From: Hydrogenophaga sp.
Lineage (GTDB): Bacteria > Pseudomonadota > Gammaproteobacteria > Burkholderiales > Burkholderiaceae_C
Reading direction: 5' to 3'
NCBI RefSeq assembly: GCF_018780075.1
Contig: NZ_JADMKB010000027.1
Span: 1 to 64,000, forward strand
Length of the DNA stretch: 64,000 nt
Shown piece after piece: positions 1 through 64,000 of this stretch (its first letter is position 1; each line of letters starts with the position of its first letter). Below the pieces are notes generated by a model. It made no database searches. It saw nothing but the letters and a program-made list of their open reading frames with translations, and was not told where the DNA came from. The position numbers and the translations under genes are program-made.

Positions 1-85
1 CCAGCGGGTGCGAGGTGCTGACGACGTTGCGCGCGAACAGCGGCAGGCGGGTGCTTGGGTAGGACGAGGCGTGGTTGAGGTTCAT
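1..85 (-). CDS. Gamma-glutamyltransferase, N-terminal fragment (runs off window)
   Basis: On the minus strand an ATG at 85 opens a frame that runs off the left edge and reads MNLNHASSYPSTRLPLFARN followed by VVSTSHPL. The pattern YPS-x-R-x-P-x-x-ARNVV-x-TS is what I know from the N-terminus of cytoplasmic-type gamma-glutamyltransferases of proteobacteria, just before the mature large subunit. Only 28 residues are visible, so catalytic residues cannot be checked. This piece is too short for the ORF track. The identification rests on that short motif alone. Confidence 0.55.
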   Translation of the reverse strand, partial: MNLNHASSYPSTRLPLFARNVVSTSHPL

Positions 86-115
86 GCCCGCATTCTGCAG
101 CGCCGGTCGCTGTTT

Positions 116-420
116 TCAACCCCCGCTGCGCAACAGCATCGCCGGGTTGAGTCGCATCTGCGCCAGCAGGTAGCGCGCGCCCAGCCCCAGGCTCAGCGTG
201 CTGACACCAGCCGCGGTCAGCAGCCTGCTCCAGTACAGCCCAGCCGGGCTCATGTCCAGCCGCCACTGCAGCAGCGCGGTGGCCAGCGCGCTTCCGGCCA
301 GCAGGGCAAAGCCGGCGGTCACGGCGGCCAGCAGCACGTATTCCCACAGCAGCACGCGCCTCAGCAGCGAATGCCGCGCGCCCAGCGCGTGCATCACCGT
401 GGCGTCGTAGAACTGGCGTG
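116..420 (-). pseudogene. FtsX/YbbP-like ABC permease remnant (C-terminus only)
   Basis: The minus-strand frame ending at 116 reads YDATVMHALGARHSLLRRVL, then a hydrophobic segment (WEYVLLAAVTAGFALLAGSALATALL) and a second one ending in the typical tail LNPAMLLRSGG. This is the last transmembrane region and C-terminus of an FtsX-like permease of an ABC exporter (YbbP type), where the LRALGA motif precedes the final helices. Upstream of about 420 the frame turns into arginine-rich, non-homologous sequence and soon meets the 3' end of the glutathione transferase gene. Most of the roughly 800-residue permease is therefore missing. It looks like a deletion remnant; the exact breakpoint is approximate. 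Confidence 0.6.
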
Positions 421-501
421 AACGCACCGAACGCCGGCAGGATGGCCCGGTTCGCTCACGAAGCAGGGCAGGCGCATCGCGGCGCGCGTGGTGCCGCCGG
501 G

Positions 502-1125
502 TCATGCGTAGTCGTAGGTGCCGCCTTTTTCCAGCGCCAGCTTGTAAGCCGGGCGAGCATGGATCTTCTTGAGCCAGGCCATGGTGGCGGGCCGCGAAGC
601 GCCCAGGCCGCCGCGCGACACGGCCGCTTCGAGCGGGAAGCTCATCATGATGTCGGCGGCGGTCATCTGCTGGCCGGCGAACCAGGGGCGCGAGGCGAGT
701 TCCTGCTCGATGTAGTCGAGGTGCACGTCGAGCATGGGCTGCACCTTCTTGATCGCGAGCTGGCCCAGCAGGGGGATCTTGGACATGGCCAGGATGAGCA
801 GCAGCATGGGCATGACCGAGCCCTCGGCGTAGTGCAGAAACTGGCGGTAGCGGCGTTGGCCCACGCCGCTGTCGGCCGGGCCGAGCTGGCCGGTTTTCTC
901 GACCAGGTACTCGCAGATGGCGCCGGTCTCGACCAGCTTGATGGCCCCGTCTTCCAGCACCGGCGACTTGCCCAGCGGGTGCACCTTCTTGAGCTCGGGC
1001 GGCGCGAGCATGGTGCTTTTGTCGCGCTCGTAGAAGCGGATCTCGTAGGGCAGTTCCAGCTCTTCGAGCAGCCACAGCAGGCGCTGCGAGCGGGAGTTGT
1101 TCAGGTGGTGGACGGTGAGGGTCAT
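502..1125 (-). CDS. Glutathione S-transferase family protein
   Basis: A 207-residue protein starting MTLTVHHLNNSRSQRLLWLL. The N-terminal thioredoxin-like domain (about residues 1-80) carries the SRSQR turn at the glutathione site, the cis-proline context GKSPVL and the ETGAICEYL helix that binds the gamma-glutamyl part of glutathione. The C-terminal helical domain follows and ends KGGTYDYA. Length fits bacterial theta/beta-like GSTs. The ORF track extends it upstream to 1632 in the same frame, but that part overlaps the DNA ligase gene antiparallel and has no GST character, so the ATG at 1125 is chosen. Substrate is unknown; such proteins conjugate or reduce electrophiles in the cytoplasm. 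Confidence 0.85.
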   Translation of the reverse strand: MTLTVHHLNNSRSQRLLWLLEELELPYEIRFYERDKSTMLAPPELKKVHPLGKSPVLEDGAIKLVETGAICEYLVEKTGQLGPADSGVGQRRYRQFLHYAEGSVMPMLLLILAMSKIPLLGQLAIKKVQPMLDVHLDYIEQELASRPWFAGQQMTAADIMMSFPLEAAVSRGGLGASRPATMAWLKKIHARPAYKLALEKGGTYDYA

Positions 1126-1211
1126 GACAACGCCTTGGGGTTGGGGAGGCCTGCATTGTGGTGCGTGGGCGGGATGCTTGCAGGCTGTCGTGGCATGCGG
1201 CGGCTTGCTGC

Positions 1212-2864
1212 TCACCCGCCGCCGGGCAGCAGTGCCGCCAGTGTCTGCAGCGAGTCGGCCTCTTCCACCGGCTTGTCTTCGCGCCAGCGCAACATGCGCG
1301 GGAAGCGCACCGCGATGCCGCTCTTGTGGCGCGGGCTGCGGCCGATGCCCTCGAAGCCGAGTTCGAACACCAGCGTGGGCCGCACGCTGCGCACCGGGCC
1401 GAAGCTCTCGATGGTGGTCGCGCGGATGATGGTGTCCACCCGCGCCATCTCGGCATCGGAGAGGCCCGAGTAGGCCTTGGCGAAGGGCACGAGCGCGCGG
1501 CCCTCGGTGCCTGGCGGCGCGTTCCACACCGCGAAGGTGTAGTCGCTGTAGACGCTGGCGCGGCGACCATGGCCGCGCTGGGCGTAGATCAGCACCGCGT
1601 CCACGCTCATCGGGTCGGTCTTCCACTTCCACCAGGTGCCCGCGGCCTTGGTGCGGCCCACGCCGTAGCTGCTGGCGCGCTGCTTGAGCATGAAGCCTTC
1701 GGTGCCGCGTTCGCGGGCTTCTTCGCGCAGGGCGGCGAGTTGCGCCCAGGTGTCGCCCGTCAGCACCGGGCTGGCGATCAGCAGCGGGTGGTTGAGGTCC
1801 TGCACCAGCGCGTCCAACGCCACGCGGCGCGCGTGCAGCGGCTGTTCGCGCAGGTCCTGCCCGGCCTGTTCGAGCAGGTCGTAGGCCAGCAGCGCCACCG
1901 GCAGCTCGCGCAGGATCTTGGGGCCCAGCGTCTTGCGGCCGATGCGCTTCTGCAGCTCGGCGAAGGGCTGCGGCTTGTCCTCGCGCCAGACCACGATCTC
2001 GCCGTCGAGCACCGTGCCTTCCGGCAGCGCCTCGCCCAGCGCCACCAGCTCAGGAAAGCGCTCGGTCACCAGTTCTTCGCCGCGCGACCACAGCCACACC
2101 TGGCCCGCGCGCTGCACGAGCTGCGCGCGGATGCCGTCCCATTTCCACTCCACCTGCCAGTCGGCGGGCGGCCCGAGCAGTTGATCGAATCGCTCCAGCG
2201 CTTCGTTGAACGGGTGCGCCAGAAAGAAGGGGTAGGGCTGGCCGCTGGTTTGCTGGTTCTGCTCGGTGGGGCTTTCCGGCGCCACCAGCGCCGCGTAGTC
2301 GGCCGCCGAGGGCAAGGCGCCGATGTGGGTGTAGCCCATGAGCCGCTGCGCCACGCGTTTCGCGTCCACGCCGGCCACGGCAGCGAGTGCCTGCGTGACC
2401 TGCAGCTTGGACACGCCGACGCGGAAGCCGCCGGTGATGAGCTTGAAGTAGACGAAGCGCTGATCGTCGGGCAGTGCGTCCCACTGGGCTTGCAGTTTTG
2501 ACGCCAACACTTCAGGCGGCAGGCCGCGCAGCGGCAGCAGGTGCTGCACGAGCCAGTCGGCGAGCCCGCGGTCCACCGGCGCGCTGGCCGGCGGCAGCAG
2601 CAGCGACACGGTCTCGGCCAGGTCGCCCACGGTCTGGTAACTCTCTTCAAACAGCCACTCGGGCAGGCCCGCCGCCGCCTGCGCCAGCTCGCGCAGCGCG
2701 CGCGTGGGCACGGTCTGGCGTGGCTTGCCGCCGGCCAGGAAATACACCGCCCAGGCCGCATCGGCGGCGGGCGCTTCGCTGAAGTAGCGCTGCAGCGCTG
2801 CCTGCTTTTCGCGCGTGGCGGTGCTCGCGTCCAGCTCGCGGTAGAGGGCGGCGAAGCGCTTCAT
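1212..2864 (-). CDS. ATP-dependent DNA ligase (exonuclease-associated bacterial type)
   Basis: A 550-residue protein with the nucleotidyltransferase motif I EWKWDGIRAQ, catalytic lysine near residue 242. Motif III/IIIa-like (ALLAYDLLE), motif IV (EGFMLK) and motif V (WWKWK) follow, then an OB-fold-like C-terminus (RFPRMLRWREDK). The N-terminal 200 residues are an alpha-helical DNA-binding domain. It seals nicks using ATP and belongs to the ligase family found beside a beta-lactamase-fold exonuclease. Its start ATG overlaps the stop of that exonuclease in the arrangement ATGA, so the two are co-translated. The Lhr-type helicase and phosphoesterase that often complete this module are not adjacent. 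It is probably an accessory repair ligase beside the NAD-dependent housekeeping enzyme. Confidence 0.9.
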   Translation of the reverse strand: MKRFAALYRELDASTATREKQAALQRYFSEAPAADAAWAVYFLAGGKPRQTVPTRALRELAQAAAGLPEWLFEESYQTVGDLAETVSLLLPPASAPVDRGLADWLVQHLLPLRGLPPEVLASKLQAQWDALPDDQRFVYFKLITGGFRVGVSKLQVTQALAAVAGVDAKRVAQRLMGYTHIGALPSAADYAALVAPESPTEQNQQTSGQPYPFFLAHPFNEALERFDQLLGPPADWQVEWKWDGIRAQLVQRAGQVWLWSRGEELVTERFPELVALGEALPEGTVLDGEIVVWREDKPQPFAELQKRIGRKTLGPKILRELPVALLAYDLLEQAGQDLREQPLHARRVALDALVQDLNHPLLIASPVLTGDTWAQLAALREEARERGTEGFMLKQRASSYGVGRTKAAGTWWKWKTDPMSVDAVLIYAQRGHGRRASVYSDYTFAVWNAPPGTEGRALVPFAKAYSGLSDAEMARVDTIIRATTIESFGPVRSVRPTLVFELGFEGIGRSPRHKSGIAVRFPRMLRWREDKPVEEADSLQTLAALLPGGG

Positions 2865-3910
2865 GGGGCGGGCTCCCCGGGAGCGACTTCAACAGCCTTG
2901 TCCGCCGAGTCCTCGTCGCCGTACTCGGTCTCAAACGCCTGCGCGTCCAGCCCCTGCTCGGTGAGCCAGCGCACCAGCACCGGCACGCTGCCGTGCGTCA
3001 CGCGGATGTGTTCGGCGCCGGTGCCTTTGATGGCCGCCATCAGCCCCGGCCAGTCCGCGTGGTCCGACATCACGAAGCCCCGGTCCACGCCACGCCGCCG
3101 CCGCGTGCCGCGCACCTGCATCCAGCCGCTGGCGAACGCGTCCACCGCGTCGGCGCCGAAGCGCTTCATCCAGGGCGTGCCCTGGGCCGAGGGCGGGGCG
3201 AGCACCAGCGCGTGCTGCAGCGCGGTCTTGTCCAGCTCGGTCACGTGGTGCGTGGGCGGCAGGTGCACGCCCGCCTCGCGGTACACCGCGTTCAATGGTT
3301 CCACCGCGCCGTGCACGACGATGGGACCGATGCTGGCGTCCACCCCATGCAGCAGCCGCTGCGCCTTGCCGAAGGCGTAACACAGCAGCACCGAGGCGCG
3401 GCCCTCGTCGGCGTTGCGCCGCCACCAGGCGTTGATGTCGTCGAACAGCACCGCCTGCGTGGGCCAGCGGTAGACCGGCAGGCCGAAGGTGCTCTCGGTG
3501 ATGAAGGTGTCGCAGCGCACCGGCTCGAACGGCGCGCAGGTGCCGTCGGCCTCGGTCTTGTAGTCGCCCGAGGCCACCCACACCCGGCCGCCGTGTTCCA
3601 GCCGCACCTGCGCCGAGCCCAGCACATGCCCGGCCGGGTGCAGCGACAGGCGCACGCCGTGGTGTTCAATGGCTTCGCCATAGTCCAGCGTCTGCAGGGC
3701 AATGTCCGCCCCGAGTCGCTGGCGCAGCGTGCCCGCGCTGTGCGTGTGCGCCAGGTAGTGCGCGTGGCCCCAGCGCGCATGGTCCGAATGGCCATGCGTG
3801 ATCACGGCCCGTTGCACCGGTCGCCAGGGGTCGATGAAGAAGTCGCCCGCAGGGCAGTACAGTCCTTCCGGGCGGGCGACGATGAGGCCAGGGTCGTTGA
3901 GGGACGCCAT
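2861..3910 (-). CDS. DNA-ligase-associated exonuclease (metallo-beta-lactamase/beta-CASP fold)
   Basis: A 349-residue protein with the metal-binding signature THGHSDHARWG (HxHxDH) at about residues 40-50. Further ligands fit HPAGHVLGS and SGDYKTE, and the beta-CASP region has ESTFGLPVYRWP and SDHADW. This architecture is that of the putative mRNA-3'-processing-like exonucleases that neighbour bacterial ATP-dependent ligases. It is the first gene of a two-gene operon and overlaps the ligase start by 4 bp. Its promoter must lie in the 91-bp AT-rich gap that also serves the divergent toxin-antitoxin operon. A role in DNA end processing before ligation is inferred from family and context. Confidence 0.88.
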   Translation of the reverse strand: MASLNDPGLIVARPEGLYCPAGDFFIDPWRPVQRAVITHGHSDHARWGHAHYLAHTHSAGTLRQRLGADIALQTLDYGEAIEHHGVRLSLHPAGHVLGSAQVRLEHGGRVWVASGDYKTEADGTCAPFEPVRCDTFITESTFGLPVYRWPTQAVLFDDINAWWRRNADEGRASVLLCYAFGKAQRLLHGVDASIGPIVVHGAVEPLNAVYREAGVHLPPTHHVTELDKTALQHALVLAPPSAQGTPWMKRFGADAVDAFASGWMQVRGTRRRRGVDRGFVMSDHADWPGLMAAIKGTGAEHIRVTHGSVPVLVRWLTEQGLDAQAFETEYGDEDSADKAVEVAPGEPAP

Positions 3911-3940
3911 GTTTCCAGCAAGAATAACGAACTTTACGAT

Positions 3941-3980
3941 ATTGACGAATTAAACGGATTGACCGAAAATAGCCGTCAAA
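3941..3980. promoter_or_regulatory. AT-rich divergent promoter/operator region of the RES-Xre operon
   Basis: The 91-bp gap is strikingly AT-rich for this genome. It holds a direct repeat ATTGACGAA (3941) / ATTGACCGAA (3958), spaced 17 bp, and an inverted pair TTGAC-N11-GTCAA (3959-3979). Toxin-antitoxin operons of this family are usually autorepressed at such repeats close to the antitoxin start at 4002. The operator role is inference. Confidence 0.45.
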
Positions 3981-4001
3981 ACAAATCAACAGGGACCGAT
4001 C

Positions 4002-4475
4002 ATGAACACACTTGCCATTCCTCTGGGCTCCACGGAGAAAGCGCCGCGCCGGAGCGCCGCCCGCGCGTCCGCGGACCCTTACGCCAGCGAAGCGCAAACC
4101 ACCGCGCTGTTGCGCTCAGGCGCGGCCTACCGGCGCGAGCGCATCCAGGCCGCCGACATGGTCACCACCGACGAAGCCGCCGAACTGGCGGGCGCCACGC
4201 GCGTGACCATCAACGCCTGGATCAAGGCCGGCCGCTGCATCGGCGTGGCGCACCTGCGGCGCGGCTACAAGCTGCCGCGCTGGCAGTTCGAGCCCTTCGT
4301 GTTCCCGCACCTCCAGCCCCTGTCGCAGGCGCTGGGCGCCACCGATGGCTGGCAGCTGCTGGCCTTTCTGGAGAGCCCGCACCCGGCGCTGGACGGGCAG
4401 ACGCCCCGTGTGGCGCTGGAGCAGGGCGTGGATGCGAGCCGTGTGCTGGGGTTGGCAACAGCAGAGGGTCATTGA
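4002..4475 (+). CDS. Xre/MbcA/ParS-like antitoxin of a RES-type toxin-antitoxin pair
   Basis: A 157-residue protein. The middle (about residues 50-95) has a MerR-like or degenerate helix-turn-helix: TTDEAAELAGATRVTINAWI. The C-terminal 50 residues fit the toxin-binding domain of Xre/MbcA/ParS antitoxins (W-x-LL-x-FLESP, then LDGQTPRVALEQG, ending LGLATAEGH). It sits 12 bp before the RES-domain gene, the usual antitoxin-toxin order. Antitoxin binding would block the toxin active site and the complex would repress the promoter upstream. The N-terminal 45 residues are basic and probably disordered. Function follows from domain pairing, not from direct evidence. Confidence 0.75.
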   Translation: MNTLAIPLGSTEKAPRRSAARASADPYASEAQTTALLRSGAAYRRERIQAADMVTTDEAAELAGATRVTINAWIKAGRCIGVAHLRRGYKLPRWQFEPFVFPHLQPLSQALGATDGWQLLAFLESPHPALDGQTPRVALEQGVDASRVLGLATAEGH

Positions 4476-4487
4476 CGACCCCTGCCC

Positions 4488-5084
4488 ATGGATCTCAAAG
4501 AACTCAACCCGCCGCTGACTGAGCTGCCCGCTGGGCAGAACTTCTTTCGCGTGCAGCTGCTGCGCGCGCGACCCGGCAGCGTCAAGGCCAACGGCCTGCT
4601 GCTGCCACCGGCCGGTGTGCTCTCCGGTCGCTTCTGCCTGGCCGACCGGGTGACGGCCTACCTGGCCGACAGCGCAGCGACCGCCTTGTTTGAGTCGCTG
4701 TTCCGCCGCGACGCGGTCAGTCGCAGCCTGGCCGACCTGCGCAAGCGCGCGCTGCTGCAGTTCAGCACCATGCAGCCGCTGCGACTGGTGGACCTGCGTC
4801 CTCTGGCTGAGCCCTACCCGGTGTTGCAGAGCCTGCGGATCGCACAGACCCAGGCGCTGGCGCGGGACTGCGTCAAGGCAGGTCACCAAGGGCTGATCTA
4901 TGCCTCGGCCCAACACCCGCAACACGCCTGCGTTTGCCTGTTCCCGGATGGCATCGCAGCGCTCAAGCGAACGCAGCAATGGCCGCTGGTCAAACCCGGC
5001 ACGCGGCAGTTGCTGCACGCCGTGGTCGACGCCGCGCGCCGGTCGGGTGTGTCGTTGCTGGGGGAGGATGTGGCTGCCACATGA
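4488..5084 (+). CDS. RES-domain toxin (NAD+-degrading toxin family)
   Basis: A 198-residue protein with the RES-domain layout: an N-terminal FFRVQLL strand with the conserved Arg, a GRFCLADRVTAYLADS segment supplying Arg and Tyr, and the Glu in ALFESLFRRD. Later comes the Gly-rich QGLIYASAQHP strand with the conserved Ser. Characterised RES toxins such as MbcT and Res degrade NAD+ and stop growth until the cognate antitoxin binds. It follows the antitoxin by 12 bp, and its stop overlaps the start of the next small membrane-protein gene (ATGA). The HPQHACVC segment replaces part of the more usual SVR-type motif, so activity is not guaranteed. Confidence 0.75.
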   Translation: MDLKELNPPLTELPAGQNFFRVQLLRARPGSVKANGLLLPPAGVLSGRFCLADRVTAYLADSAATALFESLFRRDAVSRSLADLRKRALLQFSTMQPLRLVDLRPLAEPYPVLQSLRIAQTQALARDCVKAGHQGLIYASAQHPQHACVCLFPDGIAALKRTQQWPLVKPGTRQLLHAVVDAARRSGVSLLGEDVAAT

Positions 5085-5410
5085 GCCCAACGACCCTTGG
5101 CGAATCGTCGAAGGCCGCAGCCCTCGTCTGGGTCAACCTGTACCTGGCGCTGCTCGCCCTGCTGGTGTGGGGCATGGTCTACGGCCTGCGCATCCGCTGC
5201 GAGGGCTTTGGCTGCATGGGCGTGGGCATGTACTGGTTCGTGTGGGCCGGCGTCTGCACCGTGACCGGGCTGCTGGGGCTGTGGGCGCGTTCCCGCAGCT
5301 CGCTCGCGGGCGTGGCGGTGGGCCTGGTTCGGGTGGCCCTGGTTCGGGTGGCCCTGTGGGTGCAGCTGCTCATGGGGCTGGGGCTGCTGTGCTGGTGGTG
5401 GTTGGGGTGA
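5081..5410 (+). CDS. Small three-helix membrane protein translationally coupled to the RES toxin
   Basis: A 109-residue protein of unknown function, starting at an ATG that overlaps the toxin stop by 4 bp. It has about three hydrophobic helices (WVNLYLALLALLVWGMVYGL, MYWFVWAGVCTVTGLLGL and a C-terminal leucine/tryptophan-rich helix). Two cysteines lie in the loop RCEGFGCMG. A perfect 15-bp tandem duplication (5324-5353) encodes VRVAL twice in the last helix. The ORF track's longer frame from 4934 overlaps the toxin and is not believed. Translational coupling suggests co-expression with the toxin-antitoxin pair, but I know no family that explains it. Confidence 0.6.
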   Translation: MSPTTLGESSKAAALVWVNLYLALLALLVWGMVYGLRIRCEGFGCMGVGMYWFVWAGVCTVTGLLGLWARSRSSLAGVAVGLVRVALVRVALWVQLLMGLGLLCWWWLG

Positions 5411-5475
5411 CGGCTGGTTGACCGTCCGGGCACCGGGGCGCACAGTGTCCACCCCGTCACACACCGGAGACCACC

Positions 5476-5853
5476 GTGTCCACCTCCCCCCACGCCATCA
5501 ACTGGTTTGAAATCCCCGTGACCGACTTCGCCCGCGCCGTGGCCTTCTATGAAACGGTGCTCGGTCGGCCCATCGAGACCATGGCCTTGGGGCCGTCCAC
5601 CATGGGTTTCCTTTCCATGGGCCCGGACTCGGTGGGCGGCGCCATCGTGCACGAAGAGGGCGCCACGCCCTCGCGCAGCGGCACGCTGGTTTACCTCAAC
5701 GGCGGCGACGACCTGGCGCCGACGCTCGCACGGGTCGAGGGCGCCGGCGGCTCGGTGACCGTGCCCAAGAGCGACATCGGCAGCGGCTTCGGCTTCTTCG
5801 CCCACTTCATCGACACCGAGGGCAACCGCGTGGGTTTGCACTCGATGGCCTGA
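5476..5853 (+). CDS. VOC (glyoxalase/bleomycin-resistance fold) family protein
   Basis: A 125-residue single-domain protein with two beta-alpha-beta-beta-beta modules: NWFEIPVTDFARAVAFYETV at the start and FFAHFIDTEGNRVGLHS at the end. Glu and His residues in those strands match the usual metal-binding positions of the vicinal-oxygen-chelate fold. It resembles small uncharacterised VOC proteins of proteobacteria rather than true lactoylglutathione lyases. It stands alone between the toxin operon and an oxidoreductase gene. The reaction cannot be inferred. Confidence 0.8.
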   Translation: MSTSPHAINWFEIPVTDFARAVAFYETVLGRPIETMALGPSTMGFLSMGPDSVGGAIVHEEGATPSRSGTLVYLNGGDDLAPTLARVEGAGGSVTVPKSDIGSGFGFFAHFIDTEGNRVGLHSMA

Positions 5854-5887
5854 GGGCCAGCGAGCCGGTGCCGGTATGCTTTCCGGC

Positions 5888-6700
5888 ATGACCTCAGCCC
5901 GCCACGTCCTCTTCCTCGTCGCCTCCACCCGCGAACCCGGCCACGTCGGCAACACCGAGTGGCTGGCCCGCCAGGCCGCGGCCAGCCTGCCGCCCGACAC
6001 CACCCAGACCTGGGTGCACCTGGCCCGCGCCGGCATCCCCGAGTTCATCGACCAGCGCCACACCGTCGGCAGTTACCCCATGCCCGAAAGCGGCAGCGTG
6101 ATGCGCAACCTGCTGGACCAGACCCTGGCCTGCACCGACCTCGTCTTCGTTGCACCGGTCTACTGGTTCAGCTTCCCCGCCACGCTCAAGGCCTACCTCG
6201 ACCACTGGAGCGCCTGGCTGCGCGTGCCGGGGCTGGAGTTCAAGGCGCAGATGAGCCAGAAGCGCCTGTGGCTGATCACCACCAACGGGGATCGCGCCAA
6301 AGCACAACCCATGATCGACTCGACGGCGATGTGCGCGAAGTTCCTCGAAATGCCTTTGGCAGGTGTGTTGTGGGGCAAAGGAGGAGCGGCGGAGGCTGTA
6401 AAGGCTGACGAAGGTGCAGCAGAAAATGCCCTCACATTCTTCGGTCATCCGCAGCAAGGTATTTCCGGCAACCAAGTTACTAGGTCCAGTATCGTCTACG
6501 CGTACAACGGCTACCTTCCGGTTTTTGCCAGTTGGAACTCTGGGGAGCCCTACACAGGCAAGGCCAGTGGTACTAAAGACATCGCGGATTGGAGCGGGGG
6601 CTTTCTCGACGGATTTCCACATGGGCCATTTGTTCTGGTGTTGGGTGACCGTCAAACCAACTACCTAAAGTTCGATAGAGGTTTAGTTGCGGAGAATTGA
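5888..6700 (+). CDS. Flavodoxin-fold NAD(P)H oxidoreductase with aberrant C-terminal extension
   Basis: The first 185 residues (MTSARHVLFLVASTREPGHV) have the flavodoxin-like fold of NADPH-dependent FMN reductases/quinone reductases: the STREPGHVGNT phosphate loop, then VFVAPVYWFSFPATLKAYLDHW and ITTNGD. Family members end near the LTFFG helix, about residue 185. Here the frame continues for about 83 more residues (GISGNQVTRSS to GLVAEN) that look unrelated to the fold. They are encoded by DNA of clearly lower GC than the neighbours (about 6440-6700). A recombination or frameshift that removed the native stop is likely. The ATG at 5876 is an alternative start, but 5888 fits the family N-terminus better. 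Confidence 0.7.
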   Translation: MTSARHVLFLVASTREPGHVGNTEWLARQAAASLPPDTTQTWVHLARAGIPEFIDQRHTVGSYPMPESGSVMRNLLDQTLACTDLVFVAPVYWFSFPATLKAYLDHWSAWLRVPGLEFKAQMSQKRLWLITTNGDRAKAQPMIDSTAMCAKFLEMPLAGVLWGKGGAAEAVKADEGAAENALTFFGHPQQGISGNQVTRSSIVYAYNGYLPVFASWNSGEPYTGKASGTKDIADWSGGFLDGFPHGPFVLVLGDRQTNYLKFDRGLVAEN

Positions 6701-6763
6701 GAGCCTGCCATTGGTGATGACTCAAAATTATTCGTTCAACATAAGGTTGTTCTGCAACCAAGA

Positions 6764-6803
6764 GGGAAGGGGGCGACGGTCACCCGTCGCCCCCTTCCCT
6801 TTT
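6764..6803 (+). terminator. Strong hairpin terminator between convergent oxidoreductase and dnaJ
   Basis: A perfect 16-bp inverted repeat (GGGAAGGGGGCGACGG / CCGTCGCCCCCTTCCC) has a 4-nt loop TCAC and is followed by TTTT on the plus strand. It lies between two convergent genes and may stop transcription from both sides, though only the plus side has a T-run. Confidence 0.8.
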
Positions 6804-6822
6804 CTGAACCTGTCAGCGCGAA

Positions 6823-7956
6823 TCAGCTGAAAAAGCTCTTCGCCTTCTCAAACCAGCCCTTGTCATTCGGGCTGTGTTTGTGGCCGCCTTTCTTGAACGA
6901 CTCGTCGAGTTCCTTGAGCAGCTTGCGCTGGTGTTCGGTCAGCTTCACCGGCGTCTCGACCGCCACGTGGCAGTACAGGTCGCCGGGGTAGCTGCTGCGC
7001 ACGCCCTTGACTCCCTTGCCGCGCAGGCGGAAGGTCTTGCCGCTTTGTGTGCCTTCGGGCAGGTCGATGGTGGCCTTGCCCGCGAGCGTGGGCACGTCGA
7101 TCTCGCCGCCCAGGGCGGCCACCGTCATGCTCACCGGCACCTGGCAGTGCAGGTCGTCGCCTTCGCGTTCGAAGATGTCGTGCTTGCGCAGCCGCACTTC
7201 AATGTAGAGGTCGCCTGAGGGGCCGCCGTTCTGACCGGGCTCACCGTTGCCGGTGCTGCGGATGCGCTGACCGTCGTCGATGCCGGCGGGGATCTTGATC
7301 TCCAGCGTTTTCTGCTTCTTGATCTTGCCCTGGCCGTGGCAGGTGGGGCAGGGCTCGGGAATGATCTTGCCGGTACCGCTGCACTGCGGACAGGTCTGCT
7401 GTACGCTGAAGAAACCCTGGCGCATCTGCACCGAGCCTTGGCCGTGGCAGGTGCTGCAGGTCTTCACGCTGGTGCCGGGCTTGGCGCCGGTGCCGGTGCA
7501 GGTTTCGCAGTCGTCCCAGCTCGGAATGCGGATCTGCGTTTCCTTGCCGCCGGCAGCCTCTTCGAGCGAGATTTCCATGGCGTACGACAGATCGGCGCCG
7601 CGGTAGACCTGGCGGCCGCTGCGCTGGCCGCGCGCACCACCGAAGATGTCGCCAAAGATGTCGCCGAACGACTCCGAGAAGCCACCGAAGCCCTCGGCGC
7701 CGGCCGCGCCACCGCGCAGGTTGGGGTCCACGCCGGCGTGGCCATACTGGTCGTAAGCCGCTTTTTTCTGCGGGTCCGACAGCATCTCGTAGGCTTCTTT
7801 GGCCTCCTTGAACCGCTCTTCCGCCGCCTTGGATGCATCGCCCTGGTTGCGGTCGGGGTGGTGCTTCATCGCAAGCTTGCGATACGCCTTTTTGATTTCT
7901 TCGTCTGCGGCGTTCTTGGGCACGCCCAGCACTTCGTAAAAATCGCGTTTAGCCAT
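6823..7956 (-). CDS. dnaJ: Chaperone protein DnaJ
   Basis: A 377-residue Hsp40 co-chaperone. The J domain (residues 1-70, [16 protein letters not shown]) carries the HPD motif in MKHHPDRNQ that stimulates the DnaK ATPase. A Gly/Phe-rich linker follows ([17 protein letters not shown]). The zinc domain has four CxxCxGxG repeats: [24 protein letters not shown] and CPTCHGQG. The C-terminal substrate-binding domains end at KAKSFFS. The start is taken at MAKRDF; the track adds 14 upstream residues without family support. It is the last gene of grpE-dnaK-dnaJ. Confidence 0.97.
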
Positions 7957-8000
7957 GGTCTTTAGGGAACAGCCCCTGGGGGTTCGGTTGGAACACAAAC

Positions 8001-8026
8001 GCCGCGACAGGCTTCCCTGACGCGGC
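8001..8026 (-). other. Hairpin in the dnaK-dnaJ intergenic spacer
   Basis: GCCGCGACAGG-cttc-CCTGACGCGGC forms an 11-bp stem with a single mismatch in the 92-bp gap between dnaK and dnaJ. There is no T-run, so it is more likely an RNA processing or differential-expression element than a full terminator. The role is inferred. Confidence 0.4.
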
Positions 8027-8048
8027 GGATGATCGAAGCTTCAGCGAA

Positions 8049-9974
<1,926 letters not shown>

Positions 9975-10045
9975 GTGCTCTGCTCCGGTTCTAAAAAATG
10001 AATGTTGAAAACGCTGTGGACGCGGTGTGCATCCCTTGTGGAAGA

Positions 10046-10073
10046 GGTGTGGATAAGTCAGGTGTTTTTCAAG
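10046..10073 (-). promoter_or_regulatory. Possible sigma32-type promoter upstream of dnaK
   Basis: On the minus strand CTTGAAA (10067-10073) is a perfect match to the sigma32 -35 consensus. It is followed after 13 bp by TCCACACC, a weak match to CCCCATNT. Position, about 70-100 bp before dnaK, is sensible, but the -10 half is poor. Confidence 0.35.
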
Positions 10074-10094
10074 CCCCTGCCGTCACAAATGCCT

Positions 10095-10655
10095 TTATTT
10101 GGGGGCGGCCACCGTGACCAGGGCCGGGCGCAGCACGCGGTCGGCGATCAGGTAGCCCTTTTGCAGCACGGCGACCACGGTGTTGGCGTCCTGCTCGGCG
10201 GGCACCATGCTGATGGCCTGGTGCTGGTGCGGGTCGAATTTGGTGCCGGCGGCGGGGGCGATTTCGAGCACCTTGTGGCGCTCCAGCGCGCTTTTGAGCT
10301 GCTTGAGCGTGGCTTCGGAGCCTTCGCGCAGCTGTTCGCGCGTGGCTTCCTGGATGCCGAGGCCGGCTTCCAGGCTGTCGGTCACGGGCAGCAGGCTCTC
10401 GGCAAAACTCTCCACCGCGAACTTGCGGGCCTTGCTGATCTCGTCTTCGGCGCGGCGGCGGGCGTTTTCGGCCTCGGCCTTGGCGCGCAGGAACTGGTCG
10501 GCCAGATCGGCGTTTTTCGCCTTGAGTTCGGTGACTTCGTTGCTCAGGGCGGCCAGCGCGTCGGCTTCGGCCACCGCGGCAGCGGCCAGGACCTCTTCCG
10601 TGCTCATGGGAGCGTGGTTCTCGGGGCTGTCAGCGGGGTGTTGTGGTTGGCTCAT
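10095..10655 (-). CDS. grpE: Nucleotide exchange factor GrpE
   Basis: A 186-residue protein with an acidic, low-complexity N-terminus, then a long coiled coil (about residues 35-85, [20 protein letters not shown]). The globular beta-rich head contains the family signature [20 protein letters not shown]. It releases ADP from DnaK. As first gene of the operon it is preceded by a good sigma32-like promoter. Some GrpE starts could be at the internal MSTEEV, but the upstream MSQPQH start keeps the usual length. Confidence 0.96.
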
Positions 10656-10703
10656 GGCGGGTAAAAGGTCGTGAAATCAAAGGCAAAGCTGGCCGTGCGC
10701 AAC

Positions 10704-10731
10704 ATGTAGGGGCGGTCAGGCCGGGTTCAAG
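10704..10731 (-). promoter_or_regulatory. Sigma32-like heat-shock promoter of grpE-dnaKJ
   Basis: Minus strand CTTGAAC (10725-10731), 12-bp spacer, CCCCTACAT (10704-10712). This is close to the sigma32 consensus CTTGAAA-N13-CCCCATNT and lies about 50-75 bp before the grpE start, in the gap shared with the divergent FAH gene. Confidence 0.65.
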
Positions 10732-10794
10732 GGCTGGCGACAGCCAATTGGCTGGCGGGGGGCGAAAATCGGGGTTTTTCCACAGGCAAAGCCC

Positions 10795-11646
10795 ATGAAA
10801 CTCTTTCGACACGGCCCACAGGGCGCAGAACAACCCGGTCTGATCGACGCCAGCGGCGCGCTGCGCGACCTCTCGGGCGTGGTGGCGGACATCGGCCCGG
10901 CCACCCTGGGGCGTGATTCTATGTCCCGGCTGGCGGCGCTGAATCCGGCGTCGCTGCCCCTGCTGCCCGCCGACACCCGCCTGGGCGCCTGTGTGGGCGG
11001 GGTGGGCAACGTGGTCTGCATCGGTCTGAACTACGCCGACCACGCGGCCGAAGCCGGTCTGAAGGCGCCCGGCCAGCCCATCGTGTTCAACAAGCACAAC
11101 GGCGCCATCAGCGGCCCGACCGACGACGTGTGGCTCGCGCCCGGCTCGGAAAAGCTGGACTGGGAGGTGGAGCTGGGCATCGTGATCGGCGAGCGGGCGT
11201 TCCACGTGAGCGAGGCGGACGCCCTGCAACACGTGGCCGGCTTCTGCCTGGTCAACGACGTGTCCGAGCGGGCCTACCAGATCGAATACGAGGGCCAGTG
11301 GACCAAGGGCAAGAGCTACCCGACGCATTGCCCCATCGGCCCCTGGCTGGTCACGCCCGACGAGCTGGGCGACCCGCAGAACGTGGACCTGTGGCTGGAC
11401 GTGAACTGCGTGCGCCGCCAGACCGGCAACACCCGCACCATGATCTTCGGCGTGGCGCAGATCGTGAGTTACCTGAGCCGTTTCATGGCCTTGCAGCCGG
11501 GTGACGTGATCCCCACCGGCACGCCACCGGGCGTGGGCATGGGCATGAAGCCGCCGACCTACCTGAAGGTGGGCGACGTGGTGACCCTGGGCGGGCGCGG
11601 CCTGGGCGAGCAGCGCCAGGTGGTGGTGGCCAGCCCCGCCCGCTGA
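10795..11646 (+). CDS. Fumarylacetoacetate hydrolase (FAH) family protein
   Basis: A 283-residue protein. The catalytic FAH domain (about residues 70-280) shows the entry motif VVCIGLNYADHAAEAG, the metal-binding Glu pair in LDWEVELGIVIG, the Asp in CLVNDVSERAYQ, and the C-terminal TGTPPGVGMGMKPP turn. Members cleave or isomerise small beta-diketo or ureido acids such as fumarylpyruvate, 2-hydroxyhepta-2,4-diene-1,7-dioate or ureidoglycolate. Length and the N-terminal MKLFRHG strand match the group often labelled ureidoglycolate lyase, but specificity cannot be read from sequence. It abuts the convergent HxlR gene with zero spacing. Confidence 0.85.
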   Translation: MKLFRHGPQGAEQPGLIDASGALRDLSGVVADIGPATLGRDSMSRLAALNPASLPLLPADTRLGACVGGVGNVVCIGLNYADHAAEAGLKAPGQPIVFNKHNGAISGPTDDVWLAPGSEKLDWEVELGIVIGERAFHVSEADALQHVAGFCLVNDVSERAYQIEYEGQWTKGKSYPTHCPIGPWLVTPDELGDPQNVDLWLDVNCVRRQTGNTRTMIFGVAQIVSYLSRFMALQPGDVIPTGTPPGVGMGMKPPTYLKVGDVVTLGGRGLGEQRQVVVASPAR

Positions 11647-11994
11647 TCAGGGCGTGTGGGAGGACTGCGCGGCGGCCGCGCTGGCCGTGGCGGCCCGGGC
11701 TTGCTGGTGCGCCCACTTGCTGGCGAACTGCTGCACCTCGCCCATGCGGCGCGCGAGGTCGGCGCCCAGGTGGGTGAGGCGGTAGCCGTCGCCTGTGTGG
11801 TCCACCAGCCGGGCGGCACGCAGCTCTTTCAGGCGGGTGTTGAGGGTGTTGGGGGTGACGCCACCCACGCTGTCCTGCAGCAGGCGGAAGGTCTGTGGGT
11901 GCCCATCGCTCAAGGCCCAGATCACGCGCATCGCGTAGCGCGATTCCAGCAAGTCGAAGAGCTGAATCACCGCGGCCTTGTCTTTGGATGCCAT
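11647..11994 (-). CDS. HxlR-family winged-helix transcriptional regulator
   Basis: A 115-residue protein (MASKDKAAVIQLFDLLESRY) with the HxlR-type wHTH. MRVIWALSDGHPQTFRLLQD is followed by the recognition helix region TPNTLNTRLKELRAARLV and the wing DGYRLTHLGADL. It lacks the N-terminal cysteine many redox-sensing HxlR proteins use. The track start at 12105 lies upstream of the likely promoter and is rejected. The inverted repeat GCTAGCA-gtt-TGCTAGC about 70 bp upstream is a good autoregulatory site. A target other than itself could be the convergent FAH gene, though that is unproven. Confidence 0.8.
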   Translation of the reverse strand: MASKDKAAVIQLFDLLESRYAMRVIWALSDGHPQTFRLLQDSVGGVTPNTLNTRLKELRAARLVDHTGDGYRLTHLGADLARRMGEVQQFASKWAHQQARAATASAAAAQSSHTP

Positions 11995-12061
11995 GCTGTG
12001 TCTCCTGTCAGCCAACCTCTGTCGGGCTGGCTGAGGTCCACTATAGGGACATCCGGCCCTT

Positions 12062-12078
12062 GCTAGCAGTTTGCTAGC
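12062..12078. promoter_or_regulatory. Inverted-repeat operator upstream of HxlR gene
   Basis: Perfect 7-bp arms GCTAGCA / TGCTAGC with spacer GTT. On the minus strand it lies just upstream of a TATAGT -10-like box, where a dimeric repressor would block RNA polymerase. The assignment to HxlR is by proximity. Confidence 0.5.
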
Positions 12079-12159
12079 TGCGTGCGGTGCAGCAATGTGG
12101 CGCAAAGACCCACGATCAGGATTTACCCCGATTGCGCCCCCCGGGGCGGGGAGGGGGCC

Positions 12160-12699
12160 TTACGGCCGATAAACCCGGCGCAGCAAGGCTTTGAGGGTGT
12201 CCAGCTCTTTCGCCGAGAGCCGGCTGGCCACGTCGATCTCCAGCTGGGTGGCGGTGGCCTGGGCGCTCTTTTGCAGCTTCTTGCCGGCGGGCGAGAGGTG
12301 CAGGCCCTGGGCGCGGCGGTCGGTGGGGTGGGGCCGGCGCTCGATCAGCCCGCGCTTGTCCAGGCTTTTGATCATGCCGACCAGGTTGGGCGGCAGGATG
12401 TCCAGCGCGACGCAGAGCTGGCGCGAGGTGATGCCGGGGTTGTGGGCGATGAGCGTGAGCACCGAGAAGTCCACCGGGCGCAGGCCGAAGGGCGCCATGC
12501 GCTGCAGGAATACGCCGATCACGGCCAGCGCCGCGCGCCGGGCGTTGTAGCCCAGCAGGGATTCGAGGTAACTGGTGTCGATGCCAGCGTCGCTGTCGGT
12601 GGTGGCGGACGACTTCGGTGCCGTGCCGGTGGCGGTCTTGCGGGCAGCGCGCGGGCGGCGCAGGGTGTTGGCAACGGTCGTTTCGGGCATGGTTGCCAA
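12160..12699 (-). CDS. MarR-family transcriptional regulator
   Basis: A 179-residue protein with a 40-residue basic, probably disordered N-terminal extension before the MarR fold. The winged helix-turn-helix spans about residues 70-150: VDFSVLTLIAHNPGITSRQL, then the recognition helix LDILPPNLVGMIKSLDKRGL and the wing RRPHPTDRRAQGLHLS. MarR proteins of hydroxycinnamate clusters (FerC/CouR types) bind the CoA thioester as effector and derepress the catabolic genes. It lies 36 bp downstream of the acyl-CoA dehydrogenase gene on the same strand, so it is either the last gene of that operon or has its own promoter. Confidence 0.85.
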   Translation of the reverse strand: MATMPETTVANTLRRPRAARKTATGTAPKSSATTDSDAGIDTSYLESLLGYNARRAALAVIGVFLQRMAPFGLRPVDFSVLTLIAHNPGITSRQLCVALDILPPNLVGMIKSLDKRGLIERRPHPTDRRAQGLHLSPAGKKLQKSAQATATQLEIDVASRLSAKELDTLKALLRRVYRP

Positions 12700-12700
12700 G

Positions 12701-12718
12701 GATAACGGTATCGTGATC
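12701..12718. promoter_or_regulatory. Imperfect palindrome at the MarR gene start
   Basis: GATAACG-GTAT-CGTGATC is an inverted repeat with 6 of 7 matching positions directly before the MarR start codon. It could be the autoregulatory operator. This is weak evidence on its own. Confidence 0.35.
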
Positions 12719-12735
12719 GGCTTCTCAGGGGGTTG

Positions 12736-14445
12736 TCACCCGGCCAGCGTGTGTTCCATCATCGCCAGCCGCATCTGGAACTCGGGCCAGACCCAGCGCC
12801 AGAAGCCGGTCTGCGCGGTCTGCCAGCGGGTGGTGTCCGAACCCGGCGTGGCGCCGATGCGCGCCCAGGCCCAGGCCATCAGCAGCATCGCCACGGCGCG
12901 CAGGAAATCATCGGCCAGCCAGTGCGGCAGGTCGGCCGGCGCGTCTTTCGAGGTGGTGCGCGGCAGCAGGCGCTCGCGCAGGAAGGTGGCAAAGCCGTCG
13001 AGTTGCGCTTTCACGCGCCGGGCCTGTTCGTCGTCACCGAGCTCCGCGCCGATGTCGGCCAGCAGCTGCAGCAGCGCCGCAGCGCCGTCGGGCAGGGTCT
13101 TGCGCAGCAGCAGGTCGATCGCCTGGATCTCGTTCGTGCCCTCGTAGATCATGGCCACGCGCGCGTCGCGCACGATCTGCTCGATGCCCCATTCGCGCAC
13201 GAAGCCGTGGCCGCCGAACACCTGCAGGCAGGCGCTGGCGCCGTGGAAGGCCTGGTCGGTCCAGGCCGCCTTGAGCACCGGGGTGACCAGGGTGCACCAG
13301 CGGCTGGCGAGCCCGCGACGCGCAGCGTCGCCGTGGTGCTTGAGGATGTCCAGTTCCAGCGCGGTGCGGTAGGCGACGACGCGGCCGGCGTCCACCCAGG
13401 CGCGCTGCGCGTCGAGGATACGGCGCATGGCGGGGTGTTGTTCGATCAGATCCGCTTCACCCGCTTTGGCGCTGCCACCCGGCGCGCGCATCTGGCGGCG
13501 TTCTTTCGAGTAGGCGTCGGCCTTCTGCCAGGCCGCATCGAGCAGGCCGATGCCCTGCAGGCCCACGTGCAGGCGGGCGGCGTTCATCATCACGAACATC
13601 GCGTTCAGGCCCTTGCCGGGCTCGCCCACGATCCAGCCCGGGGCTTCGTCGAAACGCATCACGCAGGTGGGGCTGCCGTGCAGGCCCATTTTTTCTTCGA
13701 TGCGTTCGCAGACCACCGCGCTTCTGGATCCGTCCTCGTAGAACTTGGGCACCAGGAACAGCGACAGGCCCTTGGGGCCGGGCGGGCTGTCGGGCAGGCG
13801 CGCCAGCACCAGGTGCACGATGTTGTCGGTCAGGTCGTGCTCGCCGCCGGAAATGAAGATCTTGGTGCCGGAGAGGGCAAAGCGGCCGTCGGCCATCGGC
13901 ACGGCCTTGGTGCGGCACAGGCCCAGGTCCGAGCCCGCGTGCGGCTCGGTCAGGCACATGGTGGCCAGCCATTCGCCGGTGGCGAGCTTCTCCAGGTAAC
14001 GCGCCTTCAGTTCGGGCGAGGCGTGGTGCTTGATGCATTCGTAGGCGCCGTGCAGCAGGCCGGGCGCCATGGTCCAGCCGTGGTTGGCGGCGCTCAGGTT
14101 TTCGTACAGCATGGCCTCCAGCACGGCCGGCAGGCCCTGGCCGCCGTCTTCGGTGGCGCAGGCCAGCGACGGCCAGCCGGCCTGCCAGAAGGCCTGGTAG
14201 GCGTCGCGGAAACCGGGCGGCATGGTGACGGCGCCAGCCTTCCACTGCGCGCCCACCTCGTCGCCCTCGCGGCTGAGCGGGGCGATCACCTCGCCCACGA
14301 ACTTGCCGGCTTCGTCCGTCACCTGCACCAGCAGGTCCTCATCGACATCGGCGTAGGCGGGCAGGGCGGCGAGCTGCTGCGGCGCCTGCAGCACGTGCTG
14401 CAGGATGAAACGTTGTTCGGCGGGCTGGGGCTGGTAGGCGTTCAT
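12736..14445 (-). CDS. Acyl-CoA dehydrogenase (long, DmdC-like)
   Basis: A 569-residue FAD enzyme, about 190 residues longer than classical acyl-CoA dehydrogenases. The N-terminal helical domain is followed by the flavin/substrate motifs CLTEPHAGSDLG and GTKIFISGGEHD. The C-terminal domain has QVFGGHGFVREWGIEQIVRD and the catalytic Glu in MIYEGTNEIQ. An extra C-terminal domain carries WARIGATPGSDTTRWQ. Members of this long subgroup oxidise short or aryl-branched acyl-CoAs such as 3-methylthiopropionyl-CoA. Within this cluster it might desaturate a phenylpropanoyl-CoA to the cinnamoyl-CoA, letting dihydro-hydroxycinnamates enter the pathway. That role is inference. Confidence 0.85.
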   Translation of the reverse strand: MNAYQPQPAEQRFILQHVLQAPQQLAALPAYADVDEDLLVQVTDEAGKFVGEVIAPLSREGDEVGAQWKAGAVTMPPGFRDAYQAFWQAGWPSLACATEDGGQGLPAVLEAMLYENLSAANHGWTMAPGLLHGAYECIKHHASPELKARYLEKLATGEWLATMCLTEPHAGSDLGLCRTKAVPMADGRFALSGTKIFISGGEHDLTDNIVHLVLARLPDSPPGPKGLSLFLVPKFYEDGSRSAVVCERIEEKMGLHGSPTCVMRFDEAPGWIVGEPGKGLNAMFVMMNAARLHVGLQGIGLLDAAWQKADAYSKERRQMRAPGGSAKAGEADLIEQHPAMRRILDAQRAWVDAGRVVAYRTALELDILKHHGDAARRGLASRWCTLVTPVLKAAWTDQAFHGASACLQVFGGHGFVREWGIEQIVRDARVAMIYEGTNEIQAIDLLLRKTLPDGAAALLQLLADIGAELGDDEQARRVKAQLDGFATFLRERLLPRTTSKDAPADLPHWLADDFLRAVAMLLMAWAWARIGATPGSDTTRWQTAQTGFWRWVWPEFQMRLAMMEHTLAG

Positions 14446-14465
14446 GAGGTCGTGTGTGGGATGGA

Positions 14466-15149
14466 TCAGCGGTCGCGGGTGGCTTCCTGGGTCTTGTCGG
14501 GCGAGCCTTCGAGCCCGGCCAGCAGCGCCTTGTTGCTGCCGGGAATGACCATCTGGAACTTGTTGTCCACGGTGGTGTATTCGTAGTAGCCCATGCGCGC
14601 GATCGGCTGCATCTTGAGCACATCGACCATGCCGTTGCCGTCGATGTACTGGTCGTCGATGTGGATGCCCACCACGCGGCCGAACACCACGTCCACCGTG
14701 CCCATGGGCGGGCGGCCCGGGAAGCGCACGGTGTTGAGGTATTCACATTCGAACTGGATCGGCGAGCCCTTGACACGTTTGGGTTTGACGAGCCGGCTCT
14801 CCAGCTTCTCCAGCCCGGCGCGTTCAAATTCATCGACACCGTGCGGCAACTCCTCGGCGCTGATGTTGACCGCCTCGCGCAGCGCGAAGGTCGCCATGTT
14901 CCAGACGAACTGGCCCATCTGCTCGGCGTTGCGCACCGAGTCCTTGCGCTCACCCTGCGTGCTCTGGTTGGCGCTGAACATGACGATCGGCGGGTCGAAG
15001 GTCACGTTCTGGAACTGGCTGTAGGGCGCGAGGTTGTCGCGGCCCAGCGCGTCCACCGTGGAGATCCAGCCGATGGGGCGCGGGACCACGCAGGACTTGA
15101 ACGGGTTGTGCGGCAGGCCATGGGGCGTCTGGCCCGGTTCGTAGTACAT
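14466..15149 (-). CDS. Flavin reductase-like (split beta-barrel FMN-binding) protein
   Basis: A 227-residue protein with the flavin-reductase domain: YEPGQTPHGLPHNPFKSCVV, PRPIGWISTVDALGRDNLAPYS and PIVMFSANQ are the FMN-phosphate loops. It belongs to the DIM6/NtaB-like group that provides reduced flavin or acts as a small FMN enzyme. It lies 20 bp from the acyl-CoA dehydrogenase gene and 31 bp from the esterase gene on the same strand, so it is part of that operon. No partner monooxygenase is visible nearby. Confidence 0.82.
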   Translation of the reverse strand: MYYEPGQTPHGLPHNPFKSCVVPRPIGWISTVDALGRDNLAPYSQFQNVTFDPPIVMFSANQSTQGERKDSVRNAEQMGQFVWNMATFALREAVNISAEELPHGVDEFERAGLEKLESRLVKPKRVKGSPIQFECEYLNTVRFPGRPPMGTVDVVFGRVVGIHIDDQYIDGNGMVDVLKMQPIARMGYYEYTTVDNKFQMVIPGSNKALLAGLEGSPDKTQEATRDR

Positions 15150-15180
15150 GGCGGTGCTCCGTTCGGTGGACGTTCGGGGA

Positions 15181-16905
15181 TCAGCGGCAGACGAAGCTGG
15201 ACGCGTCTTCCGTTGGCCCCGATCCCTTGTAGGTCGCGACCGTGGGGTAGGCGCACAGCGGGCGGCTGCGGTTGGGCGCCCAGCTGGCCGGCACCTCGGT
15301 GTTTTCGCCGCCGGGGTTGCCCGCGCCGCGCGCCGTGGCTACCACGGCCTGCGGCGCCTGGCCCTGCTCGACCCACTTGACCAGGGGCGAGAGCAGGTCG
15401 AACTGGTCGGTGGACAGGCCGCCGCTGCAGTGCGCCATGCCGGGCACCGGGAAGAAGCGTGCGAAACCGTCGGCCTTTCCACCCAGTGCCTGGTCCAGGC
15501 GCAGCATCCACTGGCGGGTGTCTTCGGCGGAGAAGATCGCGTCGGCCACGCCGTGGTAGATCACCATCTTCGCGCCGCGGTCCTTCAGCTTGGCGAGGTT
15601 CACCGGATTCTCGTGACCGGGTGGGGTCATGAGCGACAGGCCCGATTCGCGGTACACGTCGCTGGTGGCGCTGAACATGGGCAGGCGGGCGGTGATGTCG
15701 ACCTTGAGCGGGTCGAACATGCCCGGCGGCACGCTGAACACGGTGCCGACCGACAGCGGGTCGAGCGCGACCGAGTTGGCGAACTTCCAGGTGCCCCAGT
15801 TGTCACCGGCCAGACCCGGATCGAAGGGGAAGGCGGCGTAGATCGACTGACCGCCGTTGGTGCGGCCGCCGGCGAACACGCTGGCGATCACCGTCTTCTG
15901 TGCCGCGCTCAGGCACTGCCCGTTGCGCTCGCCGGAGCAGGTGGGCACGCCGGTGTCCAGCTTGAAGCTGGCCTGGCAGGCCTGCATGGCCTGGACCATG
16001 CCGTCCTTCGCGCCGTCCAGCGCGTCGCATTTGCCCAGGATGGCGCTGGCCACCAGCTGGCGCTCGGCCTTGGTGAAGGCGCCGCCGAGGTCGGGGATCT
16101 TCGCGGTCGGGTTGAGCGGGTGTTGGGTGGTCGCACCGGCCACGGCCAGCGGCGCCCACTGCTGCGCACCCCAGAGCTGGGCCAGCGCGGCGTTGGGCAG
16201 GCGGTAGCCGGGTGCGCCGACGAGGTAGCCGTCGTAGGCCTGGCCGCGCGCGGCCTCGACCAGCGCGTGGCGGCCGCCGTTGGAGCAGCCGCCCAGGTAG
16301 GAGCGGTCCGGTCCCTTGCCGTAGGCCGTGGCGATCAGGGCCTTGGCCATGGGCGTGAGCTTGGCCACCGCCTGGTAGCCGTAGTCCAGCCGCGACTGGG
16401 CTTCCAGACCGAAGTAGGGCGTCTGCGGGCCCGAATGACCGGCGTCGGAGCTGATCACGGCAAAGCCTTGCATCAGCGCACCGGTCAGCGGGCCGCCGCC
16501 CAGCGCGCCGTCGGCCGTCTTCACCGAGCCGTCCAGGCCCCCGTTGCCCTGGTAGTAGAAGCGGCCGTTCCAGGCCTTGGGCAGGCGCATCTCGAAGCCG
16601 ATCGCGTAGTCGCGGTTGTCCGATCCCTTGCGCTTGTGCATGGCGCCTTTGACCAGGCAGTGTTCCGCCACGGGCTGGTTGCCCTGCTTCAGCTCGCCAA
16701 CCGGCACGGTGCTCACGGCGTCCACGGTGGTCTGGTCGAAGCGGAAGGACTGGGCCAGTTCGGCGCAGGTTTTCAGGGGCGCGCCGACAGCGGCGCTCAG
16801 GCGCGCGGTGCCGGCGGGGGCGGTGGGCGACGAGGAACAGGCGGCGAGGGTGATGCCGGTCAGGGTGGCGCCGGCGATGCGCAGGGAGCGGTGCAGGGAC
16901 TTCAT
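15181..16905 (-). CDS. Tannase/feruloyl esterase family lipoprotein
   Basis: A 574-residue secreted esterase. It starts MKSLHRSLRIAGATLTGITL, with lipobox LAAC ahead of a Ser-rich linker, so it is probably outer-membrane anchored. The alpha/beta-hydrolase has the nucleophile motif GGCSNGG near the middle, a DAIFSAEDT segment with the acid, and the catalytic His in PGMAHCSGG. The Cys next to the Ser and the Cys after the His form the CS-D-HC disulfide typical of tannases and fungal-type feruloyl esterases. It would release ferulate, coumarate or gallate from plant esters outside the cytoplasm. The adjacent CoA ligases, hydratases and Bug receptors support hydroxycinnamates as products. Confidence 0.88.
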   Translation of the reverse strand: MKSLHRSLRIAGATLTGITLAACSSSPTAPAGTARLSAAVGAPLKTCAELAQSFRFDQTTVDAVSTVPVGELKQGNQPVAEHCLVKGAMHKRKGSDNRDYAIGFEMRLPKAWNGRFYYQGNGGLDGSVKTADGALGGGPLTGALMQGFAVISSDAGHSGPQTPYFGLEAQSRLDYGYQAVAKLTPMAKALIATAYGKGPDRSYLGGCSNGGRHALVEAARGQAYDGYLVGAPGYRLPNAALAQLWGAQQWAPLAVAGATTQHPLNPTAKIPDLGGAFTKAERQLVASAILGKCDALDGAKDGMVQAMQACQASFKLDTGVPTCSGERNGQCLSAAQKTVIASVFAGGRTNGGQSIYAAFPFDPGLAGDNWGTWKFANSVALDPLSVGTVFSVPPGMFDPLKVDITARLPMFSATSDVYRESGLSLMTPPGHENPVNLAKLKDRGAKMVIYHGVADAIFSAEDTRQWMLRLDQALGGKADGFARFFPVPGMAHCSGGLSTDQFDLLSPLVKWVEQGQAPQAVVATARGAGNPGGENTEVPASWAPNRSRPLCAYPTVATYKGSGPTEDASSFVCR

Positions 16906-16998
16906 GGACGGCCTTTGAATGGGGGAAGATTCACCCCGCCGGAGCGGGGCCGAAGACACGGCAAAAAAAGGGGGCGGCGGCGGGCCGCCCCGCGCTCA

Positions 16999-17994
16999 TC
17001 AGGACTCGGCGGTGAAGCCGATCTTCTTGACCAGCGGGCCCCAGAGGTCGAAGTAGTACTTCATGCTCTTGGCCATCTCTTCCGGCGAGCCGCCGACCGG
17101 CACCATGGCGGAGATGGCCAGGCTGTCGATGACCGTCTTTTCCTTGAGCGCGGCGTTGATGGCCTGGTTGGCGCTGGTCACCACGGCCGCGGGGGTCTTG
17201 GCCGGCGCGTAGAAACCGAACCACTCCTCGACCACCAGGTCGGGGAAGCCCTGCTCGGCGAAGGTGGGCACCTCTGGCACGAAGGTCGAGCGCTGCTTGC
17301 CCGAGGTGGCGATGATGCGCAGCTTGCCGGCCTTGTGGTTGGGCAGGAAGTCGCCGTGGGGCGTGAACATGCTGGCGAGCTGGCCGCCGATCACGTCGGT
17401 GATGCCGGGGATGGAGCCACGGTAGGGCACGTGCTTGAGGTCCACGTTCGCTTCCAGGCCCAGCAGCGCGCCGAGGAAGTGCGGCGTGGAACCGGCGGCG
17501 GGCGAGCCGTAGTTGGCCAGCGTGGGGTTGGCCTTGCACCAAGCCAGGTAGTCCTTCACCGTCTTCACCGAGGCTGGCACCATCGGGCCGACGGCCAGGC
17601 CGTGCGCGAGCATCGAGGCCATGGCGACGGGCACCAGGTCCTTGAAGGGGTCGTAGCTCAGCTGCTTGTAGATGTGCGGGTAGATCGACATCATCGAATA
17701 CGGCGTGAGCAGCAGCGTGGCGCCATCGGGCGCGGCGTTCTTCACGGTTTCGACGGCGATGCGACCCGCGGCGCCGGTCTTGTTCTCCACCACGGCGGCG
17801 TTCTTGGTGTACGCCGAGCCGCCCAGCTTTTCGCCGATGCGGCGGCTGGTCACGTCGGCGCTGCCGCCGGCGGGAAAGCCGTTGACGATCTTCACCTGTT
17901 CGAGCCCCTGGGCAAAGGCGTGTTGCAGGCCGAGGCTGCCCAGCAGGGTGGAGCCGGCGGTGGCCTGGATGATCTGGCGGCGGTTGAGGGTCAT
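16999..17994 (-). CDS. Bug-type periplasmic solute-binding protein (TctC family)
   Basis: A 331-residue receptor with an RR-containing signal (MTLNRRQIIQATAGSTLLGS, cleavage near HAFAQG) that could use the Tat route. The Bug fold shows the first carboxylate loop (VNGFPAGGSADVTSRRIGEK), VVENKTGAAGRIAVE and YGSPAAGSTPHFLGALLG. These proteins deliver small carboxylates to TctAB-type permeases or act as extracytoplasmic sensors. No tctA or tctB is in the window. The gene lies inside the ferulate-like operon, so an aromatic acid ligand is plausible. It is clearly paralogous to the Bug gene at 23653-24642, which sits in the sister cluster. Confidence 0.88.
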   Translation of the reverse strand: MTLNRRQIIQATAGSTLLGSLGLQHAFAQGLEQVKIVNGFPAGGSADVTSRRIGEKLGGSAYTKNAAVVENKTGAAGRIAVETVKNAAPDGATLLLTPYSMMSIYPHIYKQLSYDPFKDLVPVAMASMLAHGLAVGPMVPASVKTVKDYLAWCKANPTLANYGSPAAGSTPHFLGALLGLEANVDLKHVPYRGSIPGITDVIGGQLASMFTPHGDFLPNHKAGKLRIIATSGKQRSTFVPEVPTFAEQGFPDLVVEEWFGFYAPAKTPAAVVTSANQAINAALKEKTVIDSLAISAMVPVGGSPEEMAKSMKYYFDLWGPLVKKIGFTAES

Positions 17995-18040
17995 GGTGTT
18001 GTCTCCGGTGGTGGTGGTGAAAAAGGTGGCGGGAAAGGCA

Positions 18041-18460
18041 TCAGCTGCACAGGGCCCTGATGTCGGCGGGGATGGGGATGGCCTTGATGCGGTCGGGGTG
18101 GGCCGGGTCGCGCATGCAGAAGGCCCGGGTCTCTTCGCCCTCACAGATCAGCGTGTCGCCGCGCTTGACGATGTGCTTGTGGATCAGCACCTTCTCGCGC
18201 CACTCGGTGACGCTGGTGTGGACCTGCAGGCGCTCGCCGTAGGTGGCGGGGGTGAAGAATTTCGTGTGGATCTCCAGCAGCGGCGTGCCGATGATCCCCG
18301 TCGTTTTCTGCAGCTCGCGCCACGGCGGCACGTCGCAGCGCACGAAGAAGTTGAGCGACGAGGCGTCCATCCACTTGCTGAAGTTCGGGAAGAAGACGAT
18401 CCCGGCGGGATCGCAGTCGCCGAACATCACCTCGACCTCGTAAACGACGACCTTGCTCAT
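18041..18460 (-). CDS. Acyl-CoA thioesterase, 4-hydroxybenzoyl-CoA thioesterase (FcbC-like) type
   Basis: A 139-residue hot-dog-fold protein. The N-terminal motif VMFGDCDPAGIVFFPNFSKW carries the catalytic Asp of Pseudomonas-type 4-hydroxybenzoyl-CoA thioesterases. The rest (LLEIHTKFFTPATYGERLQV) is the long helix-sheet region. It would hydrolyse an aroyl-CoA to the free acid and CoA. The start codon overlaps the stop of the SDR gene by one base (TGATG), indicating translational coupling. In this cluster it could release 4-hydroxybenzoyl- or vanilloyl-CoA formed after side-chain shortening. Confidence 0.85.
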   Translation of the reverse strand: MSKVVVYEVEVMFGDCDPAGIVFFPNFSKWMDASSLNFFVRCDVPPWRELQKTTGIIGTPLLEIHTKFFTPATYGERLQVHTSVTEWREKVLIHKHIVKRGDTLICEGEETRAFCMRDPAHPDRIKAIPIPADIRALCS

Positions 18461-19224
18461 CAGCGTGGTGCCATTCTGAGTGCACCATCGAGGCGGATCA
18501 CCTCGCCGTTCAGGTGGCCGTTGCTCACGATGTGGGCGGCCAGTTCGGCGAACTCTTCCGGCTTGCCCAGGCGGTTCGGGAACGGGATGCTCTTGGCCAG
18601 CGACTCCTGCACGGCCTCGGGCAGCTCCTTCATCAGCGGCGTGGCGAACAGGCCGGGGGCGATGGTGCAGACGCGGATGCCGTGCTGCGCCAGGTCGCGC
18701 GCCATCGGCAATGTCATGCCGGCCACGCCGGCCTTGGACGCGCTGTAGGCCTGCTGGCCGACCTGGCCGTCGAAGGCCGCCACGCTGGCGGTGAACACCA
18801 TCACGCCGCGCTCACCGTCGTCCATCGGGTCGAGCTTGGCGCAGGCGGCGGCGAACAGGCGGGCCGCGTTGTAGGTGCCGATCAGGTTGACGTTGATCAC
18901 GCGGGCGAAGTCGGCCAGCGGGGCGGCGTTGCCGTCCCGGCCGACCACGCGTTTGGCGCTGCCGATGCCGGCGATCTGCATCAGGATGCGCGCCGGACCG
19001 TGGGCCGCCGCAGCGGCCTCGACCGCGGCCTCCATGCTGTCCGGGTCCGACACATTGCACTGCACGGCGACGCCGCCGATGTCGGCCGCCACGCGCTGCG
19101 CGTTCTCGAGGTTGAGGTCGAGCACCGCGACCTTGGCGCCCAGACGGGCCAGTTCGCGCGCGGTGGCCTCGCCGAGGCCGGAGCCACCACCGGTGACGAG
19201 GGCGGCGTGTCCTTTGATTTGCAT
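18460..19224 (-). CDS. SDR-family 3-hydroxyacyl-CoA dehydrogenase
   Basis: A 254-residue classical short-chain dehydrogenase. It shows the nucleotide motif VTGGGSGLGEATA, an Asp after beta-2 (LDLNLE) that favours NAD+, the IAGIGSAK strand, and catalytic Ser and YSASKAG. The overall sequence resembles type II 3-hydroxyacyl-CoA dehydrogenases (17-beta-HSD10 like). In the cluster it would oxidise the beta-hydroxyl formed by hydration of feruloyl-CoA or coumaroyl-CoA to a beta-keto group. That step is needed for a beta-oxidation-like route but not for the retro-aldol (vanillin-forming) route. Confidence 0.88.
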   Translation of the reverse strand: MQIKGHAALVTGGGSGLGEATARELARLGAKVAVLDLNLENAQRVAADIGGVAVQCNVSDPDSMEAAVEAAAAAHGPARILMQIAGIGSAKRVVGRDGNAAPLADFARVINVNLIGTYNAARLFAAACAKLDPMDDGERGVMVFTASVAAFDGQVGQQAYSASKAGVAGMTLPMARDLAQHGIRVCTIAPGLFATPLMKELPEAVQESLAKSIPFPNRLGKPEEFAELAAHIVSNGHLNGEVIRLDGALRMAPR

Positions 19225-19269
19225 CGTGTTCTCCTAAAAAATGTTCGAAGCGCGTGCCTGGTTCGAGAA

Positions 19270-19342
19270 CACCGCGGAACCGGCTTTGCCGGGCCGCTGG
19301 TGTTGCCCCCTTGGGGGGTGACGCCGCAGGCGGCGCGGGGGG
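19270..19342 (-). repeat. Dispersed GC-rich 3' repeat, copy 1
   Basis: Contains ACCGGCTTTGCCGGG and the core TTGGGGGGTGACGCCGCAGG, then CGGCGCGGGGGG, directly behind the CoA ligase stop codon. It is the same element as the copies near 21.3, 33.9, 37.1, 39.5 and 43.6 kb. Inverted segments (ACCGGC..GCCGGG, CCCCC..GGGGG, GCCGC..GCGGC) give a multi-hairpin transcript. Confidence 0.8.
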
Positions 19343-21196
19343 TTACCGTGGTTTCAGGATGTAGCGCAGCTCATCCGTGTGCAGCTTGGCCACGGTGTCC
19401 GCGCGGTGCGACAACACCGCGCGCTGGTTGATCGATCCCTTGTCGGTGACCTCGCCGCGGTCGATGGTGGGCGGGTCGGCCAGCAGGCACAGACGGGCGA
19501 TGCGGTTGGCGCTGCCGGTGGCGTTGCGCGCCAGTTCGTCCACGATGGTCTGGAACTGCGCCAGCACCGCAGGGTGGTCCAGCACGTCGTGCATCGACGC
19601 GTCGGCCGGCAGGCCGGCGAGGGTGCGCACCGCCGGCGTCGGGAACACCATGGCGCCCACCTCCTTGAGGTTGATGCCGGTGAGCACCACGTCCTGGATG
19701 AAGGGCGCGCCGGCCGCGATGATCTTGCCGCGCAGCGGGCCCACGCTCACGAAGGTGCCGGTGGCGAGCTTGAAGTCTTCGGCGATGCGGCCGTCGAACT
19801 TCAGGCCCAGGTGGATGTCGGTCTCGTCGATCCACTTCACCGCGTCGCCGGTCTTGAAGAAGCCTTCTTCGTCGAATGCCTCGGCGGTCTCGGCCGGCAT
19901 GCGCCAGTAGCCAGGCGTGATGTTGGGGCCCTTGTAGCGCACCTCGGTCTTGCCGCCGGCATCCACCAGCTTGAGTTCCAGGCCCGGTGTGGGCAGGCCA
20001 AGGTCGCCGGCCTTCACGTTGGGGCTGGTCACGAAGATGCCGAAGGGGCCGGACTCGGTCATGCCCAGACCCGTGCCCATGACGATGCGCTCGCCGATCT
20101 CGCTTTCCTGCGCGGCGTGCAGTGCGTCCCACACCGGTTGCGCCAGCGAGGCGCCGGCGTAGAAGAACATCCGCACGCGCGAGAGCAGCATCTTGCGCAA
20201 TGCGTCGTCGGTCTTCATGGCGTTGGCGATCGCCTCGAAGCCGGTGGGCACGTTGAAGTACACCGTGGGCGCGATTTCGCGCAGGTTGCGCAGCGTCTCG
20301 CCCATCAGCGCGGGCGTGGGCTTGCCGTCGTCGATGTAGAGCGTGCCGCCGTGGTACATCACCATGCCGAAGTTGTGGTTGCCGCCGAAGGTGTGGTTCC
20401 AGGGCAGCCAGTCGATCAGCACCAGCGGTTTCTCGGCGAGCACCGGCATGGACGTGGCCATCTGCTGCTGGTTGGCGCACCACAGGCGCTGCGTGTTGAT
20501 CACGGCCTTGGGCATCTTGGTGGAGCCCGAGGTGAACAGGAACTTGGCGATCGTGTCGGGCCCGGTGGCGGCCATGGCGGCGTCCACGGCGGGCGTGGGT
20601 TCGGTGGCCATGAGCGCGGCGAACGAGGTGGTGTCGCGACCCGGCACCGTGCCTTTGGTGGTGACGAGCTCCACGTCGTCGCCCAGGGTGGCGAGCATCG
20701 CGCGGCTGTAGCGCAGCGCGTCGCTGGCGAACACCAGGCCCGGGGTCAGGGTCTTCACCACGTGCTTGAGCTTGTCGAAGTCCTGGCTGACCAGCGAGTA
20801 GGCCGGCGAGGTGGGGCAGTAGGCTATGCCCGCGTAGATGCAGCCCAACGCCAGCAGCGCGTGCTCCAGGTCGTTTTCGCTCAGGATGAGCACCGGCTTT
20901 TCGGCCGAGAGGCCGCGGTCGAGCAGGCCCTGGCCGATGCGCCGCGCGGCGTCGAGCGCCTGCGCGAACGTGATGTGCTGCCAGTCGCCGCTGCTGCCGT
21001 CGGCGTTCTTCATCCGTCGGGCGAACAGGGTCTGGTCGGGCCGCGCCTGGGCCCAGTGCACCAGCCGGTCGGTCAGGCGCTCGGGGTAGGGGCCGAGTTC
21101 CTGGTCGGCACGCAGGTAGTGCACCCCGGCCTCGCCGTCGCGCACGGTGGCGCGGGTGACGCCGAATTTCAGAGGGCGGTATTTTGCTTCGGTCAT
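19343..21196 (-). CDS. fcs: Feruloyl-CoA synthetase-type acyl-CoA ligase (copy A)
   Basis: A 617-residue ANL-superfamily ligase. It has the P-loop-like motif KFLFTSGSTKMPKAVI, the adenylate motif MGTGLGMTESGPFG, the hinge region KFDGRIAEDFKLATGTFVSV, and GEVTDKGSINQRAVL near the end where the catalytic Lys-type region lies. The LPWNHTFGGNHNFGM motif is characteristic of feruloyl-CoA synthetases of the Fcs type. It activates ferulate or related hydroxycinnamates with ATP and CoA in the cytoplasm. It is followed by SDR and thioesterase genes and preceded by a crotonase gene. A close paralogue lies at 24676-26538. Confidence 0.9.
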   Translation of the reverse strand: MTEAKYRPLKFGVTRATVRDGEAGVHYLRADQELGPYPERLTDRLVHWAQARPDQTLFARRMKNADGSSGDWQHITFAQALDAARRIGQGLLDRGLSAEKPVLILSENDLEHALLALGCIYAGIAYCPTSPAYSLVSQDFDKLKHVVKTLTPGLVFASDALRYSRAMLATLGDDVELVTTKGTVPGRDTTSFAALMATEPTPAVDAAMAATGPDTIAKFLFTSGSTKMPKAVINTQRLWCANQQQMATSMPVLAEKPLVLIDWLPWNHTFGGNHNFGMVMYHGGTLYIDDGKPTPALMGETLRNLREIAPTVYFNVPTGFEAIANAMKTDDALRKMLLSRVRMFFYAGASLAQPVWDALHAAQESEIGERIVMGTGLGMTESGPFGIFVTSPNVKAGDLGLPTPGLELKLVDAGGKTEVRYKGPNITPGYWRMPAETAEAFDEEGFFKTGDAVKWIDETDIHLGLKFDGRIAEDFKLATGTFVSVGPLRGKIIAAGAPFIQDVVLTGINLKEVGAMVFPTPAVRTLAGLPADASMHDVLDHPAVLAQFQTIVDELARNATGSANRIARLCLLADPPTIDRGEVTDKGSINQRAVLSHRADTVAKLHTDELRYILKPR

Positions 21197-21251
21197 GTTG
21201 TCTCCGTGTTCTTGACTGTGATGAGCGGACCGGCTTCCGGCGCGCGTGTCT

Positions 21252-21341
21252 GATACCAGAGATGCCGAGGAACCGGCTTCGCCGGGCCTCTGGCATCGCC
21301 CCCTGGGGGGTGACGCCGCAGGCGGCGCGGGGGGGGGGGGG
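21252..21341 (-). repeat. Dispersed GC-rich 3' repeat, copy 2, with a 13-bp G tract
   Basis: Same element as copy 1: GGAACCGGCTTCGCCGGGCC, then CCCTGGGGGGTGACGCCGCA. It ends in an uninterrupted run of 13 G (21327-21339) touching the crotonase stop. The run is longer than in the other copies and is a likely slippage site. Confidence 0.8.
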
Positions 21342-22130
21342 TCAGTCCTTCTTGACTTTGGCGGCCTTGCCCTGCAGGAACGCTTGCACGCGTTCCTTGG
21401 CTTCGGGGGCGCTCTGCGCGATCGAGGCCATCAGCGCCTCGGTGAACAGACCGTGGTCGGCCGGCTGTTCCGCGATGCGGGGCAGGGCGTGCATGAGCGC
21501 GAAGTTGGTCATGCGGGCGTTGGAGGCGATGCGCGTGGCCAGCTCGACGGCTTTCTCCAGCGCGGTGCCGGTCGGCACCAGGTACTGCGCCAGGCCGATC
21601 CGCTCGCCGTCGGCGGCGTTGTAGACGCGGCCGGTCAGCATCATGTCGGTCATGCGCGCGGCGCCGATCAGCTTGGGCACGCGCACCGCGCCACCGCCGC
21701 CCACGAAGATGCCGCGCGTGCCTTCAGGCAGCGCGTAGAAGGTGGTCTCATCGGCCACGCGGATGTGGCAGGCGCTGGCCAGCTCCAGGCCGCCGCCGAC
21801 CACCGCGCCGTGCAGCGCCGCGACCACGGGCACGTTGCCCTTTTCCACACACTCCAGCGCCGCGTGCCACATGCGCGAGTGGAAGACGCCGTCTGACGCA
21901 TCACGCTCGCTCAGTTCCGACAGGTCCAGGCCGGCACAGAAGTGCTCGCCGGTGCCGTCCACCACCGCCGCGCGCACGCTCTGCGGCAGGTTCTGGAACG
22001 CGTCGCGGATGGCGAGGATCAAACCGTCGTTCAGCGCGTTGCGCTTGGCCGGGCGGTTGAGCGTGATCACGGCGACTTCGGCTTGTTCGCCGCGCAGGCT
22101 GACGGTCAGATCGGGGTGTGGGGTGTTCAT
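21342..22130 (-). CDS. Crotonase-family enoyl-CoA hydratase (copy A)
   Basis: A 262-residue crotonase (MNTPHPDLTVSLRGEQAEVA). It has the oxyanion-hole strands VITLNRPAKRNAL and HFCAGLDLSE, the second oxyanion segment ALHGAVVGGGLELAS, and the acidic LPEGTRGIFVGGGGAV loop carrying a catalytic Glu position. It would hydrate feruloyl-CoA. The sequence lacks the features I associate with hydroxycinnamoyl-CoA hydratase-lyases, whose region reads WCFGGGFSPL, so a plain hydratase is favoured. Upstream residues in the track frame cross the promoter palindrome and are excluded. A paralogue is at 26552-27349. Confidence 0.85.
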   Translation of the reverse strand: MNTPHPDLTVSLRGEQAEVAVITLNRPAKRNALNDGLILAIRDAFQNLPQSVRAAVVDGTGEHFCAGLDLSELSERDASDGVFHSRMWHAALECVEKGNVPVVAALHGAVVGGGLELASACHIRVADETTFYALPEGTRGIFVGGGGAVRVPKLIGAARMTDMMLTGRVYNAADGERIGLAQYLVPTGTALEKAVELATRIASNARMTNFALMHALPRIAEQPADHGLFTEALMASIAQSAPEAKERVQAFLQGKAAKVKKD

Positions 22131-22167
22131 GGTGCTAGGGGGTTTTGGAGCTTGTTGAGTGATGCGA

Positions 22168-22186
22168 TTATTGTTATAAACAATAA
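22168..22186. promoter_or_regulatory. Palindromic operator TTATTGTT-ATA-AACAATAA
   Basis: Perfect 8-bp arms with a 3-bp centre sit in an AT-rich divergent promoter region between the crotonase and the amidohydrolase gene. Shape and size suit a MarR dimer such as the products at 12160 or 23167. One site could control both directions. Binding is inferred. Confidence 0.65.
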
Positions 22187-22257
22187 CCAAATCAAGAAAA
22201 ACCCTGTCCTTCAACCCCCGTGTTTACCCCTAGTCCCACCCCTCATCAGGAGCCACC

Positions 22258-23130
22258 ATGGACCACCAGAACCTGATTGCCATCGACATCCACACCCACG
22301 CGGAAGTGAGCTGCCGCAACCCCTTCGACAACTATGGCGAGGAGTACGACCGCGCCGCCGACAAGTACTTTGGCAGCAACCGCCGGCCCACCATCGCCGA
22401 GACGATTGCCTACTACCGCGAGAAGAAGATCGGCCTCGTGATGTTCACGGTGGACAGCGAGTCGCAACTGGGCCGCCGCCGCATCCCGAACGAAGAGATC
22501 GCGCAGGCCGCGCGCGAGAACAGCGACATGATGGTGGCCTTCGCCAGCATCGACCCGCACAAGGGCAAGATGGGCGCGCGCGAAGCCGAACGCCTGATCA
22601 AGGAAGAGGGCATCAAGGGCTTCAAGTTCCACCCCACGGTGCAGGGCTACCACCCCTACGACAAGATGGCCTGGCCGATCTACGAGGTGATCAACGCCCA
22701 CAAACTCCCGGCCATCTTCCACACCGGCCACAGCGGCATCGGCTCGGGCATGCGCTGCGGCGGTGGCCTGCGGCTGGAGTACAGCAACCCCATGCACCTG
22801 GACGACGTGGCGATCGATTTCCCCGACATGCAGATCGTCATGGCGCACCCGAGCTTTCCGTGGCAGGACGAGGCGCTGAGTGTGGCAACGCACAAGCCCA
22901 ATGTGTGGATCGACCTCAGCGGCTGGAGCCCGAAGTACTTTCCGAAGCAACTCGTGCAGTACGCGAACACGCTGCTCAAGGACCGCATCCTGTTCGGCAG
23001 CGACTACCCGCTGATCACGCCCGAGCGCTGGATGAAAGATTTCGAAGTCGCCGGTTTCAAACCCGAGGTGATGCCCGGCATCCTCAAGGGCAACGCTGTG
23101 AGGCTGCTGGGGCTGGACGCGGTGGCCTGA
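22258..23130 (+). CDS. Amidohydrolase-2 family hydrolase, possible aryl beta-ketoacyl-CoA hydrolase
   Basis: A 290-residue TIM-barrel metallohydrolase. Metal-binding motifs in order are AIDIHTHAE (HxH), the Lys in GFKFHPTVQG, AIFHTGHSG, VMAHPSFPW and the catalytic Asp in LFGSDYPL. The family includes decarboxylases of the ACMSD and gamma-resorcylate type and hydrolases. It is divergent from the CoA-ligase/hydratase operon and shares the palindromic operator. As I recall, the rhodococcal p-hydroxycinnamate (cou) cluster also uses an amidohydrolase-superfamily protein, CouO, for the hydrolytic retro-Claisen step. A similar role here is inference. Confidence 0.75.
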   Translation: MDHQNLIAIDIHTHAEVSCRNPFDNYGEEYDRAADKYFGSNRRPTIAETIAYYREKKIGLVMFTVDSESQLGRRRIPNEEIAQAARENSDMMVAFASIDPHKGKMGAREAERLIKEEGIKGFKFHPTVQGYHPYDKMAWPIYEVINAHKLPAIFHTGHSGIGSGMRCGGGLRLEYSNPMHLDDVAIDFPDMQIVMAHPSFPWQDEALSVATHKPNVWIDLSGWSPKYFPKQLVQYANTLLKDRILFGSDYPLITPERWMKDFEVAGFKPEVMPGILKGNAVRLLGLDAVA

Positions 23131-23166
23131 TCCGGGCGGCCTGCCGCTGCTCGCTGACTGCCCCGC

Positions 23167-23649
23167 TCAGGGGGCTGGCCGGCCCGCCAGGCCCAGGCCC
23201 TTGCACATCAGCTGACGCAGGGTGCTGAGTTCGGCCGGTGTCAGGTGCGGCATGGCCTCTGCGTCGGCGGCGCAAGCGTCCGGCTCGGCCGCCGCCAGCA
23301 GTTCCTCGCCCTCGGGCTGCAACCGCAGGCCCCAGGCGCGGCGGTCTTGCGGATGGTCCTGCCGGCCGACCAGGCCGCGGCTTTCCAGTTCGCGGATGAG
23401 TCCCACCACATTGGACGATTGCAGGTCCAGCAAGCTGCAGAGCTGGCTCGACGTGATGCCCGGCTGGCCGCGGATCAGCAACAGCACGGTGAAGGTCAGC
23501 GGACGCAGACCGTGGCGCTGCATGCGGGCCTGGAACCGCTCGGTGATGGCCATCGAACTGCGACGCACCACGTAGCCGAGAAAGTCCTCTGGAACACGGG
23601 TGGGGGTGGCCTCGACCGCTGAGGCGGGGCGGGGTTCGGATGGGGCCAT
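23167..23649 (-). CDS. MarR-family transcriptional regulator (copy B)
   Basis: A 160-residue MarR protein. The wHTH reads PLTFTVLLLIRGQPGITSSQ, with recognition helix LLDLQSSNVVGLIRELESRG and wing RQDHPQDRRAWGLRLQPEG. It resembles the MarR protein at 12160-12699 in layout (YxxRRSSMAITERFQ versus YNARRAALAVIGVFL). That agrees with duplication of the whole regulator-receptor-ligase-hydratase block. It is the last gene of cluster B, 3 bp behind the Bug gene. It probably senses a hydroxycinnamoyl-CoA-like effector. Confidence 0.85.
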   Translation of the reverse strand: MAPSEPRPASAVEATPTRVPEDFLGYVVRRSSMAITERFQARMQRHGLRPLTFTVLLLIRGQPGITSSQLCSLLDLQSSNVVGLIRELESRGLVGRQDHPQDRRAWGLRLQPEGEELLAAAEPDACAADAEAMPHLTPAELSTLRQLMCKGLGLAGRPAP

Positions 23650-23652
23650 GGA

Positions 23653-24642
23653 TCAGGATTCTGCCGTGAAGCCGATCTTGCGGATCAGGGGCCGCCAGGC
23701 CTCCACCTCGGACCGCTGCCAGCGCACCATCTCCTCGATGGACGAACCATGGGGGATCAACCCCACGGACAGGATGCCGTCCTGCACCGCCTTGTCTTTC
23801 AGCGCTCCCGTGATGGCGGCGTTGGCCGCCGCCACCACGACGGCCGGCGTGCGTGCCGGCGCATAGAAACCGAACCACTCCTCGGTGGTCAGTTCGGGAA
23901 AGCCCTGCTCGGCAAAGGTCGGCACCTCGGGCACGAAGGGCGAGCGGCTCGGCCCCGAGGTGCCCAGGATGCGCAGCTTGCCCGCCCGGTGGTGTGGCAG
24001 GAAGTCGCCGTGGGTGGTCACCATCGCCGCGATCTGGCCGCCGACCACGTCCACCACGCCGGGCACCGAGCCCCGGTAGGGCACATGCCGCAGTTCGGTC
24101 CCGCTGTTGAGGCCCAGCAGGGCGCCGAGAAAGTGGGGCGTGGAGCCCGCACCCGGCGAACCGTAGTGGGCCTGCGCGGCGTTGCCCTTGCACCAGGCCA
24201 GAAAGTCCCGGACGGTTTTCACCGAGGCCGGCACCAGCGGGCCCACGGCCAGGCCATGGTGGGCGATCGCCGCGATCGACACGGGGGCAAAGTCCTTCGG
24301 GTCGTACGCGAGCTTGGGGTAGATGAAGGGGTAGTTGGCCATGGCCGAGACCGGCGCCATGGCCAGCACCGAGCCATCGGCGGGCGCGGCCTTGAGGGTT
24401 TCCAGCGCGATGCGCCCGCTGGCGCCGGGCTTGTTCTCCACCACGGCAGCGTTGCGCGTGTAGGCGCTGCCGGCCAGCTTTTCACCCACGCGGCGCGCCA
24501 CGCTGTCGCCCGAGCTGCCCGCAGGGAAGCCATACAAGATCCTGACCTGATCGATCCCCTGGGCCAGCACCCCCAGGGGCGCCAGCGACAGCGAGGTGGC
24601 GGAGGTGCCGATCAACTGGACAAAGCGACGACGGGTGGGCAT
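23653..24642 (-). CDS. Bug-type periplasmic solute-binding protein (cluster B)
   Basis: A 329-residue receptor with an N-terminal MPTRRRFVQLIGTSATSLSL signal that fits a Tat motif (RRRFVQ), cleaved near VLAQG. Diagnostic segments are LYGFPAGSSGDSVARRVGEK, VVENKPGASGRIALE and HYGSPGAGSTPHFLGALLGL. The block TPHFLGALLGL and the C-terminal IRKIGFTAES match the Bug protein at 16999-17994 closely, marking the two as a paralogous pair. It sits between ligase and regulator genes, with no permease gene nearby. Confidence 0.88.
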   Translation of the reverse strand: MPTRRRFVQLIGTSATSLSLAPLGVLAQGIDQVRILYGFPAGSSGDSVARRVGEKLAGSAYTRNAAVVENKPGASGRIALETLKAAPADGSVLAMAPVSAMANYPFIYPKLAYDPKDFAPVSIAAIAHHGLAVGPLVPASVKTVRDFLAWCKGNAAQAHYGSPGAGSTPHFLGALLGLNSGTELRHVPYRGSVPGVVDVVGGQIAAMVTTHGDFLPHHRAGKLRILGTSGPSRSPFVPEVPTFAEQGFPELTTEEWFGFYAPARTPAVVVAAANAAITGALKDKAVQDGILSVGLIPHGSSIEEMVRWQRSEVEAWRPLIRKIGFTAES

Positions 24643-24675
24643 GCGGTTCTCCGGTGGTGGGTGGGTGGCGGGGGC

Positions 24676-26538
24676 TCAGGGGTTGTTCAGCCGGGCGACC
24701 AGGTTGAGCCGGCCTTCGTGCAGGGCAGCCACCACGTCGGCCCGGTGTTTGAGCACGGCGCGCTGGTTGATGGAGCCCTTTTCAGTCAGTTCGCCGTTGT
24801 CCAGCGAGAGCGGCGCGGTGAGCAGGTGGGCCAGCGCCAGCCGGTTGGCGCTGCCGGTGGATTGCGCGGCCAGGTCCTGCACCAGGGACTGCATCCAGCG
24901 CTGTACCCGGGGGTCCGCGGCCACGGTGTCGAGCGGAACCGACTCGGGTGCGCCGGTCAGGCGGCGAAGCGCCGGCGCCGGGATGAGCAGCGCCCCCACC
25001 TCGTTGCGGTTCAGCCCCGTGATCACGGCGTCCTGCAGGTAGGGGGCGGCGGCGCCCACGATGCGGGCCCGCAGCGGTCCGACGCTGACAAACGTGCCCG
25101 TGGCCAGCTTGAAGTCTTCGGCCGTCCGCCCATCGAAGCGCAGCCCCAGGTGCGGGTTGGTCGGGTCGATCCAGGCCACGGCGTCGCCCGTGCGGAAAAA
25201 GCCTTGCTCGTCAAAGGCCGCCTCGGTCGCTTCCGCGTTCCGCCAGTAGCCGGGGGTGATGTTGGGGCCGCGGTAGCGGATCTCGGTCTTCTCGCCGACC
25301 GGTGCCAGCTTCACCTCCAGCCCGGCCGCGGGCAGGCCGACCTCACCCGCCCGGGTGTGGGGGTTGGTGACGAACAGGGCGAAGGGCGAAGACTCGGTCA
25401 TGCCCAGCCCGGCCGTCATCACCACGCGTTCTCCCAGCGCGGCTTCGGCATGGCGGTGCAGCGCGTCCTGGATGGCCTGCGACAGCGCGGCGCCCGAATA
25501 CAGCTGGCAGCTCAGCCGGGCGTAGAAGTTGCGGCGGAGCTGCGGGTCGGTGTCCATGGCGCGGGCGATGGCCTCGTAGCCAATGGGCACATTGAAGTAC
25601 CAGGTGGGCGCCACTTCGCGCAGGTTGCGCAGCGTTTCGCCCAGCAGCGCGGGGGTGGGCTTGCCTTCGTCGATGTAGAGCGTGCCGCCGTTGTACAGCG
25701 CCATGAAGAAGTTGTGGTTGCCGCCGGCGGTGTGGTTCCAGGGCATCCAGTCCACCAGCACGGGCGGCGCCTGGCCCAGGATCGGCATCGACTGCAGGAT
25801 CTGCTGCTGGTTGGCGCACAGCATGCGCTGCGTGGTGATGACGGCCTTGGGCAGGTTGGTTGATCCGCTGGTGAACAGGAACTTGACGATGGTGTCGGGC
25901 CCGGTGGCGCGCATGGCCGCGTCCAGCGCCGGGGTTGGGGCCGTGGCCAGCAGTTCGCCGAGCGGCGTGCACCGGTGTGAGGTCAGCGCGCCAGGCCCGC
26001 CCTCGCTGAGCACCACCTCGGTGTCGGCCGGCACCGCCGCTTCGATGGCGGCGCGGTAGCGTGCGTCGGCGGCGTACACCAGCCCCGGCGTCAGGGTGTT
26101 CATCACGTGCCGCAGCTTCCCGTGGTCTTTGCTGACGAGGGAGTAGGCCGGCGAGACGGCGCTGAAGGGCACGCCGGCGTACATGGCGCCCAGGGCCAGG
26201 GCGGCGTGGTCCAGGCTGTTTTCGCTCAGGATCACCAGCGGGCGTTCGGCGCTCAGCCCCCGGTCCAGCAGGGCCTGGCCGATCTGGCGCGCGGCGGCCA
26301 GCGCGCCGCCATAGCTCAGGTGCTGCCAGCGGCTGCGATCCGCCGGGTCGCGCTGCGCGTACAGCGGGGTGTCGGGCTGGCGCTCGGCCCAGGCGTGCAG
26401 CCTGTCCGTCATGCGAGGGGGATGCGGTTGCAGGTCCTGGTCGCAGCGGAGGTGGGTGTGGCCGCCCTCGTGGCGCACCACGGCCTGTGTGACCCCGAAC
26501 GGGAAGTGGCGGTAACGCGCGGTGTTGGAAGCGGTCAT
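24676..26538 (-). CDS. Feruloyl-CoA synthetase-type acyl-CoA ligase (copy B)
   Basis: A 620-residue ANL ligase starting MTASNTARYRHFPFGVTQAV. Core motifs match copy A position by position: KFLFTSGSTNLPKAVITTQR, DWMPWNHTAGGNHNFFMALY, MTAGLGMTESSPFALF, RFDGRTAEDFKLATGTFVSV and GELTEKGSINQRAVLKH. It activates a hydroxycinnamate or related aryl acid. Differences in the pocket-facing region (ARLSCQLYSGAALSQ versus SRVRMFFYAGASLAQ) suggest a different ring substitution preference. The 5' extension in the track lies over the neighbouring crotonase and is rejected. Confidence 0.87.
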   Translation of the reverse strand: MTASNTARYRHFPFGVTQAVVRHEGGHTHLRCDQDLQPHPPRMTDRLHAWAERQPDTPLYAQRDPADRSRWQHLSYGGALAAARQIGQALLDRGLSAERPLVILSENSLDHAALALGAMYAGVPFSAVSPAYSLVSKDHGKLRHVMNTLTPGLVYAADARYRAAIEAAVPADTEVVLSEGGPGALTSHRCTPLGELLATAPTPALDAAMRATGPDTIVKFLFTSGSTNLPKAVITTQRMLCANQQQILQSMPILGQAPPVLVDWMPWNHTAGGNHNFFMALYNGGTLYIDEGKPTPALLGETLRNLREVAPTWYFNVPIGYEAIARAMDTDPQLRRNFYARLSCQLYSGAALSQAIQDALHRHAEAALGERVVMTAGLGMTESSPFALFVTNPHTRAGEVGLPAAGLEVKLAPVGEKTEIRYRGPNITPGYWRNAEATEAAFDEQGFFRTGDAVAWIDPTNPHLGLRFDGRTAEDFKLATGTFVSVGPLRARIVGAAAPYLQDAVITGLNRNEVGALLIPAPALRRLTGAPESVPLDTVAADPRVQRWMQSLVQDLAAQSTGSANRLALAHLLTAPLSLDNGELTEKGSINQRAVLKHRADVVAALHEGRLNLVARLNNP

Positions 26539-26551
26539 GCGGTGGCTCCCG

Positions 26552-27349
26552 TCAGACGGCTTTGACCTTGGGCCCGCTGCCGTCCAGAAAGGCCCGCACG
26601 CGCGCCTTCGCCTCGGGCGCCGACTGGGCAATGGCGGCCAGCAAAGACTCGGTCAGGAAGCCGTGGTCGGCGGGCTGCTCGGCAATGCGGGGCAGGCCGT
26701 GCATCAGGGCGAAATTCGTCATGGGGGCGTTGCCGGCCACCGCCTGTGCGAGGGCCAGCGCCTTCTCCAGCGCCTGACCCACGGGCACGTGGTACTGCGC
26801 AAAGCCCCGCTGCACCGCCTCGGCCGCCGGGTAGACGCGCCCGGTCAGCATCATGTCCAGCATGCGGTGGGTGCCGATCAGCTTGGGCAGACGGACCGAG
26901 CCGCCCCCGCCCACAAAGATGCCCCGGCTGCCTTCGGGCAGCGCGAAAAAGGCCGAGTCGTCGGCCACCCGAATGTGGCACGCGCTGGCCAGCTCCAGGC
27001 CGCCGCCGACCACCGCGCCGTGCAGCGCCGCGATCACCGGCACCCGCCCGAACTCGATCCCGTTCAGGATGGGGTGCCAGGAGCGCGAGTGGTGCAGGCC
27101 CTGCACCGCGTCCCGCTCGCGCAGTTCGCTCAGGTCCAGGCCGGCACAGAAATGCGCGCCTTCGCCGTGCAGCACCACCGCGTGGGTGCTGTCGGGAAGC
27201 TCACGAAAACGCTGCCACAGCGCGGCCATCAGGCCGTCGCTCAGCGCATTGCGTTTGGCCGGGCGGCACAGGCGGATCAGGGCAACGGCGCCCTGGTGCT
27301 CGACCTGGACCTCGTCGAGTGCGGCGGCGGGGACTGACGGTGGGTTCAT
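26552..27349 (-). CDS. Crotonase-family enoyl-CoA hydratase (copy B)
   Basis: A 265-residue crotonase, first gene of cluster B. Oxyanion-hole segments are LIRLCRPAKRNAL, HFCAGLDLSELRERDA and ALHGAVVGGGLELASACHIR; the catalytic loop LPEGSRGIFVGGGGSVRLPK follows. It is nearly colinear with copy A at 21342-22130, including LPRIAEQPADHG near the C-terminus. The ligase gene follows at 13 bp. The promoter region upstream holds the inverted repeat CCTAT-N5-ATAGG. Confidence 0.85.
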   Translation of the reverse strand: MNPPSVPAAALDEVQVEHQGAVALIRLCRPAKRNALSDGLMAALWQRFRELPDSTHAVVLHGEGAHFCAGLDLSELRERDAVQGLHHSRSWHPILNGIEFGRVPVIAALHGAVVGGGLELASACHIRVADDSAFFALPEGSRGIFVGGGGSVRLPKLIGTHRMLDMMLTGRVYPAAEAVQRGFAQYHVPVGQALEKALALAQAVAGNAPMTNFALMHGLPRIAEQPADHGFLTESLLAAIAQSAPEAKARVRAFLDGSGPKVKAV

Positions 27350-27365
27350 GGCATTCGGAGATAAA

Positions 27366-27380
27366 CCTATATGACATAGG
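27366..27380. promoter_or_regulatory. Inverted repeat CCTAT-atgac-ATAGG before crotonase B
   Basis: A short perfect inverted repeat in a locally AT-rich segment, 17 bp before the crotonase B start codon. It differs from the palindrome of cluster A, so the two clusters may respond to different regulators. The site is short. Confidence 0.4.
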
Positions 27381-27441
27381 AATATCGGGCAGGCCCCGCG
27401 GCGCTGCCATGCGTACAAACCCGATGCGGCTGCACCGCGCC

Positions 27442-27471
27442 GCCCGGCGCGGGTTCACGCCCGCGCCGGGC
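27442..27471. other. Perfect 12-bp GC hairpin between convergent transcripts
   Basis: GCCCGGCGCGGG-ttcacg-CCCGCGCCGGGC lies 10 bp past the stop codon of the MetE-like gene on the minus strand. There is no T-run, so it may act as a Rho-assisted 3' end or RNA stabiliser. Confidence 0.5.
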
Positions 27472-27481
27472 AATGGTCGGG

Positions 27482-28615
27482 TCAGCTTCCCCAGACTTCC
27501 CTGGCGGTTTCGACAACCAGTGCCAGCTTGCGGCGCTGGTCTTCCACCGCGATGTTGTTGCCGTGCACCGTGCTGGAGAAGCCGCACTGCGGGCTCAGCG
27601 CCAACTGCTCCAGCGGCGCGTATTTCGCGGCCTCGGCGATCCGGCGCTTGAGGTCGTCCTTGCTTTCGAGCTGACCGAACTTGGTGGTCACCAGGCCCAG
27701 CACCACGGTCTTGCCCGGCTTGAGGAAACGCAGCGGCCGGAAGTCGCCCGAGCGGTCGTCGTCGTACTCCATGAAATACGCGTCCAGGTGCATCTCTGAT
27801 AGCAGGGCCTCGGCCACCGGTTCGTAGTTGCCGGCGGCGGCGTGGGTGCTCTTGAAGTTGCCGCGGCACAGGTGCATGGCCAGCGTCATGCCGGCCGGCT
27901 TGTGCGCCACCACCTTGTTGATGAAGCTGGCGTAGCGGTGCGGCAGCTCGTTGGGGTCGTCGCCGCGCTGGCGGGCGGCCTCGCGCATCTTCTCGTCGCA
28001 CAGGTAGGCCATGTTGGTGTCGTCCATCTGCACATAGGTACAGCCGGCGTCGGCCAGGCTTTGCAACTCCTCGCCGTAGGCCTTGGCCACGTCGTCGTAG
28101 AACACCGGGTCGAGCTCGGGGTAGGCCTCGCGGCTGATGCCGGCGCGCCCGCCCCGGAAGTGCAGCATGGTGGGCGAGGGGATGGTGACCTTGGGCACCA
28201 CGGCGGGCAGGCCCAGTGCCTCGACCTGCGCCTTGAGGTACTGGAAGTCGGCGAGCTGGATGTTCTTGGCGTGGCGCACCTTGTCGATCACGCGGATCAC
28301 GGGCGGCGCCAGCTCCTCGCTGCCGTCGGGCCGGATGATGGTGACCGGGATGTCGGTCTTCACGCCGCCCAGCTGCTCCAGGAAGTCGATGTGAAAGTAG
28401 GTGCGGCGGAACTCGCCGTCGGTGATGGACTGCAGGCCCACGTCGGCCTGGAACTTCACGATCTCGGTGATCGCCCTGTCTTCGACGGCGCGCAGTTCGG
28501 CGGCGCTGAGGGTCTTCTGGTTGAAGAACTTGTCCCGGGCTTCCAGCAGGTAGGCGGGGCGCAGGAAGCTGCCGACGTGGTCGGCGCGAAAGGGGGGTGT
28601 GGTGCGCAGGGTCAT
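27482..28615 (-). CDS. Cobalamin-independent methionine synthase C-terminal-domain-like protein
   Basis: A 377-residue TIM-barrel protein matching only the catalytic C-terminal half of MetE. It begins MTLRTTPPFRADHVGSFLRP. The zinc ligands are visible as His and Cys in AMHLCRGNF, a Glu in MEYDDDRSG, and the late Cys in ALSPQCGFSS. The QMDDTNMAYL segment lines the active site. Stand-alone members of this family transfer methyl or alkyl groups between a thiol acceptor and varied donors; few are characterised. It is divergent from a GntR regulator and a TRAP receptor, hinting at use in catabolism of a methylated substrate rather than methionine synthesis. That link is inference. Confidence 0.85.
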   Translation of the reverse strand: MTLRTTPPFRADHVGSFLRPAYLLEARDKFFNQKTLSAAELRAVEDRAITEIVKFQADVGLQSITDGEFRRTYFHIDFLEQLGGVKTDIPVTIIRPDGSEELAPPVIRVIDKVRHAKNIQLADFQYLKAQVEALGLPAVVPKVTIPSPTMLHFRGGRAGISREAYPELDPVFYDDVAKAYGEELQSLADAGCTYVQMDDTNMAYLCDEKMREAARQRGDDPNELPHRYASFINKVVAHKPAGMTLAMHLCRGNFKSTHAAAGNYEPVAEALLSEMHLDAYFMEYDDDRSGDFRPLRFLKPGKTVVLGLVTTKFGQLESKDDLKRRIAEAAKYAPLEQLALSPQCGFSSTVHGNNIAVEDQRRKLALVVETAREVWGS

Positions 28616-28741
28616 GGTGTCTCCGTGGGGGTGAATCGGTCCGACACGCATCGTAGTCAACACATCACCGCTTGGGTTGGATACAGAGCCTCATGGATTT
28701 CCCTGATACAGGGGTAATCCTGAGGGATTTTGGGGTGTTTC

Positions 28742-28759
28742 TGTATACATTGCGTATCC
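28742..28759. promoter_or_regulatory. Likely GntR operator upstream of the GntR gene
   Basis: TGTATACA (perfect 8-bp palindrome) overlaps an ATAC-N5-GTAT inverted repeat directly before the ATG at 28760. Related GATACAG and GGATACAG words recur 35-65 bp upstream in the divergent gap. FCD-type GntR proteins typically bind such short TNGT-N3-ACNA-like sites. The assignment is by position. Confidence 0.5.
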
Positions 28760-29551
28760 ATGAACACCGTGCAAGACCGACCCGTTGACGCGTCCGCTGT
28801 CCAGGGAACGGCCTCCGTCGAGAGCGCCCAGGTGCGCGCCTTGCTGTGCTTGCGCGAGCTCATTCTCTCGGGCGAGCTGGCCGGCGGCACGCGCATCGCC
28901 GAGCTGGCCATCGTCGAGCGGCTGGGCATGTCGCGCACCCCGATCCGCGCCGCGCTGGTGCGGCTGGAGCAGGAGGGTTTGCTCGAAGCCCTGCCCAACG
29001 GCGGCTTCGTGGTGCAGAGTTTTTCCGAGCGCGATGTGGCCGACGCCATCGAGCTGCGCGGCACGCTCGAAGGCCTGCTCGCGCGGCTGGCGGCCGAGCG
29101 CGGCGCGCCCTCGGTGGTGCTGGCCGAAGCCCGCCAGTGCCTGGACCGCATCGACGCCCTGTTGACCGCGCCCCGCCTGGACGACGACGCGTTCTCGGGC
29201 TACGTGGCGCTCAACAGCCACTTCCATTCGCTGCTCTACGAACTCGCCGACAGCCCGACCATCACCCGGCAGCTGGAGCGCGCGGCCAGCCTGCCGTTCG
29301 CCTCGCCCTCGGGCTTCGTGTTGCTGCAGGCGCAGTCCACCCGGGCGCGCGACATGCTGGCGGTGGCGCAGGACCAGCACCGCCAGGTGCTCGACGCCAT
29401 CGAGCAGCGCGAGGGTGCGCGCGCCGAATCCATCATGCGCGAACACTCGCGCCTGGCGCGTCGCAACCTGGTCGAGGTGCTCGCCGCCCACCCGACCGAA
29501 CCCCTGGCCGGCAACATGCCGGCGATCCGCATGATCCGGCGCCGGCGCTGA
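28760..29551 (+). CDS. GntR-family regulator with FCD ligand-binding domain
   Basis: A 263-residue FadR-subfamily regulator. The N-terminal wHTH (about residues 25-90) includes LRELILSGELAGGTRIAELA, the recognition helix GMSRTPIRAALVRLEQEGLL and the wing PNGGFVVQSF. The C-terminal all-helical FCD domain carries the His/Asp metal-site residues (LNSHFHSLLYELAD, QDQHRQVLDAIEQR). It usually represses uptake and catabolic genes and is released by a carboxylate. It precedes a TRAP receptor gene by 36 bp and faces the MetE-like gene, both plausible targets. Confidence 0.9.
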   Translation: MNTVQDRPVDASAVQGTASVESAQVRALLCLRELILSGELAGGTRIAELAIVERLGMSRTPIRAALVRLEQEGLLEALPNGGFVVQSFSERDVADAIELRGTLEGLLARLAAERGAPSVVLAEARQCLDRIDALLTAPRLDDDAFSGYVALNSHFHSLLYELADSPTITRQLERAASLPFASPSGFVLLQAQSTRARDMLAVAQDQHRQVLDAIEQREGARAESIMREHSRLARRNLVEVLAAHPTEPLAGNMPAIRMIRRRR

Positions 29552-29587
29552 AGGCATCCATTCCGTTTTTCAACCCTAGGAGACACC

Positions 29588-30625
29588 ATGAAGTTCATTC
29601 CCCGTCGCACCGCCCTGGCCGCCATGGGTGCGGTCGCGGCCCTGGCCATGACCGGCACCGCGATGGCCCAGACGGTCACGCTGCGCCTGCACCAGATGCT
29701 GCCCGCGCAGGCCACCATTCCCGCCAAGGCGCTCGTGCCCTGGGCCCAGAAGGTCGAGGCCGAGTCGGGCGGCAAGATCAAGGTCCAGCTGTTCAACGCC
29801 ATGCAGCTCGGCGGCACGCCGCCCCAGCTGTTTGACCAGGCACGCGACGGTGTGGTGGACCTGACCTGGACGGTGCTGGGCTACACGCCCGGCCGCTTCA
29901 ACAAGACCGAGGTGTTCGAGCTGCCCTTCATGAGCGGCTCGGCCGAGTCGTCTTCCAAAGCCATCCAGGAATACGTCGAGAAGTTCGCGGCCGACGAGTT
30001 CAAGGACGTCAAACTGATCGCCGTGCACACCCACGGCCCGGGCCTGTTCCACACCAAGACGCCTGTGACCGGGCTGGAGAGCCTGCGCGGCATGAAGGTG
30101 CGCGGTGGCTCGCGCATCATCAGCAACATGCTGGTCAAACTGGGCGCCACCCCTGTGGGCATGCCGGTGCCGGCGGTGACCGACGCGCTGTCCAAGGGCA
30201 CCATCGACGGCACCACCATTCCATGGGAAGTGACGCCGTCGCTGAAGGTGACCGAGCTGGTGAAGAACCACACCACGTTCGCCGGCAAGCAGGGACTCTA
30301 CACCCAGACCTTCGCGTTCTCGATGAACAAGGCTTCCTACGACAAGCTGCCGCCCGACCTGAAAAAGGTGATCGACAACAACTCCGGCATCGCCACCGCC
30401 GCCATGTTCGGCAAGGCCATGGACGACGGCGACAAGGCGGGCCGCGCCATCGCCGAGAAGGCGGGCAACAACATCGTGGCGCTGGAACTGGCCGAGGTGC
30501 AGCGCTGGCGCCGCACCGCCAGCACGGTGGAGACCGACTGGATCAACGAGATGAAGGGCAAGGGCATCGACGGCGCCAAGCTGGTGTCTGAAGCCCGCTC
30601 GCTGATCGACAAGCACACGAAGTGA
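29588..30625 (+). CDS. dctP: TRAP transporter substrate-binding protein DctP
   Basis: A 345-residue periplasmic binding protein with a Sec signal (MKFIPRRTALAAMGAVAALA, cleavage at AMAQT). The mature part shows the DctP fold with LRLHQMLPAQATIPAKALVP, the specificity Arg in GMKVRGGSRIISNM, and the later TIDGTTIPWEVT segment. It captures a carboxylate-containing solute for a DctQM permease. The permease genes follow only after a terminator and a 450-bp regulatory gap, an unusual split. It directly follows the GntR gene and is probably co-transcribed with it. Confidence 0.92.
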   Translation: MKFIPRRTALAAMGAVAALAMTGTAMAQTVTLRLHQMLPAQATIPAKALVPWAQKVEAESGGKIKVQLFNAMQLGGTPPQLFDQARDGVVDLTWTVLGYTPGRFNKTEVFELPFMSGSAESSSKAIQEYVEKFAADEFKDVKLIAVHTHGPGLFHTKTPVTGLESLRGMKVRGGSRIISNMLVKLGATPVGMPVPAVTDALSKGTIDGTTIPWEVTPSLKVTELVKNHTTFAGKQGLYTQTFAFSMNKASYDKLPPDLKKVIDNNSGIATAAMFGKAMDDGDKAGRAIAEKAGNNIVALELAEVQRWRRTASTVETDWINEMKGKGIDGAKLVSEARSLIDKHTK

Positions 30626-30660
30626 GGGAGTGAGGGCTCGGCGCCCCCCGCATTGAAACC

Positions 30661-30686
30661 ACCGCCCTCCGATGAGGGCGGTTTTT
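30661..30686 (+). terminator. Rho-independent terminator after dctP
   Basis: ACCGCCCTC-cgat-GAGGGCGGT is a perfect 9-bp stem, followed by TTTTT. It separates dctP from the dctQM genes on the same strand. Confidence 0.85.
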
Positions 30687-30743
30687 CTTGGAGCGTCGGC
30701 GATGGAGGTGCCGCGAACTTGGAGCGTCATCGCAGTTCGGCAT

Positions 30744-30759
30744 TGAACCAATTGGTTCA
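30744..30759. promoter_or_regulatory. Perfect 16-bp palindrome TGAACCAATTGGTTCA
   Basis: The sequence equals its own reverse complement over all 16 positions. The centre ACCAATTGGT is the kind of site bound by GntR/FCD or similar dimeric regulators. It lies 335 bp before dctQ and just before a TTGCGATAACTG box. Confidence 0.6.
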
Positions 30760-30766
30760 TGCCGGG

Positions 30767-30778
30767 TTGCGATAACTG
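30767..30778 (+). promoter_or_regulatory. TTGCGATARCYG box, copy 1 (dctQM region)
   Basis: TTGCGATAACTG matches the sequences at 37040 (TTGCGATAACCG) and 38325 (TTGCGATAGCTG). Those two copies flank a LysR gene and the pmd operon. Shared regulation by a LysR-type protein is inferred. Confidence 0.45.
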
Positions 30779-30873
30779 AAAGTCGCCGCATCCGCTGGTC
30801 AATGGCTCGAAATCGCTGCACAGTCGGGGCCCAGCACAGCCTGTGGGGGCCGGCAACCAAGGGATTTCGATAG

Positions 30874-30912
30874 GGTAAATGCATTTACCTATATAAAATT
30901 CTGCACTATAGT
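30874..30912 (+). promoter_or_regulatory. Promoter of dctQM with 16-bp palindromic operator on the -35
   Basis: GGTAAATGCATTTACC (30874-30889) is a perfect palindrome. Its right end is a TTTACC -35-like hexamer, followed after exactly 17 bp by TATAGT (30907-30912). The surrounding 30 bp are strongly AT-rich. A repressor here would block polymerase directly; GntR is the nearest candidate. Confidence 0.6.
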
Positions 30913-31078
30913 TCGCCTCCCGGAACGGCTGACGCCGTCCGTGGGAGGAAAATCGAAGCGGCTGGCGGCCCATGTGGCGGCAGTTTCCGCTTCTGTCTGT
31001 GGTTCTTTCCGGCGCGTGGGGTCTGGTGGGTGTTCGTCGCCACCGCACCGTCGCGCCTTCGCTCATCGAGGTGATCCA

Positions 31079-31555
31079 TTGAAACTCTTGTCCACCCTGG
31101 CGAAAGCCTGTGCCCTGCTGGCGGGCGTCCTGCTCACGCTCATCACGCTGGTGACCTGCGGCAGCCTGATCGGTCGCAACACCGTGGGCGTGTCGCTCGT
31201 GGGTGATTACGAACTCACCGCCGTCACCGCGGGCGCGGCCGTCGCGCTGTTCCTTCCGTGGGCCCAGCTGCGCCGCGGCAACATCATCGTGGACTTCTTC
31301 ACCTCCAAAGTGCCCGAAGCCATCAACGCCCGGCTCGACCGCTTCGGCAGCCTGGTGCTCGGCCTGATCATGTTCCTGCTGGCCTGGCGCACCTCGGTGG
31401 GCGCCCTCAGCTCCTACCGGTCCGAAACCACCACCATGATGCTCGGCTTTCCCGAGTGGATCGCGTACGTGGCGATGATCCCGCCGCTGTTCCTGACGGG
31501 CCTGATCGCCTTCCATCAGACGTTCATTGGCAATTTCCAGGAGCAAGATCAATGA
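31079..31555 (+). CDS. dctQ: TRAP transporter small permease DctQ
   Basis: A 158-residue membrane protein with four predicted helices (LAKACALLAGVLLTLITLVT, LTAVTAGAAVALFLPWAQL, LVLGLIMFLLAWRTSVGAL, YVAMIPPLFLTGLIAFHQTF). The motif LRRGNIIVDFF after helix 2 is the family hallmark RxGxHIxVD. The start is taken at TTG 31079, because GAGGTGAT is correctly spaced before it and upstream in-frame residues are non-hydrophobic and Cys/Arg-rich. It overlaps dctM by ATGA. It forms the membrane complex with DctM. Confidence 0.85.
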   Translation: MKLLSTLAKACALLAGVLLTLITLVTCGSLIGRNTVGVSLVGDYELTAVTAGAAVALFLPWAQLRRGNIIVDFFTSKVPEAINARLDRFGSLVLGLIMFLLAWRTSVGALSSYRSETTTMMLGFPEWIAYVAMIPPLFLTGLIAFHQTFIGNFQEQDQ

Positions 31556-32874
31556 GTTCCCTGTCCATGGCGGGCGCCATCTTCGGCGTCATGCTGGTCC
31601 TGATGGCGCTGCGTGTGCCGATCGCGATCTCGATGTTCGCCGCCGGCGTGTTCGGCTACATCACCCAGGTCGGCTGGCTGCCGTTCTCGAACAACCTCAA
31701 CGGCCTGGCCTTCGCGCGTTTCGCGAGCTACGACCTCTCGGTGATCCCGCTGTTCATCCTGATGGGCAACTTCGCCACGCAGGGTGGCATCTCCAAGTCG
31801 CTGTTCGAGCTGGCCGCCACCATCATGGCGCGCTTCAAGGGTGGCCTGGCCATGGCGGCCGTGATGGCCAGCGCGGCCTTCGGTGCCATCTGCGGCTCGT
31901 CCATCGCCACCGCGGCCACCATCACCTCGGTGGCCCTGCCCGAGATGAAGCGCCACGGCTATTCCGGTCGCCTGTCCACCGGCACGCTGGCCGCCGGCGG
32001 CACGCTGGGCATCCTGATCCCGCCCTCGGTGCCGCTGGTGATCTACGCCATCCTGACCGAGCAGAACATCGCCAAGCTGTTCGCCGCCGCCATGATCCCC
32101 GGCGTGATCGCCATGACGGGTTACATCATCGCCATTGCGATCTACGTGCGCGTGGTGCCCGGCCAGGCGCCCGAGCACGACGAAGAGAACATGCCCCGCC
32201 TGACCGCCAAGCTGCTGCTGGGCGTGATGCCGATCGCGGTGGTGTTCCTGATCGTGTTCGGTGGCATCTACGGCGGCCTGTTCACCCCCACCGAAGGGGC
32301 TGGCGTGGGCGCGGCCTGCACGTTCGTGGCCGCGCTGCTCAAGCGCGAGCTGACCTGGGCCAAGGTCAAGAAGTGCTTCTACGCGACGGCCGAGGCCAGC
32401 GCGATGATCTTCATGATCTTCATCGGCGCCGACCTGATGAACTCGGCGCTGGCGCTGACGCAGGTGCCCGCGATGCTGGCCGAGCTGGTGAACGGCTGGG
32501 GCCTGTCGCCGTTGATGGTGGTCACCGCCATCCTGCTGTTCTATGTGGTGCTGGGCGCGGTGATGGACGAGCTGTCCATGATCCTGCTGACGATCCCGAT
32601 CTTCTTCCCGATGATCATGGCCATGGACTTCGGCATGTCGCAGGAACTGACCGCGATCTGGTTCGGCATCATGGTGCTGATGACGGTGGGCTTCGGCCTG
32701 CTGGCGCCGCCGGTGGGGCTCAACGTGTATGTCGTGAACGGCATGGCCAAGGACGTGCCGATCAGCGAGAGCTACAAGGGCGTGATGCCCTTCCTGATCA
32801 GCGACGTGTTCCGCACCACGCTGCTGCTGCTGTTCCCGTCGATATCGCTCTGGCTGGTGCAGTTCGTCGGCTAG
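31552..32874 (+). CDS. dctM: TRAP transporter large permease DctM
   Basis: A 440-residue integral membrane protein with about 12 helices. Family motifs include LRVPIAISMFAAGVFGY, IPLFILMGNFATQGGISKSL, AAFGAICGSSIATAATI, and GTLGILIPPSVPLVIYAILT with the reentrant PPS. The second half repeats GLLAPPVGLNVYVVN. It couples sodium-driven uptake to the DctP receptor. It overlaps dctQ by 4 bp and is followed after 31 bp by a Bug-type receptor gene in the same operon. Confidence 0.93.
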   Translation: MSSLSMAGAIFGVMLVLMALRVPIAISMFAAGVFGYITQVGWLPFSNNLNGLAFARFASYDLSVIPLFILMGNFATQGGISKSLFELAATIMARFKGGLAMAAVMASAAFGAICGSSIATAATITSVALPEMKRHGYSGRLSTGTLAAGGTLGILIPPSVPLVIYAILTEQNIAKLFAAAMIPGVIAMTGYIIAIAIYVRVVPGQAPEHDEENMPRLTAKLLLGVMPIAVVFLIVFGGIYGGLFTPTEGAGVGAACTFVAALLKRELTWAKVKKCFYATAEASAMIFMIFIGADLMNSALALTQVPAMLAELVNGWGLSPLMVVTAILLFYVVLGAVMDELSMILLTIPIFFPMIMAMDFGMSQELTAIWFGIMVLMTVGFGLLAPPVGLNVYVVNGMAKDVPISESYKGVMPFLISDVFRTTLLLLFPSISLWLVQFVG

Positions 32875-32905
32875 GTTTTCCATCAAACACACAGGAGACA
32901 ACACC

Positions 32906-33895
32906 ATGAAGACCCGTTTCTTTGCCCGCCGCCGCAGCGTGGTGCTGTCGGCCCTCTCCGCCGTGGCGGTGTTCGCCGCGCCCTTGGCGATGGCGCAGGC
33001 CTTCCCGAGCAAGCCGCTGCGCATCGTGGTGCCGTTCGCGGCCGGCGGCGCGGGCGACCTCACGGCGCGCATCGTGGCGGCCGAGCTGACCCTGTCGCTG
33101 GGCCAGCCGGTCGTGATCGAGAACAAGCCCGGTGCCGGCGGCGTGGTGGCGGCCAGCACGGTGGCGCGGGCCGATCCCGATGGCCACACGATGTTCCTGA
33201 TGTCCAACGGCACGGCGGTCACGGCCAGCCTGTACAACAGCCTGCCTTACGACACGGTCAAGGACCTGGCACCCGTCTCCACGCTGGGCACCTTCGACCT
33301 GGCCGTGCTGGTGCAGGCCGATTCGCCGTTCAAGACCCTGGGCGAGCTGGTGGCGTTTGCCAAGGCCAACCCCAACAAGCTCAACATCGGCAGCATCAAC
33401 ATCGGCAGCACGCAGCACCTGGCGGCCGAGCTGTTCAAGTCCAGCGCCGACATCGACGTGCAGATCGTGCCGTTCAAGGCCACGCCGGAGCTGGTCGGTG
33501 CATTGCGCGGCAAGCAGGTCGATGTGGGTGTCGAGATCCTCGGCCCCGCGCTGACGCAGATCAAGGCGGGTGCCTTCCGCGCCCTGGCCGTGACCGGCAA
33601 GAAGCGTTCGAGCGTGCTGCCCGACGTGCCGACCGCCGTGGAAGCGGGCGTCAAGGGGTTCCAGGCTTCGTCATGGAACGCGCTGGCCGTGCCGGGCAAG
33701 ACACCGCGCCCCATCATCGACCGCCTGAACAAGGACATCGTGGCCGCACTCGCCAAGCCCGAGGTGAAGAAGAAGCTGGCCGACCTGAACATCGACGCCG
33801 ACATGAGCACGCCCGACGAAGCGGCGCAACTGCTGGCGTCGGACATCAAGCGCTGGGGCGCGGTGATCGAGAAGGCCGGCATTCCGAAGCAGTGA
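32906..33895 (+). CDS. Bug-type periplasmic solute-binding protein downstream of TRAP dctQM
   Basis: A 329-residue receptor with Sec signal (MKTRFFARRRSVVLSALSAV, cleavage at AMAQA). The Bug motifs are complete: IVVPFAAGGAGDLTARIVAA, VIENKPGAGGVVAASTVARA and NIGSINIGSTQHLAAELFKS. It lies 31 bp behind dctM with a clear ribosome-binding site (AGGAGAC), so it belongs to the TRAP operon although Bug receptors normally serve TctAB permeases. It is either an independent receptor co-regulated with the TRAP system or a sensor. Confidence 0.9.
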   Translation: MKTRFFARRRSVVLSALSAVAVFAAPLAMAQAFPSKPLRIVVPFAAGGAGDLTARIVAAELTLSLGQPVVIENKPGAGGVVAASTVARADPDGHTMFLMSNGTAVTASLYNSLPYDTVKDLAPVSTLGTFDLAVLVQADSPFKTLGELVAFAKANPNKLNIGSINIGSTQHLAAELFKSSADIDVQIVPFKATPELVGALRGKQVDVGVEILGPALTQIKAGAFRALAVTGKKRSSVLPDVPTAVEAGVKGFQASSWNALAVPGKTPRPIIDRLNKDIVAALAKPEVKKKLADLNIDADMSTPDEAAQLLASDIKRWGAVIEKAGIPKQ

Positions 33896-33900
33896 CTTGT

Positions 33901-33985
33901 TGAACACCCCCGCCGCGCTGCGCGCGACCCCCTCAAGGGGGCAACGCGGTGCGGCCTGGCGGAGCCAGTTCCGCCGCGTCCTGGG
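33901..33985 (+). repeat. Dispersed GC-rich 3' repeat, copy 3
   Basis: Starts 5 bp after the Bug stop: ACACCCCCGCCGCGCTGCGC, then GACCCCCTCAAGGGGGCAAC, then a diverged CCTGGCGGAGCCAGTTCCGC half. Read along transcription it has the same order as copies 1, 2 and 4 on the minus strand. Confidence 0.7.
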
Positions 33986-34062
33986 TTCGGCATTTCGCTC
34001 CGGCTTGGGCAGCTTCCCTGAGGCACTTCGCGCCGGTTGGTATTCAGATACGGGGTTTTTGT

Positions 34063-34980
34063 ATGGACAGCTTGCGCATCGGACTGATCGGTTACGGCGA
34101 GGTCGGTCGAACCTTCTCTGCGGGGCTGAAGCCCGGCGCGGTCTGGACCGGCGCCTGGGACCTGAAGTTCGACGATCCGGCGCAGCGTGACGAGCCGCTG
34201 GCCCACGCGATGGCACAGGGCATCGAGGCCTGCGACGGCGTGGCCAGCCTGTGCGCGCAGGCCACGCTGCTGATCTCGGCCGTGACCGCCTCGAACACGC
34301 TGGCGGTGGCCGAAGCGGTCGCCCCGCACATCCGGCCGGGCAGCGTGTTCCTGGACCTGAACTCCGCCTCGCCCGGCACCAAGCAGCGGGCGGCGGCGCT
34401 GATCGACGCGGCCGGCGCCCACTATGTCGAAGCGGGCGTCATGACCTCGGTGCCGCCCTACGGCATCCGCGTGCCCATGCTGCTGGGGGGCGCGCACGCG
34501 GCGCGGCTGCAGCCGGTGCTGGCCGCGCTGGGCATGGAGGCGACCGTGGCCAGTGAAAAGCTGGGCATCGCCTCGGCCACCAAGATGTGCCGCAGCGTGA
34601 TGATCAAGGGCCTCGAAGCGCTGGTGATCGAGAGCTACACCACCGCGCGGCACCACGGCGTGGAAGACGCGATGATCGCCACGCTGCAGGAGACCTTTCC
34701 CTCGATCGACTGGCACAAGCAGGGCAGTTATTTCTTCAGCCGCGTGGCGCAGCACGGAAAGCGCCGCGCCGAGGAGATGCGCGAGGTCGCCCACACCGTG
34801 CGCGAGGCCGGCTTCGAGCCCTTCATGGCGGCGGCCATTGCGCAGAAACACGACTGGATGGCCGCGCAAACCCGCGCCGGCCTGTTCGCCGACCTGGGTC
34901 CGAACCCGCCGTGGCAGGCCTTCGCCGACCGCCTGCTGGCCGCGCGCGGACCCGCCGCCAACGACGAGACCATCGAGTAA
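34063..34980 (+). CDS. NAD(P)-dependent beta-hydroxyacid dehydrogenase-like protein (DUF1932 type)
   Basis: A 305-residue protein (MDSLRIGLIGYGEVGRTFSA). The N-terminal Rossmann domain has GLIGYGEVGRTF, FLDLNSASPGTKQRAAALI and the YVEAGVMTSVPP substrate segment of 6-phosphogluconate/3-hydroxyisobutyrate dehydrogenases. The catalytic Lys fits ATKMCRSVMIKGLEALV. The helical C-terminus resembles the DUF1932 domain. Relatives often neighbour protocatechuate 4,5-cleavage or LigAB genes, and here the pmd operon starts 3.4 kb away. The substrate is unknown; a tautomer or side product of the 4-oxalomesaconate branch is possible but unproven. The track start at 33949 runs through the repeat and is not used. 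Confidence 0.8.
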   Translation: MDSLRIGLIGYGEVGRTFSAGLKPGAVWTGAWDLKFDDPAQRDEPLAHAMAQGIEACDGVASLCAQATLLISAVTASNTLAVAEAVAPHIRPGSVFLDLNSASPGTKQRAAALIDAAGAHYVEAGVMTSVPPYGIRVPMLLGGAHAARLQPVLAALGMEATVASEKLGIASATKMCRSVMIKGLEALVIESYTTARHHGVEDAMIATLQETFPSIDWHKQGSYFFSRVAQHGKRRAEEMREVAHTVREAGFEPFMAAAIAQKHDWMAAQTRAGLFADLGPNPPWQAFADRLLAARGPAANDETIE

Positions 34981-34983
34981 CCC

Positions 34984-35090
34984 CCCAGCGTTTTTCCACC
35001 TTCGGCGAAAACCCGGGGCTCCACCACTGCGCGGGTCGCTGCCCCCAAGGGGAGCGGGTTCCGCCCGGAGTGGCCCGGCGCTGGACACCT
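34984..35090 (+). repeat. GC-rich intergenic repeat, second class (copy a)
   Basis: CTCCACCACTGCGCGGGTCG followed by CTGCCCCCAAGGGGAGCGGG, between the dehydrogenase stop and the AEC gene. The reverse complement contains the GCGACCCGCGCAG..TGGAG word also found at 55.3 kb, so this is a second dispersed family. Confidence 0.6.
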
Positions 35091-35099
35091 GATCCCCCC

Positions 35100-36056
35100 A
35101 TGCTCGACATCCTGGCCATCACCGGCCCGATCTACCTCTGCATCGCCCTCGGTTTCGGGGTGACCCGCTGGGGCCTGTTTGCCAAAGCCGACATGCGCGT
35201 GTTCGGCAAGTTCGTCATCAACCTGGCCCTGCCCGCGCTGCTGTTCAATGCGCTGTCGCAGCGCAGCGTGGGCGAGATCTTCAACGGCCGCTATCTGCTG
35301 GCCTATGCACTGGGCAGCGGCCTGGTGCTGGCGGTGGCCTTTGTGTGGTCCCGCTTCGTGGCGAAGCGCTCGGCGAGCCTGTCCAGCGTGATGGCGATGG
35401 GCATGTCTTGCCCCAACAGCGGTTTTGTGGGTTACCCGATCCTGATGCTCACACTGGGTGCATCGGTGGCCGGCGTGAGCCTGGCGCTGAACATGGTGGT
35501 CGAAAACCTGCTGATCATCCCGGTGCTGCTGGCGCTGGCCGACATGGACCGGCACGAGCCCGGCCAATGGCAGCGGGCCGTGCTCCAGACCTTCAAGGGC
35601 CTGCTGCGCAACCCGCTGATCATCGCCATCGTGGCCGGCATGCTGGTGTCGGTGCTGGGGCTGCACATCCCTTCACCGTTGTCGCGCACCGTCACGCTGT
35701 TTGCGCAGGCCAGCAGTGCGCTCTCGCTGTTCGTGATCGGGGGCAGCCTCGTGGGCCAGCCCTTGAAGGGCCTGCGCCGCACGGTGGCGCAGATCGGGCT
35801 GGGCAAGCTGGTGTTGCACCCGCTGTGCATGTTGCTGGTGCTGACTTGGCTGGTGCCCCTGGACGACCCGCAGCTGCGTGTGGCCCTGCTGCTCACCTGC
35901 GCCATGCCCACCATGGGCATCTACACCATCCTGTCCCAGCGCCACGGCCACGAAGGCCTGGCGTCGGCCGCGCTGCTGGTGATCACGCTCACGTCGTTTT
36001 TTACGCTGAGCGCCTTGCTCTGGCTGCTGCGCCACGGGGTCGGCTGGCTCGCCTGA
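35100..36056 (+). CDS. AEC (auxin efflux carrier) family permease
   Basis: A 318-residue membrane protein with about ten helices in two five-helix halves (MLDILAITGPIYLCIALGFG; later GLLRNPLIIAIVAGMLVSVL). Each half has the broken helix typical of the BART/AEC fold, for example ALPALLFNAL and SSALSLFVIGGSLVG. Bacterial AEC members carry malonate, malate or other small carboxylates. It could export or import an acid of the neighbouring aromatic pathways. The ATG at 35100 is used; the track frame extends into the dehydrogenase gene. Confidence 0.85.
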   Translation: MLDILAITGPIYLCIALGFGVTRWGLFAKADMRVFGKFVINLALPALLFNALSQRSVGEIFNGRYLLAYALGSGLVLAVAFVWSRFVAKRSASLSSVMAMGMSCPNSGFVGYPILMLTLGASVAGVSLALNMVVENLLIIPVLLALADMDRHEPGQWQRAVLQTFKGLLRNPLIIAIVAGMLVSVLGLHIPSPLSRTVTLFAQASSALSLFVIGGSLVGQPLKGLRRTVAQIGLGKLVLHPLCMLLVLTWLVPLDDPQLRVALLLTCAMPTMGIYTILSQRHGHEGLASAALLVITLTSFFTLSALLWLLRHGVGWLA

Positions 36057-36102
36057 GCACGCATCCTTGAGGGAGCGCACGGAGCGCGACGGGGGTGGCC
36101 TT

Positions 36103-37005
36103 TCAGAGCCCCAGGCTGGCGCACACCTCGGCAATGATGCCCAGCGCGGCGCGCTGGGTGAGGGTGGCGGGCCGTTGCGAACTGCTCGCCAGGCTGGCGC
36201 GGGTGCGCAGCGGCGGGTTGACCGGCCGGGTGCGGTAGGCCGAGGGGCGGATCGAGCTGGCCACGGCGTGGCGCGAGAGCAGGGCGCTGCCCACGCCGTC
36301 GGCCACCAGATCGAGGATGGCGGAGACGCCATCGATCTCCAGCGCAATCAGCGGGCGGCAGCCGATGTTGGCCATCTCGGCCTCGACGTGCATGCGGATC
36401 GCGTTGGGCCGGCTCGGGATCACCAGCGGCAGCGCGGCCACCTCGGCCAGCGGCACCGGCGGCGGCGGGGGCTCCTCGGCCAGCCCGGGCGGGCGTGGCT
36501 GCACCAGCAGCAGCTCTTCTTCCAGCAAAGGGCTGATGTCGATGTCGGGCGTGGGCATGGCGTTGTAGAGCACGGCGATGTCGAGCCGTCCGGTGTTCAG
36601 CCACTCCTGCATGGTGGCAGAGAGCCCCTCGCTGATCGACAGTCGGGCTTCGGGCAGTTGCGCGCGGAAGGCCCGGGTCAGCGGGACGGTCAGCACCCGC
36701 GCCAGGCTGGGCGGCAGGCCGATGGCCACCCGCCCGGCCAGCGCGCCCCGAACCCGCCCCAGCTCCTCGCGCGCCCGCTCGACCTGGTGCAGGATACCGC
36801 GCCCGTGTTCCAGCAGCAGCTTGCCCGCCTCGGTCGGCGTGGCGCCCCGGCCGTTGCGCACCAGCAGGTTCTGCCGCAGCTCGACCTCCAGCAGGCGCAC
36901 CTGCCGCGAGAGCGCGGGCTGCGCCACGTTCAGCGCGATCGCCGCCCGGGTGAAACTGCCCAGCTCGGCGACGCGCACAAAGTATTCGAGTTGTTTGAGG
37001 TCCAT
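36103..37005 (-). CDS. LysR-type transcriptional regulator, candidate pmd regulator
   Basis: A 300-residue LTTR. The N-terminal wHTH (MDLKQLEYFVRVAELGSFTR, AAIALNVAQPALSRQVRLLE) is followed by the linker helix and two periplasmic-binding-like subdomains. These include VAIGLPPSLARVLTVPLTRA and DIAVLYNAM. A proline-rich insertion EEPPPPPVP lies in the effector domain. A TTGCGATAACCG box lies 35 bp upstream of its start and an almost identical box lies before the pmd operon. It therefore may control both itself and protocatechuate cleavage. It is convergent with the AEC gene. Confidence 0.88.
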   Translation of the reverse strand: MDLKQLEYFVRVAELGSFTRAAIALNVAQPALSRQVRLLEVELRQNLLVRNGRGATPTEAGKLLLEHGRGILHQVERAREELGRVRGALAGRVAIGLPPSLARVLTVPLTRAFRAQLPEARLSISEGLSATMQEWLNTGRLDIAVLYNAMPTPDIDISPLLEEELLLVQPRPPGLAEEPPPPPVPLAEVAALPLVIPSRPNAIRMHVEAEMANIGCRPLIALEIDGVSAILDLVADGVGSALLSRHAVASSIRPSAYRTRPVNPPLRTRASLASSSQRPATLTQRAALGIIAEVCASLGL

Positions 37006-37039
37006 GCAGGTCCTGCGGTGAGGACCTGATTATTTCACT

Positions 37040-37063
37040 TTGCGATAACCGACGGTCAGCTAT
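37040..37063. promoter_or_regulatory. TTGCGATARCYG box, copy 2, LysR-type site
   Basis: TTGCGATAACCG-acggtc-AGCTAT. The 19-bp unit ATAACCGACGGTCAGCTAT, in reverse complement, matches 15 of 19 positions of the unit before the pmd operon (ATAGCTGGTAGTGGGTTAT). It has the ATARCY-N7-RGYTAT inverted form expected for a LysR dimer. Confidence 0.6.
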
Positions 37064-37089
37064 TCAAAAAGAGCAGCCCGGCGCGAAAT

Positions 37090-37176
37090 GCACCACCCAG
37101 GATGCGGTGGAGCCGGCTTCGCCGGGCCACTTGCATCGCCCCTGGGGGGTGACGCCAAAGGCGGCGCGGGGGGAGC
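37090..37176 (-). repeat. Dispersed GC-rich 3' repeat, copy 4
   Basis: GAGCCGGCTTCGCCGGGCCA, then CCCCTGGGGGGTGACGCCAA, then AGGCGGCGCGGGGGG, 12 bp past the stop of the minus-strand Bug gene. Polarity relative to transcription is the same as in the other copies. Confidence 0.8.
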
Positions 37177-37188
37177 CGTCGACTGGGG

Positions 37189-38187
37189 TCAGTCGACCTT
37201 CACGCGCCCCGACGTGATCACCGGCTTCCAGCGCGCGATCTCGGCCGCGATGTACTTGCCAAAGGCCTCGGGCGTGGTCGGGTTGGCCACGGCCCCCTCG
37301 GCGCCCAGGCGCTTCTTGAGCTCCGGCGCGTTCAGCGCGGCGTTGATGGCCTGGTTGAGCTTGGCCACGACGGGGTCCGGGGTGCCGGTGGGCGCGACCA
37401 CGCCGTACCACTGGTCGGCCTCGAAGTCCTTGAGGCCCAGCGCCTCGTTCACCGTGGGCACATCGGGCAGGGCCTCGACGCGGGCCGCGCCCGACACCGC
37501 CAGCGCCTTGAGCTGGCCGTTGCGGATCTGGCCGATCACCGCCGGCACGCCGGTGAACAGCACCTGCGTCTGGCCGGCCACGAGGTCGTTGACGGCGGGC
37601 GCCGTGCCGCGGTAGGGGATGTGCACCAGCGAGATGTCGGTGCGCATCTTGAGGTATTCGGTGGCCAGGTTGGCGGCACTGCCGTTGCCGCCCGAGCCGT
37701 AGTTCAGGCGGCCCGGGTTGGCTTTGGCGTAGGCCACGAACGCCTTCATGTTGCCCGCCTGGGTGGCGGGGTGCAGCACCAGCACGTTGGGCACGTTGGC
37801 CACCCAGGCCACGGGCGTGAAGTCCTTCAAGGGGTTGTACGGCAGCTTGGGGTAGAGGCTGGGGTTCACGGCCAGCGTGCCGATGTGGCCCATCAGCAGG
37901 GTGTAGCCATCGGGCGCCGCTTTGGCCACCTTCTCCGCCCCGATGGCGCCACCCGCGCCCGGCACGTTTTCGACCACCACCGACTGGCCCCAGGCCTTGC
38001 CCAGCTCCAGGCCGATGGCTCGCGCCAGGATGTCGGTGCTGCCGCCCGGCGTGAAGGGCACGATCAGGCGGATCGGCCGCGTCGGGTAGTCCTGGGCGGT
38101 GGCGGCCAGCGGCAGGGCGGCCACGGCGCAGGCGCCGAGCGCCCCCAGCAGTTGCAGGCGGCGGACACGAAGAGGGATGGTGGTCAT
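37189..38187 (-). CDS. Bug-type periplasmic solute-binding protein next to the pmd operon
   Basis: A 332-residue receptor (MTTIPLRVRRLQLLGALGAC) with a Sec signal cleaved at ATAQD. Core motifs are LIVPFTPGGSTDILARAIGL, VVENVPGAGGAIGAEKVAKA, NYGSGGNGSAANLATEYLKM and HIPYRGTAPAVNDLVAGQTQ. It is divergent from the pmd genes and shares a 230-bp upstream region with them. It may capture protocatechuate or another aromatic acid. It occupies the place where Comamonas pmd clusters carry a permease gene (pmdK), if I recall that cluster correctly. Confidence 0.88.
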   Translation of the reverse strand: MTTIPLRVRRLQLLGALGACAVAALPLAATAQDYPTRPIRLIVPFTPGGSTDILARAIGLELGKAWGQSVVVENVPGAGGAIGAEKVAKAAPDGYTLLMGHIGTLAVNPSLYPKLPYNPLKDFTPVAWVANVPNVLVLHPATQAGNMKAFVAYAKANPGRLNYGSGGNGSAANLATEYLKMRTDISLVHIPYRGTAPAVNDLVAGQTQVLFTGVPAVIGQIRNGQLKALAVSGAARVEALPDVPTVNEALGLKDFEADQWYGVVAPTGTPDPVVAKLNQAINAALNAPELKKRLGAEGAVANPTTPEAFGKYIAAEIARWKPVITSGRVKVD

Positions 38188-38324
38188 GCTTGTCTCGGTC
38201 TTGTTGGTGTGTGGAGGGGAAGGAAAGGCCATGGGCAATCTATCAGTTCGGCGGTGAACCGGCCATGGCCCAGGCGAACAGCTGCTATGCGTCGCCGGCA
38301 TTTCGTTGGTTTTGAAATGCTTTT

Positions 38325-38348
38325 TTGCGATAGCTGGTAGTGGGTTAT
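38325..38348. promoter_or_regulatory. TTGCGATARCYG box, copy 3, before the pmd operon
   Basis: TTGCGATAGCTG-gtagtg-GGTTAT lies 70-93 bp before the pmdE start in the divergent Bug/pmdE gap. An additional 7-bp inverted repeat GCATTTC / GAAATGC (38298-38320) lies next to it. Together they form a good LysR-type activator region. Confidence 0.6.
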
Positions 38349-38417
38349 GCCTCTTGAGTGTGGGCGGGGCCAGGACCAGAATGCACCCACTTTCAAAGCC
38401 CTGACAGGAGACCTCCC

Positions 38418-39464
38418 TTGAGCCAGCAAAAGCCCCTCATCATCGACTGCCACGGCCACTACACCACGGCCCCCAAGGCGCTGGAGAACTGGCGCAACGC
38501 GCAGATCGCCAGCATCAAGGACCCGGCTTCGATGCCGAAGGTCAGCGACCTCAAGATCAGCGACGACGAGCTGCGCGAATCCATCGAGACCAACCAGCTC
38601 AAGCTGATGAAAGAGCGCGGCTCGGACATCACCATCTTCAGCCCGCGCGCGAGCTTCATGGCGCACCACATCGGCGACTTCAACGTGTCGTCCACCTGGG
38701 CCGCCATCTGCAACGAGCTCTGCTACCGCGTGAGCCAGCTCTTCCCCGACCACTTCGTGCCCGCCGCCATGCTGCCGCAGAGCCCCGGCGTGGACCCCGC
38801 GACCTGCATCCCCGAGCTGGTCAAGTGCGTCGAGCAGTACGGCAACGTGGGCCTGAACCTCAACCCCGACCCTTCGGGCGGCCACTGGACCAGCCCGCCG
38901 CTGACCGACAAGGCCTGGTACCCCATCTACGAAAAGATGGTCGAGTACGACATCCCCGCGATGGTCCACGTCAGCACCAGTTGCAATGCCTGCTTCCACA
39001 CCACGGGCGCGCACTACCTGAACGCCGACACCACGGCCTTCATGCAGCTGATCCAGGGCGACCTGTTCAAGGACTTCCCGACGCTCAAATTCATCGTCCC
39101 GCACGGCGGCGGTGCGGTGCCCTACCACTGGGGCCGCTTCCGCGGTCTGGCGCAGGAGATGAAGAAGCCCCTGCTCAAGGACCACCTGCTGAACAACGTG
39201 TTCTTCGACACCTGCGTCTACCACCAGCCCGGCATCGACCTGTTGACCAAGGTGATCCCGGTGGAGAACATCCTGTTCGCGTCCGAAATGATCGGCGCCG
39301 TGCGCGGCATCGACCCCGAGACCGGCAACTACTACGACGACACCAAGCGCTACATCGAAGCCTCGACCATCGTCGTGGGCGACGACCGCTACAAGGTGTA
39401 CGAAGGCAATGCGCGGCGCGTGTTCCCGCGCCTGGACGCCCGCCTCAAGGCCCAAGGCAAGTAA
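38418..39464 (+). CDS. pmdE: 4-oxalomesaconate hydratase
   Basis: A 348-residue amidohydrolase-fold hydratase of the LigJ/PmdE group. It reads [20 protein letters not shown] with the HxH metal motif, [54 protein letters not shown] and the late [20 protein letters not shown]. It adds water to 4-oxalomesaconate to give 4-carboxy-4-hydroxy-2-oxoadipate. The start is TTG at 38418 behind CAGGAG. The track's upstream ATG would add 20 non-conserved residues. It is the first gene of pmdE-F-D-A-B-C. Confidence 0.9.
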
Positions 39465-39470
39465 TCGGAA

Positions 39471-39565
39471 AACACCCCCGCCGCGCTCCGCGCGACCCCC
39501 TCAAGGGGGCGACACCAGCGGCCCGGCAAAGCCGGTTCCGCGGTGTCTCTGGAATCAAACCCTTC
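39471..39565 (+). repeat. Dispersed GC-rich 3' repeat, copy 5
   Basis: AACACCCCCGCCGCGCTCCG, then GACCCCCTCAAGGGGGCGAC and GGCCCGGCAAAGCCGGTTCC, within the pmdE-pmdF gap inside the operon. It begins 6 bp after the pmdE stop. Confidence 0.85.
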
Positions 39566-39601
39566 GCACAACCATCTGTGCTTTTGAATGAGGAGATAAA
39601 G

Positions 39602-40285
39602 ATGTACGAACTGGGCGTTGTCTACCGCAACATCAACCGCGCCGACCGCGCAGCCGCCGACGGCCTGGCCGCGCTCGGCTCGGCCACCGTGCACGAAGCC
39701 ATGGGCCGTGTCGGCCTTTTGAAGCCCTACATGCGGCCGATCCAGACCGGCGTGCAGGTCTCGGGCACGGCCGTGACCGTGCTGCTGCAGCCCGGTGACA
39801 ACTGGATGATGCACGTGGCGGCCGAGCAGATCCAGCCGGGCGACATCGTGATCGCCACCGTCACCGCCGATTGCAGCGACGGCTACTTTGGCGACCTGCT
39901 GGCCACCAGCTTCCAGGCCCGCGGCGCCCGCGCGCTGGTGATCGAAGCTGGTGTGCGCGACGTGAAGACGCTCAAGGAAATGAACTTCCCGGTCTGGTCC
40001 AAGGCGATCAGCAGCAAGGGCACGATCAAGGCCACGCTGGGCTCGGTGAACATCCCCATCGTCTGCGCCGGTGCCTACGTGACGCCGGGCGACGTGATCG
40101 TGGCGGACGACGACGGCGTGGTCTGCGTGCCCGCCGCCAAGGCCGCTGCGACCCTGGCCGCCGCGCAAAAGCGCGAGAGCTTCGAAGGCGAGAAGCGCGA
40201 CAAGCTGGCCTCGGGCGTGCTGGGGCTGGACATGTACAAGATGCGCGAGCCGCTGGCGGCTGCGGGTCTCAAATACATCGACTGA
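39602..40285 (+). CDS. pmdF: 4-carboxy-4-hydroxy-2-oxoadipate / HMG aldolase
   Basis: A 227-residue RraA-fold class II pyruvate aldolase. It begins [20 protein letters not shown], with [20 protein letters not shown]. The metal/pyruvate-binding Gly-Asp-Leu-Leu segment is [20 protein letters not shown], followed by [15 protein letters not shown]. It cleaves 4-carboxy-4-hydroxy-2-oxoadipate to pyruvate and oxaloacetate. The ATG at 39602 has GAGGAGATAAAG before it. The 486-residue track frame fuses it to an unrelated shadow of pmdE and is not used. Confidence 0.92.
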
Positions 40286-40295
40286 GGAGGGCACC

Positions 40296-41231
40296 ATGAG
40301 CAAACCCACTTCCGGTGACTTCACCAAAACCGCGGGCTGGATGGACTGGTACACCGGTCCCGCCAAGCCCCGTTTCCAACTGCCGGCTGGCGCGGTGGAT
40401 GCGCACTGCCACGTGTTCGGCCCGGGGGCCGAATTCCCCTACGCGCCCGAGCGCAAGTACACGCCCTGCGACGCGAGCAAGACGGAGCTGTACGCGCTGC
40501 GCGACCACCTGGGCTTTGCCCGCAACGTGGTGGTGCAGGCCACCTGCCACGGCGCCGACAACCGCGCCATGGTCGATGCCTGCCTGTCCAGCGGCGGCAA
40601 GGCGCGTGGCGTGGCCACGGTCAAGCGTTCGGTGACCGACGAAGAACTGCAGGCCCTGCACGCCGCCGGCGTGCGCGGTGTGCGCTTCAACTTTGTCAAG
40701 CGCCTGGTCGACTTCACGCCCAAGGACGAGCTGATGGAGATCGCCGGCCGCATCGCCAAGCTGGGCTGGCACGTGGTCATCTACTTCGAAGCCGTGGACC
40801 TGCCCGAGCTGTGGGACTTCTTCACCGCGCTGCCCACCACGGTGGTGGTGGACCACATGGGCCGGCCCGATGTGAGCCTGCCGGTCGACGGCCCGCAGTT
40901 CGCGCTGTTCGAAAAATTCATGCGCGAGCACACCAATGTGTGGAGCAAGGTCAGCTGCCCCGAGCGCCTGTCGGTCACTGGCCCCAAGGCGCTGAACGGC
41001 GAGCAGAACGCCTACACCGACGTGATCCCGTTTGCCAAGCGCATCGTCGAGCAGTTCCCCGACCGCGTGCTCTGGGGCACCGACTGGCCGCACCCCAACC
41101 TGAAAGACCACATGCCCGACGACGGCCTGCTGGTGGACTTCATCCCGCACATCGCGCCGACCGCCGAGCTGCAGCAGAAGCTGCTGGTGGACAACCCGAT
41201 GCGTCTCTACTGGCCTGAGGAAGTCAAATAA
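40296..41231 (+). CDS. pmdD: 2-pyrone-4,6-dicarboxylate hydrolase
   Basis: A 311-residue amidohydrolase-superfamily lactonase of the LigI type. Motifs include GAVDAHCHVFGPGAEFPYAP, NVVVQATCHGADNRAMVDAC, VVVDHMGRPDVSLPV and the catalytic Asp in LWGTDWPHPNLKDHMPDDG. LigI enzymes are metal-independent and open the pyrone ring to 4-oxalomesaconate. The gene follows pmdF at 10 bp with AGGAGGGCACC as ribosome-binding site. Confidence 0.94.
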   Translation: MSKPTSGDFTKTAGWMDWYTGPAKPRFQLPAGAVDAHCHVFGPGAEFPYAPERKYTPCDASKTELYALRDHLGFARNVVVQATCHGADNRAMVDACLSSGGKARGVATVKRSVTDEELQALHAAGVRGVRFNFVKRLVDFTPKDELMEIAGRIAKLGWHVVIYFEAVDLPELWDFFTALPTTVVVDHMGRPDVSLPVDGPQFALFEKFMREHTNVWSKVSCPERLSVTGPKALNGEQNAYTDVIPFAKRIVEQFPDRVLWGTDWPHPNLKDHMPDDGLLVDFIPHIAPTAELQQKLLVDNPMRLYWPEEVK

Positions 41232-41232
41232 C

Positions 41233-41281
41233 CCGTTCAGCCTGAGCTTGTCGAAGGCTTCGACAGGCTCAGCCCGAACGG
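41233..41281. repeat. 49-bp palindromic REP-like element between pmdD and pmdA
   Basis: CCGTTCAGCCTGAGCTTGTC and GAAGGCTTCGACAGGCTCAG, ending CCCGAACGG, form a near-perfect palindrome. The words CTGAGC..GTCGAAG / CTTCGAC..GCTCAG are those of a dispersed repeat common in proteobacterial genomes. Inside an operon it can stabilise upstream RNA or tune expression of the next gene. Confidence 0.85.
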
Positions 41282-41297
41282 ATCACAGGAGCACCCT

Positions 41298-42616
<1,319 letters not shown>

Positions 42617-42617
42617 C

Positions 42618-43568
42618 ATGACCATCAAAGTCGCACTCGCCGGCGCCGGCGCCTTCGGCATCAAGCACCTGGACGGCATCAAGAACATCGATGGCGTTGA
42701 AGTCGTGTCGCTGATCAGCCGCGACCTGGAAAAGACCAAAGAGGTTGCCGACAAGTACGGCATCCAGCATGTGACGACCGACCTCGCCGACAGCCTGGCG
42801 ATGAAGGAAGTGGACGCCGTCATCCTCTGCACGCCGACGCAGATGCACGCCGAGCAGACCCTGGCCTGCCTGAAGGCCGGCAAGCACGTTCAGGTGGAGA
42901 TTCCCCTGGCCGACAGCCTCAAGGGCGCCGAAGAAGTCGTGGCCCTGCAGAAGCAGACCGGGCTGGTGGCGATGTGCGGCCACACCCGCCGCTTCAACCC
43001 CAGCCACCAGTACGTGAACCAGGAAATCACGGCGGGCCGCTTCAACATCCAGCAGATGGATGTGCAGACCTACTTCTTCCGCCGCACCAACACCAACGCG
43101 CTGGGCCAGGCGCGCAGCTGGACCGACCACCTGCTGTGGCACCACGCCGCCCACACCGTGGACCTGTTCGCCTACCAGTGCAACAGCCCCATCGTGCAGG
43201 CCAACGCCATTCAGGGCCCGATCCACCCGACCCTGGGCATCGCCATGGACATGAGCATCCAGCTCAAGGCCGCCAACGGCGCGATCTGCACGCTCAGCCT
43301 GTCGTTCAACAACGACGGCCCGCTCGGCACCTTCTTCCGCTACATCGGCGACACCGCGACCTACCTCGCGCGCTACGACGACCTGTTCACCGGCAAGGAA
43401 GAAAAGATCGACGTGTCGAAAGTGGCGGTGTCCATGAACGGCATCGAACTGCAGGACCGCGAGTTCTTCGCCGCGATCAAGGAAGGCCGCGAGCCGAACT
43501 CCAGCGTGGGCAAGGTCTTCAACTGCTACCAGGTGCTGCACAACCTGGAACAGCAACTCAAGGGCTAA
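42618..43568 (+). CDS. pmdC: 4-carboxy-2-hydroxymuconate-6-semialdehyde dehydrogenase
   Basis: A 316-residue Gfo/Idh/MocA-fold dehydrogenase (LigC/PmdC). The N-terminal dinucleotide motif is ALAGAGAFGIKHLDGIKNID, the NADP/substrate region is ILCTPTQMHAEQTLACLKAG, and the catalytic VEIPLAD replaces the EKP motif of sugar dehydrogenases. HTRRFNPSHQYVNQEI and WHHAAHTVDLFAYQ line the active site. It oxidises the hemiacetal form of the ring-cleavage product to 2-pyrone-4,6-dicarboxylate. It starts 1 bp after pmdB. Confidence 0.94.
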   Translation: MTIKVALAGAGAFGIKHLDGIKNIDGVEVVSLISRDLEKTKEVADKYGIQHVTTDLADSLAMKEVDAVILCTPTQMHAEQTLACLKAGKHVQVEIPLADSLKGAEEVVALQKQTGLVAMCGHTRRFNPSHQYVNQEITAGRFNIQQMDVQTYFFRRTNTNALGQARSWTDHLLWHHAAHTVDLFAYQCNSPIVQANAIQGPIHPTLGIAMDMSIQLKAANGAICTLSLSFNNDGPLGTFFRYIGDTATYLARYDDLFTGKEEKIDVSKVAVSMNGIELQDREFFAAIKEGREPNSSVGKVFNCYQVLHNLEQQLKG

Positions 43569-43590
43569 GCCCACCCCTGCGGCACTGACG

Positions 43591-43645
43591 ACGCCAGTGG
43601 CCCGGCAAAGCCGGTTCCGCGGCGTCCCTTGACCAAGCCCTTCGC
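43591..43645 (+). repeat. Dispersed GC-rich 3' repeat, copy 6 (partial)
   Basis: GACGCCAGTGGCCCGGCAAAGCCGGTTCCGCGGCGTC retains only the second half of the element (the CCGGC/GCCGG hairpin inside a GACGCC/GGCGTC stem) behind pmdC. The CCCCC..GGGGG half is missing. Confidence 0.7.
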
Positions 43646-43712
43646 TCAGCCTTTAGCATCGACGGCTCCATCCTCACGGCTGGGGCCGTTGCCCATTTCA
43701 GGAGATCACACC

Positions 43713-44711
43713 ATGCAACAACGCCAACTCGGCCCCTTCCAGGTCTCGGCCATCGGCCTGGGCTGCATGAACATCTGCCACGCCTACGGCGCGCCGGTTT
43801 CCGAACAGCAGGCCGAGCGTGTGCTGCTCGCCGCGCTGGACGCGGGCGTGACGCACTTCGACACCGCGGCGCTCTACGGCTTCGGGGCCAGCGAGACCCT
43901 GGTGGGCAAATACCTCTCGAAGCACCGATCGAAGTTCACCCTGGCCAGCAAGTGCGGCATGCAGGGCGTGCCGAACGAGCAAGGCGTGAAGGTGCGCGTG
44001 ATCGACGGCCGGCCCGAGACGATCAAGGCCACCTGCGAGGACGCCTTGAAGCGCCTGCAGACCGAGGTGATTGACCTCTACTACCTGCACCGCTGGGACA
44101 AGCAGGTGCCCATTGAAGACAGCGTGGGCGCGCTGGCCGACCTGGTGCGCGCGGGCAAGATCCGCAGCATTGGCCTCTCCGAAGTCTCGGCCACCACCTT
44201 GCGCAAGGCGCACGCGGTGCACCCCATCGCGGCGGTGCAGACCGAGTACTCGCTCTGGACCCGCAACCCCGAGATCGCGGTGCTGCAGGCCTGCCGCGAA
44301 CTGGGTGTGAGCTTCGTCGCCTTCAGTCCGGTGGCGCGCGGCTTCCTCTGCGGCCCCATGGACGTGAGCGCCTTCGAAGCCAAGGACATCCGCCGCAGCA
44401 TGCCGCGTTTTGCGCCGGACAATTACGCCAGGAACCTGGCGCTGCTGCCGGCCTACAACGCCATCGCGGCCGAGGTGGGCTGCACGCCCGCGCAGCTGAC
44501 GATCGCGTGGTTGCTGCACCAGGGCGATCACATCCTGCCCATCCCCGGCACGACGAGCGTGGAGCACCTGATGGACGACATCGGCGCGGCCAGCGTGGGG
44601 CTGTCGGCCGATGTGATCGCGCGCCTGAACGCGCTGATCAACCAGCACACCGTGCACGGAGACCGCTACACCGCCCAGGCCAACACCGAGGTGGACACCG
44701 AGGTGTTCTGA
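43713..44711 (+). CDS. Aldo/keto reductase
   Basis: A 332-residue TIM-barrel oxidoreductase (MQQRQLGPFQVSAIGLGCMN). The catalytic tetrad is visible as Asp and Tyr in THFDTAALYGFGAS, Lys in FTLASKCGM and His in IDLYYLHRWD. The NADPH loop fits the C-terminal PIPGTTSVEHLMDD. It belongs to the AKR13-like YakC/Tas group. It lies 145 bp behind pmdC on the same strand and ends in a terminator, so it may close the operon. Reduction of an aromatic aldehyde such as vanillin is conceivable but not shown. Confidence 0.9.
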   Translation: MQQRQLGPFQVSAIGLGCMNICHAYGAPVSEQQAERVLLAALDAGVTHFDTAALYGFGASETLVGKYLSKHRSKFTLASKCGMQGVPNEQGVKVRVIDGRPETIKATCEDALKRLQTEVIDLYYLHRWDKQVPIEDSVGALADLVRAGKIRSIGLSEVSATTLRKAHAVHPIAAVQTEYSLWTRNPEIAVLQACRELGVSFVAFSPVARGFLCGPMDVSAFEAKDIRRSMPRFAPDNYARNLALLPAYNAIAAEVGCTPAQLTIAWLLHQGDHILPIPGTTSVEHLMDDIGAASVGLSADVIARLNALINQHTVHGDRYTAQANTEVDTEVF

Positions 44712-44717
44712 GACAAA

Positions 44718-44747
44718 AAAGACAACCGGCCAAGGCCGGTTGTCTTT
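44718..44747. terminator. Bidirectional terminator between aldo/keto reductase and esterase genes
   Basis: AAAGACAACCGGCC-aa-GGCCGGTTGTCTTT is a perfect 14-bp inverted repeat. The minus direction is followed by six T in total, the plus direction by CTTTGG. It separates two convergent genes. Confidence 0.88.
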
Positions 44748-44761
44748 GGCCAGGGCAGCGC

Positions 44762-46108
44762 TCAGCGCGCCTTCAGGAAGTCACCCACCTCCAGCAGCAT
44801 CAGCTCGTTGTCGTCGGCCTGGTTGGGCTCGCGGCTGCTGGAGAACGGCAGGTTGTTGTCGTTACCCACCACGATGTGCGTCGCGTCCACCACGTCCACG
44901 TTTTCGATGGTGAAGAACGGGAAGGTCAGCACGCCGTTGGTCAGGGGCTTGCGCGAGAGCTTGTTCGGGTCGGCGATGGCCATGAGGTCGATGTGGCCGA
45001 TCTTGCGCAGTGGGCCGCCCACGTTGGCCTCGCTCAGCTCGACCTTGACGATGCGTTTGAATTTCGCGAGGTCGTGGAAGCAGTCCGTGCGCTTCTGGCC
45101 TTCGGGGCAGGCCTTGTCGGCCGTGCCTTCGCCGTTGTCGCGCTCGATGATCAGGCCGGTGGTGGCGTCGATCATGTTGAAGTCGCCGATGGCGTGGTGG
45201 TTGGCGTCGAGCACGTACTTCCAGTGCCGGCCTGTCCACTGCTCGGTCCTCACGTCGAACTCCAGCACGCGCAGGAACTGCTTGCCGTCCAGGGTCTCTG
45301 GCGCCTTGGTGGCTTCGTCCCACAGCGCGCCTTCGAGCAGGGCGTAGAGCTTGCTGCCGTCGGGCGACGAGGCCAGGCCTTCGTAGCCCTTGGAGCGGCG
45401 CGACTGGAACTTCAGCTCGCCGTTGGGCGCGCCCGGGGTGGTGACCGAAGGGTGGTCCGGCGAGACGATGGTCTTGCCGTCCACCTTCGTTTCATGGACG
45501 GCCCGTACCCGGCCCTTCATGTCGGCCTTGATCAGGTACGGGCCAAACTCGTCGCCGATCCAGAAGTGCCCGCCAGCGATCTGGAAGCCTTCGGTGTCGA
45601 AATCGGAGCCGGTCAGGTAACGCTGCTTCGTGCCCTCGTGGACGATGCGGAACGGCACCTTCTTGTCGGGGTCGTGAAGGAACACGGTCTGCAGGCGCTT
45701 GAACTGGCCGCTCTTGAAGTCCACCGTGTAGCGGTTGAGGAACAGCGCGAAGTCGGGCGAGTTGGCCTTGGAGCCGGCGCCGTTGTCGGTCAGCAGCCAG
45801 AAGCTGCCATCGGCCAGGCGCTTGATGCCCGAGTGGCCCTGGATGGGCTGGCCCTTGAAGGGCAGCGACACACCGGTGGCGCGGCCGGCGGACTTGCCTT
45901 CGACGCTGCCGATCTTTTCGACCCGCTGGCCGGTGGTGAACTTACCGCTGACCTGCAGGTCGGCTGGCGCGTCCTTGGGTGCGGCGATGAACGTCTTCGC
46001 CGGCAGGATGGCGTGGCCCATGAGCGTGGCGGGGAAGGTGGTCTGGGCCTGGGCGCTGCCCAGAGCCAGGGTGAGCAGGGCGGGCAGAAGCCGGAGGGTG
46101 AAGTGCAT
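44762..46108 (-). CDS. Secreted esterase-like-activity-of-phytase family protein
   Basis: A 448-residue protein with a Sec signal (MHFTLRLLPALLTLALGSAQ, cleavage at AQAQT). The mature part fits the beta-propeller domain described as esterase-like activity of phytase: VEKIGSVEGKSAGRATGVSL, the GSFWLLTDNGAGSKANSPD motif, SDFDTEGFQIAGG with FWIGDEFGPYLIKADMKG, and IIERDNGEGT. The acidic clusters probably bind calcium. It acts in the periplasm or outside. Substrate is unknown; phosphate esters or aryl esters are options. The track's N-terminal extension overlaps the HIU hydrolase gene antiparallel frame and is excluded. Confidence 0.85.
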   Translation of the reverse strand: MHFTLRLLPALLTLALGSAQAQTTFPATLMGHAILPAKTFIAAPKDAPADLQVSGKFTTGQRVEKIGSVEGKSAGRATGVSLPFKGQPIQGHSGIKRLADGSFWLLTDNGAGSKANSPDFALFLNRYTVDFKSGQFKRLQTVFLHDPDKKVPFRIVHEGTKQRYLTGSDFDTEGFQIAGGHFWIGDEFGPYLIKADMKGRVRAVHETKVDGKTIVSPDHPSVTTPGAPNGELKFQSRRSKGYEGLASSPDGSKLYALLEGALWDEATKAPETLDGKQFLRVLEFDVRTEQWTGRHWKYVLDANHHAIGDFNMIDATTGLIIERDNGEGTADKACPEGQKRTDCFHDLAKFKRIVKVELSEANVGGPLRKIGHIDLMAIADPNKLSRKPLTNGVLTFPFFTIENVDVVDATHIVVGNDNNLPFSSSREPNQADDNELMLLEVGDFLKAR

Positions 46109-46220
46109 GGTGTCGTCGGGGTGAGAGTTTGGATCGGCGGTGAAACCGCACAGCTGTGCAGCTTCGCCGTGCGCCATGAAACCCGGACGACAAGTGTGTG
46201 ACGGGGCCGTGAAGGCCTGC

Positions 46221-46589
46221 TCAGGCGCCGCCGCGGAACAGCGAGAAGCCCCAGGCCGTGAACTTGAAGGGCAGGTGGAAGTGCTGCGTGGTGTCGGCGA
46301 TGTGAAAGCGGTAGGGCACCACCTCCAGGAACGCCGGCTCGGGCACGGCCACGCCCTGTGCGCGGTAGAAATTGCCCACCTCGAACCGCACCTCGTAGCC
46401 ACCGGCCGTGATGGCCTCGCTCATCAGCGCCGGGTGCTGCAGCAGGCCGTTGCCGCCCACGGCGCCCTCGGCGACCAGCGGCCCTTGCGGCAGGCCGTCC
46501 GGCCCCAGGCGCTGCACCGCCACGCGCAGGCCCGCCGCGACGCGGCCGCTGGCCACGTCCACACAGTGAATGGAGAGTCCGCCGTTCAT
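46221..46589 (-). CDS. 5-hydroxyisourate hydrolase (transthyretin-like)
   Basis: A 122-residue transthyretin-fold protein. The N-terminal signature LSIHCVDVASGRVAAGL includes the catalytic His, and YEVRFEVGNFYRA carries an Arg-containing strand. The C-terminus HFHLPFKFTAWGFSLFRGGA is a variant of the family's HYHVPLLLSPWGYSTYRGS. It hydrolyses 5-hydroxyisourate, the urate oxidase product, to OHCU. The final RGG-A tail replaces the usual RGS. It lies at the 3' end of the ureide operon, 7 bp from the Bug gene. Confidence 0.9.
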   Translation of the reverse strand: MNGGLSIHCVDVASGRVAAGLRVAVQRLGPDGLPQGPLVAEGAVGGNGLLQHPALMSEAITAGGYEVRFEVGNFYRAQGVAVPEPAFLEVVPYRFHIADTTQHFHLPFKFTAWGFSLFRGGA

Positions 46590-46596
46590 GGGGCGC

Positions 46597-47571
46597 TCAG
46601 TTCAGCCGCGCGCCCGAGGCCTTCACCTCCGGCGCCCACTCGGTGACCTGGTCGCTCACGAACTTGGTGAACTCGGCCGGGCTCATCTTCTCGGTGCTCA
46701 CCCCCAGGTCGGCCAGGCGCTTGGCCACATCGGGCCGCGACACCACGTCGGCCACGGCGGCGTTGACCTTGTCCACCACGTCTTTCGGCGTGCCGGCCGG
46801 TGCCGAGATACCGAGGAAGTTTTCCGCCAGCAGCTTGGGGTAGCCGGCCTCGACCACCGTAGGCACGCCGGGCGACATGGGCGAGCGGGTGCGCGAGGTC
46901 ACCGCGATGCCGATCAGCTTGCCGTCTTTCATGTAGGGCACGTTCTGCGTCAGCGTGTCCACCGCGAACTGCAGCTGGCCGCCGAGCAGGTCGGTGTGCA
47001 TGGGCGACGAGCCCTTGTAGGGCACGTGCTCCATCTTCAGCTTGTACTGGTTCTTGAACATCTCACCCACGATGTGGCCGATGGAGCCCATGCCGCCGCT
47101 GCCGTAGTTCACCGGCTGGCTCTGGGCGCTGATCCACTTCACCAGCTCGGGCATGGTCTTCGCCGGCACCGAGGGGTGCACCACGAACACGTTGGGCACC
47201 GAGCCGATGTAGGCGATGTGCGTGAAGCTCTTGACCGGGTCGTAGGGCGCCTTGTCCATCATGAACGGCGAGAGGCTCATGGGCGCGGTGTTCGACAGCA
47301 GGAGCGTGTAGCCGTCGGGCGCGGCCTTGGCCACTTCGTTGGCGCCGATGGTGCTGCCCGCGCCCGGCTTGTTCTCGACGATCACGGTCTGGCCCAGCTT
47401 CTCCTGCAGGCCGGGCTGCAGCAGGCGCGCCACGATGTCGGACGAGCCGCCCGGCGCGAAGGTGACGACGATCTTGATCGGCTTGGCCGGCCAGGCCTGG
47501 GCGTGGGCGGCGGGCAGGGCCAGCGACAGCAGGGCGCTGGCGGCGAGACAGGTGCGGGTGGCGTGTTTCAT
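46597..47571 (-). CDS. Bug-type periplasmic solute-binding protein downstream of ureide TRAP genes
   Basis: A 324-residue receptor (MKHATRTCLAASALLSLALP) with Sec cleavage at AHAQA. Motifs are IVVTFAPGGSSDIVARLLQP, VIVENKPGAGSTIGANEVAK, NYGSGGMGSIGHIVGEMFKN and HVPYKGSSPMHTDLLGGQLQ. It follows the TRAP dctM gene by 51 bp on the same strand. This repeats the order dctQ-dctM-Bug seen at 31-34 kb. A ureide such as allantoin or hydantoin is the contextual ligand guess. Confidence 0.88.
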   Translation of the reverse strand: MKHATRTCLAASALLSLALPAAHAQAWPAKPIKIVVTFAPGGSSDIVARLLQPGLQEKLGQTVIVENKPGAGSTIGANEVAKAAPDGYTLLLSNTAPMSLSPFMMDKAPYDPVKSFTHIAYIGSVPNVFVVHPSVPAKTMPELVKWISAQSQPVNYGSGGMGSIGHIVGEMFKNQYKLKMEHVPYKGSSPMHTDLLGGQLQFAVDTLTQNVPYMKDGKLIGIAVTSRTRSPMSPGVPTVVEAGYPKLLAENFLGISAPAGTPKDVVDKVNAAVADVVSRPDVAKRLADLGVSTEKMSPAEFTKFVSDQVTEWAPEVKASGARLN

Positions 47572-47622
47572 GGCAAACGTCCTTCGAGGTGGGTAAAGAG
47601 AAACGGCGGAAAAGCAGCGGGC

Positions 47623-48903
47623 TCAGTAGCCGAGTGCCCGGGGCAGGGTGGTGACGACCGCGGGGAAGAACATGCACAGCACCAGCACCGCGTACATCAG
47701 CGTGATGAAGGGCCAGGCGTTGCGCACCAGCTCGCGCATGGTCACGCCGGTCACGCCGCAGACCACGAACAGCACCACGCCGACGGGTGGCGTGAGCATG
47801 CCGATCACCAGGTTGAGCACGAACAAAAAGCCGAAGTGCAGCGGGTCGATGCCGTACTGCAGCGCGATGGGGTGCAGCAGCGGCACCAGCATGATGTAGG
47901 CCGCATTCGACTCCAGGAACATGCCCACCACAAACAGCAGCACCGATACCAGCGCGAGGAACACCAGTGGATCGGACGTCAGCCCGCGCAGCGCCTGCGA
48001 CAGCGTCTGCGGCAGCAGGTCCACCGTCATCAGGTAGGTGATCACCGAGGCGAAGGCGATCAGCGCACCGACCACCGCCGAGGTGATGGCCGCGCGCACC
48101 ACCAGGCCCGGCAGGTCGCGCACCGAGAGCTGGCGCGTGATGAAGAAACCGATGATCAGTGCATAGACCACGGCAATCGCCGCGCCCTCGGTGGCGGTGA
48201 AGGCGCCGCCCACGATGCCGCCGATCACCAGCACCGGCATGGCCAGCACCACCAGCGAGCGGCGCAGTTCGTGCAGCACATGGGCGATGCGGAAGGGCTC
48301 GCCCGTGACGGCCCAGCCACGCCGCGTGGCGATCCAGGAGCACAGCGCCATAAAGCCCACCGTGATGATCAGGCCCGGCACCACGCCGGCCATGAACATG
48401 CCGCCGACCGACACCGACGACCCCGCCATGAAGGCGTAGACGATCATGGCGCCGCTGGGCGGGATGATGGGACCCAGGTTGGCTGCGGCCGCCACGATGG
48501 CGGTGGCGAAACCCTTGTCGTAGATCCTGGAGAGCGAGGGCACGAGGATGGACGAGAGCGCGCTCGCGTCCGACACCGCCGCGCCCGACACCGTGGCCAG
48601 GCCCGCACCCGAGAGCATGGTCACGTGGGCCATGCCACCGCGCACCCGGCCCACCAGCGCGTTGGCCAGCCCGATCAGGCGCTCCACGATGCCGGCCTTG
48701 ATCATCAGCTCGCCCGCGAGCATGAAGAAGGGGATGGACATCAAAGGGAACGAATTGACCGCGTGCATCATGCGCTGCGGCACCATGGAGAAATCGACCC
48801 CCGTGGCCCAGAGGGCGCCGAGCGCGGCGACGCCCATGGCAAAGGCGATCGGCAGGCCGAAGCAGGCCAGCAGCATGAAGCCGATGACGACGGCGGCGCT
48901 CAT
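47623..48903 (-). CDS. dctM: TRAP transporter large permease DctM (ureide cluster)
   Basis: A 426-residue, about 12-helix membrane protein (MSAAVVIGFMLLACFGLPIA). Family motifs include MSIPFFMLAGELMIKAGIVE, GGMAHVTMLSGAGLATVSGA, LGPIIPPSGAMIVYAFMAGS with the reentrant PPS, and MLTPPVGVVLFVVCGV. It forms a sodium-dependent permease with the DctQ protein encoded 31 bp upstream. The longer track frame includes antisense of the dctQ end and is rejected. Confidence 0.93.
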   Translation of the reverse strand: MSAAVVIGFMLLACFGLPIAFAMGVAALGALWATGVDFSMVPQRMMHAVNSFPLMSIPFFMLAGELMIKAGIVERLIGLANALVGRVRGGMAHVTMLSGAGLATVSGAAVSDASALSSILVPSLSRIYDKGFATAIVAAAANLGPIIPPSGAMIVYAFMAGSSVSVGGMFMAGVVPGLIITVGFMALCSWIATRRGWAVTGEPFRIAHVLHELRRSLVVLAMPVLVIGGIVGGAFTATEGAAIAVVYALIIGFFITRQLSVRDLPGLVVRAAITSAVVGALIAFASVITYLMTVDLLPQTLSQALRGLTSDPLVFLALVSVLLFVVGMFLESNAAYIMLVPLLHPIALQYGIDPLHFGFLFVLNLVIGMLTPPVGVVLFVVCGVTGVTMRELVRNAWPFITLMYAVLVLCMFFPAVVTTLPRALGY

Positions 48904-48934
48904 GTCGATGCCTCCATGAAATGTGTGGCGACGT

Positions 48935-49477
48935 TCATTCCGCACCTCCGGCGACCGCGAGGGGCGGCCCTTCGATGGCGATGCGCACCAGATGCAGGCC
49001 CGAGAGCAGGGCGCCGATACCCACCGGCGCAATGAACCAGCCCACGCTCCAGTCCAGCGTGGCCATGAGCTCGTCCCACTGTTCGGCCGCCACGCCCCAC
49101 GAGGCCCAGGCGATCGCCAGCATCAGGGCCGCGCTGAGCGCCGCCGCGATCCGGCGCAGGCCGGTCTGCACCGGCACGGGCAGCTTAAGCACCACGATGT
49201 CGATGCCGATGTGCGCGCCCTGGCGAACGCCCAGCGGGATCGCCAGGAAGATGCTCCACACGAAGGCGAGGCGCGAGATCTCGTCGGCCCAGTCGATCGA
49301 CAGGTTGAACCCGTAGCGCAGCAGCACCTGCGCCGAGACCACGCCCACCATGGTGCCCACGGCCACCAGCAGCAGCACCATGATCCCGTGGTCGAACGCG
49401 TGGAGCACGCGGCCCGGCCAGCGTGCCGTGTCGTAGACGACGGGCAGCACCGGGTGGCGCAAGACGGCTTCGCTCAT
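48935..49477 (-). CDS. dctQ: TRAP transporter small permease DctQ (ureide cluster)
   Basis: A 180-residue protein with four helices (HGIMVLLLVAVGTMVGVVSA, then RLAFVWSIFLAIPLGVRQ, ALMLAIAWASWGVAAEQW and GWFIAPVGIGALLSGLHLV). The DctQ hallmark VRQGAHIGIDIVVLKLP follows helix 2. It pairs with the DctM and DctP proteins of the same operon, and is separated from dctP by 10 bp. Confidence 0.92.
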   Translation of the reverse strand: MSEAVLRHPVLPVVYDTARWPGRVLHAFDHGIMVLLLVAVGTMVGVVSAQVLLRYGFNLSIDWADEISRLAFVWSIFLAIPLGVRQGAHIGIDIVVLKLPVPVQTGLRRIAAALSAALMLAIAWASWGVAAEQWDELMATLDWSVGWFIAPVGIGALLSGLHLVRIAIEGPPLAVAGGAE

Positions 49478-49487
49478 GCCTCGCTCC

Positions 49488-50492
49488 TCAGCGCTTGGCC
49501 ACTTCGGCCAGCACCTGATCGACCAGCTCGGCGCCGGCGCGTTTCTTCACCCCGTCGAGCACCGCCGCCATCGCCACCTTGCGCATCTCTTCCTTCACGG
49601 CCGGCGACACCTCGGTGTAGGTCATCTTGCCCTTGAGGCCGGCCAGGGCGCTGGCCTCGGTCGTGATGGCCAGCTTGCGCTGGTGGGCGATGGTGGTGGT
49701 CATGGCTTCGCGGATCAGCTTCTGCTGTTCGGGCTTCAGCTGCTCGAAGGCCTTCTTGCTGGCGACCACGGCGATGAAGTCGAAGAAATGGCCCGAGTTG
49801 CTCAGGTGCTTCTGCACCTCGCCGTAGCGGCTGGCGCTGATCACGGTGTACGGGTTCTCCTGCGCGTCCACCACGTGTTGTTCGAGCGCCGAGTACACCT
49901 CCTTGGCATCCATGGCCACCGGGTTGGCGCCGAGCGCGCGGAAGGTGGCCAGGTGGGTTTCGTTGGGTTGCAGGCGCAGCTTCATGCCCTTGAGGTCGGC
50001 GATGTTTTGCACCGGCGCCCGGCTGTTGGTGATGTGGCGCATGCCCAGTTCCATCCAGCCCAGGGCGATGAAGCCCTTGTCCTGCAGCTTCTTGTCGATG
50101 GCGTCACCGACCGGGCCGTCGATCACGCGGAAGGCGGCGTCGCGGTTGGCAAAGATGAAGGGCAGGCTCACCGCTTCCAGCTCGGGCGCGATGCGCGAGA
50201 GGAAGGCCGCGCCGACCCAGGTGATGGCCAGGGTGCCCGAGCGCACCGCGTCCACGTTTTCCTTGGCGCCACCGAGCTGCATGGCGGGGAACACATCCAC
50301 CACCAGCTGGTTGTTGCTCAGGCGGGCCACCTCTTTCTTGAACACCTGTTCCACCGCCACGCTGCTGGGGTGCTCGACGGCGAAGTTGCCGGCGATCTGC
50401 AGCTTCTGCTGGGCGTGGGCGGGGGTGGCGGCCATCAGGGCGACGGCCAGGGACACGGGGGCGAGCAGGCGGGCAAAAGAGGGTGTTTTCAT
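49488..50492 (-). CDS. dctP: TRAP transporter substrate-binding protein DctP (ureide cluster)
   Basis: A 334-residue receptor (MKTPSFARLLAPVSLAVALM) with signal cleavage at AHAQQ. DctP motifs are FAVEHPSSVAVEQVFKKEVA, VDVFPAMQLGGAKENVDAVR, the conserved Arg in LKGMKLRLQPNETHLATFRA, and the hinge-region VDAQENPYTVI. The Pro-Asn-Glu after the specificity Arg is shared by most DctP proteins. Its position directly after racemase and hydantoinase genes suggests a ureide or hydantoin-type acid as ligand. Confidence 0.92.
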   Translation of the reverse strand: MKTPSFARLLAPVSLAVALMAATPAHAQQKLQIAGNFAVEHPSSVAVEQVFKKEVARLSNNQLVVDVFPAMQLGGAKENVDAVRSGTLAITWVGAAFLSRIAPELEAVSLPFIFANRDAAFRVIDGPVGDAIDKKLQDKGFIALGWMELGMRHITNSRAPVQNIADLKGMKLRLQPNETHLATFRALGANPVAMDAKEVYSALEQHVVDAQENPYTVISASRYGEVQKHLSNSGHFFDFIAVVASKKAFEQLKPEQQKLIREAMTTTIAHQRKLAITTEASALAGLKGKMTYTEVSPAVKEEMRKVAMAAVLDGVKKRAGAELVDQVLAEVAKR

Positions 50493-50530
50493 GGCGGTGC
50501 TTTCGAGGTGAGTGAAAAGGCGGGTATGGA

Positions 50531-51283
50531 TCAGGGGGTGCGGCCTGCGGCGAGCAGGAGCGACAGGGCCGGGCTCAGGCCCCGGTTCGGTTTGAGCGGG
50601 GGCGCCGCAAAGCTGCCGCCGGTGGGGCGGTGCGGGCGCAGGGCGACCAGGCTTTCGGCATGGCGCACGGCGCTGGAGACGCCGTCCACCATGGGCACCG
50701 GCAGGCGCCCGGCCAGGCCGCGGGCCAGGCCCGCGAGCGGCGCGCCGGCCAGCACGATCACGTCGGCACCGTCTTCGTCCACACAGCGTTGCGCGAGCCG
50801 CACCAGGCGCTCGCCCTGGTCGGTCTGCACGCTGCCGATGTCGGCCAGCGGTTCGTCGAGCCCTCGGATGCTGGCCAGCCGGCCGGTGAGGCCGCTGGCG
50901 TGCACCGTTTCGCGGTACCAGGGACGGATGCGCTGCGAGATCGCCACGATGGAAAAGCGCTGGCCCAGCAGGCAGGCGCTGGCGAGTGCCGCTTCGGTGA
51001 GCCCGGTCACGGCGCAGGGCAGGGCTTCGCGCAGACCGCCCAGGCCGGGATCGCCGAAGGCCGCCACCACCACGGCGTCGTACCCCGCGTGGTGCTGCGC
51101 CGCCAGTTCGGCCGCGGCGTAGGCGCCGATCAGGGCCTCGAAGCGGGTCTCGATGTAGGCCACGCCGAAGGGCGCGGTCAGCACCGTGACCTCGGTCCCG
51201 GGCGACGCGCTGCGCATCGCCTCGGCGCGGATCAGGTCGGAGACGCTGTCCGAGATGTTGGGGTTGATGAACAGCAGCTTCAT
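50531..51283 (-). CDS. Asp/Glu/hydantoin racemase family protein (allantoin racemase-like)
   Basis: A 250-residue two-domain racemase (MKLLFINPNISDSVSDLIRA). The two catalytic Cys positions of hydantoin and allantoin racemases do not appear as the usual pair. The first loop reads VAAFGDPGLGGLREALPCAV, with Gly-Asp where the family has C-x-D/G, and the second reads VIVLAGAPLAGLARGLA, without the usual Gly-Cys-Ala. The second and possibly both catalytic Cys are thus absent, so activity may differ (decarboxylase or regulatory protein of the same fold). The start overlaps the hydantoinase stop by ATGA. Confidence 0.75.
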   Translation of the reverse strand: MKLLFINPNISDSVSDLIRAEAMRSASPGTEVTVLTAPFGVAYIETRFEALIGAYAAAELAAQHHAGYDAVVVAAFGDPGLGGLREALPCAVTGLTEAALASACLLGQRFSIVAISQRIRPWYRETVHASGLTGRLASIRGLDEPLADIGSVQTDQGERLVRLAQRCVDEDGADVIVLAGAPLAGLARGLAGRLPVPMVDGVSSAVRHAESLVALRPHRPTGGSFAAPPLKPNRGLSPALSLLLAAGRTP

Positions 51284-52713
51284 GGGGCGAGGCTCCGGGG
51301 CGCGCGGGGCAGCAGCGTGGGCGCGCCGCAGGCCAGAAAGCGGCCTTGGCCGGCGCGGGGATGGAAGGCCCCGTCCCACACCACCTCGCCGTTTGCAATC
51401 GTCGTGCCAGGCCAGGCGCGCAGGCGCTGGCCTTCGTAGGGCGTGTAGTCCACCGCGTGGTGCAGGTCGGCGTTGCGGATGACGCGCTCGCCCTCGTCCC
51501 AGATCACCAGGTCGGCGTCGCTGCCGATGGCCACCGTGCCCTTGCGCGGGTGCAGGCCGTAGGCCTTGGCCGGGTTCGTGGCGGTGAGTTCGACGAACTT
51601 CTCCAGCGTGATGCGCCCGCCCAGCACGCCCTCGGAATACAGCAAGGCCATCCGAGTCTCGATGCCGGGGATGCCGTTGGGGATGTGGCGGAACGGCACC
51701 TCTTCGCCGCCGGGCTTCTTGCCCTCTGGGTCGTCAAAGCGGAACGGGGCGTGGTCCGAAGAAAACACGGTGAACAGGCCATCGGCCAGGCCGTCCCAGA
51801 TCACGGCCTGGTTGGCCTTGTCGCGCGGTGGTGGGCTGCAGACGCAGCGCGCGCCCTGGTAGCTGTCGTCCAGGCCCAGGTCGTCGGCGGTGAGGAACAG
51901 GTACTGCGGGCAGGTCTCGGCAAACACCTTGAGGCCACGCGAACGCGCCCAGCGGATCTGCTCCACCGCCTCGCGCCCGGACACGTGCACGATCAGGATC
52001 GGCACGTCCACCAGCTCGGCCAGCGACATCGCGCGGTGCGTGGCCTCGCGCTCCACCAGCATCGGCCGCGACAGGCCGTGAAAGCGCGGCGCGGTGCGCC
52101 CGGCGGCCTCCAGCCGTTTCGTCAGCCACTCGATGCAGTCGGCGTTTTCGGCGTGCACCATGGCCATGGCGCCGTGCTCGCGGGCCACCGCCAGCACGTC
52201 CAGCATCTGGCCGTCGTCGAGCTTGAGGTCGTCGTAGGTCATGTAGATCTTGAACGAGCTGTAGCCCTCGGCGATCAGCGCGGGCAGTTCCTGTGCCAGC
52301 ACGGTGGGCGTGGGGTCGCTCACGATCAGGTGGAAGGCGTAGTCCACATGGGCGCGGCCCTCGGCGCGCTGGTGGTAGTCGGCCACGGCGGCGCGCAGGC
52401 TGCCGCCCTTGGCCTGGGCGGCGAACGGGATCACGGTGGTGGTGCCGCCACAGGCCGCGGCGCGGGTGCCGGTGTCGAAGTCGTCGGCCATGCGCAGCGG
52501 CGGGGCCATGGGCTGGTCGAGGTGGCAGTGGGCGTCCACGCCGCCGGGGGTGACGGTGCGACCGGCGGCGTCGATGTCCGTTGCGCCGCGCGGCAGCTCG
52601 CGGCCGAGCTGGGCGACGCGGCCGTCCCGCACGCCGATGTCGGCCAGGAACACGTCGCTGGCGGTGGCCACGCGGGCGTTGCGCACGACCAGGTCGAAGT
52701 CAAACGCGCTCAT
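51280..52713 (-). CDS. Dihydropyrimidinase/hydantoinase/allantoinase family amidohydrolase
   Basis: A 477-residue cyclic amidohydrolase. The HxH motif is in GGVDAHCHLDQPMAPPL, the carboxylated Lys in SSFKIYMTYDDLKL, and metal His residues in VHAENADCIEW and ILIVHVSGREAVEQI. The catalytic Asp is in VFSSDHAPFRF. The Tyr-loop ETCPQYLFLTADDL is typical of dihydropyrimidinases and D-hydantoinases, so allantoinase activity is inferred from neighbours rather than sequence. It opens a hydantoin-type ring. It is followed by a racemase-fold gene and TRAP genes, and preceded 61 bp away by the OHCU decarboxylase gene. Confidence 0.88.
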   Translation of the reverse strand: MSAFDFDLVVRNARVATASDVFLADIGVRDGRVAQLGRELPRGATDIDAAGRTVTPGGVDAHCHLDQPMAPPLRMADDFDTGTRAAACGGTTTVIPFAAQAKGGSLRAAVADYHQRAEGRAHVDYAFHLIVSDPTPTVLAQELPALIAEGYSSFKIYMTYDDLKLDDGQMLDVLAVAREHGAMAMVHAENADCIEWLTKRLEAAGRTAPRFHGLSRPMLVEREATHRAMSLAELVDVPILIVHVSGREAVEQIRWARSRGLKVFAETCPQYLFLTADDLGLDDSYQGARCVCSPPPRDKANQAVIWDGLADGLFTVFSSDHAPFRFDDPEGKKPGGEEVPFRHIPNGIPGIETRMALLYSEGVLGGRITLEKFVELTATNPAKAYGLHPRKGTVAIGSDADLVIWDEGERVIRNADLHHAVDYTPYEGQRLRAWPGTTIANGEVVWDGAFHPRAGQGRFLACGAPTLLPRAPRSLAP

Positions 52714-52774
52714 GGGAAAACCTCCACCCTTCGGGCTGCGGTGCGAGCTTGCTCGGGGCGGCCCAGCGCGGCGC

Positions 52775-53323
52775 TCATGCCGTGGCTCCCGCCTCGGCCA
52801 GGGTGCGCTCCAGGCGCCCGCGCATCACCTCGCACACCTGGCCCAGCGCCTCGTCGCGTTCCTGCGCCGGGTCGTTGTGCAGGCGGCGCTCGAAGCTGTC
52901 GAAGACCGAGGCCAGCGAGGCGTGCAGCCGCAGCGCCACGAGAAACGGGAAGCCGAAGCGCTCGCGGTAGCGGGCGTTCAGGGCGTGGAGCCGCTCCCAG
53001 TCGGCGTGGCTCAGGGCCAGCAGGCCCAGGCGGCCCTGCTCGGCGTTGGACTCCGGGGTCATGGTGCCGGCCACGGCCTCGCGCCCGGCCAGCTCGGGGT
53101 GTGCGCGCAGCAGCGCGAGCTGCTCGTCCAGCGGGGCGCTGCGGATGCAGCCCGCCAGCGCCTCGAACACCGCCTCGCGGGAGGCGAACGGGCGGCGCTG
53201 CCAGGCGCGCTGCACCACCCAGGGCGACAGCTCGACCACGCCGCCCAGGCGGGCGACAAAACCGGACTCGTCGAGCGCCTGCAGCGCGTCGAAAGGAAGG
53301 GGGTGTGGGTCGGTGGTGGACAT
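52775..53323 (-). CDS. OHCU decarboxylase (2-oxo-4-hydroxy-4-carboxy-5-ureidoimidazoline decarboxylase)
   Basis: A 182-residue all-helical protein. The catalytic-His motif is in LLRAHPELAGREAVAGTM, followed by the signature SNAEQGRLGLLALSHADWER and RYRERFGFPFLVALRLHA. It decarboxylates OHCU to S-allantoin, the step after HIU hydrolase, whose gene ends this operon. It is the first gene downstream of the divergent LysR. The start MSTTDPH at 53323 is used; the track's start at 53380 crosses the promoter. Confidence 0.92.
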   Translation of the reverse strand: MSTTDPHPLPFDALQALDESGFVARLGGVVELSPWVVQRAWQRRPFASREAVFEALAGCIRSAPLDEQLALLRAHPELAGREAVAGTMTPESNAEQGRLGLLALSHADWERLHALNARYRERFGFPFLVALRLHASLASVFDSFERRLHNDPAQERDEALGQVCEVMRGRLERTLAEAGATA

Positions 53324-53400
53324 CTTGGGCGCAGTTTGATGTCGCTTTGCGTTGCCGTCCATCGCATAATTTGATGTCAATCATTCGAATAAACAGCACG

Positions 53401-54372
53401 ATGAGAAGCCTCAACAGTCCCCTGCACCCGAAAGCGTTGCGCTACGTGGCGGCCGTGGCCCAGCTTGGCTCGGTCCAGGCCGCCGCGCGCGAGGTGTCGA
53501 TCTCTGCCTCGGCCATCGACCGCCAGATCCTGATCCTGGAAGAAGACCTGGGCGTGCCGCTGTTCGAGCGCCTGCCGCGCGGCATGCGGCTCACGGCTGC
53601 GGGCGAGCTGCTGCTGGCGCTGTCGCAGCGCTGGAAGGCCGACCTGAACCGCACGCTGTCCGACATCAAGCAGCTGCAGGGCGTGAACCACGGGCAGCTG
53701 CGCCTGGCCGCCATGGACAGCCACGCCAACGGCTTCCTGCCCGAGTTCCTGCAGACCGCGGCGCGCGAGCACCCGGGCATCGTGATCGACATCGAGATCG
53801 TCAGCCCCGACGACGCCGTGACCCACCTGCTCAGCGGCGACGTGGACATCGCCGTGGCCTTCAACCTCAAGCCCCAGCGCGACCTGAACCTGATCTGGAG
53901 CGCCGAGCTGCCGCTGGGTTGTGCGGTGGCGGCCGGGCACCCACTGGCCGCGCTCGCCGAGGTGGGCTTCAAGGACGTGGCGGCCTGGCCGCTGGCCGCG
54001 CAGAGCCGCGCGCTGGCGATTCGCCGCTACCTGGAAAAACGCCACGGCTGGCTGCTGCAGGAAGCGCGGCCGCCGCTGGTGACCAACTCGCTGCAGCTGG
54101 TCAAGAGCCTGGTGCGCAGCGGCAGCCACGTGGCACTGACCTCGGAGCTGGACGTGGGCCCCGAGGTGCTCGACGGCAGCGTGGTGTTCGTGCCCCTGCG
54201 CGACCGCAACGCGCAGGCGCAGAGCGTGTCGGTGGCCACCAGCGCGAGCCGCCCGCTGCCGCGCATCGCGCGCATCGTGGCCGAGTCGCTGGCGGTTCAT
54301 GTGGACCTGCACCTGCAGCGGGTGCGCCAGGCCGGCGCCGATACAAAACGAAAGAAACCGCTACCGCGCTGA
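53401..54372 (+). CDS. LysR-type transcriptional regulator of the ureide cluster
   Basis: A 323-residue LTTR. The wHTH reads LRYVAAVAQLGSVQAAAREV and SISASAIDRQILILEEDLGV, and the effector domain begins LRLAAMDSHANGFLPEFLQT. An unusual Ile-Asp-Arg-Gln replaces the common S-x-x-I pattern in the recognition helix. It is divergent from the OHCU decarboxylase gene with a 77-bp AT-rich gap (TTTGATGTCAATCATTCGAA), the classic arrangement for LysR control. A start at 53374 (MSIIRIN) is possible. The 1008-residue track frame is an artefact of read-through of the antisense of the hydantoinase gene. Confidence 0.87.
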   Translation: MRSLNSPLHPKALRYVAAVAQLGSVQAAAREVSISASAIDRQILILEEDLGVPLFERLPRGMRLTAAGELLLALSQRWKADLNRTLSDIKQLQGVNHGQLRLAAMDSHANGFLPEFLQTAAREHPGIVIDIEIVSPDDAVTHLLSGDVDIAVAFNLKPQRDLNLIWSAELPLGCAVAAGHPLAALAEVGFKDVAAWPLAAQSRALAIRRYLEKRHGWLLQEARPPLVTNSLQLVKSLVRSGSHVALTSELDVGPEVLDGSVVFVPLRDRNAQAQSVSVATSASRPLPRIARIVAESLAVHVDLHLQRVRQAGADTKRKKPLPR

Positions 54373-54441
54373 CACCCTTGGCACGCTGGCCCCCGGCACC
54401 ATCACGGTCATGTTCAACAGCTTCCTGAAAGGGACACCGTC

Positions 54442-54912
54442 ATGAAAACCTGGATCAAACGCAGTCTCATCGGCTTTGCAGCCGCCACCGTCGTGCTCGG
54501 CGGTCTCACCGCCTGCGGTTCGCGCGGCGACCACGCCCGCGGCTGGAGCGACGAGCGCATCACCGAGGTGCGCGGCAAGGCCATCGAAAAAATCAGCGGC
54601 AAGCTCGACCTCAACGCCGAGCAGAAAGCCAAGCTCGGTGTGCTGGCCGACGAAATGATCGCCTCGCGCAAGGCCTTCAAGGGCGGCTCCGCCGACCCGC
54701 GCGCCGACATGAAATCGCTGGTGGCGGGCGACAAGTTCGACCGCATCAAGGCCCAGGCCCTGCTCGACCAGAAAACCCAGGTGGTGCAAGGCAACGGCCC
54801 CAAGGTGCTGGCCGCGTTTGGCGACTTCTACGACAGCCTGACCCCCGCGCAGCAACAGCAGGTGCGCGAGAAGATGGACCGGCGCGGTCATGGCTGGTGG
54901 GGCCGGGGCTGA
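54442..54912 (+). CDS. Spy/CpxP-like periplasmic lipoprotein
   Basis: A 156-residue protein with a lipoprotein signal (MKTWIKRSLIGFAAATVVLG, lipobox GLTACG). The mature part is helical, with LTxxQ-like motifs: LDLNAEQKAKLGVLAD and SLTPAQQQQVREKMDRRG. It ends in an HGWWGRG tail. Spy/CpxP proteins are small chaperones or stress sensors controlled by envelope-stress two-component systems. A response regulator and histidine kinase follow 0.4 kb downstream on the same strand, so co-regulation is likely. Confidence 0.85.
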   Translation: MKTWIKRSLIGFAAATVVLGGLTACGSRGDHARGWSDERITEVRGKAIEKISGKLDLNAEQKAKLGVLADEMIASRKAFKGGSADPRADMKSLVAGDKFDRIKAQALLDQKTQVVQGNGPKVLAAFGDFYDSLTPAQQQQVREKMDRRGHGWWGRG

Positions 54913-54935
54913 TCGCTCCATTGAAAGCACCGGCC

Positions 54936-55334
54936 ATGTCGCCCGCTTTCCAGCCCATCCACCACCTGGCCCAGCAAAGCCGGGTTCACGCCCCGGCCTT
55001 GCTGGCCGGGGCCGACGACCCGCACGCCGAGCTGCTGGCCATGGTCTGGGGCCCGCGCTTCGACCGCCAGCACGCGCTCGACCTCTGGGCCCGGCTCTCG
55101 CAGCAGCAACCCGCCGAGGCCTTGCCACTGCTGCCCGCGCTGCTCTCGGCGGCCGACCGTTTCGACACCCTCGGGGTGCCGGTGCAGCACCGGCTGCGCC
55201 GCCTGATCGTGCGGCACCATGCGGCGGCGGCTCGGGGAGGCCCCGATTTGCCGCCGGGCCGCCCCAAGGCGAATCAACCCCCTTGGGGGGCAGCGACCCG
55301 CGCAGCGGTGGAGCGTGGGGGCCTGTCAGAATGA
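54936..55334 (+). CDS. Hypothetical helical protein between spy-like gene and two-component system
   Basis: A 132-residue frame (MSPAFQPIHHLAQQSRVHAP) that I do not assign to a known family. Residues 1-95 look like a genuine small helical protein (DPHAELLAMVWGPRFDRQHA, SQQQPAEALPLLPALLSAAD). The last 35 residues (GPDLPPGRPKANQPPWGAAT onward) are translated from a dispersed GC-rich repeat and are probably not original. It begins 23 bp after the Spy-like gene stop. The next gene begins only 4 bp after its stop, so it lies within the operon. Confidence 0.45.
   Translation: MSPAFQPIHHLAQQSRVHAPALLAGADDPHAELLAMVWGPRFDRQHALDLWARLSQQQPAEALPLLPALLSAADRFDTLGVPVQHRLRRLIVRHHAAAARGGPDLPPGRPKANQPPWGAATRAAVERGGLSE
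55228..55325 (+). repeat. GC-rich repeat, second class (copy b), overlapping an ORF 3' end
   Basis: Contains CCCCCTTGGGGGGCAGCGAC and CCGCGCAGCGGTGGAGCGTG. It resembles the reverse complement of the element at 35.0 kb (GTCGCTGCCCCCAAGGGG) and overlaps the end of the hypothetical gene. Confidence 0.65.
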
Positions 55335-55338
55335 CCCG

Positions 55339-56040
55339 ATGAACCGCATCCTGCTGATCGACGACGACGAGCAACTCGGCCCGCCGCTGGCCATCTATTT
55401 CCAGCGTTTCGAGCTGCAGCTGGTGCACGCCACCCGCCCCAGCGAAGGGCTGGAGCGGCTGCGCAGCGGTGGCTTTGACGCCGCCATCCTCGACGTGATG
55501 CTGCCCGAGATGGACGGCTTCGAGCTCTGCCGCACCATCCGCAAGGACAGCGACATTCCCATCATCATGCTCACCGCGCGCGGCGAGGTGATGGACCGCA
55601 TCGTCGGGCTGGAGATCGGTGCCGACGACTACCTGCCCAAGCCCTTCGAGCCGCGCGAGCTGGTGGCGCGCATCCAGACCGTGCTGCGCCGCCTGAAGCC
55701 CAACGGCAACGGCCACACGCCCGCGATGAGCGCCGCCCCCACGCTGCGCTTTGACGGGCTGGAGATCGACACCGCGCGCCGCAGCGTGATCCGGGAAGGT
55801 CAGGCGATCGAACTCACCGGCACCGAATACGAGCTGCTGCTCCTGCTGGCCCGCGAGCCCGGCAAGGTGTTCAGCCGCGACGACATCCTGAACCAGCTGC
55901 GCGGCCACGAGGCCGACCTCTACACCCGCGCGGTGGACATCGTGGTCAGCCGCCTGCGCAAGAAGCTGGAGCCGCTGGACTGCATCAAGACCCTGCGCAA
56001 CGCCGGCTACTCGCTGGCGCTGCGGCGCCTGAACGTGTGA
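55339..56040 (+). CDS. OmpR-family two-component response regulator
   Basis: A 233-residue regulator (MNRILLIDDDEQLGPPLAIY). The receiver domain has the acidic pair DDDE, the phospho-acceptor Asp in AAILDVMLPEMDG, the Thr in IIMLTARGE and Lys in DDYLPKPFEPRELVARI. The winged-helix output domain (about residues 135-230) has ELTGTEYELLLLLAREPGKV and YTRAVDIVVSRLRKKLEP. It is transcribed with the histidine kinase 7 bp downstream. An envelope-stress role (CpxR/RstA-like) is suggested by the Spy-like gene. Confidence 0.93.
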   Translation: MNRILLIDDDEQLGPPLAIYFQRFELQLVHATRPSEGLERLRSGGFDAAILDVMLPEMDGFELCRTIRKDSDIPIIMLTARGEVMDRIVGLEIGADDYLPKPFEPRELVARIQTVLRRLKPNGNGHTPAMSAAPTLRFDGLEIDTARRSVIREGQAIELTGTEYELLLLLAREPGKVFSRDDILNQLRGHEADLYTRAVDIVVSRLRKKLEPLDCIKTLRNAGYSLALRRLNV

Positions 56041-56047
56041 CCCCGAC

Positions 56048-57451
56048 ATGACCGACGCCCCATCCCGCACAACTTCGTCGTGGAAGCGCGCCAAGCACCG
56101 CATCGCGCACTCCATCAAGCTGCGCATGGTGCTGGTGTTCCTGCTGCTCGCGGCCGGCATGACCTTCGTGTTTTTCACGGGCGCGCAGAAAGCGTTTTCC
56201 ATGGGCTGGCGCGAGGCCGCGCGCCCGCTGCTCATGGACTACGTCGACCGCATCGCGGCCGAGATCACGAACGGCGGTCAACCCAGCGTGGAGCGCGCCC
56301 TGGCCGTCACCGAGCGCCTGCCGCTCACCGTGCGCATTGCCGGGCCGCAGGTGAACTGGGCCTCGCACCCCGGCCAGGCCGAGTCGGACTGGATGCGCGA
56401 CAAACCCGATGACAGCGGGCCGCGCAACGGTGAGAAGAACGGCGAAAAATGGGGCGGCAGCAAAGACTGGAACGGCATCCTCCAGCGCGAGACCGCCGAT
56501 GGTCACACCATCCAGTTCGGCATCAATGATGAGGTGTTCGTGCGCCGCCCGCGCTTGATCGGCTACGCGCTCACCTCGTTGCTCGTGCTCACACTGCTGG
56601 CCTGGCTCTACGTGCGCCGCCTGCTCAAGCCGCTGGACGCGATCGGCGAAGGCGCCCGCCGCTTTGGCGCGGGCGACTTCAGCCAGCCCATCCCCGAGCG
56701 CTGCCTGCACGGCCCCGACGAACTCGGCGAACTCGCCACCACCATCAACACCATGGGCCGCGACATCCACCGGATGCTCGAAGCCAAACGCGCGCTGCTG
56801 CTCGCCATCAGCCACGAGCTGCGCAGCCCGCTCACCCGCGCTCGGCTCAACACCGAGCTGCTGCCCGAAACGGCGGACGTGAACCCGCAGCGCGAGGCGC
56901 TGATGCGCGACCTGAAGGACATGGCCGGCCTGATCACCGACCTGCTGGAGAGCGAGCGTCTTTCGGCCAAACACGCCGCGCTGCAGCGCGAGCCGGTGGC
57001 GCTGGCCGCGCTGGCCCAGGAGGTCGTGGCCGAGGTGCTGGCGCGCCAGCCCATGCGCCCCGACGCCAGGACCGAGATCGCCTTCCACGCCGACCCGACC
57101 CTGCCCCCGCTCGCACTCGACCCGGCACGCATCCGCCTGCTGTTGCGCAACCTGCTGGACAACGCGCTGCGCCACAGCGCGGGCGCGCCGCTGCCGCCCG
57201 AGCTGCACCTGCGCGCCGAGGGAAAGGGCATCCAGATCGAGGTGCGCGACCACGGGCCCGGGGTGCCGGACGACCTGCTTCCGCACCTGGCCGAACCCTT
57301 CTTCCGGCCCGACACCGCACGCACCCGTGCCCAGGGTGGCGTGGGCCTGGGCCTGCACCTGTGCAAGCTGGTGGCGCAGGCGCACGGCGGCACGTTCGCG
57401 GTGCGCAACGCGCGCCCGGGCCTGGCGGTCACGGTGAGCTTGCCGGGTTGA
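56048..57451 (+). CDS. Sensor histidine kinase
   Basis: A 467-residue membrane kinase. TM1 is MVLVFLLLAAGMTFVFFTGA, followed by a periplasmic domain of about 130 residues rich in charged and Trp residues (RDKPDDSGPRNGEKNGEKWG). TM2 is YALTSLLVLTLLAWLYV, then HAMP, the phospho-acceptor H box AISHELRSPLTRARLNTELL, the N box LLRNLLDNALRHSAG, and G boxes VRDHGPGVP and GGVGLGLHLCK. It partners the OmpR-type regulator. The periplasmic sensor with a Spy-like neighbour suggests sensing of envelope or metal stress. Confidence 0.93.
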   Translation: MTDAPSRTTSSWKRAKHRIAHSIKLRMVLVFLLLAAGMTFVFFTGAQKAFSMGWREAARPLLMDYVDRIAAEITNGGQPSVERALAVTERLPLTVRIAGPQVNWASHPGQAESDWMRDKPDDSGPRNGEKNGEKWGGSKDWNGILQRETADGHTIQFGINDEVFVRRPRLIGYALTSLLVLTLLAWLYVRRLLKPLDAIGEGARRFGAGDFSQPIPERCLHGPDELGELATTINTMGRDIHRMLEAKRALLLAISHELRSPLTRARLNTELLPETADVNPQREALMRDLKDMAGLITDLLESERLSAKHAALQREPVALAALAQEVVAEVLARQPMRPDARTEIAFHADPTLPPLALDPARIRLLLRNLLDNALRHSAGAPLPPELHLRAEGKGIQIEVRDHGPGVPDDLLPHLAEPFFRPDTARTRAQGGVGLGLHLCKLVAQAHGGTFAVRNARPGLAVTVSLPG

Positions 57452-57590
57452 GGCCACGCTGAACAAGCCGCCGCAGACCGCCCGCAGCAGGGATGCGCGC
57501 GCCACGATGAACGTGTTCAGCGTCGCCAAAACCCCCCTGGCGTTGACGCGGGTCAGACCGGGCGACCGCGCGATGTGCCATGCTGGACGC

Positions 57591-59393
57591 ATGAACACCC
57601 GCACGCTGCCCGGCTTCGCCACCGCACCCACCCGCTTCCTGTTTTTCACCGGCAAGGGTGGCGTCGGCAAAACCTCGCTCTCCACCGCCACCGCCATCGC
57701 GCTGGCCGACGCGGGCCAGCGTGTGTTGCTGGTCAGCACCGACGCCGCGTCCAACCTCGACGAAATGCTGGGTGTGCCGCTGTCCAACCAGCCCGTGGCC
57801 GTGCCCGGTGTGCCGGGGCTGGACATGCTCAACATCGACCCCGACACCGCCGCCGAGGCCTACCGCCAGCGCGTGCTCGCGCAGCTCGAAGCCGGTGCCA
57901 GCGACGACGAGCGCCAGACCGTGCGCGAGCAGCTCTCGGGCGCCTGCACCACCGAGATCGCCGCCTTCGACGAATTCGCCGCGCTGCTGGCGGGCGAGGG
58001 CGGAGAAAGCGCCTACGACCACGTGGTGTTCGACACCGCGCCCACCGGCCACACCCTGCGCCTGCTGAGCTTGCCCAAGGCCTGGACCGGCTTCCTCGCC
58101 GGCAACGACCGCGGTGCCTCCTGCCTCGGCCCGCACTCGGGCCTGAAGATGCAGGAAGCGCGTTTCAATGCCGCGCTGCAGGCCTTGAGCGACCCCGCAC
58201 TCACCACCGTGGTGCTCGTGACCCGGCCCGACCCGCGCCCCATGCAGGAGGCCGCGCGCACCGCCGAAGAGCTGCGCCAGCTCGGCCTGGGCAACCAGCG
58301 CCTGGCCGTCAACGGCGTGTTCCACGCCATCAGCGCCAGCGACCCCATCGCCAACGCCATCGAAGCGCTGGGCCGCCAGGCGCTGAGGGACATGCCCGAC
58401 GCGCTCGCCCGCCTGCCACGCGACGAGGTGCCGCTGCGGGCTTTCGACACCGTGGGCCTGCCCGCGCTGCGGGCGCTGCTGCAGGGCGGTGACGTGACCG
58501 CCCCCGCGCCCCATGCGGCCACCCCCGCGCTGCCCGCCGAACCGTTGTCCCGCATGGCCGACGAACTCGCCGCCGTTGGCCACGGCCTCATCATGGTCAT
58601 GGGCAAGGGCGGCGTGGGCAAGACGACCATTGCCGCCGCGCTCGCCGTGGGCCTGGTGCAGCGCGGCCACAGCGTGCACCTCACCACCACCGACCCGGCC
58701 GCCCACGTGGCCGAGGCACTGAACGGCAGCCTGGAGGGCCTCAAGGTCGGCCGCATCGACCCCAAGGCCGAGACCGCCGCCTACATCGCCAAGATCATGG
58801 CCACGCGCGGCAAGGCGCTGGACGAACCGGGCAAGGCCCTGCTGCTCGAAGACCTGCAGTCGCCCTGCACCGAAGAGGTGGCTGTGTTCCACGCCTTCAG
58901 CCGCGTGGTCAACGAAGCGCGCAGCGCCTTTGTGGTGCTCGACACCGCGCCCACCGGCCACAGCCTGCTGCTCATGGACGCCACCGGTGCCTACCACCGG
59001 CAGATGACGCGGCAGTACGAAGGCCAGGCCGAGAGCAAGGGTCTGCACATCATCACGCCGCTGATGCGCCTGCAAGACGGCAGCATGACGCGCGTGATCA
59101 TCGTCACCCTGCCCGAAGTCACCCCGGTCAGCCAGGCCGCCGCGCTGCAGGACGACCTGCGCCGAGCCCAGATCGAACCCTGGGCCTGGGTCATCAACAA
59201 AAGCATCGCCGCCACCGGCACGACCGACCCGCTGCTGCAGGCGCGGCTGGCGGGCGAAATCCGGCAGACCGAGCGGATCGCGGGCGGGCTGGCGAAGCGG
59301 ACGTTTGTGTTGCCGTGGTTGCCGGAGTCGCCGGTGGGGGTGCAAGCGCTGGGCGCATTGGTCCAGGCTTCCGGCCCATCTCCCGCGGCCTGA
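57591..59393 (+). CDS. arsA: ArsA-type arsenite-stimulated ATPase (orphan)
   Basis: A 600-residue protein of two homologous halves, each with a deviant Walker A (FFTGKGGVGKTSLSTA and VMGKGGVGKTTIAAALA) and the DTAPTGHT/DTAPTGHS switch motif. The three metalloid-binding Cys contexts of E. coli plasmid ArsA are kept: LSGACTTEIAAFDEF, RGASCLGPHSGL and LQSPCTEEVAVFHAFS. It should energise an ArsB-type arsenite exporter, but no arsB, arsC, arsD or arsR lies nearby. The start MNTRTLPG at 57591 fits better than the track start. Confidence 0.9.
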   Translation: MNTRTLPGFATAPTRFLFFTGKGGVGKTSLSTATAIALADAGQRVLLVSTDAASNLDEMLGVPLSNQPVAVPGVPGLDMLNIDPDTAAEAYRQRVLAQLEAGASDDERQTVREQLSGACTTEIAAFDEFAALLAGEGGESAYDHVVFDTAPTGHTLRLLSLPKAWTGFLAGNDRGASCLGPHSGLKMQEARFNAALQALSDPALTTVVLVTRPDPRPMQEAARTAEELRQLGLGNQRLAVNGVFHAISASDPIANAIEALGRQALRDMPDALARLPRDEVPLRAFDTVGLPALRALLQGGDVTAPAPHAATPALPAEPLSRMADELAAVGHGLIMVMGKGGVGKTTIAAALAVGLVQRGHSVHLTTTDPAAHVAEALNGSLEGLKVGRIDPKAETAAYIAKIMATRGKALDEPGKALLLEDLQSPCTEEVAVFHAFSRVVNEARSAFVVLDTAPTGHSLLLMDATGAYHRQMTRQYEGQAESKGLHIITPLMRLQDGSMTRVIIVTLPEVTPVSQAAALQDDLRRAQIEPWAWVINKSIAATGTTDPLLQARLAGEIRQTERIAGGLAKRTFVLPWLPESPVGVQALGALVQASGPSPAA

Positions 59394-59453
59394 TGGTCGG
59401 TGCGCTGGCGAACCGGTGATGCACCGGAAAGCCCGGATTCAAAACGGTGCCGC

Positions 59454-59879
59454 ATGAAAACCCTCCCCCTCCGCCTCACCCCCGGCCAGGACCTGCGCGA
59501 AGCGCTCGAAGCCGCCGTGCGCGCCCAGGGGTGCCAGGCCGCGTTCGTGCTCTCGGGCGTCGGCAGTCTGGTGGATGCGCGCATCCGCTTCGCGGGGGCC
59601 GGCGAGCCGCTGCGCATCTGCGGGGACTCGGAAATCCTGAGCCTGTCGGGCACGGTGGGGGTGGGTACCACCGGCGATGGCGGACGGGGCCATTCGCATT
59701 TGCACATGGCCTTGGCGGCCGCCACGGGCGAGGTGTTTGGCGGCCATGTGGCGACGGGTTGCCGGGTGCGCACCACGGCCGAGGTGTTGCTGGCCCTGTT
59801 GCCCGAATGGGCGTTCACGCGCGAGCCGGACGCCGCCACGGGCTTTGCGGAGTTGGTGGTCAGGCCCAGCGGGGCCTGA
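59454..59879 (+). CDS. PPC/DUF296-domain DNA-binding-like protein
   Basis: A 141-residue single-domain protein with the PPC fold. It begins MKTLPLRLTPGQDLREALEA and carries the strand-loop CQAAFVLSGVGSLVDARIRF. EILSLSGTVGVGTTGDGGRG leads into SHLHMALAAATGEVFGGHVA, which holds the conserved His-x-His metal site and Gly-His. Bacterial stand-alone PPC proteins are trimeric and of unknown function. It is 60 bp downstream of arsA on the same strand. Confidence 0.85.
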   Translation: MKTLPLRLTPGQDLREALEAAVRAQGCQAAFVLSGVGSLVDARIRFAGAGEPLRICGDSEILSLSGTVGVGTTGDGGRGHSHLHMALAAATGEVFGGHVATGCRVRTTAEVLLALLPEWAFTREPDAATGFAELVVRPSGA

Positions 59880-59896
59880 GGCCTGCCAGGCCGGCT

Positions 59897-60910
59897 TCAG
59901 TTCCCGTCCAGGTCCGTCGGCGTGGCTGGCGGGGGGCGGAACAGCAGGCCAAGGCCGAAGGCCAGCGCGTCGGCGCCCATGGACGACAGGCGCATGACCA
60001 CCGCCACACCCAGCGCGGTCTCGGTGCCGATCGCCGGGCCCATGAGGGTGAGCATCACGGCCTCGCGCACGCCCAGGCCACCGGGCGAACCCGGCACCAG
60101 AAAACCCGCGGTCCAGGCCACGGCGAACAGCAGGATCATTTCCAGCCAGTCGATTTCCGGGTGTTGAAACAGCTCGGAGGCCAGCAGCTCAACCACGCTG
60201 CCGAGCACGACAAACGAGAGGGCGATCAGCCCGGCCACCATGACGGCCGTGACCAGCCGGGGCTCGGCGAGCAACTGGCCACGTCCCAGCTTGCGGCTGA
60301 GGCCGGGAAGCAGGCGGTTGACCACGCGGACCGCCACGAAGGGCGATCCCAGCATGGTCACGGCGAGTGCCGCCAGGTAACCCGGGTGGTTGCTGTCGAC
60401 CAGGCCTTCGTGCAGGTCGTTCACATAGAACATCAGCGCGGCCACCGCGAAGATGCCGCTGATGCCCAGCACCCAGAAGGTCTCCATGGCCATGGTGGCG
60501 ATGGTTTTGCCGGCCGGCACGCCAGCCTGGGAGCCCAGCAGCACCCGGCCCGCGAAGTGGCCCACATTGCCCGGCAGGTACTTGCCCATCTGGGACACGG
60601 CGATGATCTGCAGCGACCGGCGATAGGGCAGGGCCACGCCCTGGTCGCGCAGCAGCAGCTTCCACATCAGGGCGATCAGCGGCACGCTGGTCAGGTTGCC
60701 CAGCACGGCCAGGCCGATGACCCACGCCGCCGCCCAGCCCCACTGCACCGGCGGTAGCTCGTGAAGGTTGTCCCAGAGCTGGAACAGGAAGTAGGCGCAG
60801 GAACCCAGCAGCAGGGCCAGGGCCATCAGCTTGAGGGCCCGGTAGCGGGCGGATCGAGGGGGTGTGCCGGCGGATTCTGCGGGCAAGGTCGACGCATCTG
60901 CGCGGGTCAT
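59897..60910 (-). CDS. UPF0104 / lysylphosphatidylglycerol-synthase transmembrane-region family protein
   Basis: A 337-residue membrane protein with about eight helices (LKLMALALLLGSCAYFLFQL, AAAWVIGLAVLGNLTSVPLI and onward). The family motif QIIAVSQMGKYLPGNVGHFAGR and the late FLVPGSPGGLGVREAVML are those of the flippase-like domain found in MprF and in polysaccharide/glycolipid transport proteins. No catalytic synthetase domain is attached. It stands alone, convergent with the PPC gene. It possibly translocates a lipid-linked intermediate. Confidence 0.85.
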   Translation of the reverse strand: MTRADASTLPAESAGTPPRSARYRALKLMALALLLGSCAYFLFQLWDNLHELPPVQWGWAAAWVIGLAVLGNLTSVPLIALMWKLLLRDQGVALPYRRSLQIIAVSQMGKYLPGNVGHFAGRVLLGSQAGVPAGKTIATMAMETFWVLGISGIFAVAALMFYVNDLHEGLVDSNHPGYLAALAVTMLGSPFVAVRVVNRLLPGLSRKLGRGQLLAEPRLVTAVMVAGLIALSFVVLGSVVELLASELFQHPEIDWLEMILLFAVAWTAGFLVPGSPGGLGVREAVMLTLMGPAIGTETALGVAVVMRLSSMGADALAFGLGLLFRPPPATPTDLDGN

Positions 60911-60980
60911 GGGGGTGCGTCCAGGGACAAAGTCAAAGCGCGAAATTTTATCGGCTGGCGCTCCCACGATCCGATACCGG

Positions 60981-61883
60981 TCAACGGGCCTCTGGCGGGG
61001 TGCTCAGCTCGATGCGCTCACGCAGCCAGCGGTGCGCGGCGTCGTCCTGGTGGCGGCGGTGCCAGATCAGGTACATGGGCAGCGAAGGGCAGGGCGTGGG
61101 CACCTCGGCGCGCGCGAACTCGCTCAGAAAACGGCCGTGCAGCAGGGCGGGCGCGGTCGCCAGCAGCGGGCTGCCGCGCAGGAAGGCGGGCAGGCTGGCG
61201 AAGCCCGGCACCATGACCGCAAAGCGCCGGTGCAGACCCCGGGCTTCGAGTGTGCGGTCGAGGTGCAGCGTGCGCCGGGGTTCGTAGACCACCGTGATGT
61301 GGTCGGCCGCGAGGTACTCGGCCAGCGAATGCGGGCCTTCGCGCACCGCCGGGTCCCAGTAGACGCAGTAGCGGTCTTCGAAGAGGCGCTTCTGCACGAT
61401 GTCGCTGCCCTCGGGCGGGCGCGGGCTGACGGCGAGGTCGCAGGCGCCGTCGCGCAGCATCTCCAGGCTGGGCACGTCGGACGGGATGATGCGCAGCGCC
61501 AGCCCGGGCGCCTGTTCGCGCAGCTGGCGGGCCAGCGCGGGCAGCAGCACCTCGCGCTGGAAGTCGTTGGCCGCGAGGGTCACGGTGCCCCTCCAGCGCT
61601 GGGGATCGAACGCACCGGTCTGGGCAAAGCCCTGCAGCTGACGCAGCAGCGCCCGCGCCTGCACGGCCAGCTCGCCCGCGCGCGCCGTGGCCACGATGCC
61701 ACGCCCGCTCTTGACGAACAGTGCGTCGCCGGTGATCGCGCGCAGCTTGTCCAACTGGTGGCTCACGGCCGACTGCGTGACGCCCAGCGCCTGCGCCGCG
61801 CCGGTGATGCTGCCCGCTTCCACCACCGACACCAGCAGCTGCAGCAGCCGGGCATCGAGGTCCGACCAATCGAAATCATTCAT
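60981..61883 (-). CDS. LysR-type regulator divergent from second LigAB dioxygenase
   Basis: A 300-residue LTTR (MNDFDWSDLDARLLQLLVSV) with HTH EAGSITGAAQALGVTQSAVSHQL and effector domain from TLAANDFQREVLLPALARQL. The N-terminal DARLLQLLVSVVE pattern resembles LysR proteins of the NahR/SyrM-like group, which respond to aromatics. The track start at 61898 would include part of the operator, so the ATG at 61883 is preferred. It is divergent from the ligA2-ligB2 pair with 94 bp between start codons, the standard layout for an LTTR and its target. Confidence 0.87.
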   Translation of the reverse strand: MNDFDWSDLDARLLQLLVSVVEAGSITGAAQALGVTQSAVSHQLDKLRAITGDALFVKSGRGIVATARAGELAVQARALLRQLQGFAQTGAFDPQRWRGTVTLAANDFQREVLLPALARQLREQAPGLALRIIPSDVPSLEMLRDGACDLAVSPRPPEGSDIVQKRLFEDRYCVYWDPAVREGPHSLAEYLAADHITVVYEPRRTLHLDRTLEARGLHRRFAVMVPGFASLPAFLRGSPLLATAPALLHGRFLSEFARAEVPTPCPSLPMYLIWHRRHQDDAAHRWLRERIELSTPPEAR

Positions 61884-61888
61884 GTGTT

Positions 61889-61903
61889 TGATGATCATTC
61901 ATC
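61889..61903. promoter_or_regulatory. LysR T-N11-A box before second dioxygenase
   Basis: T-GATGATCATTC-A overlaps the inverted repeat GATGA-tcat-TCATC, 6 bp before the LysR start and about 75 bp before the dioxygenase genes. This is the expected recognition site of the divergent LysR. Confidence 0.55.
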
Positions 61904-61977
61904 TGTTTATCTTTGGCAATGGGCTGGGAACACTCGTGCCTTGACACACGTCAAACCACCCCACGCAGGAGACCGCA

Positions 61978-62322
61978 GTGAGCAAGACCATTCCCGGCAC
62001 GACGCCGTTCGACGGCGGCGCGGCACAGAAGGGCTACGCCCTGAACAAGATGTGCTTTTCGTTCAATCACAAGGCCAACCGTGAAGCCTTCGTGGCCGAC
62101 CCCGAGGCCTACATGCGGCAGCACGGCCTGAACCAAGAACAGGCGGAGGCCATTCGCTCCAAGCAGGTGCTGGCCCTGATCGCGGCCGGTGGCAACGCCT
62201 ACTACCTGGCCAAGTTCGCCGGCATCTTCGGCCTGGACATGCAGGACATCGGCGCCCAGCAGACGGGCATGACCAAAGAACAGTTCAAGGCCAAGCTCGT
62301 GGCCGCGAACGACCAGTGCTGA
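61978..62322 (+). CDS. LigA-type dioxygenase alpha subunit (second copy)
   Basis: A 114-residue LigA-domain protein starting at GTG behind GGAGACCGCA. It aligns in pattern with PmdA: QKGYALNKMCFSFNHKANRE, ALIAAGGNAYYLAKFAGIFG and the final QQTGMTKEQFKAKLVAAND. It is about 30 residues shorter than PmdA, lacking the extended N- and C-termini. It pairs with the LigB-type gene 16 bp downstream. The substrate is probably a different catechol (for example gallate or a substituted protocatechuate). Confidence 0.88.
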   Translation: MSKTIPGTTPFDGGAAQKGYALNKMCFSFNHKANREAFVADPEAYMRQHGLNQEQAEAIRSKQVLALIAAGGNAYYLAKFAGIFGLDMQDIGAQQTGMTKEQFKAKLVAANDQC

Positions 62323-62338
62323 ACCAGGAGACACGAAC

Positions 62339-63187
62339 ATGGCACAACTCATCGGTGGCCTGGCCACATCGCACATCCCCGCCATCGGCGGCGCCATCCA
62401 CAAGGGCCTGCAGAACGAGCCTTACTGGAAACCCTTCTTCGACGGCTTCCCGCCGATCCACCAGTGGCTGGGCAAGGTCAAGCCCGACGTGGTGGTGGTG
62501 TTCTACAACGACCACGGCCTGAACTTCTTCCTCGACAAGATGCCGACGTTTGCGGTGGGTGCCGCCGCGACCTACAGCAACGCCGACGAGGGTTGGGGCA
62601 TTCCCACACTGCCGCCGATCCCGGGTTGCCCGGAACTCTCGTGGCACCTGATCAATGAGCTGATCGCCAAGGAATTCGACATCGTGACCTGCCAGGAGAT
62701 GCTGGTGGACCACGCCTGCACGCTGCCGTTCAAGCTGTTCTGGCCCGAGCACGCCGTGGCGCCGGTGCAGATCGTGCCGATCGACATCAACACGGTGCAG
62801 TTCCCGTTGCCCACGGCCAAGCGGGTCTACAAGCTGGGCAAGGCGGTGGGCGAGGCGATTCAGAGCTGGCAGAGCGACAAGCGCGTGGCGGTGATGGCCA
62901 CGGGCGGTCTGTCGCACCAGCTGGATGGCGAGCGGGCGGGTTTCATCAACAAGAAGTTCGACCTGCAGTTCCTGGACAGCATGGAAACGAACCCCGAGTG
63001 GGCGACGCAGTTCAGCGATCTGGAACTGGTGGAGAAGGCGGGCACGCAGGGCGTGGAGTTGTTGATGTGGCTGGCGATGCGGGCGGCGCTGACGGCCGGT
63101 GGTTCGGGGGTGCGCAAGGTGCACAGCAATTACCACATCCCGATTTCGAACACCGCTACCGGGGTGTTGGCGCTGGAGGCGGTCTGA
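62339..63187 (+). CDS. LigB-type class III extradiol dioxygenase (second copy)
   Basis: A 282-residue enzyme with the same iron ligands as PmdB: His12 in LATSHIPAIG, His59 in VFYNDHGLNFF and Glu in GTQGVELLMW. The catalytic His lies in TGGLSHQLDG. Overall it is colinear with PmdB but clearly diverged (EMLVDHACTLPFKLFWPEHA versus [20 protein letters not shown]), which changes the substrate pocket. It is controlled by its own LysR and is followed by a strong terminator, so it forms a self-contained two-gene unit. No downstream pathway genes accompany it. Confidence 0.9.
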   Translation: MAQLIGGLATSHIPAIGGAIHKGLQNEPYWKPFFDGFPPIHQWLGKVKPDVVVVFYNDHGLNFFLDKMPTFAVGAAATYSNADEGWGIPTLPPIPGCPELSWHLINELIAKEFDIVTCQEMLVDHACTLPFKLFWPEHAVAPVQIVPIDINTVQFPLPTAKRVYKLGKAVGEAIQSWQSDKRVAVMATGGLSHQLDGERAGFINKKFDLQFLDSMETNPEWATQFSDLELVEKAGTQGVELLMWLAMRAALTAGGSGVRKVHSNYHIPISNTATGVLALEAV

Positions 63188-63216
63188 TCTGTTTTTGGGT
63201 TTTTGGTGGATGAAGG

Positions 63217-63239
63217 AGGGAGCCTTTGGCTCCCTTTTT
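63217..63239 (+). terminator. Rho-independent terminator after second dioxygenase
   Basis: AGGGAGCC-ttt-GGCTCCCT followed by TTTT, 29 bp past the stop codon at 63187. Confidence 0.88.
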
Positions 63240-63258
63240 CGTTCTGGCTTTTGTGCGG

Positions 63259-63360
63259 GTGCCGGGAGCGTCCGGTATCCGACTCCGCGAATGTCCCCCG
63301 GCGGCGGGAGGCCGCCTCCTCCTTTATTTCGCTGCGTCGGACACCGAACGCTCCCGGCAC
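63259..63360 (-). repeat. Structured element E1: 24-bp arms around a conserved core
   Basis: Arms GTGCCGGGAGCGTCCGGTATCCGA (63259-63282) and its imperfect complement (63337-63360) match at 22 of 24 positions. Read on the minus strand both mismatches become G-U pairs. The 54-nt core, on that strand, starts CGCAGCGAAATAAAGGAGGA, holds an inner hairpin GGCGGC-ctccc-GCCGCC and ends CCGGGGGACATTCGCGGAG. The core is shared with element E2 in the opposite orientation; the arms are not. Confidence 0.75.
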
Positions 63361-63406
63361 CGGCCGCAACGTTGGTGTGCTCACGCAGGCGTACCTTTCC
63401 GCAGGC

Positions 63407-63514
63407 GTCTCGCAGAGGTGGGGCGCACTGCGCAGCGAAGTAAAGGAGGAGGGTCCGGCCGCAGGCCGGGGCCGGGGGACATGAGCGGAGCAGTGCGCCC
63501 CACCTCTGCGAGAC
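63407..63514 (+). repeat. Structured element E2: same core, different perfect 24-bp arms
   Basis: Arms GTCTCGCAGAGGTGGGGCGCACTG (63407-63430) and CAGTGCGCCCCACCTCTGCGAGAC (63491-63514) are perfect complements, 24 of 24. The 60-nt core starts CGCAGCGAAGTAAAGGAGGA, has an inner hairpin CCGGCC-gca-GGCCGG and ends CCGGGGGACATGAGCGGAG. Between E1 and E2 (63361-63406) a 9-bp direct repeat CGCAGGCGT occurs at 63384 and 63400. Confidence 0.75.
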
Positions 63515-63540
63515 ACACCACAAAACCCGGCGCACCAAAG

Positions 63541-63565
63541 AAAAACGGGAGCCGAAGGCTCCCGT
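63541..63565 (-). terminator. Rho-independent terminator of rpoD
   Basis: On the minus strand ACGGGAGCC-ttc-GGCTCCCGT is followed by a T-run (AAAAA at 63541-63545 on the plus strand). It lies 27 bp past the rpoD stop. Confidence 0.88.
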
Positions 63566-63591
63566 GGATCGAAACAAAACGCCGAAACGGC

Positions 63592-64000
63592 TTACATCGT
63601 GTCGATGAAGCTGCGCAGCTTGTCCGAGCGGCTCGGGTGCTTGAGCTTGCGCACCGCCTTGCTCTCGATCTGACGGATGCGCTCGCGCGTCACGTCGAAC
63701 TGCTTGCCCACTTCTTCCAGCGTGTGGTCGGTGGACATCTCGATGCCGAAGCGCATGCGCAGCACCTTGGCTTCGCGCGGCGTGAGGCTGTCGAGGATTT
63801 CCTTGACCACTTCGCGCAGGCCGGCCTGCATCGCGGCCTCGATGGGCGCGGTGTTGGCCTGGTCTTCGATGAAGTCGCCCAGGTGCGAATCGTCGTCGTC
63901 GCCGATGGGCGTTTCCATCGAGATCGGCTCTTTCGCGATCTTCATGATCTTGCGGATCTTGTCTTCCGGCATCTCCATCTTCTCGGCCAGGATGGACGCA
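63592..64000 (-). CDS. rpoD: RNA polymerase sigma-70 factor RpoD, C-terminal part (runs off window)
   Basis: The last 136 residues of the primary sigma factor. Visible are the end of region 3 ([20 protein letters not shown]), then region 4.1 ([15 protein letters not shown]) and region 4.2 helix-turn-helix ([20 protein letters not shown]) that reads the -35 hexamer, ending [15 protein letters not shown]. The frame stays open to the window edge beyond the track start at 63978 ([14 protein letters not shown]). This is the housekeeping sigma factor. Confidence 0.97.

Follow-up and report, generated by a model that had tools for sequence, protein, structure and literature searches.

The attC sites of integron cassettes consist of a folded single strand with a variable stem and conserved extra-helical parts. 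Extragenic REPIN and BIME elements are built as inverted doublet units whose palindromic halves carry compensatory changes; folding as single-stranded DNA has been proposed for them, and they persist over long times in their lineages (PMC3116915, PMC2817692). Longer inverted repeats, moderately abundant and of an extragenic class, are also known from the TIR families of the RAYT-like 'TIRtrons' (PMC3733652), and MITEs are short, non-autonomous elements with inverted ends and sharp boundaries. Traits of all these systems come together in a pair of hairpins located beside rpoD in the 64,000 nucleotides of Hydrogenophaga sp. contig NZ_JADMKB010000027.1 analysed here (positions 1 to 64,000, hereafter the window). 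The reading that we prefer, with a probability of roughly 0.6, is that this pair represents a single copy of a mobile DNA element of ~300 bp, REPIN-like and non-autonomous, which would be recognised as folded single-stranded DNA by an enzyme acting in trans. The features of the locus are the following:

63208..63244, plus strand: intrinsic terminator of the dioxygenase gene (62339-63187), outside the doublet
63259..63360, minus strand: half-element E1, with B-like arms (TCGGATACC...), covariance-model score 102.5 bits; made up of a 24-25 bp outer stem, a 5-bp helix P2, a purine-rich internal loop and an inner hairpin
63259..63282, minus strand: right (outer) arm of E1, complement of 63337-63360
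63283..63336, minus strand: core of E1, CGCAGCGAAATAAAGGAGGA, inner hairpin, CGGGGGACATTCGCGGAG
63337..63360, minus strand: left (inner) arm of E1, pairs with 63259-63282
63361..63406, no strand: linker between the two inner arms of E1 and E2, the position of the cargo gene in doublets L324, L131 and L100
63407..63514, plus strand: half-element E2, with A-like arms (CAGTGCGCC...) and an architecture like that of E1, 94.8 bits
63407..63430, plus strand: left (inner) arm of E2, pairs with 63491-63514
63431..63490, plus strand: core of E2, CGCAGCGAAGTAAAGGAGGA, inner hairpin with a C-GCA-G loop, CGGGGGACATGAGCGGAG
63491..63514, plus strand: right (outer) arm of E2, complement of 63407-63430
63545..63565, minus strand: intrinsic terminator of rpoD (which ends at 63592), outside the doublet

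The original prediction had placed here two elements of 102 and 108 bp with common core halves and complementary arms, and coordinates, lengths, cores and arms were all present in the sequence. The arms, given there as 24 bp, paired without mismatch over 24 positions in E2 and over 25 positions in E1, including two G-T wobbles, both of which fall, as had been claimed, on the core-sense strand, the one that gives the core in the same sense as E2. The opposite orientation of E1 and E2 also held, whereas their description as separate objects did not: they are one object, the two halves of a single divergent doublet with a short linker, which is the usual arrangement in the family. No further copy had been noticed in the window, and the covariance model likewise found only E1 and E2, plus an extra row that corresponds to a weak antisense match to E2. 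The doublet sits between two good terminators, one per flanking gene, in the order stop codon, terminator, element. These terminators (63218-63239 and 63542-63563) are 91% inverted repeats of each other.

E1 and E2 belong to a family, which was described with a covariance model trained on 40 copies. In the genome of the window, the core pattern gave 17 matches with at most two mismatches and its reversed control gave none, and the covariance model detected 21 half-elements. The family fold comprises an outer stem of ~24 bp and a 5-bp helix beside a CGCA/GGAG step; an internal loop, RUMAAGGRGGA/CGGRGGACA, and an inner hairpin complete it. Of the pair cells 92% were paired, and both sides had changed in 30 of the 34 pairs; the structure was picked from the same sequences, which partly builds in the paired percentage but not the double changes. 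The covariation score reached 0.830, compared with 0.206 ± 0.012 in shuffled and at most 0.15 in slid controls, three helices covarying strongly. Positions 41 and 71 covaried non-canonically, with A41/G71 in 145 copies, G41/A71 in 10 and exceptions in 3. Stems covary and arms differ from locus to locus. The proposal of a conserved core on changing stems was borne out across family copies and at orthologous sites. As for the two arm pairs of the window, formerly regarded as unrelated, arms do vary, yet they fall into two loose family-wide classes, A (CAGAGCRCC...) and B (TCGGCYACC...), E2 being A-like and E1 B-like, and the two classes normally meet within a doublet, one per half. Half-elements occur mostly in divergent pairs, with inner arms ~40 bp apart in Hydrogenophaga and farther apart in other genera. 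A third sub-type (CGCAGTGAGG...CACGAACGGAG) has shorter arms and appears at conserved sites as half-elements standing alone (L019, L055, L001, L323, L334, L346, L347). Elsewhere the outer arm was seen in extra tandem copies just outside the element, as if duplicated (L118, L120, L121, L126; G023, G070), and one element (L339, 3927-4057) carries a tandem duplication of its own inner hairpin arm and 3' core.

On the core-sense strand, the arms of 172 well-aligned copies comprised 3017 Watson-Crick, 326 G-T, 16 A-C and 81 other pairs, counts that come from copies related by descent and are not independent. Since neither a cruciform nor replication-linked mutation would favour G-T over A-C, the core-sense single strand is the selected form. 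A replication-strand bias was rejected as the cause of the wobbles, because the ratio was alike on both chromosome strands (170:11 in plus-lying and 156:5 in minus-lying elements). These data sustain the earlier contention that selection acts on one strand and not on a DNA-level inverted repeat. The core-sense strand was also the more stable one in 178 of 181 copies under an RNA energy model and in all 181 under a DNA model.

The elements showed a preference for the 3' ends of genes. Their junctions were convergent in 48 cases, codirectional in 59 and divergent in 4, against 23, 120 and 29 among background gene pairs, which represents an enrichment of convergent junctions with a p of 2e-8. Most sites in three genomes (G219, G218 and G213) have an orthologous element-bearing site in another of the species compared, and few sites are common to different genera. 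At the rpoD junction one or both halves are kept in about 16 species, E1 being sometimes retained next to a replaced E2; G221 and G256 have the halves in opposite orders, G008 lacks E2 and G255 lacks E1. At 13 more orthologous sites the species differ in entire arms, which nevertheless remain paired. The doublet therefore persists at orthologous junctions while its arms are replaced, moving over time yet keeping its place over shorter spans. The stems, once described as interchangeable, are so inasmuch as orthologous sites of different species may have entire arms, or one doublet half, replaced without loss of pairing, although a loose class consensus persists.

Recent multiplication was evident in one genome (G214), which contains 55 half-elements. 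Its 17 aligned doublets were ~88 to 95% alike, except three more divergent ones, and had common ends (TTTCTCCGG... and ...GAGCGAAA), sharp boundaries and unrelated flanks; no obvious target-site duplication was noticed when the flanks of these 17 doublets were read by eye. One junction was filled in G214, G235, G215 and G245, half filled in G211, reduced to a stub in G210 and lacking the element in G238 and several outgroups. Gain at the level of the group is the simplest reading and loss accounts for the half and the stub, while presence and absence may be read either way. Multiplication and presence/absence bear out the second of the two guesses of the original prediction, a small mobile element. 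Two near-identical doublets occupy two junctions in Luteimonas, and the segment between them was rejected as an autonomous element, for it carries ordinary genes (EamA, alcohol dehydrogenase, YajQ and DUF1415). Movement is rare, since most of the sites in Hydrogenophaga have orthologues in other species, and the long maintenance of doublets might reflect a host function.

In the mechanism that we propose for such a mobile doublet, the unit consists of two ~100-nt hairpins, of types A and B, that diverge from a short linker. When the strands part during replication, the enzyme in trans would recognise the core-sense strand in its folded single-stranded form, by way of two conserved internal loops (CGCA/GGAG and RUMAAGGRGGA/CGGRGGACA), and would copy or move the doublet as a whole. 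Stems would drift because they need only be paired, elements would settle beyond gene ends because selection removes insertions elsewhere, and a gene might occasionally end up between both hairpins. No transposase was found between or beside the copies inspected, including the long pairs of G223 and G220 and nine single elements of G214, where ordinary genes were encountered. A reverse transcriptase was rejected as mobiliser, RVT_1 being absent from most of the carriers tested, including G214, G219, G220, G223 and G181.

Genes were indeed located between the hairpins of some doublets. The linker of L324 (H. pseudoflava) encodes an Mrr type IV restriction enzyme, related to phage defence (Pfam 5e-39, PADLOC mREase_IV 1e-111), that of L131 (G197) a Fic protein (Pfam 2.7e-14, PADLOC SoFic 9e-35) and that of L100 (Xylophilus) a DUF2306 protein. 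Two other linkers, of 0.94 kb (L321) and 0.76 kb (L367), were devoid of recognised genes, the 116-aa ORF of L321 having no match in Pfam or PADLOC. Both belong to the proC/ubiA junction, which in two species holds long linkers of differing content. The G+C content of the L324 and L321 linkers was 55-56%. In G218 and G213, other sequence lies beside the hairpins of the L324 site, and since these comparisons fall at contig ends we only infer cargo at that site. Cargo may be part of the biology of the element; the three clear cases do not show that cargo moves along with it or that defence genes are preferred. More tentatively, and we hold this for a possible but rather unlikely extension, the family could represent a separate class of mobile DNA with paired strand-specific single-stranded hairpin ends, free stems, a fixed purine-rich core, an undescribed enzyme and gene cargo that includes defence genes, whose empty forms would be the short doublets.

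The range of the element is wide and patchy. Elements occurred in 36 of 39 sampled genomes of Hydrogenophaga (0 to 55 copies), a genus label that rests on the rpoD locus of G219 being identical to that of H. pseudoflava CZa25-1. Under strict filters, which make the figure a lower bound, at least 7 of 199 Burkholderiales genomes matched, from four genera and three families. A pattern scan gave, among the matches listed for named genomes, Hydrogenophaga, Rhodoferax, Variovorax, Ramlibacter, Acidovorax and Xylophilus, and also Rubrivivax, Ideonella, Sulfurisoma and Luteimonas (one). Carriage by phages was rejected, as a single IMG/VR contig bore an element (L285, 5468-5573), close to its end and probably of host origin.

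The original prediction had pointed to an RNA stem, a reading that is not supported in that form. A structured RNA, whose core-sense hairpin would work either at mRNA 3' ends or as a small RNA, agrees with the very strong covariation, the preference of the RNA folding model for the sense strand, the purine-rich internal loops with their non-canonical A-G swap and the location of the elements just past stop codons; the wobble asymmetry fits RNA and single-stranded DNA equally. The apical loops point to DNA instead. They were C-GNA-G in 121 of 177 cases, GNRA in 4 and TTCG in none, those of G023 and G070, from one genus elsewhere, being not all GNA, and a GNA loop on a closing G-C pair makes for a DNA mini-hairpin of extraordinary stability (PMC4686876). 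In the STAXI motif the type of loop served the same argument with the opposite outcome (PMC2864571). The C-GNA-G apex, rather than GNRA or UUCG, thus favours single-stranded DNA over RNA as the acting form, an argument weakened by the common descent of the loops. Besides, no promoter-like site lies within 63150-63620, at this locus, as at its orthologues, an intrinsic terminator stands between the doublet and each of the two genes, the antisense half comes first for each flanking gene, and doublets multiply as whole units. No Rfam family was matched at the gathering threshold, and a relaxed search returned implausible miRNA-type matches far below the cut-offs. We deem a structured RNA unlikely. 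Far less probable is that arms became complementary through mutation alone, by templated quasi-palindrome correction without selection on folding. Adjacent bases do change jointly in both arms at orthologous sites (S4), tandem arm copies lie outside some elements, and such correction may contribute to the origin of new arms; as sole cause, however, it predicts equal G-T and A-C leftovers, which is contradicted by the observed 326:16, and it leaves the conserved loops and the A/G swap unexplained.

Another possibility is that doublets, whatever their origin, replace terminators between converging genes as a bidirectional transcription barrier and are kept for that. Besides the excess of convergent junctions and the long-lasting sites and doublet form, an intrinsic terminator preceded the element at 10 of 52 convergent 3' ends versus 16 of 28 element-free ends (p 0.001), a statistic inflated by non-independent sites, one gene pair being counted in several species, and obtained with a home-made gene finder and terminator scan. 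However, the window locus already has its two good terminators, the hairpins are not followed by a T-run and the strand-specific core is left unexplained, so that the barrier reading as a whole seems quite unlikely to us, although a role as 3' barrier is possible for some of the copies. A true REP/REPIN moved by the Y1 (RAYT-like) transposase that these genomes encode in single copy would fit the REPIN-like organisation and the single Y1_Tnp gene found in all ten further Hydrogenophaga genomes tested. Yet Y1_Tnp is absent from G181 (100% complete) and G197 (99%), with at least 19 copies, and present in the non-carriers G009 and G237; only one of 12 Y1 stretches searched held an element, ~5 kb away on the contig, and in four of six Hydrogenophaga-group genomes read the Y1 gene precedes a gltB-like gene and has GGGGTCAGA-type motifs close by. 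Distribution and gene neighbourhood thus led us to reject RAYT as the mobiliser and make that alternative highly improbable. Y1_Tnp, flanked on either side by GGGGTCAGA-type motifs (L083, L085-L088), looks like a separate, ordinary RAYT-type system.

Should our preferred reading of a trans-mobilised doublet be true, strand-specific selection on paired hairpins in the absence of a Y1 transposase would imply a second machinery for a REPIN-like life. The family is common enough to test this, with 17 to 28 copies in closed genomes, 55 in one, and junctions both filled and empty. With cargo of the Mrr type, these junctions would be worth searching for small defence genes. In annotation work, the family accounts for the frequent long inverted repeats after genes of Comamonadaceae, including the one beside rpoD.

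No published description of the element was found in the open-access literature, the sequence of Burkholderiales-1 not having been compared; this candidate motif from the same order is listed as a doubtful RNA with no Rfam number (PMC2864571, Weinberg 2010). With attC sites the element shares a folded single strand with a variable stem and conserved extra-helical parts, but its halves are inverted instead of single and its core sequence is different. Unlike in MITEs, each end is a structured hairpin; no target-site duplication was noticed by eye in the flanks of the 17 G214 doublets, nor a parent transposon at the copies inspected. In TIRtrons the TIRs flank tyrosine transposase genes (PMC3733652), of which none was found here. 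The comparison with REPINs and BIMEs goes furthest (PMC3116915, PMC2817692). Half-elements are ~100 nt long versus 20-60 for REPs, drifting 24-bp arms surround conserved internal loops where REPs usually have a conserved stem, copies number 0-55 instead of hundreds (usually >100), the GTAG/CGTC tag was not seen among the invariant columns of alignment A1, some carriers lack a cognate Y1 transposase, and doublets can enclose genes. The claim that the element is not a REP is thus right as to membership, for which size, stem, copy number and a flanked cognate RAYT all differ, and too narrow as to organisation: palindromic, repeated and extragenic, 3' of genes, in an inverted doublet unit, the element works like a REPIN, yet by its size and its relation to RAYT it stands outside that class.
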